64,000 bases of DNA from Byssothecium circinans (Eukaryota > Ascomycota > Dothideomycetes > Pleosporales > Massarinaceae): NCBI GenBank assembly GCA_010015675.1, contig ML977046.1:1-64000 (forward strand). Direction: 5' to 3'. The notes under the pieces were generated by a model. That model was not told the origin of the DNA and ran no database searches. It worked only from the letters and a program-made list of their open reading frames with translations. Below, one piece after another: positions 1-64,000 of the stretch. The first letter of the stretch is position 1. Each line of letters opens with the position of its first letter. Both the position numbers and the translations under genes were made by a program.

Positions 1-300
1 GAGTTATATAGCTTTAAAGTTACTTATTTTCTTTAATTTTCCTAGTAAAAGGCGCGCGTTTCGCCGGGGTGCGCGTTTCGCCGTGAAGCTCGGTAGATTA
101 AAGTCGCTTCGCCTAAGCTCCTCCGCTAGACACATAATATATCACTTTCTCTCTTACGCTCTCACATCTCTATTGTCTAACATGCCTAAATATCGATACA
201 CCGACTAGAGCTGCAAGTGCAAACTTAAATAATAAACGCCTACGCCTCGTATGGTATATGAATCCCTTTCGTAATGCGAGCAATATCTGAAGTCAAGACT
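1..300. repeat. Possible degenerate transposon edge
   Basis: This AT-rich stretch contains the near-duplicate GCGCGTTTCGCCG twice (around 55-92). An ATG near 181 opens a frame reading MPKYRYTD before a stop. The following reading frames are broken by several TAA/TGA codons. The start and a weak L-Q...NAYAS pattern just after it remind me of the helix-turn-helix N-terminus of fungal pogo/Fot1 transposases. The match is short and damaged, so this is only a suggestion. From 300 to 745 I see only short open frames, a poly-A run near 590 and no supportable gene. Confidence 0.25.
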
Positions 301-745
301 ATTGGTGCAGCGCCACCGTTTCTGTTTGTGATACTGGCTTGCGTGGCTTTGGCGTAGATTTCTCTGACTCAAGCTCAGTGGACCATGATGCGGATGTAGC
401 TTGGGAAGTACCTGCTGTCATCACCATTGTTGTTGGCAACTGTACGATGAAAAGGTTTAGGAGAACCACTAGTAACTCTTTACAAGCTCCAAACAACTGC
501 TGCAAAAGACGAAAAGACACGCGATAGGTGGATATGCTCTCGATATCTCCACCTCTATGGTATTATACACGAGGCATCTCAGGAAGAGGTAAAAAAAAAA
601 GGAAAAAGACAAGCATCAAGCAGCAGTGCAACAGCATTCCGCTCATAGTACACAGTTAACAAAGGAAACGTCTAGGACATAGGATCGAGCCTCGCAGTAG
701 CCTACGCATCGACTCTCCTCAAAAGTTCATCAAATCTACGCAATG

Positions 746-2830
746 TCAGTACTCATCGATCGTCAAAAGCTTTGATAGCAAAGGGTATTCACCTCTCCCA
801 AAAAGCGCCCTCTTACTCCAATCCATAGCCAGCAGACATCTTGTTCTAAAACTCACACTCTGCGCGAAATAAATGCTTCTCCAAATGTACACAGCCAACA
901 ACCCGCCACTAAGCCCATAGCCTCCGATATCGAAAATCGCCGCATTTCCAATATACGCCAAGCTGCCCATATGCCGGTACTCAAAGGCCTTGTACACTGC
1001 ATCGTCGATATCGCCGTAGTCCACCTCGTTAAGAATCATGCCCGGCGCCGCTTGCGCGATCTTGTTGAACTTGCGGCCCAGGTAAAGGCCTTGCTGATGC
1101 GCGCGTTGCGCTGTCGCGGGGAGGGAGGTTAGTTTGGTGTCGATTTGTAGCAGGAGCTCTCTAAGCTCGCCAAAATCGAGTGTACCGGATTTGTCGATGT
1201 CGTATTGGGCGAAGAGCTTGTCGAGGCGGCGGAGGTGGTCGGCTGCTTGGGGAAAGCGCTGTTTTACGCGTTTTGCGACGCCGCGCCAGTCGGCGTACGA
1301 GATCTGCAGGTCTTCCGGCTCTTTGCCTTTTTCCCACGCCGTGGTGCGGAGGAATTTTATTATGTTGTCCGAGACGTTGTTTTGCACAGTGGAGCAGTCG
1401 CCTATGGCGTAGACGTCGCCGAGGGGTGCGCCGCTGAGACGCAGATGTGTGTCGGTTTCTAGGGCGTGCTTGTTGTTTTGGCCTTCGAGTTTCGCGGCAA
1501 GTGTTTTGCTAAAGTCAGTTTGCGAGACGCCGGTTGACCAGAGGCAGAAGCCCATGGGAATTTCCTTGGTGATGAGTTTGCCGTTTTCGTCTTTTTGGGT
1601 GTATTGGATCTTGTCGGGGAATACCTCCTTGACGCGAGAGTTGGTTTGGACGTCGACTTGGTCATGAGCGAAGTGCTTCTCGGCGTATTCCGAAAGAGCT
1701 TGGTCGTATGTATTTAGAATGTGACTCCTGGACTGAATGACGTGCACAGAGATCTCGTTGCGGAGGATCCGGGGAAAGAACTTGCACATGTCCTCGTTGA
1801 GCATGTCGAAGAGCTCAGCAGCAAATTCGACGCCGGTAGGACCTCCACCAGAAACGACGAAAGAAAGCAGCCTCCTTCGCTCTTCGTCCGAAGTTGTCGG
1901 AAGACAAGCACTTTCCAGATTTCGTACGACAGCATTTCGGATCAAGCGTGCATCGCTGATATCCTTCAGAAAATGGCAGTTCTCAAGGCCTTTAACGCCA
2001 TGAGGGTTGGTTACAGAACCAACGCCCACCACAAGCTTGTCGTAGGGGACGTAAAAGTGCTGCTTCTCTCCATTAGTCCCCAATGCCGACACTTCGACCA
2101 GCTTTTCCGAGAACTCCACATCCTCGGCCATAGCTTTCAGAAAATGCCCATATACCCTTCTTACAATCCGTCTGACCGGCTCGACCAACGATCTTAATTC
2201 CAACGTCCCCACCGTGGCCGACGGCAGCATCGGCGTGAATAAGAAGTGATTCGACGGCGAAATAACCGTGACATGATAATCCCCCGGATTCAACTGCTTC
2301 AGCAGCGCCACGCTTCCCCATCCCGTACCCAATATGACCAGCTTTGGTTTGTGCTTGATCGCCCTGCTCTCAGGACAATCGTCGTCGTCGATGAAGTAGT
2401 CCACAATAGGCAGATTCTTCGGCCCACCTCTTCTTGGATTCAATGCCAGCTCTGACACAGGCACATCTGTCGTCTCTGGATCCTCCTTATACGTGCTCGC
2501 ATCGTAGACGAAGAAGGCGACTACGAGACCGGTGCTAACAGCCACAAAGACGCCCAGGCCAGCTGCCGCTCGGTATGCGAATCGGATAAAGTGTGATTTG
2601 GGTGCGGGAAGAGGCTTTGTCGACACGGTCCGTAGAATTGGGGATCTCTGGGCCAATCGCGGGGTTTGTACGGCGGCTGTTGGGAGCTGAGGGCGTTTCG
2701 CGAAGGCCGTGGGTCCGCCATTGCTGAAGTTGTGCGAGGAAAATGCATTAGGGAGCCTACGGCATGTATCCGGCACTCGAGGTGAATATTGCGACACACG
2801 CGACAGCGCTCCGGCGCGTCGGGGCAGCAT
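746..2830 (-). CDS. nde1: External alternative NADH:ubiquinone oxidoreductase with EF-hand, mitochondrial
   Basis: A single exon of 694 residues if read from the ATG at 2830. The open frame continues upstream only to a TTG, so I use the ATG. This is a type II NADH dehydrogenase: it oxidises NADH and reduces ubiquinone without pumping protons. The N-terminus is Arg/Ser-rich with few acidic residues, like a mitochondrial presequence, followed by a hydrophobic segment near residues 90-109. Two Rossmann motifs are visible, GTGWGS (about 168-173) and GGGPTG (about 328-333), plus the FAD-site AIGD near 475. A canonical EF-hand loop, DIDKSGTLDFGE, lies at about 544-555. The EF-hand insertion marks the calcium-dependent external (intermembrane-space-facing) class known from Neurospora NDE1. 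Family assignment is firm; orientation in the membrane is inferred from the class. Confidence 0.93.
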   Translation of the reverse strand: MLPRRAGALSRVSQYSPRVPDTCRRLPNAFSSHNFSNGGPTAFAKRPQLPTAAVQTPRLAQRSPILRTVSTKPLPAPKSHFIRFAYRAAAGLGVFVAVSTGLVVAFFVYDASTYKEDPETTDVPVSELALNPRRGGPKNLPIVDYFIDDDDCPESRAIKHKPKLVILGTGWGSVALLKQLNPGDYHVTVISPSNHFLFTPMLPSATVGTLELRSLVEPVRRIVRRVYGHFLKAMAEDVEFSEKLVEVSALGTNGEKQHFYVPYDKLVVGVGSVTNPHGVKGLENCHFLKDISDARLIRNAVVRNLESACLPTTSDEERRRLLSFVVSGGGPTGVEFAAELFDMLNEDMCKFFPRILRNEISVHVIQSRSHILNTYDQALSEYAEKHFAHDQVDVQTNSRVKEVFPDKIQYTQKDENGKLITKEIPMGFCLWSTGVSQTDFSKTLAAKLEGQNNKHALETDTHLRLSGAPLGDVYAIGDCSTVQNNVSDNIIKFLRTTAWEKGKEPEDLQISYADWRGVAKRVKQRFPQAADHLRRLDKLFAQYDIDKSGTLDFGELRELLLQIDTKLTSLPATAQRAHQQGLYLGRKFNKIAQAAPGMILNEVDYGDIDDAVYKAFEYRHMGSLAYIGNAAIFDIGGYGLSGGLLAVYIWRSIYFAQSVSFRTRCLLAMDWSKRALFGRGEYPLLSKLLTIDEY

Positions 2831-3362
2831 TTCGGGGGAGCTCCGGAGGTGCAAGCGGCGGAGGTATGATATGAAGTGCCGATGCCGGTGTACCTCATCA
2901 ATTGATTAGGAAGACGTGAATTTAGGCACGACAAACCATCTATGGCGGCCGAAACGAGTGTAGATGAGATGGCAAAGAATAAAGGTGGTTGTTGTGGTGT
3001 GAACAAAAGTGTTGATGTGGTGACGTCGATTGGCCGGGAAGCTTGGATGGCGCCGATCAGACCGGGCCAGGGAAAGATTTCAACACCACATGCACGGCTG
3101 CGACCCGCGTCACCATGATTATTGAGATGAAGGCCGCATAGTCCAATCTGGTTTAGTTATGGCGTCTATAAGTGGGCCTGGACCTGGACCTGGACCTCTA
3201 CTTTACAGAATACTTACAATATTTGCCGTAACGACTGCCAGTTAGTCTCCGGTGCTGGCATTTCGCAAACGAGGTCATTGACAGGTATGAAGCATTTTTA
3301 TTATGTATAATGATACACGCCCGTCTATATTCAAATGATGTACATGGTATCTACAAGCGGGC
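2831..3362. other. Intergenic region upstream of the NADH dehydrogenase
   Basis: This holds the promoter of the NADH dehydrogenase gene and the 3' flank of mdv1. Apart from a short hexamer repeat I see no gene or strong motif. Confidence 0.5.
3177..3197. repeat. CCTGGA hexamer microsatellite
   Basis: Three perfect copies of CCTGGA followed by a partial CCT, in non-coding DNA. Confidence 0.85.
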
Positions 3363-5458
3363 TCAACACGACCAGACACCCACGACACCGTTCCGTCTTC
3401 CTTCCACCATATATCCTTCTTTGATGCGCACGCGTTCAATAGTGGAGACGGATGTCGTGTCTTCTTCCGAGGCGACACCAACGCCAGGACCACACGCCCA
3501 GTGTCGGCCGTCGGTCTTGTCGTACACTTTCACCACATCTTCGCCAGCTGCGGCAACGATGCGGCGCGCGTCGAACATTAGACTTGTCACTGGGTGGTCG
3601 TAGGCGTAGGCATCGTATATAGAACCAGTGCGGAGATCCCATATCTACCACAGTTAGTATGAGACCATTCAAGTGCGTGTTCAAAGACTTACCCGTATAC
3701 TCCGGTCGGCACTACCAGTGACAAGGTGTACATCATCGAACTGCAAAGCGGTGACAGGGCCTGTGTGACCGACAAGACTTCGATGCACTTGACCGCTGCG
3801 CAAGTCCCACAAGCGCACCATGCCATCCGCAGTACCACAGGCCAGAGCTGCATCAAATACCTGCAGGGCGCCTACAAAATCGGCATTCAGATCGGTTGCA
3901 CGTCCAGTCTGGCGCCATTGCCCACTGCTCGTCGTCGTTGTTGCATTGGCCTGGGCCGCTGCCCATAGTACATCCAGCGTCTGCACGCATCGTCCTTTGA
4001 CCAAATCCCACTGTCTTAGCGTTTTGTCTGAGGAACCCGAAACCAGTGTGTCGCCTCGGAAATGCAATGCGGTGACCTCGGCGACGTGCGATTCTAGTGA
4101 GAACAGCGGGCAGTCCTGCATGATTGTGGGTGGGGGAGGTGGTGGAGCATCTTCAGAGTGCTCATACGTCAAGCCATCGTCCTCTTCTTCCACCTCTTTG
4201 TGAGTATTGCTATCCAGAGGCGCGTATTCAGCCTTGCTCAGATCCCACAAGCGGATGGAAGCATCCATAGAACCAGTCGCCACGATATTATCTTCTACCT
4301 GCAAACAGCGAACGGATGACAGATGACCCTCGAGCAAGCCTATGCATCTACCAGCGTTCAAATCCCACACTCTTACAGTGTCATCCAGAGCAGCCGTTAC
4401 TAATGTTCCCCAAGGCGCGTCAAAGTCCAGAGCTGTAATCGTGTCGTTGTGCGCAGGTAGCTCTTTTATCTTCGAGCCAGGTTCCAAGTGTTCATGAAGA
4501 ATTGGCATTGATACTCGCCGCATAGGTCTTCTCCGCTTCGACTTGGGAGACGGTATTTTCTGGTATATGGACTCAGACATGAACTCAGAACCATCTTCAT
4601 GGCTGCCAGCAGTGGGAGTGTCCGGCGACTTGGGTGCCAATGCCGCAGCATCATCCAGCTCTTCCTGTAGATCCTCAATCTGGTTGTCAACTTCTAGCAT
4701 TTCCTGCTCAAGCTCCACCTCTTCCATCTCCAGCCCTGCTAGCCTGTCTAGCACAATCTTGCGCATTGTGTTCAGGTTCGCGATCTTATTATCGATTTCG
4801 TGGATCTCGGCCGCGTGCATGTGCTTCCTCACACCCATCATCTCCAAACGATGGCTCATGCTATGCTTCTGATTCTTCAGCTTCTTCATCGAAGGCGGGA
4901 CGTTCGCATCCTCCTCGTCTACAGCCTCGCCTATCAATCTCTGGCCCCTCGAGTTGCGCCGCCCATGCTTTTTCTGCACGCCCTCCTCTTCCGGCAGCGA
5001 AGCTTGGAAGCCCTGAAAAAGCGAGTACGCGTTGTTGTCTTCGGGAATGTTCGCAAGAAGCTCATCGGGCAGGTACGACAGCGCTCGTTGCTGGATCTCG
5101 GGTACGGATATTCTCGAGCGGACGAGCTCGCGGGGCGTGGTTTGGGCGAAGGAGAAGACGGATCGTTGGAGCATCGGGCGGCGAAGTTCTCTATGAAGCT
5201 CTCCTAAGGCGTTCTGGTAGTGCTGGCTCACGCCCTCGGCCCCTATCAAACTCCCTGCGGTAGCTGTGACTTTTCGACCAAACGCTTGTAGTTGACGACC
5301 CTGGTACCAATCAATATCACAAAGGCTTATGGAAGTGATTTCCGTACATCAGGAAGGCCATCTATGATGCTCGAATCGTCATCGCCTTGGGGTAAGGGTC
5401 GCGGGCTCGTGGACCTGCCCCGTATCGGCGAGCCATTGCGGGCAGATGACGATGCCAT
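3363..5458 (-). CDS. mdv1: Mitochondrial division protein 1 (WD40 adaptor)
   Basis: Exons are 5458-5348, 5300-3693 and 3644-3363 (minus strand), all in phase 0, giving 666 residues. The first 37-residue exon was found by hand: it starts at the ATG at 5458, and its junction restores the conserved [11 protein letters not shown] segment before [15 protein letters not shown]. Mdv1/Caf4 links Fis1 on the mitochondrial outer membrane to the dynamin Dnm1 during fission. An N-terminal Fis1-binding type helical region is followed by a long coiled coil (about residues 179-257). A seven-bladed WD40 propeller fills roughly 315-666, with repeated GH..V..L..D and W-D blade endings. Low-complexity acidic and poly-Pro insertions lie between blades 3 and 4. 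The gene is divergent from chorismate mutase, 318 bp apart. Confidence 0.93.
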
Positions 5459-5776
5459 GCGCACTGGGAGACACTGAACGAGCGAGTATGCACCTAGCAG
5501 TCTTCCTCTATCTCATAGTCGGTATTGAGTCCAAAAGGCTGCGCAAGCGGGGCGCGTCGTGACGATGACACGTTTGGTGTTGATGGAGCTTGCTTGAACT
5601 TCCCAGGCACGAATCGGCAATGCAAGGTCCCCAGGTTTGGCGCGGTCATGCGTCATTGGCCGAACATCGGACGCCGTGGGAGCTGCGGCTGTTGACTCTT
5701 TCACGCACCACCGCAATGACTCTGTCCCACTACATTCGGAAGGAAGAGGCTGTTCAGCGGCACCCTACCTGCAGTT
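5459..5776. promoter_or_regulatory. Divergent promoter mdv1 / chorismate mutase
   Basis: 318 bp separate the two start codons, so both core promoters must lie here or overlap. I see no clear TATA box. Short open frames in this stretch do not look coding. Confidence 0.6.
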
Positions 5777-6715
5777 ATGGATGCGGCGATTGACCTCTCG
5801 GATGTCTCAAAGGCTCTTGATCTTGCGAATATCCGCTTTCAACTCATGTATGCTACCTGCACCCAGCATTGTGTCGAAATCTTGGCCATGCTTCCCTTAA
5901 TTGATTTAAAATAAAGCACATGGCTCACTCTGATATAGTCGCCTCGAAGACACCATAACCTTCCACCTAATCGAGCGCGTCCAATTCCCCCTCAACCCCA
6001 CCGTCTACATACCCGGCGGCGTGCAAATCCCGAACAGCACGCTCAGCCTCCTCGACTGGATGCTCCGCGAGCAAGAGCGCGTACAATCGCTCGTCCGACG
6101 CTACCAATCCCCCGACGAATACCCCTTCTTCCCCGATGTGCTCCAAACACCCATCCTCAAGCCACTCAACTATCCGAAGATCCTGCACCCCAACGACATC
6201 AATGTGAACAGCAAGCTCAAGGAAAGCTACACACAGCATATCTTGCCGGCGGCATGCTTGAAGACCGCAAGGGGCGATAGGGGTGAAAGTCAAGAGAATT
6301 ACGGGTCGGCGGCCACGTGCGATGTATCGTGTTTACAAGCCTTGAGTCGGAGGATTCATTTTGGCAAGTTTGTAGCCGAGGCCAAGTTTTTGAAGGAGAC
6401 GGAGAGGTTTGTTGAGCTGATTAAAAAGGAGGACAGGCGGGGTATTGATGAGGCGATTACGGATTCGAGGGTTGAGAAGAAGGTATTAGAGAGGTTACGG
6501 TTGAAGGCGAAGACGTACGGGACGGATCCGGAGATTGGGGTAAACAGTGAAGCTAAGGTCAACGCAGAGGCTGTTGTTGCCATGTACAAGGTGAGTGCCA
6601 TTGAAGCACGACAGACATCACATACTGATTCATACAGGACTGGGTCATACCACTCACAAAAGAGGTCGAGGTCGAATACCTGATGCAACGCTTGAAGGGA
6701 ACTGAATGGGAGTAA
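5777..6715 (+). CDS. aro7: Chorismate mutase
   Basis: Exons are 5777-5847, 5939-6590 and 6638-6715; 266 residues, against 256 in yeast Aro7. The enzyme converts chorismate to prephenate, the first step towards Phe and Tyr, in the cytosol. The AroQ-beta (yeast) type is clear from NIRFQLIRLED at the start, the SPDE.PFFPD segment, [14 protein letters not shown], and the C-terminal [11 protein letters not shown]. Active-site equivalents are Arg20, the RIHFGK arginine and lysine, Glu203, Thr248 and Glu252. Two positions differ from yeast. Asp199 stands where yeast has Asn194, as in the E. coli enzyme. Asn232 stands at the allosteric Thr226. The second change could alter Trp/Tyr regulation, but that is inference. 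Confidence 0.95.
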
Positions 6716-7237
6716 GAGCATTTCACGCGAACTGGCGTCTCTGTTTAGAATCCATTCAAACCTCCTAGAGTGGTCATTTCATAGAAATCGGAACCATCGG
6801 AATCAAAAGATCACGACGTGCTACATTCTAGACCATAGAATGGCAGAGCACTTGTTGAATTTCGGATATGCTATGCACGCCACTGTCAACACTTTCGCAA
6901 GCTATATGTATACAACACATGCATGAACCCCTAAATGATATTGACGTTTCGAGCGCAAGCTGTACTTTTCAGCCGCGCTCGCGCACAATCAGTTCCCCCA
7001 AGGTCGACCTCATCCATAAAAGCCACATCTCCCAACCCCACGAAAAATCCGCCCATGAAACACATGCAAGTTTGAGCCTCTGCCCGAAGTCCCCAACGGC
7101 GCGCAACTGAAACGCCTTTCACGCCACGTGATCGCGTAAGCCGCCCTATATACCGAACATTAAACCTCGCATACATCCTCCCCCCATCCCTCCCATCCCT
7201 ACTCCCAAGCGTGCACCTGCACGCGCCCAACACCAAA
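6716..7237. other. Intergenic, chorismate mutase 3' flank and alg3 promoter
   Basis: There is no supportable gene. The right part is C-rich and holds a TATATA at 7147-7152, 86 bp before the alg3 ATG, which may be its TATA element. Confidence 0.5.
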
Positions 7238-8755
7238 ATGAACACCCTCAAAGACCTAGCCACAAACCCCGAAAACACACGATGGCAGTACCCGCTCCTC
7301 CTAATCGGCGACGCCGCGCTCTGCGGCGTGATAATAGACAAGATACCCTGTACGCCCTCTCCCTCATTGCTCAATCTCAATCGCACATGCCATTCCGTAT
7401 CTAAATTCTAATATGAGGATTACAGACACCGAGATCGATTGGAGAGCCTACATGGAACAAATCGCCATCTACAACAAAGGCGAGCGCGACTACCGCAACA
7501 TCGAAGGCTCAACAGGCCCCCTAGTCTACCCCGGCGCCCACGTCCTCATCTACAGGATTCTGTACTGGGCGACGGAGCAGGGGAGCAATATCATGCTCGC
7601 GCAGTATTTGTTTGGCTTGTTGTATTTGCTTACGCTGGCGGTTGTTGTGCAGTGTTATCGCAAGGCACGTGTAAGTCGATATCTACCGTACCTTTTCTCT
7701 TTTTAATTCCTGATTTGGGGTTTTCTGATCGAATGGCTTCGATGTTTATGAGGGAGAAGGGTATTGACAGTTTGTGTAGGTACCGCCTTATGTTTTCCCG
7801 CTGCTTATCTTGTCTAAGAGGTTACATAGCATTTTTATGCTCAGGTGCTTCAATGACTGTTTTGCGGTTTTGGGGCTCTTTTCGGCCATCTACGCATATC
7901 AGAACGATAGCTGGCATTTGGGCACATTATTCTATACCACGGGATTGAATGTCAAGATGAGTCTCTTGCTACCTTTGCCGGCGATGGGGATTATGATGCT
8001 TCAAGCGCTGGGAACGGGCGAGGCCATGACACAGGCTATGATCATTGTACAAGTCTCGGTAAGTTAACGTTGGAAGAAACTTGGCATGCTTTGGTCGTTG
8101 ATTCTTTTTCTAGTGTGCATATGGCTACCCCTTTCGCAAAAGAGCGCCTTCCTACTTCGCCAGAGCGTTTGAACTCACCCGCCAATTCCTCTACAAATGG
8201 ACGGTAAACTGGCGGTTCGTCCCGGAATACGTCTTCCTTTCCCGTTCATTTGCTCTCAGTCTCCTCTCCATCCATCTCGGCCTCTTGTACTGGTTCACTA
8301 AGACGCGTTGGATGAAACCTTCAGGACGACAACCCCGCGACATTTGGCGCATGATCCGCGGCCGCGTTCCGGACCGCGAGCAAGACCAGATTTCCCGGAG
8401 AATAACGCCCAATTTCATCATGACTACCGTGCTCACTGCGACATTGATTGGCATGCTGTGTGCCCGGTCCCTGCACTACCAGTTTTATGCCTACATTGCG
8501 TGGTCGACGCCGTTTCTGCTGTGGAAAGCAGGGTTCCATCCCGTCATTCAGTACGCGTTGTGGGGCGCTCAGGAGTGGGCGTGGAACGTGTATCCGAGCA
8601 CACCGCTGAGTTCGGCGACCGCCGTGAGCGTTCTAGCTGTAACGATCTTCGGCGTATGGTGGGGGACGAAAGACGAATTTGCGAAAGAAAAATTGGAGGA
8701 AGTGAAGTTCGAGGGTGGAATCGTCGACCAGGAGAAACATGAACATGCCGAATGA
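7238..8755 (+). CDS. alg3: Dol-P-Man:Man5GlcNAc2-PP-Dol alpha-1,3-mannosyltransferase
   Basis: Exons are 7238-7349, 7426-7670, 7780-8058 and 8114-8755; 425 residues, usual for the family (about 440). ALG3 adds the first dolichol-phosphate-mannose-dependent mannose to the lipid-linked oligosaccharide in the ER lumen during N-glycan assembly. Recognition comes from [13 protein letters not shown] (created by the first splice) with the catalytic-loop acidic residues, [33 protein letters not shown] and [14 protein letters not shown]. Many hydrophobic segments fit a multi-pass GT-C enzyme. The third intron's acceptor (TTCTAG before 8114) is the least conserved junction and gives a slightly unusual segment, [12 protein letters not shown]. 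The stop lies 15 bp from the stop of the convergent EIF1AD-like gene. Confidence 0.92.
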
Positions 8756-8770
8756 GCAGCCCGCCCATCC

Positions 8771-9248
8771 TTACTCCTCACCCGGGTCCGAAGGAGGCAT
8801 CTTCCCGACCGTCGATTCCTCGTCGCTGTCTTCGTCGTACGTTGATTTCTTCGCGAACTCCTTAGGCCTGTTTCGTATCAACATCAGTGTACTCATCTTT
8901 CGATACCCATGTAGCATATCAAATTCGCATCACATACCAATATCCCATCTTCCGCCACGCCTTTTCATCCCTCACCACATTCACAATCTCTCCATCCAGC
9001 TTGTTCTCCCGGTCTGCCAGCGCCGCGGTATCGACAACCACATAGCTACCCCGCTTTATCCATATCGTGGACCGGAATTTGGGCTCGAGTTCGACTAGGA
9101 GGGGCTTGCCGTTGGGTTGCTCGGCGTTGTAGAGGTTGCTGCCCGCGGCTTTAGTGATGCGGGCTATGGTATGGCTTTCGGGGAGAGTGGATGGAGGTGT
9201 CAGGGTATCCTCCACCGTCGCGAGGAGGTGGCGCTTGGGTCGTGGCAT
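8771..9248 (-). CDS. EIF1AD-like (S1-like/eIF1A-fold) RNA-binding protein
   Basis: Exons are 9248-8938 and 8867-8771; 135 residues. The splice was inferred by hand: it completes a Trp codon and continues into PKEFAKKS and an acidic tail, matching the EIF1AD pattern KxGYWPxxF. The body is an OB-fold like eIF1A, with ITKAAGSNLYNAEQPNG, LLVELEPKFRSTIWIKRGSYVVVD and EIVNVV. EIF1AD-type proteins are nuclear and bind RNA; the yeast-type role is poorly defined. Another in-frame ATG at 9350 would add 34 residues, but the basic MPRPKRH start fits the family better. It is convergent with alg3 and divergent from the membrane protein at 9703. Confidence 0.85.
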
Positions 9249-9702
9249 TTTCGTACGGCGGGTTGGGTTCGTTGGGCGTGGAGAGTGGAAATGTTTTTGG
9301 CTTTGGAGGGGCTGCAACTTGCATGGAGGGAAAGTGCTGCCGAGGTTCATCGCTTAAACTTTCTCATCCCAACTCTCCTCAGCTCTGCCCACACCTACCC
9401 ATCAAAATGACAATTGCCTGCGCACAGGATAGAACCCAACGAGTCCTGTTAAGAGGACCTAGTCAATAACGCGTAGCTGAAGCCACATTTGTCCTGGAAG
9501 ATAAGCCAAGCTCGATCATATATGGCCTTTCACGTCACACCCAACCCACGCCGTAGCTGAAACGAGGCATTTCCAAGTTTTGGGGGTGGCTTGCACCGAA
9601 TCGTTCTACAAATGGTGTAGCGTCCACACAGCTTGGACTATATGATGTGGCTGTGCCTTTTCACTTGACCACAACCGAGAATTCACCATCCTGTCTGCCA
9701 CG
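9249..9702. promoter_or_regulatory. Divergent promoter region, EIF1AD-like / membrane protein
   Basis: About 450 bp between two divergent starts. An in-frame N-terminal extension of the EIF1AD-like frame to 9350 overlaps the left end. I see no distinct regulatory motif. Confidence 0.45.
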
Positions 9703-10882
9703 ATGATGGCCTCGCCAGCTATGGAACTTCAGACGCTTGCACCCGTGAATACCAGTACGTCCCTCACCAAGGAATACCATCCTAAAGTCTTAGCAAAGTG
9801 GTATGATACCCAGCGTAAGCTACGAGACACCGTGACCGAGTCAAGCACTCTCAATCACAATGCGGATCCGGATATATATCACCACGAGACCAAAACAAGT
9901 ACCGTCCTGAAGACCGTTCCGACCATTGACGAGAACGAGAACAGAACTACAGTTCGCACAGAAACTTCCCACGGAAGGAGTCCCGCGGTTGTAGACGCCT
10001 CATCATCTCACACCTCCCTCTCCTCGACGCACCCACAGCGAACTCAACTCCCCAAGTCGAAAAATCAATGCTCCATCCTGCCCCCTGCCGCAAAACGCAC
10101 GTGCACACGTCTTTCCTCAAAGATCCATGGCTGGTGCACGATAAGGAAATGGATGAGCCCCAAAGGCCTCGCGGTCATAGGACTTCTCAGCCTCATCTTC
10201 GCCACTATATACGGAATACCAGCCTGGGTGGACGTTGGACTAGCCAAGGTCGCGGATTCCAAGACCGACGAGTCTCTTTCGAAGGCTGATATAGCGAACA
10301 CTTTGGCGGAGAAGTCCTATAATCTTACAGAGTATGAGTGGTGTGAACAGCATCCGGTAAAGAAAAGGAGCGCTTACAAGGCACGGATCGGGTTTGCTGA
10401 CGGAGGGACAGGAATTTGTCAATGGGACAAAATGCCAGGCGGTAATCTCGCATGTCAACGCGGAGTATTGCGCTCAGGATGACGTTCATTCATGCCTTCG
10501 TCGCTCCGACTCCTTCAGCTCGGTAATATCTCGCACCATAAAGTCAATGTCCAAAAGAAGTCATCATGACCAGTTCTACTCCCCAGTTTCAGCATCGGCG
10601 AAAGACATGAACCGTTTATGGGATTTTTTGGACATCGCCAACATGGTCATCTACTGCGCCATCATCACACCAACCAGCAAAGGCTACCTGTTAACGCGAG
10701 AACGTTTACTCGGGGGTGTCTGGCGGTTCGTAGTACGCTTTGAGATATTGTCAGTATGGTCTACCGCCTTCGGAACCATTGTGTGTTTGTTTCTTGGGGA
10801 AAGGGAAGGCTCTATGATATTTGCTGCTATGATTAGGATAGCTTGGGCTGTCATCATTTCAAATAGCATGCGGTATCTTTGA
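9703..10882 (+). CDS. Hypothetical multi-pass membrane protein
   Basis: Exons are 9703-10356 and 10412-10882; 374 residues. The two frames overlap and look like a frameshift, but a 55-nt intron (GTAAAG, branch GCTGAC, GGACAG) joins them in phase 0. Residues 1-145 are hydrophilic and Ser/Thr-rich, presumably cytosolic. A transmembrane helix (GLAVIGLLSLIFATIYGIPAW) follows at about 150-170, then a cysteine-containing stretch with an N-x-T site (EFVNGTKC). Near the C-terminus come two to three more hydrophobic helices (NMVIYCAIITP, STAFGTIVCLFLG, MIFAAMIRIAWAVII). I do not recognise the family. The C-terminal helices could belong to an uncharacterised fungal membrane family. Confidence 0.72.
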
Positions 10883-11704
10883 TGGTGGTCGAGATCGTGG
10901 CAGAGAATGAGAATACGGGGGAAGCTTGAGGCGAAGAAAGACCGCACATCAATCTGCGCTTTCCATCTAACTGCCCCGACATAGGGTATTTCTATTTATT
11001 TTATTTATTTCACGAAATACACATTGAAAGAGTTCAGAGACAACACAATATCGCGCTTGGCCAAACGTCTCGAGGATGTTGGATGTTGGGCGTGCGGATG
11101 CATTTCCGTCTTAAGCTAAGCGCGATTTACGAAATTCATCATGACGGGAGCGAAGGATCCATTCAGCTTTTCACTCCTCTTCTCTGAGTGCGGGTGTCTT
11201 TAAACTCAGCCGGACGCAAGCTAGTGTCCAAGGCTGAAGAGCCATGAGTGGATATCCTTCATATACAGCGATCGGGGCACTAGGCACCCAGGGACGTTCT
11301 CCCCGCCAGAAGGAAATTTCTTGCGAACATGGCTGAAGAAGCAATTTTCGCCGAACTGTCCACCACAGTGCCACATCATGCATATCACTATGCCACAGCA
11401 TTGCAGTTCTACATGCGCATGCTGTGCTTGAATCTTCCTTTTGACTGGCCAGATGTCGGCTCCTTCCCCAGCGTGGGGCACATTCGGTCTTCCTCTGTTC
11501 CCCCCGCAACAATTATTCAGCAACTACTTCTCACGATAGCATAGCTTATCTTCTAGTTAATGGCGTTGCGGTGACGAGCGTGAATTTCTTTTCCTTATTA
11601 GATGTATTCGCTGGCCGTTTGATGTCGTCCTCCTCTCTCTTCTCCTCAATTTCGTGACGTGAATCAGTCTTCTTCCATCAGTCTTCCTCTTCAGTACCTT
11701 CGGT
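10883..11704. other. Intergenic region
   Basis: No supportable gene. Several open frames of 70-110 codons overlap on both strands but have no recognisable domains. The right end is the promoter of the MFS transporter and is rich in CT tracts (around 11625-11690), common before fungal transcription starts. Confidence 0.45.
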
Positions 11705-13383
11705 ATGGCTGCATCCACACGCCTTCATGGCCTCTTTGACGTCCAGTCAAGCACTCCAGTTGCCAGTCCACCTGTGGCTTATCAGAAAAAACCTACCCGC
11801 ATACGAGACCCGCCATCCATTATTGAACTCGATGACCTCACCTTTGGAAACCGCTACAGCCGCCCCAGCACATCTGTTCCCCAAACGCCTAATGAGCAGC
11901 GATCAGGTTTCATCACTCCAAAAACGCCACATGAAGTCGAATCCAGCTCTCCACCTACCCCAACACAGAACGAAGGGGTGGCGATTATGCAGAGCTGGAA
12001 CAATCCACCTATCAACAAGTGGAGGATTCTGTGCTGCTGCATGATTTATTTTGGCAATGGGCTGAATGACTCCGGTAGATATTTGAGATAAATTGGCAAC
12101 ATGATTACCGCTGACGTATTGGACAGTTGTCGGTGCACTGATTCCATACATGGAAGTCTATTATCACATTGGATACGCGATCGTGTCTATGATCTTCGTA
12201 GGAAATGCAGCTGGCTTCATCACAGCTGCTTTCTTCACGAACTCGACACTGGACAAACTAGGTCGTGCAAAGACGATGATTGCATCCGAGGTTTTGCTTA
12301 TCACCGCATATATAATGATCGTTGTGACCCCTCCCTACCCGGTCGTCGTTATTGCGTATGTTTAGTCACTTGCCCCTACTCCAGCTCACTCAACTAAAAA
12401 TTGTTTAGCTTTTTTCTCCTCGGCTACGGCTTTGCAACAAATCTTGCTCTCAACAACGTCTTCTGCGCCAATCTCCAACCATCCAGCGCCATTCTTGGGG
12501 CCGCTCATGGCAGTTACGGTGTCGGCGGCATCGTCGCGCCGATAATCGGTACAGTCATGGTCTCCAGCGGCATTCTCTGGTCCCGGTTTTTCATCATCAC
12601 GTTAGCCCTTCGGTTTTTCTGCATCGCTTTCGTCGTGTGTACTTTCTGGTCCTACAAAGAAGATGAACCAGCTACGCTCTTGTCAGCCTTGGAACGTACC
12701 GCGAGCCGACAAGCTGCCGCTGAAGATCGAGAATCAAAGCTCAAGAACTTACGCCAGGCACTCGTGAATCGAGTCACTATCTTTGGTGCGCTGTTCATAT
12801 TTGCGTATCAGGGTGCCGAGGTCTCGGTTTCTGGTTGGGTCATCTCCTTCCTGATCAACTATCGTGGAGGAGATCCAGCACATGTGGGTTACGTTACTGC
12901 TGGTTTCTGGGTAAGCTTTGGAACAATCCAACCCATTTTGAGATCCGATAGGTACTAATTTTACTAAAGGGAGGTATCACTCTAGGCCGCTTCGTTCTAA
13001 CTCATGCCGCCCCCAAAGTCGGCGAAAAGAACTTTGTAATAATTCTAACCATCGGTTCCGCACTCCTTCAACTCCTTGCCTGGCTCATCCCCAACGTCAT
13101 TGGAAATGCTGTTGCTGTCTCTGTGCTCGGTCTACTCCTCGGGCCGGTCTATCCATGTGCGCAAACGATCTTCACGCGCCTGATGCCTCGCCACGTACAG
13201 ACCACAGCGATTGGCTTCATTGCAGGAGCTGGGAGCTCAGGTGGTGCTGTTGCACCGTTTACCACGGGATTACTTGCTCAAGCTGCGGGGACTTGGGTAC
13301 TGCATCCTGTGTGTATTGGGTTGTATGTGGTTATGATGGCTTGTTGGGTTGGGTTGCCTAGGGTGAGGAAGAGGACGGAGTAG
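11705..13383 (+). CDS. Major facilitator superfamily transporter
   Basis: Exons are 11705-12074, 12127-12355, 12409-12910 and 12970-13383; 504 residues. About 105 hydrophilic N-terminal residues (Pro/Thr/Ser-rich, several TP sites) precede roughly twelve membrane helices. The first begins at KWRILCCCMIYFGNGLND, and LDKLGRAKTM is the A-like MFS loop between helices 2 and 3. The second half opens at GITLGRFVL, with GLLLGPVYPCAQTIFTRLMP and AGAGSSGGAVAPFTTGLLAQ towards the end. The overall pattern is like the fungal group related to yeast Bsc6 and bacterial FucP-like permeases, so a small sugar or organic solute is plausible, but the substrate cannot be read from sequence. The transporter is not next to biosynthetic genes. 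Confidence 0.87.
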
Positions 13384-14216
13384 AGGGCGGTTGGGACTGT
13401 CTTTGCACTTCCTGGTAAGATTTTGTTCAAAGTGTGATATCATCTCTCGTATGAAGTCATGGCTTTGCATAACCGTGGGAAAGCGAAGGTGAAGAGAAAA
13501 GAAGTTGAGGGAGCCATCGGCGACAGCGTCTTCACGCAGGAGTTTCAGCGTTTGAGAGGCTGTGGAAGTAGGGGAACAAATCTTGATGTCATAAACCATG
13601 GCATTGACTTCATTGCCGTTGATTTAGAGTTATCCCACCCCGTGTTCCGTCCGACATGCGTCCAATCCCCTTCACCTTACCTGTGCACTTTCCAAGTGCT
13701 GATTCTCTTTTTGCACTTCTTTGCATATCGGCTGACCGCTGTCTAACATGGCCTTATCAAATTTACCAAACGCTGCCCGCATCGGCATTAGCAGTGCACC
13801 TACACATTTTTTGTAACAGCAAAGGTGCGATGCTTCCCTCCGAAAGAAGATGGAAGCTCGGACTTCGCGGCGTTAGGACTTAAATTTCTAAACAGCTAAT
13901 GTGGAGCCCCACCACAAAGTTGACGTCGTCCCTCCGATGATTCTCGGTGCCATGGTCCACATCCAGCGAAACGCAATTATTGCCAAACGATTCAGCCACT
14001 ATATCTAGAAGTTTCATCCTGCATCATACGACCTAGGTACAAGGTTATAAATATGGGGGCGAACCCCGCCACTATAAAGAGCGATGGACTTCCCCGCCCA
14101 GAAGCACTTCGTAGCTTTCTTTCCGTCCTAACAGCCATTGAACAACTCGACCTGATTTCACCTCTGAACTCTCGGAACACCATACCTAGCTATATTCAAA
14201 GTAAGAGACTTTAACA
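13384..14216. other. Intergenic region before the aldo/keto reductase
   Basis: No supportable gene in 833 bp. It contains a TATA box for the next gene, described separately. Confidence 0.5.
14046..14053 (+). promoter_or_regulatory. TATA box of the aldo/keto reductase gene
   Basis: A consensus TATAAATA lies 164 bp upstream of the ATG at 14217. This is within the usual range for a fungal TATA-containing, inducible promoter. Confidence 0.55.
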
Positions 14217-15568
14217 ATGTCACTCTTCGGTACTCCCCCCAAGGCGGCCTCGCTGCTCGACTTCCACAGCATCCTGGCTCCCACGGCCGGTGTGCGCGTC
14301 TCGCCACTATGCCTCGGCGCGATGAACTTTGGCGACGCTTGGGAGGAGTGGATGGGCAAGTGCGATAAGAAGACTACATTTGAGATGTTGGATTTCTTCT
14401 ATAAGCAGGGTGGGAATTTCATCGACACGTGAGTAGCCAGCGTTCTCTACCTCTCCAAACTCGAAAGAGGCCCAACATACGACTTTCAACTCCCCCTTTT
14501 ATCCATTCAAACAATCAAGAGAGTCTCATATCTTCCGTGCCCTTGTACTAATAACACGCACAGCGCCAACAACTACCAAAACGAAGAATCCGAGACCTGG
14601 ATCGGCGAATGGCTCACCGAACGCGGTGTCCGCGACGAGATCGTCCTCGCCACAAAGTTCACAACGTGCTACCCGAACCCAAACGCCTCGCCGCGCCAGC
14701 GCAAGAACTTCGCCGGCAACAGCACTAAATCGCTGCACGTGTCGCTCGCGGCGTCGCTGAAGAAACTACAGACGGATTACATCGACTTGCTCTATGTGCA
14801 TTGGTGGGACTTTAGCACGGGGATTGAGGAGTTGATGCAGAGCTTGAATCATATGGTGCAGAGGGGTAAGGTGCTGTATTTGGGGGTTAGTGATACGCCG
14901 GCTTGGGTCGTGAGTAAGGCGAATCAATGTGAGTAACCCTCCTCCCCTCCCCTCATTCTTCGAGTTTTCGGTAAAAGCTAACCATTTTCATAGATGCCCG
15001 CGACCACGGTCTCCGCCCCTTCAGTGTCTACCAAGGCCGTTGGTCCGCTGCCGCCCGCGATTTCGAACGCGAAATCCTCCCCATGGCGCGCAGCGAAGGC
15101 ATGGCCCTCGCGCCCTGGGGCGCCCTCGGCTCCGGAAACTTCACCGTAGCCGAGAAATCCACCTCCGGAGAAAAAGGCCGCAACTTCGGCAGCCAGACGG
15201 AAGCCCAGCGCAAAGTCTCCGAGAAGCTCGCTGCTATCGCGAAGCAGAAGAACACGCTTACCACTTCCGTCGCGCTGGCGTATGTACGGCATAAGGCGCC
15301 TTATGTGTTCCCTATTGTGGGTGGGAGGAAGGTGGAGCATTTGAAGGGGAATATTGAGGCATTGGGGTTGGAGCTGAGCGATGAGGAGATTGATGATATT
15401 GATAGCGCTGTGGAGTTTGACCCGGGGTTCCCGATGAATTTAATACTGGGGCCGGATGCAAATGTGAGGAATACGACGGCGGATGTTAGGTTGTTGGCTT
15501 TTGCTGGGCCGTTGACCAGGGTGCCGAATCAGGTGTTGGTTAAGCCGCAGATTCATAAGCTGGAGTAG
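14217..15568 (+). CDS. Aldo/keto reductase, aryl-alcohol dehydrogenase / norsolorinic acid reductase type
   Basis: Exons are 14217-14428, 14564-14928 and 14994-15568; 383 residues. An NADPH-dependent TIM-barrel oxidoreductase. The catalytic tetrad is visible: Asp in FIDTANNYQNEESE with Tyr in the same segment, Lys in LATKF, and His in YVHWWD. GVSDTPAWVVSKANQY and the later Arg/Ser-containing AYVRHKAPYVFPIVGGRKVEHL form the cofactor-binding part. The length and the GAMNFGD start resemble fungal AKR9 enzymes (Aad and NorA-like proteins). The substrate is unknown; likely aryl aldehydes or a polyketide ketone. No secondary-metabolite backbone gene is nearby. A strong TATA box upstream suggests regulated expression. 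Confidence 0.9.
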
Positions 15569-15780
15569 AAGCCATTTCAGGCAAGCTGGGAGGAAGAACT
15601 AAATAGGTGAACGGGATGTGTTGACACTGGTATTGCATTTACATGCACTCGCTTGTCCGAACTTGCCATAATAAATCGACCTTCAACATGAGACGTCCTC
15701 GTCATCTCAGGGGTATCACTAAATACAAAATCCAATTCAATATAAGGCAACACTTCCTCATCCTAGCCCGTCCAACCCCA
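15569..15780. terminator. Convergent 3' region, aldo/keto reductase / rex4
   Basis: Only 212 bp lie between two convergent stop codons, so the two transcripts probably share or overlap their polyadenylation regions. AATAAA-like ATAATAAATC occurs near 15669. Confidence 0.4.
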
Positions 15781-16869
15781 CTAGTTCTTCTTCTTCTTCT
15801 TCTTCTTCCGATTCTTACTCTTCCTCTTCACAGCCTCGCCCCCTCCAACATCCACCTCCACCGCCGTCGCTTCCGGCCTAATATTCCCATACCTCTCCCG
15901 AACCTCAATATCAAACCCCTCCTTCTCCAGCCGAAACAGCGCCATAGTAACCCTCGCGTCCTCCACCGAGCTATGCGCCCCCGTCTGAATCACCACCCCG
16001 AGCAACTTCTCCGCCAATATCTTCAACGACGGCGTGCGTCCGGGTATCATAGCCAGTTCACGGAACTTTGAGTACTTTGACGTATCCCGTATATACCGTT
16101 TATCGTGCCCGAGGAGCAGGGCATCGAGGTCGTTTTTCACCCCATGGCCAACGAGTATGCGGCCTTCGAGCAGGATCTTGAGATCGTTGTGGACTTCTTT
16201 GAATGTGCGGGCGGTGCTTTTGTGGATGTGGTGGGGTAGGATGCCCGAGACGGAGGTGCGGTAGTCTGTGACTCTGATCTTGGGCTGCATCTGCACGTAG
16301 GAATCGTAGACTTGGTGGCCGTGGTAGTTCACTGCGGATACGCGAGCGAGAGCCGAGTCTTTGTCGGGCTCGGGGCCTATGCCGACCATTTCGCAGTCGA
16401 GCGCTATGTATTTTGCGGGGAGGGCGAGGGGGGATACGCCTTCGTTTTCGATGTCGGGGAAGGAGGGGGAGGGCGTGAGGACGGAGATTGCGTCGGCGGC
16501 ATTTTTGGAGGCGGAGAGGAGGGGGGTCTGTTTTAGGGAGGGCATGGAGAGGCTTTTTGAGAGGGTTTTAGGGTTGTGGTGCTTGGGGGAGGCGCCGATT
16601 GAGGCGGGTTCTTCCATCTTTTGTCTTTTGCGAGATGGGGGTGTCTTTTGTGGTGTTCGTTTTTCTGCTCCTTTCACTGGTCCTTTTCTTTCTCCATTGG
16701 CCGTAATTTCTGATCTCTTGCGTTTTAGAGAATTCGAATTCTCTGCTGTGGATGTCGATTTCGATCTCGTCGTGGGTGCGGGCGCTGGCTTCGTCTTCAG
16801 CGACGCCTGCAGCTTCTTCCAGTTGCTGGACAAATTGCTCATTTCAACCGGAGCCATCTTTATCATCAT
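15781..16869 (-). CDS. rex4: RNA exonuclease 4 (DEDDh 3'-5' exonuclease)
   Basis: A single exon of 362 residues. Rex4 acts in the nucleolus in pre-rRNA processing (ITS1). The exonuclease domain spans about residues 152-315, with the three Exo motifs: ALDCEMVG (Asp-Glu), HGVKNDLDALL (Asp) and HSSVEDARVTM (His and Asp), the DEDDh set. The first 150 residues are basic and Ser/Pro-rich with KRKR and SRKRQK stretches, likely nuclear/nucleolar signals. The C-terminus ends in a lysine run encoded by a TTC repeat on the plus strand. An ATG immediately downstream of the first (MM) would change little. The gene is divergent from esa1, with start codons about 307 bp apart. Confidence 0.93.
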   Translation of the reverse strand: MMIKMAPVEMSNLSSNWKKLQASLKTKPAPAPTTRSKSTSTAENSNSLKRKRSEITANGERKGPVKGAEKRTPQKTPPSRKRQKMEEPASIGASPKHHNPKTLSKSLSMPSLKQTPLLSASKNAADAISVLTPSPSFPDIENEGVSPLALPAKYIALDCEMVGIGPEPDKDSALARVSAVNYHGHQVYDSYVQMQPKIRVTDYRTSVSGILPHHIHKSTARTFKEVHNDLKILLEGRILVGHGVKNDLDALLLGHDKRYIRDTSKYSKFRELAMIPGRTPSLKILAEKLLGVVIQTGAHSSVEDARVTMALFRLEKEGFDIEVRERYGNIRPEATAVEVDVGGGEAVKRKSKNRKKKKKKKN

Positions 16870-17176
16870 CTACCTCGCATATCGGTGTTTATTTCTTGCT
16901 TCATTGGCCGTCGTCGAGAGTTATGCGTTTGTGATGTCGCACTGCAATCGCATCGAAGCTCCCCGCGACTTGACCGAACAGAAATTCCGCAGGGAAGTTG
17001 CAGCCCGTGCGTCTGGTCTGCCTGATTGGCTACTGCCCAACAGGCGGCAACATGATCATCGCCGCCCAGCCGCCGCCGCGACAAAGGGCGATAGTACCAT
17101 CAAACTTCTCGCGACTACAACACTCCACCACACGACTCATAATTTGCGATAATTTCACACGAGTGTCGGAGGGGTC
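16870..17176. promoter_or_regulatory. Divergent promoter rex4 / esa1
   Basis: 307 bp between two divergent starts of nuclear housekeeping genes; no TATA box is evident. Confidence 0.5.
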
Positions 17177-18908
17177 ATGGCACCCCGCGAAACCTCTCAT
17201 GAGCCGGCTGGCACGCCCGTGCCGGTCGAGACAGGGTTTGCGACTTTGGCGCAGCTGAGGTATGTGCGATACTTACAGGTGAAATTTAGAGATGGCTGCT
17301 GATGAGTTGGGTGCAGGGCGGGTGTGAAGGCTTTTGTAGACAAGGTATGTATAGTCGAGCGCCGGAGGTCGCGATCGCTATGTGAGGGCGAGAACACCAT
17401 CGTGGCTTATGAAAGTCAAGATACTCACTCTATAATTTCTTCTCGTCTCCCCATCTGATTCTAGTTCTCGTATCCTTTGAAAATCATATATTAATACATC
17501 CCAGGATGGCGAAAAGCGCAAAGCCGAAATCCTCATGATCCAAACCCGCGCCGGCAAGCCCAAATTCTATGTCCACTACGAAGACTTCAACAAGCGTCTC
17601 GACGAATGGATAGACGCCACTCGCATCGACCTCACGCGCGAAGTCGAATGGCCCGCGCCCGAGAAACCCGAAAAGAAGAAAACAACCACCTCCTCCAAAA
17701 CCGACAAAGCAACCCCTTCATCAGGAACCCCAAGAATCGACCCTAAGAACCCTAAACGCTCCCGCGCCCAGCTCGAGCGCGAAGTCTCCAGCACCCCCTC
17801 GGAAGCTACCAGCAGCAATGTGCCCTCCAAAGTCCAGCGAAAAGACAGCGAGTTGCTCGTCACGACCGAAGTAACCGACGGCGTAACCCCCAAGCCTGAA
17901 GACGAAGAAACCGACGTCGTCGATATCCAAGACGCCGCCGCCGCCGCAAAAGCCATCCCCGACACTCTCTACTCGCGCGAGGACGAAATCGAAAAGCTGC
18001 GAACCTCAGGCTCCATGACGCAAAACCAAACCGAAATCGCGCGCGTCCGCAACATTGAAAAAGTGCAAATGGGCCAATTCGAAATCGAACCGTGGTACTT
18101 CTCGCCCTACCCCATCACCTTCACCGACGCAGAAATAATCTACATCTGCGAATTCTGCCTCTCGTACTACGCGTCGGAAACGCAATTCACGCGGCACCGG
18201 TCGAAATGCACGCTCCTGCACCCGCCGGGGAATGAAATCTACCGCGACGACTACGTAAGCTTCTTCGAAATCGACGGGCGGCGGCAGCGAACCTGGTGCC
18301 GCAACCTGTGCCTCCTGAGTAAGTTGTTCCTGGACCACAAAACACTCTACTACGACGTCGACCCTTTCCTCTTCTACTGCATGGCGACGCGCGACGAACA
18401 CGGCTGCCACCTCGTCGGCTACTTCAGCAAAGAGAAAGATTCCGCCGAAGGCTACAACTTGGCCTGTATCCTGACCCTGCCGCAATACCAACGCAAAGGC
18501 TTCGGGAAGCTCCTCATCGACTTCTCCTACCTGCTCTCCAAACGCGAGGGCAAACTAGGCTCCCCCGAGAAACCCCTCTCCGACCTGGGGCTCTTGGGGT
18601 ATCGAGCGTATTGGCAGGAGGTTATCGTCGAGTTGCTCATGGATGGGAGGACGGAGGCGAATGTTGAGGATTTGGGCGCTGCGACCGCCATGACGACGAA
18701 TGATGTGTTGCATACCCTGCAGAATCTTAATATGCTGAGGTATACGGCGAAGGGGCAGCATGTTATTGTGTTGACGGATGCGGTGGTCGAGCAGAGGGAG
18801 AGGCAGAGGGCCAAGGAGAAGGTTAAGGGGAAGAGGGCCATTGAGGCTGACCGGTTGAGTTGGAAACCGCCGGTTTTTTCGGCCGCGTCGAGGACGTGGA
18901 ATTGGTGA
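17177..18908 (+). CDS. esa1: MYST histone acetyltransferase ESA1 (NuA4)
   Basis: Exons are 17177-17259, 17317-17344 (only 28 nt) and 17505-18908; 504 residues. The catalytic subunit of NuA4 acetylates histone H4/H2A. An N-terminal chromo-barrel begins on the tiny exon ([16 protein letters not shown]) and runs through [17 protein letters not shown] Ser/Lys-rich linker follows. The MYST domain has the C2HC zinc finger at about Cys252, Cys255, His268 and Cys272; the auto-acetylated Lys in [12 protein letters not shown] (about 316); the catalytic Cys in LACILTLPQ (about 358); the acetyl-CoA loop QYQRKGFGK (about 364-372); and the general-base Glu in [11 protein letters not shown] (about 392). Everything needed for activity is present. 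Confidence 0.95.
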
Positions 18909-19374
18909 GGGGGGTTACTGGTGTGGGAATGGGGAAGAGAAGGGGTGGTTCTGCTTGCGGTCGCTGTGTATTTTGCTATTGTATTCTACTGTGTTTGGTG
19001 TTATATGCGGAGGTATGTCTACCGGTCAACGGAGTCTGGTCATGCATATGGGTGGTCTCATTACGAAGTGGTATACCCATTCAGAAATCAAGCGTGTCTT
19101 TCACTCATTGTATTCACAACCCAACGGTCCATAAATACCGGGTATCCTGACCTGATGTATGCTGTCTCCGATCACCCATCTGATCCAACCCGCGTCTTCA
19201 TCACATACAATCCACCCTGTCGCATATCCAAACCCCAAACCCCGCGAACTATAAAAAGTACTCAACCGCAGGCCTCATCTCCACATAGCTAAAGACTTTC
19301 TTCCTTTTGTGCCCAAGCTGACTTGCAGCCTGGACCTGCACCCCACTTTCATCCTTATCGTGCTCCTCTCCATC
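18909..19374. other. Convergent intergenic region esa1 / PP4
   Basis: 466 bp of 3' flanks; no gene seen. Confidence 0.5.
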
Positions 19375-20860
19375 CTAAAGGAAGTAATCAGCAACCGGTT
19401 TCTTCGCCGGCATCCCCCTAGAATCCTGTGGCGCCGCTTCAAAGACTCGATACCTCCTCCCAGGCCCATCTCTCGGCCTCCCCATACCCTCGCCCAGTAC
19501 CGAGCTCAGCCGTCGATTCTCGCCACCTCCGCTGATGGCGTTGCCGTTAGGGCCGACGTTGGACCCGAGAACCCATCCGCGTCCGCCACCTCCTCTTTCA
19601 CCATTACTTCTTCGCACGAAGCCGGCATTTGACCCGTCTTCGCCCAGTTCAAGGATAGCGGCAACATTTCCGCAGCGGTAGCAGTAGTTTGGTGCCGACC
19701 AGACAGTTACGATTGTCGATTCAAACATTTCCTTGAAGCCTTCCATGACGAGTTGATGTGCGCGTGCGATCAGGCTGAGGTCGTTTTTGTGGTTGAAGCA
19801 CTTGACAATGTCAGCGCCAAAGAGGAAACCTGCACCACGTGGTGAGAGACCCCAGCCGTCGATTTCGTCCGGGTCTGACCAGAGGAGATCGCACATTGCG
19901 CCTTCGTGGGGGACTTCTTGTTTGCGATCTAGCAACCGGATCTTATCGATCGTGTCGATAAGAGGGGAAAGGCCGCCGTGTACGCAGAGGACGGCGCCTG
20001 TGTCGTTCTTTAGGGAGCCGTTGGCCGAGGATGTGGCGCCTGTGCCTGCGGGGCCGGTGTTGGAGGGTGTAGGTGCAATGGGGGAGGAGGACGCCTGGTT
20101 CGAATTTGCTTGCGAGGCGGCGCTGGATTGTGAATCTGAATTGCGGGCGTAGCGATACATAATCTCCCCGTGTGCATTGAGGGTTTCTATTTCGATGTCG
20201 CAGTCGGCGTCGGGAATGTCCACACTCTGGGTGTTCTCTGCGATGGGACCGTCGGTGGGTGTGAGAGAGGTTGCAGCGCCGGAGACGAGAGCACCCAGTG
20301 CGAGGTAGTCAAAGACTTCGCAGCAGTACCGCCATACGTTTACACTGCCGTACTTGCGCAGACACTCGTCATAGAAGCCGTATACCGTTGTGATCTGCCG
20401 CGATTCGTGATTGCCCCGGATCAATGTTATTCGGTCGGGATATCGCACTTTGAGGCAGAGGAGGAGGAGGAATGATTCGAGTGAGTAGAAGCCGCGGTCT
20501 ACAAAGTCGCCCATGAATAGATAGTTGGTGTCTGGCACATCGCCACCTACACGGAACAGCTCCATGAGATCATGGAACTGGCCGTGTATGTCACCGCATA
20601 TCTGTTCATCTGTTATCAGCTTGAGCTGGATCGTGTGTCTCCCCGTTGCAACGTACCGTCACCGGGGCATCCACGCGCACCACATTTGCCTCCTCGATCA
20701 GCAGCTCGCGCGCCTTGTAACATAGCTCTCGAACCTGATTCTCGGGTATGGGACGACATGCGCGGAGTTGTGTGATAGCTCTGGGAATGGTTCAGCTTGC
20801 GTCTAATGTGATAGAGAGCATGGCGCATTACCGGTCGAGGTCGCTGCCGCCGACGCTCAT
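19375..20860 (-). CDS. pph3: Serine/threonine phosphatase PP4 catalytic subunit
   Basis: Exons are 20860-20832, 20780-20657 and 20601-19375; 459 residues. The first two exons were placed by hand; they supply the family start ([19 protein letters not shown]) and [17 protein letters not shown]. This is a PPP-family metallophosphatase. Metal and catalytic motifs are GDIHG (54-58), GDFVDRG (82-88) and GNHE (114-117), then HGGLSP and the RAHQLVMEG and [10 protein letters not shown] segments. The C-terminus ends in VADYFL, the methylated-tail signature of PP4 rather than PP2A or Sit4. Two low-complexity insertions, about residues 158-253 and 372-435 (Ser/Gly/Asn-rich), make it much longer than the usual ~307-residue PP4. 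They interrupt surface loops and not the active site. Confidence 0.92.
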
Positions 20861-21440
20861 GGTTGCAGCTGTGCTGTAAGCCCACGGAGGGCTGAGAAGT
20901 ACTCTAGCCGCTGTTCAGAGGATCTCGGGTGCGCAATCGGTGCGTAGCTATACAATTCTGGGTTGCAAAACGGGGTGGCGGGGCGCAGGCAACGGAGACG
21001 GTGAGTGGCCGAGTCTCGTGGTACTTAACAGCGGAGGAATTCCCGAACTATTGCTTGAGCTGTAGGAATTGTAATACGGAAACAGACGTCAGGTCGGATG
21101 TAACAGGGCGACAGATGGCGATACTAGATAGCAAAACTGGTGTTGAGCTGAGCGGACGCAGTGCACACTGCAATCAAGCGCTGCCGATCGCTGCAGGGAT
21201 TCCCCCTAGCGCCTTCCGCGTGGCTTTTCCGGAACAGCCCCAGATTCCGCACCACCACCTCCACTGTCCAGCACGACCCCCGCCTGCACCGCGCTTCTAC
21301 ACGGCATCCGCATACTCGGTCCACATCAATTGCGTTGGTTCTCCTTTCCAAAGTCTCCAAACAGCAATTGACCCCTCCAGACCCAGGGATGCCTCCACCG
21401 TACCTCTCATAGCTCGAACCACAACCCACTACTACCCATC
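20861..21440. promoter_or_regulatory. Divergent promoter region, PP4 / small protein
   Basis: 580 bp between divergent starts. An open frame (20929-21474, plus) overlaps here but has no domain and runs out of frame with the next gene; I do not call it. Confidence 0.4.
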
Positions 21441-21869
21441 ATGCCGCCGCACCTCCACCCGCGGTCGCGCATGACCATGTCGCTCTTTACCAGCACACTC
21501 ATGGTCTCCTTCGTCGTCGTCGCGGCACCACATCTCCTTCCCTGCCCTGTCGATCCACGCACACTCGCCGACTCAGCAGACCCAGACGCGTTATCAGGGG
21601 AACCAAGGAAAAGGCGGCGGCGGAGGATTTCGAGAGAAGAGACGTGTAATGATGTCATGAGCGAGGAGAGAAGGAAGGTTAAGGAGGTGGATGAGTGGGC
21701 GACGCCGAAGAGGGAGAGAGAGTGTCCGGTGCCGAAGCCAGGTGGGTTGATCGGGCAGGTCTTGGGATTGAAGAAGGAGAGTGATGGAAGGGAGGAGGAG
21801 GATTCTGTTACGAGACAAGTGGTAAGGGTGCGGAGAAATAGGAAGTCACACAACGAGGGTAAAGAGTAG
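21441..21869 (+). CDS. Small protein with N-terminal hydrophobic helix, unknown function
   Basis: 142 residues, or 131 from the second ATG (MTMSLFTS). One hydrophobic segment (SLFTSTLMVSFVVVAAPHLLPCP) lies near the start. Then come an Arg-rich patch of about five arginines, a charged helix (EERRKVKEVDEWATPK) and the motif ECPVPKPGGLIGQVLGLKKE. The arrangement would suit a small membrane protein of mitochondria or ER with a basic tail. I do not recognise the family. The antisense frame 21407-21955 is longer but looks like a shadow: its composition mirrors the Arg-rich coding strand. Confidence 0.6.
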   Translation: MPPHLHPRSRMTMSLFTSTLMVSFVVVAAPHLLPCPVDPRTLADSADPDALSGEPRKRRRRRISREETCNDVMSEERRKVKEVDEWATPKRERECPVPKPGGLIGQVLGLKKESDGREEEDSVTRQVVRVRRNRKSHNEGKE

Positions 21870-22025
21870 ATGTGGAGGTACAAAGCGTGTATCATATGTA
21901 CAGCAGGAACGGACGATGCTAGAATGTACCGAGTACCGAACTGTCGACAACACACCTATTGCTATTCTACATGGGTATGTGCTGGCACTACTAATAACCT
22001 CAAGGAATTCCCTTCAACCCACCGG

Positions 22026-23134
22026 CTATGCCAGCTCTGGCGCGGGAGCCGGAATCTCGTGTCTACTACTATGCATCCCAGAGTTATCCATCTCATAAAT
22101 GCTAGCTCCAGATTTCTCAAAGGATTCCACACTCTGGTCCGCCTCATGTGCCGACTTTGGCTCGACAACGGAACGTTTCCTCCTGACAGCAAAGAACAGT
22201 GCCAATGCCAAAGCAGCTACAACAATAAAAGCGCCCACGCCGATGCCTGCTTTAGCTCCCGTAGACAACCCGCTCGATCCGTTCTTTTGCGATGCGCTAT
22301 CCGATATCGTCGCACCTGTGGGGCTCGAGATAGGAGTCATGTGTGACGTCTGCGCGCTGCTCGTCGCCAGAGGGGACGAGGTCGTGGTCAAGGCAGCAGC
22401 GAGCATGTCCATATCCTTAGCCTGCCACCATATCGGGACGGCATCCCCTTTAACCATGGAACTCTGCCTTTGCGTAAGGGTCCACACGGGAGCTCCATTG
22501 GGGTCGGGGCTATTGCCGGTCGGCACGATATATCGAACGACTTGATTCTGTGTAATCATCGAGCCACATACATGGCCCATGGTCTGGTAGCCGTACCCTC
22601 TGTGCAATCATCAGCACATCCACCACGGTGGGTCGTATTCAAAACGGGGCAAGGCAACGTACGGCGGACAACATAACGCTACTGTGGTCCCGGATCCGAT
22701 CGATATCCATTGTGTTGAGTAAGCCCCTGGTGATGACGTGGTGAAGAAAGTGGCTATTGTCCATGGCTGAGGACATATTGCGGGACTGTCTGTTGTATTT
22801 GGTCTTTCAGCATTTGATTCCACTCATGCATCCTCTTCCTCATCGTCTTCTATGGCACTTTCTCATCTCGATGAGACTTACAATAATACATATTAAACCA
22901 GGGTATCGCATTTTTGTTTTGAGGCGGATAACATGCAGCATCGTAATACGACGCATGATAATGCCCAAAATACAGCATTGAGGACTGCGTGTTCGTAGTG
23001 AGCGTCTCAAGACATGAGACTGGAGGAGAGAAGATAGAAGTAATTGGCCCGCGATTGTAGGAAGCAATGGAAGACGGGTCGGTGATGTAGGTGGTAATCG
23101 GTGTAGTTGTTGTCGGTGCAGCCGGTGTAGCCAT
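22026..23134 (-). CDS. Single-pass Ser/Thr-rich membrane protein with cysteine-containing ectodomain
   Basis: Exons are 23134-22882, 22789-22663 and 22599-22026; 317 residues, assembled from three frames with both splice phases agreeing. The N-terminus is Thr/Pro-rich with no classical signal peptide. The middle has spaced cysteines (SPAICPQPWTIATFF, VALCCPPGYGYQTMGHVC). A Ser/Thr linker leads to one transmembrane helix (AGIGVGAFIVVAALALALFF) followed by RRKR and an acidic cytosolic tail. This layout is common among fungal Mid2/WSC-like surface proteins that may sense the wall or surroundings, but no named domain is visible, so function is inferred only from topology. Confidence 0.72.
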
Positions 23135-24382
23135 GGTTCAAAAGGTCAACAGAGACATTCAACAAGAGAAATGTGGGAGAAAGTCTCGTTATCAAGACGA
23201 CATCTATGGGATGCTTAAATTGGGCATGCAAGGCTGAGGAAGACGAACGCGTGCTGTCACGCGTAGGTGCGCACCTACTTTCAGTCGAAACGAAATGCAA
23301 AAGATCAACTGCTGGTACTAGCGACTCTGTGGCGTACCGTACCGTACCGTGACATCGGGGACCGTAGACATCTGGGGCGAGTTATCGCACAAAGCGGAGG
23401 TTTACTCAGCATAGAGGCAACTTGAGTAATTACCGCTCTCGTACTCTGAGACGAGGGTTTGACGAAATCATCGAAAGGGTATATATGGAAAGTGTTTTCT
23501 TCTTTTGGACCGCACGGTAGAGGGGATAGGAGAAGTGGAGCGATATGGTACCATCGCCTTGGGGAATAGAACAGCTAGGCCGCATGGGATTATCCGCCCC
23601 CACCTGTGCCCGAGTCGAAACTCAAAAAGCAGAATGTGTACGTATAGAAACGCGTCGTGAACATTCGCAGCGCTTCCTACTCTCCACACCCGTTGCTCAG
23701 TCTGATGGTTCGGGGGGAATGGGCATGCAGGGCGACACAAGGCTGTCATATATCATATAGGGCCGACAGCCTCATGTATACCTTCGCGCTTAAGAAGGAG
23801 TGGAGGACGACTCTTGGCTCGATGCATGCTCGGTTAAATGCGCCCGTAGGGAGGCGTACATTGCTGCATTAGAAGTCCGAGCAACCTCCGAGGATGGTAC
23901 GTAGAGGTTACACAGGAAGGCCGTATGATCTTCTTTCAGGTCGAGCGTTTGCGTGCATGCACCCTTCAATATGAACGAGCAACTTATCTCGGATGTTTTG
24001 GCTAATTCGGTAGCTGCACTTTTGTTACATGAGTGGATCGTTATGGTGCTTTGTGCCTTGCATCTTGGGATATGTAGTCTATTCTTTCTAATATCAAATT
24101 GAATCAGCACAAGGTTTGCTACCCGAAAACGTATAATTTAATCAGAGGCAGTTGCCCAGAGATTCTAGTTGCCGTGCTAACAAAAGAGACTTGCTGATGC
24201 CTCAAACCAGCACTATTTTCGCCGACGTTGTCGCTACGCTGTGACGAAGACCCGGACACTCTCCTCAAAGATCACAACTCCAGGCCCCAACGTAACCCGC
24301 TACACTCGGCTTAATAAACGGCGCACCAAGAAAGTTGTATAGAGCAATGGCTGAGGATCGAAAGCTAATCGAAGAAGCGGTG
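23135..24382. other. Intergenic region
   Basis: 1248 bp with only short overlapping frames and no recognisable protein. Contains the short GTACC repeat listed separately. Confidence 0.45.
23334..23350. repeat. GTACC pentamer repeat
   Basis: Three tandem copies of GTACC plus GT, in non-coding DNA. Confidence 0.8.
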
Positions 24383-25226
24383 CTACATTTCCCAACCGTC
24401 CATCTCGAGCTCGATTTCAGAAACGACTTTGCATTCCTGGTCGGCGGTTAGCAATGGCTCAGTAGCGGAGATGGAAACTGCTTTCCCAAACTTTGTAGGG
24501 GAAAAATTATGCGGACAAGTGACAGAAGCTTAAGGAAGGTATGGTGCTTACAACGTGGACGTTCACTCCACGGCCTGCAAATTTCTTCTGCAACCAAGCA
24601 CGCATGCCCCAGCAACTATCAGTTCCAGTTGGGATATTCCAGATGGGCTCGTCGATAAGGAAAAGCGTGACCGTCTCCAGCTTCTTCAAAGACAGCAGCT
24701 CCCGGAAGGCGTAGTTCTCAGCGAAAGCTTTTCGGTTGAACTCCTGCATTGCCCTGGTATTCCTCTGACTCGTTTCGTCTTGAAAAAACTCCCTGACATG
24801 GAAAGACAACCACACGCTTCTTAAGTTAATACATTCCCGGAGCAGGTTGGCACCGGCAGAAAGCGGCGGAAACGCGTGCGAGGTGTTGAATTGGAGCGAA
24901 TGTATATACGGATACATATTTGTCGCCTGTAAGAAGAAGTTGAGATTGTATGCTGCGTACGACTTGTTGATGACGAGATCGGCATGTCGCAGCATCATAG
25001 GCAGCGATTCCACATAGAATTTGTCGTTGACGAGACACATGGGGGGAAGCCAGGTACACTGTCGCCCTTGGAGGATGTCGCTGGCATCAATACGCCCGCT
25101 GGGGTTGTGCTGCTTGATGTGCGATAGCGCTGCGTAGGCGAAGATTTCTTGGCGCAGCTCCAGAGGAAGGCAGAGAAGTGTGTTGCCGGCTACAACACCG
25201 TCGGCGTGGGTATTGATGAAGCTCAT
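24383..25226 (-). CDS. Hypothetical protein, F-box-like N-terminus
   Basis: Exons are 25226-24552 and 24436-24383; 242 residues. The short second exon was found from the donor GTAAGC, the branch GCTAAC and the acceptor CCAG, and keeps the frame to a TAG. The start (LLCLPLELRQEIFAYA) resembles the short LP.E.R..I(F/Y) helix at the beginning of many fungal F-box-like or 'ribonuclease-fold-less' hypothetical proteins. The rest (SLQFNTSHAFPPLSAGANLLREC, LRSVWLSFHV, ETVTLFLIDEPIW) looks like a compact alpha/beta protein typical of expanded Pleosporales families. No catalytic motif is visible. Confidence 0.72.
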
Positions 25227-25902
25227 GTTAGATCAGTTGATCGTATAGTGGGTTCAGCTTCGTAGTTGAGGGTGGTAGATGTTTTGGTCGTGGGTACGAT
25301 GGTCAAGGTGAGTCCGTGCACGTGCAGAGAACTGGAAATGCGCTAAAACGTCAGCGCCGGCTGCTATAATTGGTTGACAAGAATTTTGACCGCTGCCTTC
25401 GTACTTCCATAAATGTGTATACTTATCATGTGCGTATGTACATGTGTACTATGAAGCTCTTACCTCTGTTTGATCGTCCATCTCCCGCAGTAGCTTTCGA
25501 ACTGTGTGTATGTGGTGCCGAGGCTTTAGTATGGGTATTACGTTTACAGGGGTGTATAGTGGAACAGCTTATTGTACAACTTCTGTGCAGAGACGAGTCC
25601 ACCGTATTCATCATACCCTTTGATTCGCGGTTGTGTTTACCTGATCTTCTTCTCTTTCATCGACTTAAATCAGCTAGTTCGCCTCAGTATTTGCTTTTCT
25701 TCTCGCCAACTCATTGTTTCAAACTGCATGTGAACATAAACTAACGGTGACGTCACCATCGTCACTTTAACAAACGACACGCGTCCCGGGCTTGCTTTCT
25801 TCATATCAGCAGCGATTGAAATTCTATCATAACTCTCCGAGACTATACTCAACGCTATGGCCTTCTGACGACTCCACATCTCTCCCAACAAACGATCCCA
25901 TC
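25227..25902. promoter_or_regulatory. Divergent promoter region, hypothetical / TRK transporter
   Basis: 676 bp between divergent starts. The open frame before 25903 begins at a TTG, so I treat it as leader DNA. Confidence 0.45.
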
Positions 25903-27956
25903 ATGCCAGATACTCTAGACCCGCTTCAGAATCCCCACGAGGTGAAGGAGCACTTCCTGCAATATCTGCGAAATGAAGTCATCCAACTCAACTTCTACCG
26001 TTCTCACATGCTGTATTTCGTCGTCTGCATTGCTATTTCCTCGGTCATTGTCTACGGGGACGGAATTGCAGAAGGAAAAGGGTCACAGAGTCATGCTCGG
26101 CTTAGCTACATTGACGCTTTGTTTCTCTGCTGCAGTGCGATGACGACCACAGGTAGAGCCTTTCTTCTTTCACTGGAGCTCAACTGATACATGCAGGCTT
26201 AAATCCGGTAAATCTAGGCTCATTAACCCATTTCCAACAAGCTGTACTCTGCGTACTACTTATCATTGGCAACATCATCTTTGTGTCGACATTCATCGTC
26301 CTGATCCGCAGGTACTACTTTCGAAAGAAGTTAGCAGATATCATCCAGGGTTCCAAGGCTGCGCGCATAGCTGTTGAAGACCTCGAACAGCACGATTCCA
26401 GTCATGATGAAAGCACCCGTGGTCTACGGCAAAGAAGAGGCGGAAACCCCACGGAAGTGCGCGATGTTAAGAAGAAACAAAAAGATAAGAAGGCTGACTT
26501 GCATTCACTAAAGAGGAGGTACTATCATCGGTCAGGCTACGGTTTCTTCCCAGCACCATGGGAGACAGATGTCGCTCATAATTTTTTCTTTCGACTCTTT
26601 TCACGCTTTTCCAATTCGCTAAAACCGGAACACCACCACTATCTATCTTTCCAGCCGAAACTAGACCCACGTGGACGTATGCAAGGTCTCACTGAACATC
26701 AACGGCTTGAACTCGGTGGAGTCGAGTACCGGGCCCTGGAAGTCCTGCTCTACATCTTAGTTGGCTATCAACTCCTCTGGCTCATGTTCGGAGTAGCTTT
26801 TCTCGTCCCGTATTCGTACCGCCCGTCCGTGGCAAATGTGTTGCATACCTCACAACCTGGCAATCTGAATCCTGGTTGGTGGGCTTTCTATTCTGTGGTC
26901 ACTGAGTTCGCGAACGGAGGACTAAACCTACTCAACGCAAATTTCATTCCCCTTCAGTCCTTCTATTACATCCTTATTGTTTGCGGCGCTCTTTCCTTGG
27001 CCGGCCAAACGCAGTTCCCGATCTTTCTACGCCTGATCATTTGGACGATGGAAAAGGCTTGTCCGTCACAATCTCGGTTGAGGCATACACTCGGATTCCT
27101 CCTACATCATCCACGTCGCTGTTTCATCTACCTCTTCCCGAGTAAAGAGACGTGGTATCTGCTAGCGATACAGATGGCCATAGATCTGACAGCTTGGATT
27201 CTATTCGAGATTTTAAACATCGGCATGCCGGATGTTGAGGCTATACCACCTGGCTCTAGAACTATAAACGGCCTCTTTCAAGCTACTGGTCTGCGCACCA
27301 GCGGCGCATATATTATCGCATTCAGCTCCCTGGCTCCGGCACTCTTAGTGGCATATCTAGTCATCATGTACATTTCGAGTTTCCCCATTGTCATGGCCCT
27401 TCGAAGAACGAACACGTACGAGGAGCGCTCTATCGGCCTTGATCGGGACGATTCTGTTGGTGGCGGCCTCGGGCAGCACCTCAGATGGCAGCTGGCATAT
27501 GATATGTGGTTCCAACTACTGGCCTGGTTCCTTATCTGCATTGTCGAACGCGGCAAGATCACCTCCTCGGCACCAGGCTTCTCCATCTTCAGCATCATGT
27601 TTGAAGTAACTTCAGCGTACGGTACTGTGGGTTTAAGCACAGGTGTACCTTACGACCAATATAGTTTAAGCGGCGCTTTTGGTACCCTGAGCAAAGTCAT
27701 CATGCTTTTTGTCATGATTAGAGGTCGCCATCGGGGGTTGCCGCTTGCGATTGACAGGAGTATCCTTCTGCCTGGAGAGGAACTCATGCATCGGATGGAC
27801 AAGGAGTACGAGGAAAAAGGAACTTTCGATGAGAGTGAGGAAGAGGAATTAGAGGAGGACATCACACAGAGCGGCCAGAAGCAGGCTGAAAGAGGAGAGA
27901 ACGTCGAAGCACAGGATCCAGAAGGTTCCGCCGAAGCGTGCAGAGCCCACCAGTAG
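25903..27956 (+). CDS. trk1: TRK-type potassium transporter
   Basis: Exons are 25903-26152 and 26197-27956; 669 residues from the ATG at 25903. A plasma-membrane K+ uptake system of the Trk/Ktr/HKT superfamily. The protein has four membrane-pore-membrane units. Examples are RLSYIDALFLCCSAMTTTGLN (first pore, completed across the splice), FANGGLNL (second), NGLFQATGLRTSGAY (third) and FEVTSAYGTVGLSTGVP (fourth). The conserved pore glycines of the selectivity filter are present in each. A hydrophilic loop of about 150 residues sits between the first and second units, shorter than the 650-residue loop of yeast Trk1. The C-terminus (RHRGLPLAIDRSILLPGEEL) matches fungal TRKs, followed by an acidic tail. 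Confidence 0.92.
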
Positions 27957-28469
27957 CATCATCTGAACAGTGCATATATTCGACGGATGGGCAACCGTAC
28001 CAATTTTGTGTGTTACAACCACGTTATCGCGTATGAGGGAAAGCTAAGTCGCGTAAACTAAAAATGCACGCAATCTTCGCTGGCTGGGGGATCTCGCCCA
28101 ACATTACAGCTGTAAAGATGCTACATAGACTCGTGATAGATTAAATTTGGAACGAATGTGGCCGTTCATTCTGCATACTTGACTACTCATCCAACGCGCA
28201 AGAGCTCCATGATGGCAGACCTCGGTCTGAGGGCATAGAAGTTGCGATATGGCTCACTCCTAATTCTGCATGGCCTTTCGAATCCGCTAAACCAATGCGA
28301 ACGGAAGGTAACGTCGTATATGTGCGGGTTTCAGCATTAAATTTAAATTATGAAGTCATGTATTATGCTCACTCGCACTGTGTAGCGCTTCTAGGATGTT
28401 CATGGAGAACGCCGCCTCAGAGCAGATTTCATACTGAGACCTTGAGATCGTCCTGTCATTTTCATGTCA
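27957..28469. other. Convergent intergenic region
   Basis: 513 bp between the 3' ends of the transporter and hydrolase genes; no gene seen. Confidence 0.5.
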
Positions 28470-29402
28470 CTAACGGGTACTCAACCATCTAGCCAACTCA
28501 ATCCCAAGTTGTGCCGGCTGATCATACATAACTAAATGCCCCGCCTTTTCAACAACAACCACCTCCTCGGCCCCCAACGCCTCCCCCAACCGATACGCAT
28601 CCTCCGCTTTGATCCACCTATCCTCCTTCCCCCAAATAATCTTTACCGGCACCACTTTGCCAACCTCAGCGTATCGTCCCTCGACCGCTTCCGTACTTCT
28701 CGAACCAGCCTGGCACATTTGGCGAATAAACCCCTTCTTCCCGACCTTCGGGTCTCGCAGCCAAGGCTCCTTCAATGTCCACATGTCCTCTTTCGAAAGA
28801 TCATGGAACGCTGCATTGCGGATATAACTCTCCATGATACCTTCAAACGCCATATCTGGAAGCTCTTCAAAAGTCTTGGGATTCTCTGCCATGGCTTTGA
28901 ATAGGTCTTGTCCAAATGGTCCTATAGCTACGACGTCTATCAGGCAAAGACTTTGGAACTGGCATCCGTGCAATAAGTACGCTCTCAAACTCATCAGGCC
29001 CGCGTGATCATGCGCAATGACATGTGGCTTCACGCCTGCTCCCCATTCTTTCTCCCACGTCCTGTACAGCGCGACGAAAACTTCTGTTTGACGCGCTAGG
29101 TCAGCATCGAGTTCGGTGACTTTAGTTGGAGGGTTGAAGGTCGTGCCAGGAAGCAGTTCTTCGAGGGGTGAATCGCCGAAGCCGGCGTTGTCGGAGAGGT
29201 AAACGCGGTATTGGCGGGAGAGGGCGAGGGCGTAGGGGACCCAGCAACGCGAGGACCAGGGCGTGCCGTGGATGAAGATTAGGGGTGGTGACAAGGGGTC
29301 GCCTAATGATGTCCATTTGATGGTGTAACTGTGAGTGCTGTTTTGGTAATTGAAGGTTTGCGTTAGGGCGGTTGGATCGCTGGTGATGGTTCGTATGGGC
29401 AT
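28470..29402 (-). CDS. Alpha/beta hydrolase with Asp nucleophile (dehalogenase/epoxide-hydrolase-like)
   Basis: A single exon of 310 residues starting at an ATG. The fold is indicated by the oxyanion motif HGTPW (45-49), the nucleophile elbow IAHDHAGL with Asp132, a likely acid Asp261 in WGKEDRW, and the catalytic His289 in KAGHLVMYDQP. Aspartate in place of serine at the elbow is typical of haloalkane or haloacetate dehalogenases and epoxide hydrolases, which form a covalent ester on Asp. The cap region lies between about 145 and 240. The protein lacks a signal peptide, so it is probably cytosolic. The substrate is unknown. It could instead be a C-C bond hydrolase relative. Confidence 0.85.
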   Translation of the reverse strand: MPIRTITSDPTALTQTFNYQNSTHSYTIKWTSLGDPLSPPLIFIHGTPWSSRCWVPYALALSRQYRVYLSDNAGFGDSPLEELLPGTTFNPPTKVTELDADLARQTEVFVALYRTWEKEWGAGVKPHVIAHDHAGLMSLRAYLLHGCQFQSLCLIDVVAIGPFGQDLFKAMAENPKTFEELPDMAFEGIMESYIRNAAFHDLSKEDMWTLKEPWLRDPKVGKKGFIRQMCQAGSRSTEAVEGRYAEVGKVVPVKIIWGKEDRWIKAEDAYRLGEALGAEEVVVVEKAGHLVMYDQPAQLGIELARWLSTR

Positions 29403-29897
29403 TGTGGCGTAGGAAAAAGGACAGCGATGTACCGGCTTGGTGATAGACAGAATATGTAATGAATTAGAAGAAGGCGGGACTCATGATTTACTTATAGTTC
29501 TATTTCGAAAATGAAATGGTGGTGTCTCACGTGACTTTATACAAGCGCGAAGCACCATACGTCATTGCTGACGGGTTTCGTTGATTCGTCACTTTGAATG
29601 CGTGAATATTATTTGCGGTAATTGATGCGCACCCAATATGTATTTCACCCTTCAGACCATGTTCTTTAAGTAACGAATTGGAGGAATTATTTGCGCCTTA
29701 CAATGGCTGACTTTCAAAATTGTCCACGTCATGTGCTCGGCAATTTGGTGCCCGACAGCTTATTATTGATTGGTCAAAGCCGCAATGTTTGGGGCACGTG
29801 ACTTGAATAGTTCCAAGGTCCCAAGATACTGAAAGTTGCCCTTTGTATATGAAATCCGTCCTACTTTACATTATCCCTATTATTCCGATCTGATCCC
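29403..29897. other. Intergenic region
   Basis: 495 bp with high AT content; promoter of the hydrolase at the left. No gene seen. Confidence 0.5.
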
Positions 29898-31519
29898 CTA
29901 GTTATTACAAGGATTGAAGTCTCCCCACAATTCCATCTCATCAATTGCCAGATCCACGCTAAAGTCACCCCTCCAATTGGTTACTTCATAGACACCCTCG
30001 CCTTCCGCATCTTTGATCGAATGAGAGAACCTAGCCTTCTTCATCGATGCATCCAACGACAAACAAGCTCCTCCATTTTCCGAGCCGAAGACAATGCGCT
30101 CTTCAGAGACTATCCATGTCGGTTTCCCTATTTTCCCTCTAAACACGTCTTGAACCGGGCTCAGTTGGAACAAAAGCGACTTCGCCCAAGTTGGCACTTC
30201 CCTTTCCTGAATCTGCGCCAGATCCTCGGGATCTGGAACGTGGGCGCCGAAGATGTAGCTCTCGCCCCCGGCATCCTTGCCGGAAATGAGCAAAATCACC
30301 GATTCGGGGATGGATTTCATTGCGGCTTGCAAACTGTCGGGAGATGTCCAGGGGTTAGCAGCGGACAAGGCTTCGACGTCTACACCCCCAGATCCGGAAA
30401 GTAAACTGTTCAGTTGCGCCCATTGCGGAAGGCTGAGGATGCTTGAATTGGATAGATATGGCGGTGACTGGTTGACCGTCTGATTGTCACCCTGATCGAA
30501 GATGGTCATGGAGAGCAATCGAAAGAGTGATTCCAGGATCTCGGGCTGTACAGGCTATGAGCTCATTAATTTAAAGAACAAGGATATAGAGGACTTACCA
30601 CGATCTTCTTAACCACAAAATCAAACATCGGCCACGTTATCCCGTTCACCTCTGGTGACTGACAGAATGCATTTACAACTGAGCGTGCAGCAGGTTGAAG
30701 CTCGTCGGTGTATTGAAGTGTCCCGGCTTCAAAATTGACCGCCAGCAACAGCATGACGAAATCTTCCATTCGCTTCCTGGGGATCGAGAGGTCGCGAACG
30801 CGCACTTCGTCGTTGTGTAACTGTTTCCCCAGCTCGCGGAACTTCTCACGCTCTATGTCTGCTATAGGTGGACCGAATCCGGGCTGTGTATTGAAAAGCA
30901 CGTCAAGGACATCGTGGTACATCTCGTCGCCGTCATCATCGTAGTTGGGCTTTGCATAGTCCTCGCACATTTCCTCCCCGTACGCGAATGTCGTTGCATT
31001 TTCGAATACTTGGGTGATGGTAGTATCAAGATCAAGGGGAAGGTCTTTTCCCTCGAGACCTGTTGCGAGACTCTGGAAGATGATGCGGCGATGATCAGCT
31101 GGTGTTCGTGGGCGCCCGTACTCTGAGACTTCGAATACTCTGCGGGGTTGTAGAAACCATAGAAGGGCTCGTTGAAGGCCTGGAAAGGTGAGGGTTGTTG
31201 GGATTGATAGTGACGTGGTGAAAGGCGCGACGCTTGCATAGCAGAGGCTTCGAAATAATATCATAAGACCTCCTTCGAGTTGTGGGGCGACGTGCGCTTT
31301 TTGCTGCATGAAAGCAATGAACCGGGCTTCGTGTACGATGGATTGCTCGTCGCTCATGCTGTCGAAGTTTTGCCGCATAGCGATCTGGTCGGCCTTGTTT
31401 GGGTTGGAGTAATTGCTGATTTCTTTATGCAGCCGCTCTAGGACGAGGTCTGGCTTCATGAGACCATAGGCAACCCATGCATTGACTTTCTCCTCTGCGT
31501 ACGGTTCTTCCTCACACAT
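29898..31519 (-). CDS. TLDc domain protein
   Basis: Exons are 31519-30599 and 30545-29898; 522 residues from the first ATG. The frame stays open upstream to a TTG at 31588, so another 23 residues or a further exon is possible. The C-terminal third is a TLDc domain: SVILLISGKDAGGESYIFGAHVP, SLLFQLSPVQDVFRG, IVFGSENGGACLSLDASMKKA and the ending VDEMELWG-like IDEMELWGDF. TLDc proteins protect against oxidative stress and, in several cases, interact with the V-ATPase. The N-terminal 300 residues are helical and acidic with no named domain. It may be related to yeast Rtc5 or Oxr1, but the N-terminal part does not let me decide. Confidence 0.82.
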
Positions 31520-32849
31520 GGTTTCGATTTTGTTGAGTAGGTTGATGAAAGACGATCGTGATGAAAGCGAGTGATTGTTGGCTGTCAAACTAAGAGGGAT
31601 ATTTAAGCGAGGAAACGACGAACAAGGGTCTGCTCAGTGATTCCTGGGTAAGTCCGGGGAACAAGAGGAAGTAGAGAGTCTAAGACCCACGGCACAGCTG
31701 TAAGACACCCGGACTTGGAGGTCGGGCGTTGGTTTTACCCCTCCGTCTATTACCGAAGGCGCAGCTTGCGGCGAGTCCCTCCTAAGGTATGTCCTTTTTT
31801 TTGATCAGCTGGCAAATGTAAGCATGCGCCGCTGGCGGGCTTAGGCGCACGTGGCGCACATGACTATATAATGTGAGGTTTGAAAGCCTCTACGGGCCAT
31901 ACTGTTTCCGCAGTACTATTACTCATGTTATTTTCATATGTAACAGGGCCTTGCCAAATTTTATAATGAATACCTCCTCGACTTGGTTGTAATGTGAAGA
32001 TACACTGGTTACCAAACCAAGAACTGACTGTTGCTTGTTTTATAAGTACAGTAATAGTGTAAAAAATAATAATAACTCATCTTATCCGTTTACCCAGCCC
32101 AGGGTATGAAAAGTCTCGCCGCAAGACTGCGTTTGGAGCACCACGATGGAGATTTCCCGTCAGAACCCCGGAGCCAGTAGCTAGCAGTATTACCTGGAGG
32201 AGGGGTTGGCTACGTATTTTTGACCGAGGACATCTATAGCTTCAATGGCTGGGCCGGATGTTACGTTCTTTGTGTACATGTTTTTCATAAATAAACTAGA
32301 ATTAATGTTTGCAATTTTTCTCCAACACGTAATATTCAAACCCAAGATTAAAAGAAGGAAAGCTAGTCAGCTTTGACTAGAGCTCTAAATCTCGCTCAGA
32401 GAAAAGGTAAATTACGAGAGTAACAAAAACCCCGAATGAGAATTGTATTTCCCAAATTAGGCGGCTACATACAATGGAATGCAGTTACGGCACAGCAAAA
32501 AGGAACGAAATTGTTCAGGGCATATCGGACGAATAATTACGCCGAGGAATTTCCTTGACTATATTCTCGACTTTGTTCCGAGACACTTCCAATATAGTTG
32601 ATACTTCGCGTGTAGAGGTGCAGGTTTCGAAGGCCGTAGAGCAAAGTGGCTTGCTCCATAAGGGCCCTTCACTACGCCCCTTCATCCTGCAATAGCATAA
32701 ATGGACAGCTGTCCTGAGCTCTGAAGGTATCGTTCCCATCTCTTCTCTGTCTTCTTCATCAAAGCAGTTGTTACCACTTCTCCCACTGAGTCTTGATATT
32801 CATCATTCTTGATACATTCCTCTTGAAAACATTTCAAGTTTCCGACACC
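31520..32849. other. AT-rich gene-poor region
   Basis: About 1.3 kb with many stops in all frames and no supportable gene. It marks the beginning of the decayed corridor that runs to about 38 kb. The end is the promoter of the disrupted secreted-protein gene. Confidence 0.5.
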
Positions 32850-33139
32850 ATGAGATTTTCCACGATCCTTTCCACGCTTCTTGCATCCCTTGCCATAGGT
32901 GTAGGCGCAAACCCTGTTCCATTCGATCAAACTGTTTCACTCGTTTCCCGCGCCGATGAAAAATCTGCACTATATACTGCAGCTGAAAAAGCTGTTGGTG
33001 GACCTCTGGTATCTAATATTTCCTGGCACTATCTGGCACGAGCTTTACTAACCTTTGTATCTTTCTAGGACCCCACTAAAGACTACGCTTTCGAGTTGAG
33101 GTGGGACCTTGGCCATGATCCGACCGACACGAAGAAATC

Positions 33140-33585
33140 TGTCAGGACCTAGCTCTACGCCACTAGGCCATGCCAACCAAAAAGGTGCGAATAATCTACA
33201 ACTAGATTATTCTGGCGTAGAATAGTATATATACGTATCCCGCAGGTACAGCGTACCCCGCAGATACGATCAGTCAGCGCGCTAGACGCCACACCTGACA
33301 TTATCCCCCTTCTACAGAGCGCTCGCCCCGAGCGCTACACTAGGACAGGGCGGATTATATATACTAGACCCTCCAGCAGCTACAACGTCGCGTTCGGGCA
33401 CTCTCAGAGGCCAAGGCCGAGGCTACCCCGCTTACGCTCGTTTTGGCTATCACAAGCCAGCTACATGCTGAGCTGATCTTTTTGCGTAGGCAGGTCGAGA
33501 CGGCAAATCGAACCCACGCCTCACGCAGACCAATAGTTGTAGATTATTATGGCATGGCCTAGTGGCGTAGAGCTAGGTCCTGACA
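33140..33585. mobile_element. 446-bp TIR element (MITE-like / deleted DNA transposon)
   Basis: The ends are perfect inverted repeats of 35 bp, starting TGTCAGGACCTAGCTCTACG on the left with its exact reverse complement on the right. Part of the sequence just inside (ATAATCTACAACT) is also repeated inverted. The direct repeat AAATC flanks both sides (33135-33139 and 33586-33590), the expected target-site duplication. The element is too short for a full transposase, so it would move with help from an autonomous relative. It contains one open stretch (33368-33562), listed separately. I cannot name the superfamily: a 5-bp duplication does not single one out. Confidence 0.92.
33368..33562 (+). other. 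Open coiled-coil-like frame inside the TIR element
   Basis: Following a TAG at 33365, 64 codons run open to a TAG at 33560-33562 inside the right inverted repeat. The translation begins TLQQLQRRVRALSEAKAEA and has heptad-like leucines and balanced charge. It may be the remnant of the C-terminus of the parental element's protein. There is no start codon, so it is unlikely to be expressed. Confidence 0.35.
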
Positions 33586-33972
33586 AAATCAGACCCCAAG
33601 CTCAACGAACTTCGCCAGAGAGTGGGATATGACCATGTCGCCGTCCTCGTCGGCAAAGCTACGGCAGCGCCTATCAAAGGAGGCAAGAATAAAGGATCGC
33701 AAAAACGGACGTTCAATGGACACTTTGTGGATCTAGTAGCCTATGGTGCAAAGAACGATAAAGCGAGGCTTCACGGCCCGACTGACGTGACGGATGCGCG
33801 TGGCATTTGGGATTACCAGTCGCTCAAATTCATCAAGCAGACCACCAAGGGTTCGAAGACGGCTCTGAAGAAGTCTGGAGAAGACTACTTCAAGCAGGCT
33901 AACAAGGTTGTTTACAACACTGTTGACAACAGCTGTGTTAGCTTCAAGGACTATGTGGTAGGAAAGTTGTAA

Positions 33973-34807
33973 GTGCAGTGCTGTATCAGAGGGCTAGTAT
34001 TGCTTTATAGAGTATATAGCAGGGAAACTGTCTGCCTCTTCATACTCAATTACTGCAATGCTAGGCTTTGTTCCCAGCCTGGGGTGGCGGACAAATGCGA
34101 GCGATGGGTCTTCCGGAGCTGGACTTCCAGCAATTTTCCTTGGACGGTTATTTACCCTACAATAGACTCTTTTCTTTTTAGGTTTAGAAGTATTACTGGA
34201 TGGAGTGGCGTCAAATGTATGTTTTCGAGAAGTCACCACGATGCAAGGCCATTCCACAAACGTGAATAACAAGATAGAACTAACATAAACCTTAGGACGA
34301 TACTAAGGCTTTTCTGTATAGGTTTATGAATAGATCACAGTATGTGGCTAAGAGGCATCTTGTCTTCCTATAGGATTTATCATCGAGGGGAGTGTCGTCA
34401 TGTGCAGGCATACGTATCTGAGAACCGTTATTCGGATTTTATATTGCACATAAACACCACCTAGCCACTGCCTCAATCTAGTTCCCCGTCTCTAGACTAT
34501 ATATTCTGATGGCGTCGGTTTTCATTAGCCCATTGGCGATCCATGCACTTATTCTTGCTTGTGTGTATTCTTCCTCGTCAGCCATGGCTCGGTCATGATT
34601 GGGAAGTTTATCAGTATAAAGCGATTGCGACAAGGTGTGAGCGAATTCAACAGTAGGTACTTGAAGACATCAAAAACTGAAATAAGTTATAGCAAGCCTC
34701 AAGGTAAGCCTACGACATAGCCCCAAGAAGTTCCAGTCTTGTCGTAAATGTGCCTCCATACGGAAATAGCACATACCTTACCAACCTCCGCTAGATGCTT
34801 ACACTAG
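33973..34807. other. Intergenic region between the two secreted-protein relics
   Basis: AT-rich, no gene seen; ends in the TATA element of the second relic. Confidence 0.5.
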
Positions 34808-34815
34808 TATATAAA
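34808..34815 (+). promoter_or_regulatory. TATA-like element before the second relic gene
   Basis: TATATAAA lies about 210 bp before the position of the ancestral start codon, so the promoter may have survived while the gene decayed. Confidence 0.4.
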
Positions 34816-35020
34816 ACATGCATTGCTGTAGAAGCCTGTCTCTGTAGGCTGTTGACTTTATAATTATTATTTCAGCAACATGTTCTTATTTTATCCCTCC
34901 CACCTTGGTCTTCATTGCAACATCATTTTTATTCTCTACTGCAGAAAAGTATTATCTCACAGAGCGCCTTCAACAACTGTCGAGCTACCATACCTTCGTT
35001 TAGCAATAGGTTTAACTACT

Positions 35021-35678
35021 ACGAAGTGCTCGATCATTCTCTCCGCGCTCCTCGTATCCCTTGCACCTAACGTAGGCGCATACCCGACCACCGGTCCCAA
35101 CGCAGTTGATCAGGCCGTACGAGCTGCTCCTGTCAAATTCCCCGCGAAGACCACATCGAACAACACCCAGATTACCAAAGTACCCACGAAAATCACATTA
35201 TATAACGAAACCATCAAAGCCGCTGGAAAAGATCCCAAGAAAGACGAATATCACGTCTTCGAACTCCACTAGAACCTAGACGCCTTGGACGACAAACATC
35301 AGAGTCCCAAACTCGCCGCTTTTTGTAAAGAGAAAGGATACGATGAAGTTACGGTACTCGTCAGCGCAGTCACCGAGAAAACGACCAGGCCTTCGTCTAA
35401 TCGCGTAATTGAGGCGTGCGACTTCAAAGGCGAATACGTCCACATGTCAAAAGAAAGCAGTAGGGAAGATGATGGGAAGCACTGTCACGGCGGCTTTGGA
35501 CATGGACCTTACAACACAAATCAAAACGGCTGTTAAACCAGCGGGTGGAGAGGGTCCTTATAAGAAAGTTTTGGAGAAGTTAGGTACTCAGTACTTAGCT
35601 CAACCTAGAAAGGATGTTTCTAGTATTGCTAGGAACAATGTTTTCGACTCTAGAGATTATGTGTATGCTGGGTTGTGA
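35021..35678 (+). pseudogene. Decayed paralogue of the small secreted-protein gene
   Basis: Protein-level similarity to the gene at 32850 is visible in order: a signal-peptide-like start (SIILSALLVSLAPNVGAYP), the KEKGYDEVTVLV segment against QRVGYDHVAVLV, FKGEYVHMS against FNGHFVDLV, and DSRDYVYAGL against SFKDYVVGKL at the end. At least three lesions are seen. The codon aligned with the start is ACG (35021). A TAG stands at 35270-35272 where the relative has a tryptophan. A frameshift lies between about 35437 and 35530. An upstream open frame from 34880 would supply another ATG but not rescue the rest. Confidence 0.8.
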
Positions 35679-36275
35679 AGAGTCACCTGAGACCTTGAAC
35701 CGGTAAGTTGGATATGACTACCACCATCCTAAAGGGATCCTACCTTCTTAAAGCAACTTATTAACAGCCTTCTTCAAATTAAAAACTATGTACAGCTTAT
35801 TATTTACTTGTTTATAAGGTGTACACATGGAGGAATTAAGCTTGAGGAAGGGACGACGGAGTTACCCTCTGTTCTGGGAAGGCACGATCACCGTAAGCTT
35901 GAGGCACTCTTTATATCATGTGAGGAAACGAGGAATCCGAGATATTGTTTGTTAAATGGAATGGAGTCTGCGTCTACGCATCACAGCATTCATCGCATCA
36001 TCCGTTGTAGAAACATCGCAGCCGATATTTCCCGTACCTTCCCCCAATAACTAAACCACGTATCCAGACCTTCGTCATGCGCGCAACTAATACAGAGGTC
36101 GAGACACCGTAGCCAGCACACGGTCAGCTTCATCCTATCCACATCCGGGTTCACGATCCAACACGAGCTTCCTCACACCTCTCTAGTTACCCGTGAGCTC
36201 AACTTGACCAACAATCTCAACCCTCACAAAACGGCTCCTGCACTCTCGTAACACAATCAAAAGCTCACAACTACA
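35679..36275. other. Intergenic region
   Basis: About 600 bp; no gene seen. The right end is the promoter of the membrane-protein pseudogene. Confidence 0.5.
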
Positions 36276-37293
36276 ATGTTCAAACACACCTCATCCACAC
36301 CCATCCCACCTTCCGACATTCCCGCAGCCCTCACCGCCACCGCCTTCGCAGGCATCGCATGGTACATCGCGCTCGAGCTCAACATCCGCCTCCTCTTCAA
36401 CTTCACCCGCATCAGCCTCTACTTCTGGAGCGTCTTGCTCTGTTCCTGGGGAATCACCCTGAATAATCTGGCCATCACTCTGTATGATTTTGGAGTCTGG
36501 ACGCGGTATTTCGCTGTGGTGTTTATCGCGCTTACGTGGGCGCTGTATGTGGTGTCGCAGTCGCTGATTTTGTACTCGAGGCTGGAGATGGTAGTGAGGA
36601 ATCGGAGTACTGTGGGATGGGTGCTGAAGATGGTGGTGTGCACTTCGGTGGTTTTTGGGGCGGGGACGGTGGGGTTTGGGTGTGTTGCGGTATGTTTAAC
36701 GGTTCCGCGCTGAGATCTCTTTTTGACCTTGTGCTCCTTCTTCTACTCCTCTTCTTCTTTCCTTGTTGGCATTGCGTCACTTGGACTGACACTATCCAAA
36801 GCGCTATCCTACCTTCTACGACCGCCTTGAATCCCTCAACCTCATCTGGGACAAAGTCCAACTTGCCGCCTTCTTCCTCCAAGAAACCCTCATCTCGCTT
36901 CTCTACATCTACGAAACACACCGCTGCCTCCGCGAACGAACGCTTTTGATTCCGAGCTTCATATGCTCTCGTTCACAGACTTCTCTGCTTCAACAACTTA
37001 TCTACGTCAATGTCTTCATTATCTGCCTTGATTGCTGTATGTTGGCTTTGAGCTATGCGGGCTTCTTCTCACTGTAGGGCCATTATAGAGTCGCGGTTTA
37101 TGCGGTGAAGTTGCGGGCGGAGTTTATGATCTTGAATCAGCTTCAGGCGTAGTTGAAAGTGGGATCGAGGGCGAGGACGGAGTTTGCGGTAGAGGGAGGG
37201 GTCAAGGGTGGTATAGGTGCGGTGAAAATGGTTAGGCGGTGTGATGGGTCTCAGAGTCAAGAGAGTGGAGAGGCGGAGACGAATATGAAGTAA
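36276..37293 (+). pseudogene. Fungal integral membrane protein (DUF7703-like) with two nonsense codons
   Basis: Exon 1 is 36276-36689; exon 2 starts at 36802 (acceptor CCAAAG). The product has about six or seven hydrophobic helices with NIRLLFNFTRISLYFWSVLL, LYVVSQSLILYSRLEMV, AAFFLQETLISLLYIYETHR and VNVFIICLDCCMLALSY, as in the uncharacterised fungal membrane family DUF7703. The frame hits TAG at 37075-37077 and again at 37150-37152. Family-like sequence (YRVAVYAVKLRAEFMILNQLQ) continues in the same frame between the two stops, and the frame then stays open to a TAA at 37291. Both TAGs are one C-to-T change from CAG. The first stop gives a 229-residue product lacking the last helix and tail. 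It could still be made, but I call it broken. Confidence 0.72.
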
Positions 37294-37600
37294 CAGCTTC
37301 CCGCTTCGCGCGGAGACTGAGATTGATATAGAAGAAGGGTAAGGGAACCGACACCTCGCGTGGTAGGTAGTGAGACGTCACATTGGACTTAGATGGGCAA
37401 GGGCTCGGCAAACAAACTGTTCGAAACCCATGAATAAGGAGGGTTTGAAAATGAGACGAGAAGAAGCAAGAATAAATTCGACCACCAAATAAACATGGAA
37501 TTCTACAGGAGCATGCAAAGAGCTACTTCCATCACCATGGTAAATAAGTAATATCCTTCAACACCCATCCCCTCTCCCATCGACCCTGCCCATCCCACAC
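37294..37600. other. Intergenic region
   Basis: No gene seen; lies between the 3' ends of the membrane-protein relic and the small secreted protein. Confidence 0.45.
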
Positions 37601-37869
37601 TTAAAAGCAGCACACACAAGTCTCCACACCGGGGAAGCTCGGAGGAGGAATCTTGCACCAATGCTAAAAAAACAAGAACATTCGCAATCAGCAATCCATT
37701 CACATCCACACAAATTCCACATCCACCCATTCGAGGAGTACCTCAGGAAACTTACAGGTGCCTCAGGCGGGCAGCTCGGCGGGCAAGCAGCCCTAGCCTC
37801 GATCTCCACCGGCGCGGCGGAGACGAGGAGGGGAAGCACAGCGGCGAGGATGAGAGCGAAAGCGCGCAT
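37601..37869 (-). CDS. Small cysteine-rich secreted protein (58 residues)
   Basis: Exons are 37869-37756 and 37663-37601, joined over a 92-nt intron (GTAAGT...TTTTTTTAG) in phase 0. Residues 1-19 form a clear signal peptide (MRAFALILAAVLPLLVSAA). VEIEAR just after could be a short propeptide with a cleavage site after Arg. The mature part carries six cysteines (29, 33, 41, 54, 56 and 57), spacing C-x3-C-x7-C-x12-C-x-C-C, with a Pro-rich loop between the third and fourth. Size and cysteine content are those of fungal apoplastic small secreted proteins, often effector candidates; the actual role is unknown. A TATATAA box lies about 145 bp upstream. It is the only intact protein-coding gene seen between 31.6 and 38.7 kb. 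Confidence 0.75.
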
Positions 37870-38729
37870 TTTGGTTTGTTTGGGAGGGTGTTGGTAATAA
37901 ACGAAGATGTGTGTTGGTATGTAGCGAATGACTTGTAGCGTAATACTTGTTCGAGAGAAGGACAGTGAATCAAAAGCGATACCCACCATCTCCCCCAGAA
38001 AACTCACCACCTTATATACCCATCCCCACAACCTCCCTCGCGCGATAAAAAAACTCCCCCTTTCTCCAAATGTGCCTACCACTCTCATCCCATCCTGATT
38101 TGTAACACAATGTAAGATGGACGCAAAACTATTAACCTCAAGGTTTTGTTTTATGTAGAAGCGCTGTTGGGATCGCTCAGGGGACTTCCTTATGGGGGTA
38201 TAAGGAGGGAGGTATCTCGCGCGATAGCGAACCGTGGAAGGGTGGAGGTTGCGAATGCCTGGAAGAGGTTTGGTGGCTGTGCGTGCATTAACGGCGTTTG
38301 GTGTGGGGTTCGGGCGAGTGGTGTCGGAGGTGTAGGGTTCATGCCCGTGGCTGGGGGATGTGCGGAGTTGGAGTGGAGATGAAATGATACCCAGTACATT
38401 TCGATAATTCGAGTTTTGGGTGAACAGTGAAAATATTGTTTAGTAACCTGCCTAAATTCCTTACAATGTCTTGACAGTCGATTGTAGCGGTCGCGCTTGT
38501 TTCGCAAAATAAACAGTAGAACGTGTCCTGTCTGATTTTCAAAATTGTATATAATTACAGATTGCTTCTTCATATCTAATTATCTAATATTACATTCATG
38601 ATCATTATGCTGCATTTCGCCCGCTCCACACAACCCATTTCCCTTCTTTTACTATCTTACCCCATCCCATCCCATCCCACACCTAGGTATCCCTTACCCC
38701 CCATCTCAGCCCCCTTTTCGACCTCACAT
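37870..38729. other. Intergenic region, promoter of the cysteine-rich protein
   Basis: 860 bp without a supportable gene. The right end has a CCCAT microsatellite (around 38652-38672). Confidence 0.45.
38012..38018 (-). promoter_or_regulatory. TATA box of the cysteine-rich secreted protein gene
   Basis: TATATAA on the minus strand, about 145 bp before the start codon at 37869. Confidence 0.55.
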
Positions 38730-41700
38730 CTACGTGAAATCATACACCGTCTCCGCATCTGCATCCCGATCCTTAACCACATACCTATCAACATCCACCC
38801 TGCCGTGCCCATGACCACCCCCAAATTTCCCATACCCTTGTCCATAGCTCGGCAAGTCCAGCTGGTACTCCATAGCCAACTTCACCGAATCGTGCGATGA
38901 GGTCGATGCATGCGTGTCGGAGGAGATGTTGCGTTGATGGGAGGGCATAAATTCTCCGGGTTGGAATTGCGGTTGCTCGTACGTTTCTATGGCCCGTTGG
39001 CTGGCTTGGGGTTGGGAGTGTGATTGGGTGGCGTGGCTTCGAAGGCTGGCGTTGTGATAATGTTGATGTTGGATTTGGTGCTGTTGGTTGTTTTGTTGCG
39101 GGTGTAGGTGTGGATTGTTTTGTGGCGGGAGTTGGTTGTTTTGTTGTTGGTGTTGTTGGTGAGTGTACGTAGCGTATGCCGCGCCTCCTACCACACCAGC
39201 CCCTACAACGACGACGCGCTCTTGATGCCCTTGATGCGAATCCTGTTCTGTGAGAGCGATGGCGGGCGGCGGAGTCGGCGGGTTCGCCCCTAGGGGATTC
39301 GGAAGAAGGTGGCGGGGGATTGGATTCTTCTGCAGGGGTTGTACTGCCGGTCCGGCTCGGAGGATGTCTGGTGGCGGCGCGTGCGTGGGTGCTTGTTGCT
39401 GCTGAGGCTTCGATAGAGGAGGGTTGTGGAGTTGTGGAGGAGAAGCACGGTGAAAAGGAGTTGGATTGTTCGAAAGAGCGGCAACGTGTGCAGGAGATGA
39501 CGCGTGCGCAGATAATGGTTGAGAAGGCGGCGGAGATTGCATGAAAATTGGGTGCACAGGAGCCTGAGAATGCGTGAGATCTGGGCCATGATGGGTAGGA
39601 GGCGCAGTGTGCAAATTCGAATTGCCATTCGCATTCGGGGGGGATGGCTGTTGCGAGGGAGCCGGCGCAGTGACGGGTTCCTTCAATGGAACGGCAGGAG
39701 CAGAGTACGCTCTATACATCGAGATTCGGTTCGGATTAGGCATGTACTTTTTCACTTCGGGCGCCAATGATGCTTGAGGATGTAGATGTGGTTGTTGCTG
39801 TGTAGGAGGCGTATTTGACACTGAATTACTCGGTGAGCGGCGCTTGCCAGGCCCACCGATGGTCAGACTGGAAGGAAGCGGAGCCGAGGGGTCGGGTTGT
39901 GTTGGCAGCTTTGGTGGCAGAGCGTCAGGCTGCGGTTGTAGCTGAGGTTGCGCTTGAGGTTGTATTTGGATCTGCAGTTGAGGCGGTTGTTGGTGTTTCT
40001 CGGCTGGCGGGCTGACCGGAGAGTCTTCGTACCTCTTGTGGGGTGCCGCATGGCTCGAAGACAGTGGTGGGCTTACTGCCATATGAGCTAGGTGATGGGC
40101 CTGATCTTTCATCAAACCAGCGCCATCTGCTTCAGCTGGAAGTTCTGCGATAAAGGTAGTGTAGATAGGATTCGAAGGTGCAGTGGTAGCCTGAGGGGTG
40201 CCCGCATCGAGTTCAAAAACGAAACTCGTTGCTGCAGTAAACTGTGTGTTTTTTGGGCCTATAGTAGCTGTAAGTTGACCGTTATTCGCGTGGGTTCTTG
40301 GTGGTAGTGGAGGAGCACACAGCTCCTCGGGTCGTGGTGGTAGTGGAGGGGTGTATTGGCCTTCGGCTCCTACGACTCTGAGTCCCTTTGCTGGTGCTGG
40401 ACCTGATTGATCACCAAGTGGTGGTGCTTGCTTGCTAGTAGTATGTAGAGGATGTGGATATGCATTATGCGACGAATGCATCTGAGATGGGTGATGACTG
40501 TTCCGTACGGGCTGCCTCGGTATACTTTGATTGGGGATGAACTGAGAAACTTCTTGTGGTGAATCTCTCCGTTTATGAGGCGGCGTCGATCCGAATGCAG
40601 GTAAGAGACCAGCCGGTGGCGATCCTTGTGGTGGATCTCGTGGCATAGCAGGAGCCGTTTCACCGTGAGCGAAAACAGGAATATTTCCTGAAGGTTGTCC
40701 GACCGCCATTGCTGGCAAAGACTTCTGCGGTCGTATGCCTTTAGGCTGGCCCGAGGTTGGGGATGGTGCATTGTGGACGACCTGCGGCTTCACGACCTGC
40801 GCCACATGCGCAACATTCTGCACGCCAACTATATGTGCCCGGTACGATGGATTTGCTCCAGGTTTCTGGGTCTCTCGCATATCCATGGATTTTGGCCTGG
40901 CATTTGCACCTATTTCCGGACTAACATCTCTACTAGCACTCGGAGTATTTGGTGCGCTGTTCGGTGTTCGATATCTCGATCGAATGTCTCTCTTTGCGCT
41001 CGATGGCTGGGGAGCACGTTGATGTTGCGGAGGCGCCACATTCTGCGAAGTTGGAGGATTTGCCGGACCTGCTGGTCGAGACTTTGATTTCCCTGGTAGT
41101 GGTGGGGTCAGGAAGTTGGACTGTCGGTCCATGGCAGTGTTGAGTGCAGGAGTCGACTTGTGAGAAGGGATTTGCGGTCGCGCCAGTGGTTGTGGTTGGG
41201 ACGAAGAAGCACCTCGACGACCTTGCGGTGGTGCAGGAGTAAGAGACATTGAAGGCGGTGGGTCCTTGCCGAGGAGGACGTTATAGCATAACCGCTGATC
41301 TTCTGGCGACAGTCTTGAGAAAAGTCCAGTCCCTAGGAACTTCTCTTGCACTTCTCGAACGTTCAGTTGCCCGCGAACAGCTCCAATCTCTTTCCCGTAA
41401 TTGCGACACAGAAACACAAGATCTTTCCTCGCATCCCAAACCACTTCTGAGGTTTTGCAAAAGTGTAGCGATGTTTTGACTAGGTAGAGCATATTAAGGC
41501 CTCTGAAATTGATCGCTTGTCCATCCTGATTCAGTCGTAGCATTACTTGACTGTTTCGTAAGACGTCGTTCGGTGGAGATCCGTGAGACCCTAATAACCA
41601 TCAGACATAGCACAAGATATAGGGGAAGAGGACTACGTACCTGGAGGAACCAAGTCTACCTCAACATCTACATTTTCCGTACAGCTAACATCCTTGTATT

Positions 41701-42084
41701 TCGGGCCGGTCGAGACGAGAAGCTTCGAAGGGAAGAGAGGATTCATGCCCTTTTGCATCCGTATCCTGTTTTTGTCAATGTACGATTCGTATTGTAGAAC
41801 TGTTTTCCTTACCGTCGGTCTGATTCGAGCTTCATCTTAATGCGTGAAAACTCTCTATCATCATACACGATGTGGATGTCCGGCATGTCGCGGCTCGACC
41901 CTAAACACATCATCGCCAACCCGCCCATCACCGCCCAGTTGATCTTTTTTCCTTCGAGAACATTTCGAATGTGGTTCGCCGCGACTAGAAAGTTTGCTCT
42001 CGGAGGGGATTTGTATGCGCTGCCCTGCTTTTTCTTCCAGCTGGTGAAGTCGGCAGCATCGAAATGTTTCCAGTTCTCCCCCAT
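38730..42084 (-). CDS. Nucleotidyltransferase-like protein with long Pro/Gln-rich tail
   Basis: Exons are 42084-41813, 41765-41641 and 41590-38730; 1085 residues, spliced phases agree. Residues 1 to about 240 form a compact domain. It has AVMGGLAMMCLGSSRDMPDI (GG at 54-55; Arg65, Asp69, His71), then VDVEVDLVPPG and a helical part (INFRGLNMLYLVKTSLHFC). This resembles the MNT/AbiEii-type nucleotidyltransferase fold (GG...R-x-T-x-D-h-D), but the second Asp is His, so activity is uncertain. From about 245 to the end the protein is disordered, rich in Pro, Gln, His and Ser, with many PPLPPRP-like SH3-binding stretches and QQ/QPQ runs. I know no standard fungal protein with exactly this layout. 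Confidence 0.75.
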
Positions 42085-43782
42085 GTTATCTACCAGTGCC
42101 GAAAATATTCGTTATCGAGAGAACGTGTGAGAGGGATACATGAGCAAGGTTACTCGAGGCGAGAGAGGAAGCAGTATTGAGTAAAGAGTGGTCAACGCGG
42201 TCGCCAACTAGTACTTGAGGGCTGACAATCGCGTCAAAAGAACCCGCAGCTGCGCCATAGGTCTGTGACTCCGAAGCGTTGATTAGGTCCCCTCTAGAGG
42301 TCAGCACTGCGGTAAGACTCAGCTCGGGCCAAGCCACAACTGCCTCTCAACCAGATTTCTCCTAGCAACTACTCGAAGAAGGCATGTTGATTAGGCAGTG
42401 AAAAATCTGCTATACCATGTCGAGACGTTGAAGTCGAATGTGGCGGTAGCTGAAAGGGCGGCGTAGTGCTGCTACCAAGACACTGTCATTTGTGTGCAGT
42501 AAACAGCGTACGACCTAGCGCCCGAGATAGGAAAGGCGACGCACGAGACAGGATTTAGGTTGGCATTGTTGGATTTGATTGGTGAAGAATCGCCTCCTGA
42601 GGCTGAGATGTTTATTCTTAGCACGCAAAACGTCCCAGAGTTGTGGTTTGAGCTGGGGCTGGCTGAACATATGAGTAAGCCAGCTCCGGAAGCCAAGTCG
42701 GCACACGACAAGCATTTAGTCTCACATATCCCCAACCCTCTTCCTCCTGATGCAGTTGGGAAGTTACCATAGTCGCATATATTTGACGTTTATGGCATTG
42801 AGAGGTTGCAAATGGGCACTGATGGTGCATAGTTAGGAGGTTCCGGTGAACCGGTCGCGATTTCGGTAGCACGCTATTTACCGGCAAGACGTAAGCAACC
42901 GTGAGTCTGTGCACCGAACTCCGGGCAGCTTGCACACCAACGTTGGCCGAACTGTTGTGTTGCAGATCAGGTTTTTGATTTGAAGTCTGATCACATTGGC
43001 CCCCACAAAGTAACAGTAACGCCTGCCATTTGCCTCCATTACAAGGGCGGTATTGCGTCGTCTTTGGCCATGACTTGATGCCGTCAGCATCAAATTATTG
43101 AGGCTCAGATGCCGCCGCCTATGAGCGAAACAGTCAGCCTCGTCTCGTCTGCCTTCATCTGAATCAGGACCGGCAACTGGGGAGCCACATGTGTGGCTGG
43201 GCGTGTGCAACGGCCCGCCCGAGTGTGTATGCGGAGGTTATCATACCTGAGCGATCAACAGATACACTATAGTCTCCGCTAGCTCTTTCTCTCCGCTTCT
43301 CTGCCAGCGTTCGTGTTTTGACGATCCCATACCCTCCACCGAGCGATAACAGAGAGAAGAGGGCAAGGTTACGAGGACTGAGTATGGCAGAGTCAGCACA
43401 GCTCACTGGTACTCAGGCAGCAGAAAGCAGCAAGGAGCTTCTCAGAGGGCGAAAAGCTTACGTAAAGAGTCTTGAGTAAGCCATTGAGTCGATTTGCAAT
43501 AAGCAGGTGATGTGAGAGAGCTTAATGAATCCGATAAATGTTCGTATCGGTATCTGGGAGCGGTGACGAGAAGAAGTGTTGAGCAACTCCACCTCACACG
43601 ACACTTTCCCCTCTCACCCTCTGTGACGCACGAATTCTGGATCCGCAGCACACGAGTCATGCTATCGATAAGCGTCTTGGCGATTCTGGCAGAAAAGCCT
43701 CACCGCCTTCCCATGGCCAAAATTTACGCGCAGAAGGAATGACACCAGACGCACACCTCGGCCCAACAACTCCACCGTCGCA
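42085..43782. other. Divergent intergenic region
   Basis: 1.7 kb between the nucleotidyltransferase-like gene and esf1. Only short overlapping frames without domains; no RNA gene recognised. Confidence 0.45.
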
Positions 43783-45870
43783 ATGCCGCTCCCGAAACGC
43801 CCGAAAATTGCGTCGAGCTCGCAGAAGTCGCGCATCAAGGACGACCGCTTCGCGAGCTTCGAGACCGACCCCAAGTTCCGGCTGCCCTCGAAGAAACAGG
43901 CAAAAACGAAACTCGACCCACGCTTCTCACGGCTGCGCACCGACCCGGACTTCCAAAACAAAGCTCCTGTAGATCGATATGGAAGGCGCATTTTCGGGGA
44001 AGAAGTCAAGAAGAATCTGGGACGTCTATACGGTTCTGACCAAGAGGACAGTGACGACGCGGAGCTCAATACGGAAAAGGCCCAACGGAGAGACAAGGCG
44101 GTGCGAAAAGAACTGGCGAAGGCACAATCGCGTGGACTAGATCCGATTCGCGATGGTGGTCTATCCTCATCTTCTGAAGAAAGCTCTGATGAGGAGGAGG
44201 AAGAGGTGGAGGTGGAGGACCAAGCAGAGCTGGCTGGTGACGACGACCAAGTGCCAACGGGAGATGTGACGGCACGCCTCGCCGCGGTGAACATGGACTG
44301 GGACAACATACGCGCGACAGACATCATGGCTGTCGCCCATTCCTTCTTGCCAGCCGATGGGCGGATACGCAACGTCATCATATACCCGAGCGAATTTGGT
44401 CTTGAGCGACTGCAGCGCGAAGAGCTTGAAGGCCCGCCTCGAGAAATCTTCGCAAATTCGTCAAACTCAAAAGAGAAGGACATTACCGGTATCGACGAGC
44501 TTGCAGGGAGTGATTCAGACGACGGGGATCAGGCCAACGATGACCTAGATAAGGAAGAGGGCGAAGATTTCGACTCGAAAGCATTACGTACCTACCAGCT
44601 GGATCGCCTGCGCTACTACTACGCCGTTATCGAATGCTCCTCACCAAACGCCGCCAAGTCAATATATGACAACCTGGACGGCCGCGAGTATCTTTCTAGC
44701 TCCAACTTCTTTGATCTCCGCTTCGTCCCAGACGACGTAGAATTTGACGCCGAACCCCACGACCAGTGCGAAGACCTTCCAAAAGAGTACAAGCCGAACG
44801 AGTTCATCACTGGCGCTCTATCGCACTCCAAGGTCAAACTGACCTGGGACGCCGACGACACCACACGTAAGGAGGCACAAAAGCGCGCATTTACTCGAAA
44901 GGAAATCGACGAGAACGAGCTTCAAGCATACCTTGGAAACGAATCAGATTCATCCGAAGATGAAGCTGAAACCACCAAAGCCGACAAAGCAGCAAGCCTA
45001 CGTGCGGCACTAGGCCTAGGCCCATCTGGAAAGTCCTCACAGCCCAAAGTGAAGTCCTCGTCAAAGCGTGATCGCGACTTTCAAAAACCCGACGGCGAAA
45101 TGGAGGTCACCTTCACATCTGGTCTCTCTACTGGAAACACAGGCTCCGTCTTCGAAAATGAGCCTGAAGAAAACACGCTCGAAAAGTACGTTAGGAGGCA
45201 GAAAGAACGCAAAGAGAAGCGCAAGCAACGGCACAACGCCATAAAAGAAGGCCGCGATCCTGGGGCCGTAGAGGAAGCTGCGACAATCGTTGGGGCGCAG
45301 GACGACGAGGACCCATGGAACGACCCCTTCTTCGCCTCCGACCCCGAAACCGAAAAGGCCATCGAAGCGAAATCCAAAAAATCAAAGAAAGCCAAGAAGC
45401 GCGAAGAGCGCGAAAAAGCCGACACAGAAGCAGCAGCTGAGCGCGCCAACCTCGAACTCCTGATGGTCGATGACGATCAGGAGTCCAAAGTCCGTCACTT
45501 CGACATGAACGAAGTCCTGAAAGCCGAGAAAGCAAAGAAGAAGAAAAAGAAAGGCAAGAAGGGGGGGAAGGATGTTGCCGCGGCTATGGAAGATGACTTC
45601 AAGATGGATACAGAGGATCCTAGATTTGCGAAGTTGTATGAGAGTCATGAGTTTGCTATCGATCCGACAAATCCGCGGTTTAAGGGAACGGCGGGCATGA
45701 AGGCGCTGTTGGAGGAGGGTAGGAAGAAGAGGAAGAGAGTGGAGGGCGAGGGAGACGGGGGTGAGGTGGGTGAGAAGAGGAAGAGTAAGAAGGAGAGGGT
45801 GGAGGTGGATGGGGAGGATAGTTTGAGTAAGCTGGCGGCGAGGGTTAAGGCGAAAAGTAAGAAGCATTGA
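43783..45870 (+). CDS. esf1: Pre-rRNA-processing protein ESF1
   Basis: A single exon of 695 residues. Esf1 is a nucleolar factor for 18S rRNA maturation and 40S assembly. The family start is clear (DDRFASFETDPKFRLPSKK, DPRFSRLRTDPDF), followed by DRYGRRI, acidic stretches and the central RRM-like segment (NVIIYPSEFGLERLQREE, LDRLRYYYAVIECSS, YDNLDGREYLSSSNFFDLRFVP). The NUC153 motif is near the C-terminus (DPRFAKLYESHEFAIDPTNP). Lys-rich runs close to residues 525-550 and 590-600 are nuclear/nucleolar signals. Long antisense frames within it are composition shadows. Confidence 0.95.
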   Translation: MPLPKRPKIASSSQKSRIKDDRFASFETDPKFRLPSKKQAKTKLDPRFSRLRTDPDFQNKAPVDRYGRRIFGEEVKKNLGRLYGSDQEDSDDAELNTEKAQRRDKAVRKELAKAQSRGLDPIRDGGLSSSSEESSDEEEEEVEVEDQAELAGDDDQVPTGDVTARLAAVNMDWDNIRATDIMAVAHSFLPADGRIRNVIIYPSEFGLERLQREELEGPPREIFANSSNSKEKDITGIDELAGSDSDDGDQANDDLDKEEGEDFDSKALRTYQLDRLRYYYAVIECSSPNAAKSIYDNLDGREYLSSSNFFDLRFVPDDVEFDAEPHDQCEDLPKEYKPNEFITGALSHSKVKLTWDADDTTRKEAQKRAFTRKEIDENELQAYLGNESDSSEDEAETTKADKAASLRAALGLGPSGKSSQPKVKSSSKRDRDFQKPDGEMEVTFTSGLSTGNTGSVFENEPEENTLEKYVRRQKERKEKRKQRHNAIKEGRDPGAVEEAATIVGAQDDEDPWNDPFFASDPETEKAIEAKSKKSKKAKKREEREKADTEAAAERANLELLMVDDDQESKVRHFDMNEVLKAEKAKKKKKKGKKGGKDVAAAMEDDFKMDTEDPRFAKLYESHEFAIDPTNPRFKGTAGMKALLEEGRKKRKRVEGEGDGGEVGEKRKSKKERVEVDGEDSLSKLAARVKAKSKKH

Positions 45871-48021
45871 AGATACCCAAAGATGGAGAAGGGGCGTGGG
45901 TAGTGAAGATGTAGTTCAGGAAAAGAGATCCTATTGTGCAGTGTGTTAAACCTCCCACCTTGAACGCGATTTCATTCGTCAAGACTGTTACACTCATCTT
46001 TTTCAAAAGAAAGACCTGTTACCCCTTAAATATGTTCACGTCTACATCTACATCCCCGGGAAATCAAACTGCAAATGCATAATCCCACATCTGCCCCGTG
46101 ATGTCCATACTAAGCAAATACCGTAGACTATCTGATCCCGCACTATTTACGAATAAAAGATTGAATTTGTCAATTTCAATTCATGTTACGTCAATCATAT
46201 TGACCGCATGTTCGCAGTCCTCATAACCAAATAAGAGCTCATAACCCTCTCCGCAGCCTTCCTCTACAATAAAAAGCATAGGCCATCTATACGCGCCCCT
46301 TTCCTTCCCCTGATTTGTTTCGTTTCACTTTGTCCGATCTCTGATACACACAGCCTCGAATCGATATCAGCACAGCCCGCTCACCATCACGTGACGCAGC
46401 CGCGCGCTTACAGTGATACAAGGCTCCGTATTTTACATTTCCGTACGTGGGTAAAAGTGTCACAAAACTGCAGTGGAGCCACATGGATTGTAGAGGCTTG
46501 TCAGCACCCCCTAGCTCTTCGAGCATGTCGGTTATACCGGTAATTATACGAAACCTGCATGTGCAGACCCAGGAGGCTAAGCCCCTACTTTCGAGGGCCG
46601 GACATGCTACCTCGGGTAGGAAAGGAATGGTATGGGTTTAGGGTTAACGCCCGATCTATTCGCCTGTCCCTAATGCGTTTAAGATGGTGGATACTGTAAC
46701 AGTTGGTCGGGAATGGGTAGATGCGATGTGATGTTTAGGGAGTTGGGATTGTTTAAATACTGAAGCGAACGAAGTGCTTGGGATGCCGCCGGTCCGTCCA
46801 AACGAGCGTTGGGTGTTGATCATCAATGATTCTAAATCACAAATGTCTTTGAAGAAGGTAGTCAAAATGGAGAGTTACTATTTGTGCCGTGATTATCAAG
46901 GCACTAGATCTTCCTCATGGGCGGGCAAGGAGCTTCGGGCATCAGGAACGCACTCCATGCCCGTTCATCTAAAGTTGTGAAATTCTGCATTGAGGAAATG
47001 GCTGGCCTGATCTGAATTCCCGTGGATTCGCTTTTCTCCGCGTCGCTCCCGCCGTCTCCGCCCTCTCTTGGAGTCGCTTCATGATGGGGCGAATGCGCCA
47101 AACTTGCTTTGTGTTAAGCTCACCGTATTCTACCCGTTTATCCCGATTTTCTACTATCTGAAAGACTTTGGATATATTCAGCAGTAGCGCGCACGTTTGC
47201 AACTTGGGAACCAACAAGCCTCGCAAGCTATCAACTGGTCGCACTCTCTGTCACTGTCTCGTCTATACGTCGAGTTCACACGGTGGTCTTCAACTTCACT
47301 GCTCGGGCTCAGAAAGAACCCCGATAATTCAGTGATACACACCACACCGGGTTTTTGTTAAATACGCTAGCGTATGTTATACGAAAGAGGCCATGATGCG
47401 CACCGAGAATTTCCGAGAATGGACAAAGAAAAGGTGGGGATCGGATTTAGACTGCGGGAAGGAAATAAGTACGATTGGGTGACCTTCTTTGGGGGTTGGA
47501 AGAACTTGGAGGGACGAATGGCAGGGATAGCATTCCCTCTAAAGTTGGTGTTTTAGAATAGCGACAAGCATCTCAAGACTCTAAAAAAGAAGGGGCGGTA
47601 CATTGTATTATATTTACTATGCAACAACACACGTCGGTGTTTAGGATAGCAAGCTTCCCCGGCGTGCATTTAACTGTGACGACCTAGTTGGAGCACAGAC
47701 GGCGGGCTGTTATGGCGGTGGGGGCCACTATCCAAACCGATTCGCAGGGTGGTACGGCAGAGAGAGAACTCCGAGGATCCGGACAACAGAAATAGGAGAA
47801 CTTGGAGGCTGAATCACGATGATCTGCTTGCTCGTTCAGGAACCACAATTGATCCCCACATTAGTTCCGTCGGCCTGCAAGGACGAATTTTACGACTCGG
47901 AGATATCTGTCCAGCTCTGGGAGCAGACCCATTGAGAACATGTTAGTCTCTGGTGTTTGAAACGAATCTGGGACTAGAAGTGGCGCAGCTAGTGAATGGG
48001 AAACTACCAGTATCAATTGAC
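45871..48021. other. Large intergenic region between esf1 and the polygalacturonase
   Basis: 2.15 kb of 3'-flanking and unassigned DNA. Several 60-110-codon frames exist on both strands, none with a recognisable product, conserved start or coding-like composition. No tRNA-like B box was found. Confidence 0.45.
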
Positions 48022-49355
48022 TTAACATCCAGAGCCAACAAGGCCCTCTACACCTCCAGGTGCAATGTACCTGCAAGTTCCGTTTACATTTTCCGTCCCA
48101 TTCACGCCGTTTGTGAGATGTATGTTCTCAAACTCGATGTCGAAACAAGGATTGGCGTTGCTGCAACTGACACTTCCCTTTGTACTCTTCTTATTCAGAT
48201 AGCCGGTGAAGTTGACGAAAGAGATGCCACTAACGAGCATTTTGCTCGTCCCAGAGAAGCTCCCGTTATTCCCGTTGTCCTGCGTGATGGTGGGCGGTGC
48301 GTCGGCGCCCTGGACTCTGAAGTTGCTGAGCGTGATATTCGTGACGTTACCCCAGCCGCCACCGCGTGGTTGTCCTGCGCTTTCGTAATTAGATTGTGGC
48401 ACTGGAACGCCGATCCACGTCTTGATGTATGCGCAGTTGCGCATATCCTCGTTATACCGAACTACGTCAACATTGTCGACCACAACGTTCTCAACTGATG
48501 AATCCTCAAGGTACTGTCCAAGCGACCCGATAGCAATGCCATTGCCACCATGACAGTACACATTCTTCACCGTAATATCGCATGACCTCGGTTTGATCGC
48601 AATACAATCATCGCCCCCCTGATACCATAGCCCATCCAAGGAAATATTTTTTGCATCCATGGTATCGAACCCATCAGTGTTCTGCACCCAGTTCTCTCCG
48701 TACGGCGCCTGCGTTGCAGTCGCATTGACTTTGATATTGTTGAATGCCATGTTCGTCCCGTTCATGATATTCAAGGCCCAGAGTTGGGGGTCTTTGATGT
48801 GGAAATTGGAGACGCTGACGTCGGATACGTTCCAGAAGACGAATGGCATTGGGCGACCTACTTGTGTGTCACCGGCTTCGGTGTTGTACCATACATCGCC
48901 GTTGCCTTGGATGTGGATTTTCGAGGTGCTGTGACCTTCAATATGGATTCCTGTACCGCTGAAAATGAAGCCTGCGCGATGATTTTGAAAGGGGATTAAG
49001 TAGGAGTTATTTCTCCAGTAGGCAAGGTCGTCAGAAAACTGATCTGAAGTCAGCTGGGGTTAACGCTATCATCTTGCGATAATCATACCGTCCACTGGCC
49101 CTGCCAGTCAATTTCAACATCGTTGACTACTGGGTTGAAGCGTTGGGCAAGCCAGTACTCTTGGTTCTCAGGGAAGATAACGCGGCCGCCATTCCCGCAT
49201 TCTGAAAATGCATGAAGGATGTTTGGAACATCATCTTTTTGGTCTCCTTGCGCATAAACGGTGCATGTAGTTCTTCCACGATCAAAGCCTTTGCGTACCA
49301 GCGGACTGGCGAGGACAAAAGGCAGTATCAACGATAGCCGCAGTATGCGAAGCAT
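48022..49355 (-). CDS. Exo-polygalacturonase, secreted (GH28)
   Basis: Exons are 49355-49089 and 49038-48022; 427 residues. The ATG at 49355 begins a signal peptide (MLRILRLSLILPFVLASP); the longer frame upstream starts at a TTG. The enzyme cleaves galacturonate from the non-reducing ends of pectin, outside the cell. GH28 motifs are NTDGFD (first Asp), GGDDCIAIK (two Asp), CHGGNGIAIGSLG (His) and the substrate-binding RNCAYIKTW (Arg, Lys). GGNG in place of the endo-type GHG(L/I)S and the overall spacing point to the exo class. Many N-x-S/T sites fit a glycosylated wall-degrading enzyme. It is divergent from the thioredoxin-like gene. Confidence 0.92.
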
Positions 49356-49814
49356 ACTGAATGTAGAGAAAAGACGGTGAAGCTGGTACGTATTGAACAA
49401 ACTTCAACAAAATAGTAGAAAAGTCGACAAGATATATTCGGATACTATGAGCGAATTCATCGACCTGCAGGGCCTACCCAGCACATCTCTGCGTCAGTAT
49501 CTCAATCATTCGTTCCGATTGCTGGATTCATTCGCTCCGCCGTGATAACTGAGTGATCGACAACCGTCTTTGTGGGGCAGCCATTCATCCAGCCATTCAT
49601 CTATTATTGCTTCTCACTACTTCTCAAGCAGTTCATTTAGACGTGCGCGATGGGGTGCTTGAATTCCCCACGAAAGCTTGATGTAATGGAAGCACTTCGG
49701 ATGAAAGGCCTTTCGAAGCTTAATTTTAGCGCCTTGGCGTGATGACATCTCGCGTTTCTCTGCATCATCCGTTCAATCATCGATCAAGAGCGCGATACTA
49801 CAACCTCCATCGAC
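49356..49814. promoter_or_regulatory. Divergent promoter region, polygalacturonase / thioredoxin
   Basis: 459 bp between divergent starts. No certain regulatory site can be named. Confidence 0.45.
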
Positions 49815-50415
49815 ATGATCACTCGGCCAGTATTCCCACGCACTTTTAAATTGCAGGTACCACATGCTGCAGCTCGACGAACCCTTTTCACCGGCTCCTC
49901 TACGCGCCTAAATGAGACCCGCGTCTTCGATAATATTCGCCAGCCCAGTGATCTGCATACACTCACGCTTCTCTCTGCAACAAACAACCGACCCTTGGTC
50001 ACCTTATGGAGCACTAGTTGGTGCTCGACCTGTCAAGCGGTGAAGCCGTTAGTGAAGGGATTGATCGAGGATGAACGCGTTGGGGAGGCAGAGGGGGGGT
50101 TGGCATTCGCGGAAGTTGAACTAGACAGTACTCTCATCGGCGACCTGGGGGTGCAGTACATGGTGCGCGCTTGTTTACTCTTTCACTTGGTTGGTAGTCA
50201 AAGAAAAGATACTAACAGGGCTTATTTAGATCACATCAATGCCAACATTGCTCGCCTTCAGCAGACAGGAAGCGCAGTTTGATACCAAACTTGTCAAGCC
50301 TGATCTCATGAAGAATAAGGATTATCTGAGAGAGTGGCTGTTGAACGAGGCGAGAAGAGGAGGTCGAGTTGGTGGTGGCGGTGGAAGTCTTCTGGGAGGT
50401 TTGTTTGGTCGTTGA
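49815..50415 (+). CDS. Thioredoxin-like protein, probably mitochondrial
   Basis: Exons are 49815-50162 and 50230-50415; 177 residues. The splice joins VQYM to ITSMPTLLAF, giving the thioredoxin cis-proline loop. The active site is WCSTC (Cys70, Cys73), an unusual dipeptide between the cysteines compared with the CGPC of classical thioredoxin. The first 30 residues are Arg-rich with no acidic residues, like a mitochondrial presequence. The tail is a Gly-rich GGGGGSLLGGLFGR. Fungal relatives are annotated as thioredoxin-like, role unknown. It is convergent with the giant gene, stops 109 bp apart. Confidence 0.88.
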
Positions 50416-50524
50416 GAAGCGTTAGGCAGAATACGTTGAGTGAGTCCAATACAGAAATAACATTATACAATTCAAGAAACCCGTAACCTCAACCGTAAGA
50501 GAATTACATAAGGAGATGTACATG

Positions 50525-53500
50525 TTATAACAAGAAAGCCACCTTCGCACCAAGATCCGGTACATCGTTCAAAAAGTCGAGTCCTCCATCGCCGTCATCA
50601 CACCAATCAACCATCTCAACATCCTCGCTCTCATAATCCCATTCATTAGCATCTTCGAATGCTCTGTGTTGCTCCTGGCTGCCAGGACCCCTGTCATCGT
50701 CTTTGAATTGCCATGGACGCTCCTTGCTAATAGTAAAATCAACATTATTCCCATGATCGTAGGGGACCTCTGTTGGTGAAAGTGATGCCAGTCTCGCATC
50801 ATCTTCCCCATGAAAGATATCGTGTACCCATTGAGCTAGAGTACTTTGTCCCTCCTGCCTTACTGTTGCTATGAATCGTCTGTCCAATGGCACGCCATCG
50901 ACTTTCGTCTCGACGGTAAGCTCCCAACAGAAGAGCCAAGCTACAAGTGTCCTCCAGTCCAGAACACCACCTACTGCAAGCTGAATTAAGCCAAGGAATT
51001 CACTGTACATCTTTTTCTTTAGAGAGTGACCTGTATCTTCTGCCAGTCTGCCGACGTTGGGTTGAGGTGTTAAGCCTAGTGCAAGGATCCAGGCATTCAT
51101 GATGGTATGAAGTCCACAGGTCCAATCTCCAGCTTGCGCGAGAACCGTGACTTCACGTGGGTCTTTCGAAAATTTTACTTGTGTATCGCCCTCGTCGTTT
51201 CTGTGCTTGGCCCAGCTCGTGTTGCGTGCGAGTTGTTGGGTTTGGTTCAATAAAGTCGTCCTATGCAGATGCCTGAGATGGTGCGGAGCACTGTCAAGGA
51301 AGTAAACACGGAACTCTGTACCTTCTTCACACTTTTCCTCTTGTAGTACCGTGAGGAAGGTGTGTATACGACCTTTGTTGTCAAAAACCCGGGGCAAAAG
51401 CCAGCATCTTCTGGGCCTCGAGGCGATGATGTCCATACCCGAATCCGAGGAATTACGGGATGCAAGTGCCATTTGGAGGGCGATGTCCTTTGCGAGCGTA
51501 AACCCGCCCGCAAATGGTGAGTCACTTCGAGCCTTCTTGTAGGTTTCGTGCTGGAGCTGATCGATGGCCTGTACCACCGAGGCTATGCCCTCCACCACAC
51601 GGTCCTGATCCCAATGTTCTCCACTCTTTACCCATTGGTCTCCCTTACTCAACTGTAGTTGCTTTTGATTATTGAAGAGATGATTCAACCTTTTCACCAT
51701 CCCGGAGGCGAATATACACGGATGTTCGTTGCTTCTTGCGTCATTCTCCGGCCGTTCCCACTGAATGTGTTGTTGAAAGCTTCTCAATAATGCCCGCCGC
51801 GAGTCCTCTGACTGTTTTTCCATAGTCTCGTCGATCTTTGAGATGAAATCATCGTATTCGGCCTTGACAGTATTGCTACTGTCGTCGAAGTCGTGTAAAG
51901 TAGAATCAATCTGTGATTTGATTTCGCCCCTGTCAGCATTCAAGTCGAGTCTCCCCAAACTGGCGAGTAAAGGAGCATCTTTAGTCCTCGTATTGAAATC
52001 CCAGTCATCACTCGCACGCTTCTCGTTATGAAAGAAACCGCTTTCTCTGAGGGTAAGTCTGTTTTGGTCTGAGGCGAATGGCGTCAAACCAGTGGGCGGG
52101 GTGAACTGCTCCATATCCTTCAATACGGCGATTTCGTCTTCCAAGTCGACTTCATTCATGAGTCTTTGGGTGGATGTAAACCTCCTTGACATATCAACAT
52201 CCTGTCCGCGTCCAACAAATCCGTAACATCGCAGGAAAGCAGTTATCATATCGAGATCCGCAGCACCGACACGAGCCAGGTGAATGACATCCAAGGCGTC
52301 CCGGAAAAGTTGGCTTGATCGAACGGTCCAATTTTCTCGAAAGTCCATATTCGGTTCTAGGCCAAGAGCAAGAGCCCAGCCGTTGAAGATAACATGATAT
52401 CCGCAAGTCCAGTTTGTACTTTGCATGGCACATGGGATCCACTTAGCAGCAGATGGTATCGGCGGGTTTGTCGAGTCAGGATTATTCAATTTCGTGATCA
52501 ATCGAATGGCTATCTGGTACAGCGTCTGACGGTGTTCTCGTGTGTAATGGTATGATCGCGAATCCACGATGGAGATGGTTGGTACTTTTTGGTCATCATA
52601 TTGGATGACTATAAGTACAGCGTGATTGAAATAAACGATTGGCACGAGAAGAGGACGGCCGTTGCCGGAGACGCCGTTAAGAAGATGAGACGACTCGTCT
52701 GTCCAATCAGCACAAGCCTGGACTGCAGTCATCGTAACGTGACTGAAGCCCTCACGTCCATTTCCATTTTTGGTGATGGCTAGTGTTAGTGATGCAATGG
52801 CTAGCACGATTTCATCGAGTCGGAGGTACAGCGTTTGCTCCATAGAGACTTCGAGTGGTGGTGCCCTGATCGTCTTTAAGTCCTTCGCCACTTTCTGATC
52901 TTGCAATTTAGAGTCGATTGCCTGTCTGAGCTTTTGGCATGGCTCATTTCTTAAAGAGTGTGAAAGGTCAACTTTGGAGCTTTTTGCGGAGTCATTGTCG
53001 TCGCCTTTGTCGCCACTGCCTGAGGGTCCCTTGCCCTCGAACGTCCATTTCCCGTTGTTGAAATGCACATTGTTCGATCGAAAATAGGGAAATACCTTGG
53101 TAGACACGTTTTCAAGCAGCTCCGATTCTCGTTCGCGTATTATCGTGAGTCTGTCCTCTAGCGTTGCACTGCCTGATTGCCTGAACGTGGTTGAGAATCG
53201 TCGGTCGGCCGGCACTTCCCCCACCATCTTTTCTTGAACGAGGTCATGACAATTCAACCACGCGAACAGTGACCTCCAATCCAACACTCCCGCGATGGCT
53301 AGTCTGAGAACTTCTGCCAATTCTAGGTAGGCCTGAGCACTCATCGGGGTTTTTGAAGGTGTGAGACCTAACGCGAGGATCCAAGCGTTCATAAGAGCAT
53401 TCCAACCGGACTGCCAAACTCCTTTTGCTTCCTTCGGCACTTGTACTATGTACGGTTCCATACAGTAGTCGGGAGCTGTGTTGCTCGAACCTCGGAGGCG

Positions 53501-56500
53501 ATGCTGGGACCATCCCAATGACGAAACAATCTTCTTGGTCTGTTCAAAGAGAACATTGCGGTGTTTCTTGAGATGCTTTGGCCTGCTATCGAGGAAATAG
53601 ACAGAAAATTCTGCCTTACCATCTTTCAACTCCTCTTGCACAACTACGAGAAAGATATGTGGGTGTTCATTGCCACCGAAGGCTCTAGGCATGAGCCAGC
53701 ACCTCCCAGGTCTCGAGGAAATACCGCGTGTCTCCACTTTACCATTTTCAACAGCGCGAGCTGTTGCAAGCGTAAAGCCTCGAGCAAAAAGACGGTCTGG
53801 GTCTCCGTTATCAGCTACTTGGAGCTGATCAATGGCCTCGAGAACTGATGCAACGCCAGCCATCAACCTTTCCATAGACAAGTCAGTGCCCGCATGAACT
53901 TTTACGTAAGGCTCGACATGTTTTTGCATCAGGAGGGCTTTGTACTTTTCGTAGGAGCGGTTCCAGAAATTGCAGGAGGATTGGTTGATTTCATTCTCGA
54001 GCCGCTTGTCCTGAGATTTGTCATGCAATTGCATATAACCTTGATACTTTTGTATCATCGCTTCCGGGTCGCTCTCCCAGGATTCCCCGATTGTCGCCAA
54101 AAATCCCTTATAGAATTTGTGGGCTCCAGTCTCATCAGGGATGTTACATTTTCTTATGCTGGTAACAAAGCGTGTGTTGCCGAAATTGACGTTGTTGGTG
54201 TGATCATACGGTCGTTCAGATCTGGGTAATGTACCCAGAGGGATCTCAAACTGATCGTAAATGTTCTCCAACCTAGTCGCCATTGCAATATCCCCAGCGT
54301 CCTGAGACCCTTTTTGTCTTAGTGACGATTCGAACCGGCGATTTTCTGGCACATTATCCATAGTTCTTTCTGCAGTGACCTGATTGCAGAAGAACCATGC
54401 GACCAGGGTCTTCCAGTCCAAGGCACCAGCTATTGCTAGCTGCAAGATGGACATGAACGAGCCAAAGCGGCTAGATAAATCGAAGTTTCGGTTAGGAGTC
54501 AAGCCCATTGCAAGGATCCAGGCGTTCAAGATGGTATGGTAGCCGCACCTCCATCCATTGTCTTGTTGCGCCACACTTACTATACGTAGATCTTCGGTGA
54601 AAGTTACATCTCCATCAATACCTCCGTTACGATGGGTTGACCATCCAAGATCGGCAGCTGCCTTTCGTATTCGCTGGAAAAGAGCGGACGGGACGTCTTG
54701 TAAATAAGTCTCCAAGCTATCGAGGATAGAGGCGGTAAACACTGTTTGTTCGTCCTCGGTAACCTCTTCCTGTACCACTGCTAGGAAGATGTGGGTTCTT
54801 CCGTCACCTTTGGTTTTCTGCCCAGCAATATCATCCTCCGTCTCGTCCCCTCCTCGCAGTCCTCGCAACACACCTCGCCCGACCGTTATAGGCATAAGCC
54901 AGCATCGCCGTGGTCTTGATACAACCGCGTTTTCTGGAAGTGACGTACTCCTGCTTATACCCATCGCAATGTTATAAGATGATGCGAGTGCAAAACCACC
55001 GGCGAAAACTTCCGAATCCAGGTGGGAATTCGCTTGATGTGTGTCAATTGCTTCAATGACTGATGCTATTCCAAGTGTTACATTCCAATCATCAACGTAT
55101 TCCTCTTCTGGTGGAAATTGGAAAGGTGGAGAAAATGTTGTCTTCTTCGCTAAATCGTCGTAAACCTTCATCCTTTGTGCCAAGAAGTCACAAGGCCTGT
55201 TGTCAATGTACATCTGGTCAGACTCTTTCTTCGCAGCGTCTTTTACACCTAGAACTTCATGAACGCCCTTTGTCACCTCTAGTAAGTCAGGATTTATAGG
55301 ATTGCCATTGGCCCCTTCATTGCCTTCCACCTCGTCGAGAGGTTGATCCCGAGCTTTCCATGCGGCTTCAATTTCCTCTACAGTGGAATCTGGATCGAGT
55401 CGTCCTAAGCGAGCAAGCTCTAAAGCCTGATCTTTGACGGCTTGCTCTTCCCAATCATCACTTTTGAACGCGGAATTGTGTCGCTGGCCTTGACCCTCGA
55501 ATCGAATTCTCGTAGCTTCCAAATCGATGGTGGTCTGTGGGTTTTGGCGCCAAAATTCGTTCTCGTCGCTGAAGCTTCTCTGGAGTACGTGCCCTCGGTC
55601 TCTGTCTGTGGAAAACTTCTGAGTTTTGTCGAGCTTTCTCTTGGGGTCTGCGGGTGATAGAACAAAGCGGTAACACTCGAGGAATTTGGCGAGAAATTTG
55701 CTGTTCGCTTCACCTTGTTGAGTGATGTATATTGCTTGTACGAGGTCCTGGAAGAATTGACCTTCTAAATCCCAGCTTTGGAAAAACTTAGTGTTGACTG
55801 TGAGACCAAATGCTTTTGCCCAGGCATTCATTATGACATGGTATCCGCTTGTCCAACCCTCGCTTTGTATCGCACATGGATACCACGTAGCGTAAGGCGG
55901 TACCGCATCGTCTGTTGAGGAGGAATGTACGTGTTGCCACCACTTAGCCTTCTTATATAGACTGACTGCTGCTTGGTAGACTTTTTGACGCTCTGCTGGA
56001 GTCTGGCTGTACGGCCTTGAGTCCATGACGGAGATTGTCGGATCGTTGCTCTCGTTGTACTGGATTACAATGAGCACCATATGATTCTTGCTATCATTCT
56101 TGATCTCGTACGGTACAATCAAAGGCCTTCCGGGGCGGAGAACAGACGCAAATGTCTCCCTTTTTGCTATCCAGCGTCTGAAGGCTTCCGGTAGGAGCAC
56201 ACCATATCCTCTGGGTTTCTCCTCATTTTCAGAGATAGACAGAGTCACCGTTGTAATGATCCTCAAGAGATCCGCTGCTGGCAGGCCTGAACCGTGCTTG
56301 GCTTTTTGGTTGATTTGTGCTCGTTGGTCCTCCGTCTGGTTTTTCCTAAACTTCCTTATGCGATCGTGAACGTATTTGCAGGCCTCTTTTCGCAGTTCTT
56401 CTGCCTTTACCGCTCCCATTTTTGCCTCTCTCTCTTTGGCCTCTCTTGCTTTTCTGGGCTTTTCCTCTTCAGTCGTTGCCTTAGCTCTTTCATTCATGAG

Positions 56501-59500
56501 CACAGCGAGTTCGTCAACATGCAGCTTCGAGATACGAGTTCCCGTCCCCGCATAATGCTGTACCAATCTGGGTAGTGACTCTGAGTCAATCTGTTCGTCA
56601 GACCAAGTGTCGGTTGGAAAAAGCGTTCTGTGCTTCATGCCTCCCTCAACAGGAATTGACCGAATGATTTCGTTTGTCCGTGGGGTATTATTCCCAGGCA
56701 ACCGGGCAAGTTTCTCGATATCTCTGTCCAGCTGACTCTCACTTAAGACCAAGTCAAAGCGATTACCACGCCGGACTTGGATCTCATCGCTTATAAATGC
56801 TTGACTATCATCGGGGTTACGATTGTCAACAAACCCCATGCAGGCTAGAAAAGACCATATTAATCTCCAGTCAGCATAGCCCTTACTGACTGCGCGAATT
56901 ACTTTCCGGCATGACCTGAAGGTCTTGTGTTTTGACTTGAAGAAAGGATTGACTGGTAGCCCTAGTGCAATCGCCCATGCAGTCATAATAGTGTAGTATC
57001 CTGTCTGCCATGGCATTGCGGCTTCCACTTTTGTGATCCAATTTGCTTGCAGGTCGGGTTTGAAATTGCCATCTAAGTAATCAAGTTGGCCCTTATTGCA
57101 CAGCATGCCCTTTACATCGTTGTATACTTCGCAGCGTAGTTTGGGTCTCGAGAGCCAGGGCGCTGAATCAAAGACAGCTATTGAAACACGGCTGGTGTCT
57201 GGTGACTGAACGACGACAAGAAAACTGTGGCCATTAACCGTATAAGGCAGCAGCATTGGTTGAGCACCAAACAATGCAACATCTCTCTTGCTGGCGGCCA
57301 GAGATTTTAGGGTGTCGAATGTCATAACTCCGAAGCATTCTTGCGGTTCTTGTTTGTGGTCGACAGCTTGGATGACGGCGGCGACGCTCCTGAAAATGGT
57401 TTTCTCATCGAGTTCCTGACTTGCAGATGTGTCTTTCCCCATTAGCTTTTTCATTTTTGGTTGTTCAAGCGTGTCTCGGAGGTAGGCGCAGGCCGGGTTG
57501 ATAACCTGAGATTTCGTCTTTTGACTCCCATCTTCATTTTCCGAGTCACTAGTATCCGAGACTCGTATCACGGATGAACTATCCGACTCTTCCCCACTCG
57601 GCTCTCCTTCGTTCGACCATCTATCATTTTCTCGCCTCAGCTCTCCAGTAAACAGTACCATTGTCCCGTTATCAAGCTTCTCCGGCGCTAAGGCATTGCC
57701 CCTTCTCCCCTTCCAAGCCTGCATTAATATGTTTTCTCTTTCTTCAAACTTTCTCGCTTCCGCAGCGGTAGCTTGGAACCTTCTGTCATCTTCAGGTACA
57801 TCCACGCCGATCGCCACGATGTTCCAGCACTTCAAGAAAGCGAATATCAGTTTCCAGTCTAAAGCGAGGTTGATGGCGAAGAGATTGGCGATTACATCAA
57901 ATTGTTCCCTAAAATACTCCTCATTCTCGGTGGCCAACTTGAACCCAGGGTTCAGCGCTAGACCCAATGCCAATGCCCAAGCGGAAAGAACCATAAGCCG
58001 GAAGCTAATCTCGATATCGTCGTGGCGAGGCACTCCGGCGACCCAGAGGGAGTGGTCCCCGTCCGGGAATTTTCCGAAATCTGCATCGATCTTGTTTAGC
58101 CAGTCGTGAGCTTCCACGAAGTTCTTTGCTTTCTTGCGCACCGAGCGTCGTTGTCTTTTCTTGGAGTCGGCTGTGGGGTGTATGATGTGCAGGCTAATCT
58201 CCCTTTTCTTTGATAGCTGTATGATGGCAAGGTGTGTGTCCTCAGCAGGGAGCAAAACTGGACGGCCGGGTAGGAACAATCTATCACCCAATGGCGTAGC
58301 AAAGCCAGCCATGTTGGGGTTATTTTCTTTGTTCAGATTGTGATTGTTGATAGCTCTTGGGACGAGTTGGACGAGGAATGTTATAAAGCCTGAAGCTTGG
58401 ATGCGGTCCTCATAAGCTTCCTTATTTGACATGACTATTGGCCTGAGCTTTGCAAGACGTAGGCGCAAGTATCTAGAAAATATATCAGCAAAAGAAATCG
58501 TAGAAGTTGATAGTGTCAAAACTTACAGGCAAAAGTCGGAAGTCTTTTCCAATACAGTAGTACGGTCAATAAACCCGTCACCCTGTGCCAGCTGTTCTAA
58601 CTGTTGCCGTGCTGCTTCCTGCTTCTCTTTCTTCTTCTTATCTGCTTCAGCTTTCGCCCTCACAGCCTCCTCTTTCTTCTCCTTCTTCTGATTAGCTGCC
58701 TGTATCTCCTTCTTTCTTGCTTCATCTACCGTATTCTTCTCAGCCGCCTCTTCTGCTTTCTTCCTCCTCTCTCTCTCTTCTTTTGCAAGTTTCTGATCAA
58801 TCTTTTCTTTTTGGCCTGCTTCATACTCTGTAAGTCTCTTATCAATGGCCTCTTTCCTCCCCACTTCATACTCCTTTATCCTTGTTTGAGCGTCTCTTTC
58901 AAATTTCTTTTGCAACTGTCCCCTAATTTCTGCCTCAGACTTTCCTGCAAAGACTTTCTTCACGGTCTCTGGGTCGAAGGCTTCAATTGGCTGCTGCTGC
59001 TCAGTACCAACGGGTCCCCTATCCGTCGACCATATAGTTGAAATGTTTTCCGTGTTCTGAGAATTATGCCGTGCTTTTCTCTCAACATCGTCAAGAACAA
59101 AGGTGCGCTCGTCCAAGCTCCTTGTGAGCTCAGTAGTGCCACCTTGCCAAAAGAAAATAGGCTGTGAGAGGAGCTCGATCGTGGCGAAGGAGGGCAAGGG
59201 GCCGATGAACAGCTCGTCCGTATCACCAACATTGCGGAACGTAGAGGCGTTGACAGTGACAGATGTATGAACTGGAACGACGACGAAATAGCGTAAGCCT
59301 GCGTCGTCGGCTCCTTGGATAGGACGAAGGTCTATACTGGCAGCTTCAGATTCTTCATTGGATTTGCCACGATTCCGCGCGTTGGTGCTAAATCGCAACT
59401 GTTAGCTTTGGCGACTTGCCTTGATCTACCAGAGTGACTAAATACTTACACTTTAAACGTATGATTGCCCATCACGGAGAAAGGGCGAGGGACACCATTA

Positions 59501-60042
59501 GATGCCACGACAGCACACTCCACTTCAGCCACTCCCTCCACGAACTCATCCCCATCTTGCGCAAATGCTCTTACAAAATGATGATACGCAAAGTCCCCCA
59601 AGTCTCTGTTTGACTCTCTCTCAATGCGTCCAAATAATTCTCGAAAAGCATCTGAGGCGCCGATGCTATCTAAATCATTGGAAGGCTTTGGATTCTTTCG
59701 CGTTACTCGCGCACCCGTATTGAGTACTTTAGGCCGCCCAGGTGGAACCACTGGCGACCGAATAATTGCTGTTTCGAGGGATGCAGTCTGCAAATTGTGA
59801 AGCTCTCCCCATGGACGGTTAAAGAGGGCTTGAGTGAAGCTATCGACTGTGGAGGGTACTCCAGCACTGCCACGAGAGGGTTGGGCGGGAAAGACCCATT
59901 GGATATCCAGTCTATCTTCAACTGGGATTCCGCCGTCACTTGGGGATTCGGAAACTGTGCTTTTTGTCTTTGGCTTCTTCGGGTCCTTGCCTCCTCCTTG
60001 TTTCGTCGCTTTGCGTTTGGTTCCAGCCTTCTTTGGCGGCAT
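50525..60042 (-). CDS. Giant protein with seven tandem Ulp1-like (C48/CE-clan) peptidase domains
   Basis: Exons are 60042-59450, 59387-58527 and 58472-50525; 3133 residues, phases agree (branch GCTAAC 14 nt before the second exon). The start is a basic nuclear-type tail (MPPKKAGTKRKATKQ). Residues about 300-480 are a charged coiled coil. Seven domains follow. Each has an Ile/Ala helix (IASV..AID), a strand with His, a strand with Asp, then Q.....C-G in a (W)-x-C-G-(Y/L)-H-x-I-(M/L)-N-A-W-x-L-A-x-G-L helix, then D-W-R-x-L. Three keep all four residues: domain 4 (His1712, Asp1736, Gln1788, Cys1794), 6 (His2435, Asp2455, Gln2502, Cys2508) and 7 (His2855, Asp2878, Gln2931, Cys2937). Gln-6-Cys spacing equals that of Ulp1. 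The others have Ser641, Thr975, Ser1360 and Ser2173 at the Cys position. A SUMO/ubiquitin-like protease role is inference. Confidence 0.8.
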
Positions 60043-60840
60043 CGTCGCACCTACTAAGATATAAGCAAGTTCAGGGACGAATTCTTACCGTTTCAATCGA
60101 GAAGCATAGAACAGCACACGAAATTCAAAAAAAAATTGTAATTGGTGAAAGGGCATGAGTGTTGACCGTGAATACGCAGGGCAGTATCTTCGGCTGGAGT
60201 AATTCGCTTTGTTGCGATGCATGGACAACGAAGCGTGCCGGAAACGGAACCTGGGAAGCAAGCGTGAAAAGCGAACGTCAACATCATATTTCCAAAGGGC
60301 AAAAGTACAAAACAACATCTCGTGCTAAAGAAAGAAAATGTATAATAATCCGCAAACGTCGATGGCGTCCGGTGAGGCTTGTATAGGCTTGGCTCTACCA
60401 CGATGGCCACATGGTGTAGTGCTCCCTTCATCCTCTTCCAAGACTTCTATTACTGACAGCTTCAGTCCTACCAACTTTTAGGGCTGGCGCTTCCCTCGGG
60501 TGTAATTGTTCGATGCCTTATAGAAAGGCTGCATCGTCCAATCTCATTCCGGTTCGGAAGCTCCGAGTGTCTTGGCAGACACGCTGGAATGTCACCAAAC
60601 GGGACATTCCTATGACGGCAATCCATCCGCTCTTATCCGTCCTGTCGGGGCCTTGCAGAGAAACCGAAGTTTGGGGCATGTTCCCTCTGTGTCGTATTTG
60701 ATAGTAACATCGTGTTCTGGGACAGAGGCGCAGCAAGTCCGCGACGTTTCTCCCCGCATTGGCAGTTCAGTGTATTCAGAGGCTCTCGATTACGTCCGGA
60801 TCGTTAATGGTTGTAGGTTCTCTCGGCGTCGCGCACATCT
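60043..60840. promoter_or_regulatory. Promoter region of the giant gene
   Basis: About 800 bp between the bZIP stop and the giant gene's start, both on the minus strand. No TATA-like site is clear; short frames here look like shadows. Confidence 0.4.
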
Positions 60841-61805
60841 TCATCCCCTTTGCGAGCTTGTGTATCTATCCATCGCATTGAACACTCCTGAGTGACGGTT
60901 CATCTCGTAGCTCTGACCTGGCACACGATAACACATTGGATTAATGAATCCAGAACCGAAGTCTGACCTCATTGTTCGTATAATAGTCGCAGCGTCCTCA
61001 CACGATGATGTGGTCGCGATGTATTGACTTGCAGGCTCGGTCACGTATTGCGCTTCGGTGGAGTATGACCAAGCTCTGTTATTGAATGATGATTGATCGT
61101 ACATCGTGTATTGTTGGTACTCTTCGCTCTTGATCTCAGGTGTGGGTGGCATCGGCGAGTTGTAATATGGCGAGCCTTGACACCCAGGCGGTGTGTCCAT
61201 GCTTGACACAATCGAGTGAGGGCTCGGAGGGTCGTTAGTTGCGAGCGGAGCATTCGAGCGTGGCGCTGGGATAACGAGTGGGGGCACTGACGGCAAGTGC
61301 GAAGCATTCAGCCCAGCGAGCGACGAGTGTCGACTAGATGGTGAGTTAGTACACAATAGCCCATCGCACGCGATTCTACGATCGAGCATCGCACTGAGTG
61401 ATGGTGCTGCAGATATGTGATCGTATGAACGGTCACTCGCACCGCCCATGGCAGCAACGATTTCGTTATCGGACACTCCTCGTTCGTGTAAGATGGACCG
61501 TAGCTTTCTGTTCTCGTCGAGGACTCTGCGAGCGGCATTTTGGATCTCGGCGGAGGCTTCGATGCCCATTTGTTCGCAGTTGCGTAGCTTTGTTTCCAAC
61601 TCGTTGAGATACTCTTTCCTTCGTGCTCGCGATCTTCCTAGGTAGACGTTAGCCTAACTCAGCCTGAAGAAATGGCAAAGGTTTCTGAGCATGACTCACG
61701 CTGGTTGTCTCGAATCCGAGCTAAGTTCTGTGTTTTCTGAACCACCAGTCAGACGCTTGTCTCCGATAATACGAGAGATTGTGCGCTTGCCTTGGAATCA
61801 CTCAT
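60841..61805 (-). CDS. bZIP transcription factor
   Basis: Exons are 61805-61791 (15 nt), 61736-61700 (37 nt) and 61637-60841; 282 residues. The first intron begins GCAAGC, a GC-AG intron, and ends TTCAG. It connects MSDSK to KTQNLARIRDN, and the second splice completes the basic region DNQRRSRARRKEYLNELE. All three lengths sum to a multiple of three. The leucine zipper follows (LNELE..L....GIEASAEIQNAARRVLDENRKLR). The rest is Ser/Pro-rich with a cysteine pair (CDGLLCTNSPSS) and is likely an activation region. Several fungal bZIPs with this short MSD start control stress or secondary metabolism. The target is unknown. Confidence 0.82.
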
Positions 61806-62519
61806 ACCGAAGGGTCCCGGTCCAGTGGACGAAAGTGAAAAGTGGGGAGTGAGTTGATTAGTAGGAGGTCGCGAAGACTAAGAAACCAACTGCGGAACCT
61901 TGAGTACTAGAAGATGGTAGTTGTCAAAGTACAAGACGTTGGAGCTCGTTGCTATCATGCCAGCGGTGCGGTCATAGTGGCTACATATTTGCTCCGGGCG
62001 ATCTCGAAGGATGTAGCGACCAGGTCAGTTAGGGAAATGGACGCCTCAGACATTTGCAACTTGCAGGGGCTCTGAAGGCGTCAGTGAGCCTTACTCGCTC
62101 CCTCCTTTGTCTGAGCAACCCCGACCCCGTCCTTGTCCCCCGTCCGAGTAGACGCGGGAGCAGAACGGGGGGTTCGTGCATGGGAGCGTAGACAGTTTCT
62201 TCTAGTGCCGGCGCTACGACTCTGACAAATCCTGTTTTTATGATGTTTTGAAACGTTTTGAAAAGTTAGCGTGAGAGTTAAGCGCGGTCATGTGTCGCCC
62301 CAAATCGGACGTGCACATGCCGACGGCGTTTCAGCTCGGAGATTTGCTGCCAGACTCAACACCAAGGCAAGCAATGCGTTGGCGTTGCTGCGCCGTGAGA
62401 CAAACGCCGCCTTACGCTAAGCCTCTCGCCCTTGGAAACGAAACACCTGTCTACAAGAGCTCGCAAATGCCGTCTGTACCCACACGATCGCACCTCCATC
62501 GATAACCAATACCAAAACC
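61806..62519. promoter_or_regulatory. Divergent promoter region, bZIP / FAR-17a-like
   Basis: 714 bp between divergent starts; no gene seen. Confidence 0.45.
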
Positions 62520-63405
62520 ATGGTTATCTTCAACCGCTCAGCTCCGCGAGCTGAATTCGACCCGACATACCGATTTACGACTTCGTGGATTCTCCCTACA
62601 TCTGTGCTCTTTTTCATTCGGGCAGCGCTGTCGATATACGCTTTCACAACACTTTTCTTTATTCTGGCCTGGCATGGCACTCACAACAACCTTCTCGAAG
62701 CGAGACAGTCGTTCTCCTACTTCACGGTATTGACGTATTGGGGGCTTGCATTCTACTATGGTTTCGCCGCACTTCACACCGGTAGCTACTGGCGGACTGG
62801 CACACCTCTGCTCGCCCGATGGCCAAAGTTTCTCCAGGTGTCACATAGCTTGTTCTACTCCACCATTGTCATATATCCCTTCATTGTAACCGGTAGGTAC
62901 CTTTGAATCGCTGTCGCAAGACCGTGCTGACTTGACCATGTTAGTCGTCTTCTGGGCTCTCCTCGCGCCTGAAAATGGCTTCCCCTCCATTTTCGCAACG
63001 TGGTCCAACACCTCGCAACACGCCATGAATTCGGCGTACGCGCTCTTCGAAATCATAATCCCTCGAACCGAACCGCTGCCATTCCTCCACCTCATAGCCG
63101 TCATCATCATCCTAGCAATGTACCTAGGTCTGGCGTATGTCACACATATTACCCAAGGCTTCTATACATACGACTTCCTCAACCTGCAGACAAACTCCTC
63201 AGGGAAAGTTGCGGCATACATTGTTGGGATTTTGGCAGCGGCGGTCATCATCTTCCTCATCGTGAGGTACCTGATAATGCTCCGCGTGTGGGTGACGGAA
63301 AAGAAGATGGGCAAGATGGGTAAATTCTCAGCTCGGCGTCCAGGACGAGTAAGGATGGATGAAGAAGAAGGAAAGTACCCAATGTACACTGTGACAGCAA
63401 GGTAG
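62520..63405 (+). CDS. FAR-17a/AIG1-like membrane protein
   Basis: Exons are 62520-62892 and 62945-63405; 277 residues. About six transmembrane helices are visible (LPTSVLFFIRAALSIYAF, TVLTYWGLAFYYGFAAL, FYSTIVIYPFIVTVVFWALL, HLIAVIIILAMYLGLAYV, VAAYIVGILAAAVIIFLIV). The central region WSNTSQHAMNSAYALFEIII and the helix ending in THITQGFYTYDFL match the FAR-17a/AIG1 family. Its mammalian members are Thr/His-dependent hydrolases of fatty acid esters of hydroxy fatty acids. The His of NTSQHAMN probably corresponds to the catalytic His. Function in fungi is not established. The C-terminal tail is basic with a KMGKMGKF repeat. Confidence 0.78.
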
Positions 63406-64000
63406 TGCGTCTTGTGTCATCTTATTCTACATTGATCACCCTTGTTTTTTTACTGTTACTCATGTGCTTTGGATACCCACCCCCACGTTAATAACAATGC
63501 GCTAAATTTCCCGTGTTCTCTACTTGCTCCCTCACGTTTTTCTTGGATACTACATTCCGATCCTTTGCCACTATCCCGTCACTGCCCGTCCCTTTTTCTG
63601 CGTGTCTGCGAGCAAACCTCCGACGTTTGAGCGTGAAGGACGCAATGGCCATTGGCCCCTAGGTAACCAGCCACCCACACGGGAGATGCGTGTGTGCGCC
63701 AGGCTACTGTTTGATCCTTGTGAAAATGGCCACGCCTTTTGCAACATCTTATGATTGCTTGCTTTTCCTTTCTTGCTGCTGCAGCTGCAGTCCTGCACAC
63801 CAACCAGGAACCACCATTTCTCATCAATGATCGACGACCTCGAAAGGCCCCTGGTTTCCTCCATAATAGACTCGGGGTGTACTAGGAAACGCCACGAATC
63901 GTTGCAAAGCCCCCTCGAGCGTTATGCCCCCATTGGTACGAGGCGTATTCTCACGGCGGTGTGAGTTCCGCGTCTCTTTCGCCTACGGATACATCATTTA
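63406..64000. other. Intergenic region at the right edge
   Basis: No supportable gene in the last 595 bp; the open frames here overlap each other and have no domain. Confidence 0.45.

Follow-up and report, generated by a model that had tools for sequence, protein, structure and literature searches.

A Byssothecium circinans gene encoding seven tandem Ulp1/SENP-like units, four of which lack the active-site cysteine

The window, the whole stretch of 64,000 nucleotides analysed here, carries on its minus strand a single gene for a protein with seven tandem units related to C48 (Ulp1/SENP) peptidases (Table 1). The order His-Asp-Gln-Cys with the spacing Gln-x5-Cys-Gly is found in R4, R6 and R7, and the active-site cysteine is absent from R1, R2, R3 and R5. 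We think it somewhat probable that this one gene specifies a large, probably nuclear protease with multivalent action on a ubiquitin-like modifier. The likeliest candidate modifier is SUMO, as a first guess and not a finding.

Table 1. Position of the gene in the window and of the parts of its product
Feature	Residues	Position	Strand	Remarks
Whole gene		50525..60042	-	exons 60042..59450, 59387..58527, 58472..50525; product 3133 aa
Basic, NLS-like N-terminus	1-30	59953..60042	-	12 Lys/Arg in residues 1-45
Conserved beta domain, weakly FHA-like	174-280	59141..59523	-	
Highly charged stretch, possibly helical/coiled-coil	340-470	58571..58963	-	composition of residues 330-480
R1, class U1	514-716	57779..58387	-	predicted inactive: without Asp, Gln, Cys
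R2, class U2	842-1037	56816..57403	-	predicted inactive: T975 at Cys position, without Gln
R3, class U3	1219-1424	55655..56272	-	H1282, D1302, Q1354; S1360 at Cys position
R4, class U4	1614-1865	54332..55087	-	full set H1712 D1736 Q1788 C1794
R5, class U4	2019-2244	53195..53872	-	predicted inactive: S2173, without Gln
R6, class U3	2371-2583	52178..52816	-	full set H2435 D2455 Q2502 C2508
R7, class U4	2775-3018	50873..51604	-	full set H2855 D2878 Q2931 C2937

Splicing of the minus-strand frame at two GT-AG introns (62 and 54 nt), with a TAA stop at 50525, gives a product that is identical in every letter to P0001, the deposited protein of B. circinans (Pleosporales, Massarinaceae), which bears out the coordinates, strand, two introns and length of 3133 residues given by the first-pass annotation. 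The third exon is stop-free over 8 kb. The intron-2 junction reads C-L-Y-L-R after splicing and fits the motif C-x-Y-L-[RHK] that precedes a unit in homologues: P0004 has C-G-Y-L-R, P0002 C-Q-Y-L-H and P0006 C-A-Y-L-K; because of this match, the intron-2 splice is supported independently of RNA data. We reject a set of several separate genes in view of the identical deposited model and the fused homologues.

A translated search of the organism's own genome returned the array gene alone, on two overlapping contigs. The window sits in a stretch that is present twice in the assembly, at the right end of one contig (C46:246383-352766) and the left end of another (C70:1-106384). These ends agree in all pieces compared, namely the gene (translated) and DNA of 3.7, 5, 5 and 10 kb, and the 10-kb piece runs to the last base of C46. 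The overlap looks like two unmerged contig ends, and gene counts there may be doubled.

Convergent with the giant gene is a thioredoxin-like gene (49860-50352, plus strand), which is named after the PF00085 domain of its relative, its own open frame having no Pfam match. In P0006, the deposited homologue from Massariosphaeria, that relative (73-78% identity) forms a C-terminal fusion. The two genes thus seem to be neighbours in Massariosphaeria also, in the opposite orientation, and their fusion there could be an artefact of joined annotation. Positions 11774-13167 (plus strand), some 37 kb away from the giant gene, show 53-71% identity to the major-facilitator portion at the C-terminus of P0025, the deposited homologue from Kalmusia, which could reflect old synteny or merely a common family. 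A 956-codon stop-to-stop frame (38733-41600, minus strand) and the upstream neighbour (60844-61653, minus strand), which by eye resembles a bZIP regulator, have no Pfam match at E 0.001.

The seven units are repeats of one unit, as had been proposed from the first reading. Unit-to-unit blastp in a seven-sequence database, which is independent of any profile, gave E-values from 5.6e-61 (R5/R7) to 0.17 for the weakest best match (R4 against R1; the reverse, R1 against R4, gave 5e-7), and profile-profile comparison among the four unit classes gave E-values of 1e-29 to 1.2e-58. Pairwise identity among the units is 17-42%. A profile built from the units recovers 7/7 at 220-290 bits, a match by construction. 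The further proposal that each unit carries His, Asp, Gln and Cys holds for R4, R6 and R7 and fails for the other four: R1 has a His, and the residue at its Cys position varies with the alignment; R2 combines His and Asp with Thr; R5 combines them with Ser; and R3 departs at the nucleophile. Seven active peptidases are therefore ruled out by the missing cysteine in four units and, as judged from their residues, R1, R2, R3 and R5 are pseudoenzyme-like units, not peptidases.

By class, the array reads U1-U2-U3-U4-U4-U3-U4, with the cysteine missing from the first three and the fifth. The linkers R3-R4 and R6-R7 are alike (37% over 49 residues, E 9e-5), as would be expected if a U3-linker-U4 block had been duplicated. 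The extra U3/U4 copies in the B. circinans lineage are R3, R4 and R5, of which two have no cysteine. In consensus lines, a P-C-x-Y-[LF]-R element recurs before U2 and U3, and G-x-x-H-x3-F-x-x-D follows U1, U2 and U3; these conserved elements lie outside the units, so that the repeat proper extends beyond the protease fold.

The assignment to the C48 group draws on both profiles and fold models. Against Pfam PF02902 (cut-off 20.7 bits) the third-exon frame scored 34.6 bits and residues 2330-3133 scored 27.8, and none of the seven units cut out singly reached the cut-off (best 13.7 bits). The models of R6 and R7 show an Ulp1/SENP (C48-type) fold, and neither shows an unrelated one, in agreement with the CE-clan fold first proposed; the best fold matches are SUMO proteases, and identity to the Ulp/SENP proteins among the matches is 10-18%. 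The sole PDB sequence match of the profile is an Ulp1-like SUMO protease, and R7 alone gave nothing significant against PDB sequences, with ribosomal protein mS22 first (E 0.47). A thymidylate synthase match in NCBIfam (E 0.81) and matches to MOSC and ceramidase C-terminal domains were rejected as below their cut-offs.

The PF02902 scan of the organism's own genome found other CE-type loci and missed the array gene, and is thus insensitive here. Those three other protease loci (L001-L004) each have His-Trp and D-C-G motifs; by eye, one looks Ulp1-like, one NEDD8-protease-like and one Ulp2-like. The class profiles gave no significant E-value against the own-genome Ulp loci; the best was U2, at 5.9 bits (E 0.51) where its best shuffle scored 4.5 bits, and U1, U3 and U4 did not exceed their shuffles. 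The Trp right after the catalytic His is part of the Gly-Gly tunnel, but not of the formal definition of the C48 family. It is present in 3/3 of the other CE-type loci and in 0/7 units of the window; across the family it occurs in 2 of 128 units, none of them U3 or U4. As 126/128 units lack it, the array may recognise Gly-Gly in another way, and its substrate may be something other than SUMO. A W-L-x-D element, a candidate docking motif of the W-L-N/x-D kind, precedes the first helix of U3 (W in 16, L in 18 and D in 14 of 24 rows, from 24 of the 30 family proteins) and resembles A-W-L-N-D of locus L001; at the same position, U4 has W in 1/24 and D in 12/24 rows, and in R6 of the window, which reads Y-L-R-L-D-E, Y replaces the W and L the D. 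In Ulp1, the salt bridge with SUMO depends on D451. The array differs from Ulp1/SENP proteins (C48, PF02902; Chaetomium Ulp1-like 6dg4, SENP2 and SENP5) in its three to seven tandem units, its disarmed copies, its lack of the Trp after His and its weakly FHA-like N-terminus. To our knowledge, known Ulp/SENP proteins have one catalytic domain.

A search with the third exon, in which the 7990 candidates with the most shared words and with lengths of about 1470-4660 aa were scored, gave 30 proteins, including that of B. circinans, whose identity to the 29 others is 24-36%. Organism names are attached to 22 of them; the nine taxa checked all belong to Pleosporales, as the remaining named taxa presumably do. 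All 30 contain units, 128 in total. Their layout is similar to that in the window, but the repeat number is not fixed at seven: it ranges from three to seven, and most arrays are shorter. A profile search with 24 full-length homologues returned two known members only and is uninformative on taxonomic range. A search with a single unit, which relies on shared 5-residue words, gave four proteins of 302-451 aa, so that free single units seem rare. Among viral contigs, 15 pattern matches yielded no confirmed relative.

A FastTree of the units, a quick method in which several long branches were flagged, separates four groups, for which we coined the class names: U1 (30 rows, support 95), U2 (30, 91), U3 (31, 97) and U4 (37, 100). 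The cysteine is found in 0/30 U1, 1/30 U2, 28/31 U3 and 30/37 U4 units, that is, in 58/68 units of U3 and U4 and 1/60 of U1 and U2. U2 retains Asp in 29/30, His in 25/30 and Gln in 17/30 units, yet the cysteine is missing in 29/30. On a tree built without that column, the state of the nucleophile changed at least eight times. The order U1-U2-U3-U4 occurs in 21/30 proteins, in 18 of which exactly U1 and U2 lack the cysteine; P0012, P0013 and P0027 depart from this pattern. All but one of the proteins end in U3-U4, and P0006 ends in two U4 units, the last without cysteine. Of the 25 proteins that have just one U4, 24 retain its cysteine, as do 6 of the 12 U4 units in the five proteins with two or three. 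One alignment that lacked eight homologues gave 22/22 conservation; the fuller count is 24/30, and P0006, P0027, P0028 and P0030, all among the eight left out, depart in the last unit. Across the 30 proteins found, the polarity is the same, the C-terminal pair being mostly armed and the upstream units mostly disarmed.

The N-terminal domain of residues 174-280 weakly resembles FHA domains (KIF1A CC1-FHA, Mek1) at a Z below the reliability level of the tool, and Foldseek with these residues gave no row at E <= 0.001. In the multivalent protease that we propose, this FHA-like domain and the charged stretch would position the protein or drive its oligomerisation, units that are disarmed may bind the modifier or each other without cutting, and the C-terminal U3-U4 pair would cut the isopeptide bond or chain, the extra copies R3, R4 and R5 contributing mainly disarmed units. 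The multivalent deconjugase of the first-pass annotation stands in part: three complete sets and the C48-type fold of the R6 and R7 models agree with it, and four units have no nucleophile.

That absence of the nucleophile from 4/7 units, together with the lack of Trp after His in 7/7 units and the weak sequence similarity to known Ulp enzymes, would also suit a pure scaffold, in which most units serve to bind proteins and the catalytic residues that remain are due to constraints on the fold or to activity now and then. We regard this as unlikely, because the cysteine is kept in 24/25 single U4 and 28/31 U3 units and missing in 59/60 U1/U2 units, and a constraint on the fold would by itself be unlikely to spare one pair of classes. 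A low probability also attaches to a different substrate, such as ubiquitin, NEDD8 or a non-modifier protein, or to a CE-clan acyltransferase as in the YopJ group; the SUMO proteases among the best fold matches and as the sole PDB match of the profile, and W-L-x-D in U3 of the family, argue against it. Fast divergence from the 29 other proteins and the four disarmed units might be expected of a decaying or mobile-element gene, or of an annotation join of separate genes. However, the open third exon, similar arrays in many Pleosporales genera, the identical deposited model, the intron-2 junction motif shared with P0002, P0004 and P0006, the recovery of the array gene alone from its own genome and the lack of a confirmed relative in viral contigs make this very improbable.

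According to a report on yeast Ulp1 (PMC3216068), its C580S catalytic domain is a tight SUMO binder, with a Kd of 12.8 nM for SUMO1 in preliminary analyses. R3 has the same Cys-to-Ser change as this laboratory trap, Ulp1(3) C580S, and keeps His, Asp and Gln; unlike the trap, R3 is natural and lies in one chain with armed units. We tentatively suggest, as a rather doubtful extension of the multivalent protease, a natural substrate-trap machine, in which Cys-to-Ser/Ala units, those of class U2 often with His, Asp and Gln retained, would hold successive links of a modifier chain while the C-terminal U3-U4 pair cuts, and unit number and order (three to seven by species) would set the chain length or density recognised.

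Family proteins are labelled hypothetical or 'ubiquitin-like protease family' in public databases, and a literature search that covered a minority of subscription papers yielded no account of Ulp1-like units arrayed within a single chain, nor any paper under the gene name of one homologue; the sequences are already known and the tandem arrangement seems undescribed. Additional fungal Ulp1-type genes occur on Colletotrichum minichromosomes, two of them in tandem (PMC10779208), but 'tandem' there denotes neighbouring paralogous genes, unlike the units in one chain here. Another study (PMC11412873) lists, in its section on families contracted in psychrophilic fungi, the orthogroup 'Ubiquitin-like protease family profile domain', which might be the present family. 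The array family offers a natural experiment in pseudoprotease evolution and in whether disarmed copies serve as binding sites, and those of its units in which Ser naturally replaces Cys may be usable directly as affinity reagents for the modifier that they bind. The array, with its mostly shorter counterparts of similar layout in related fungi, points to a grip-and-cut machine, so far unstudied, that would act on small protein tags.
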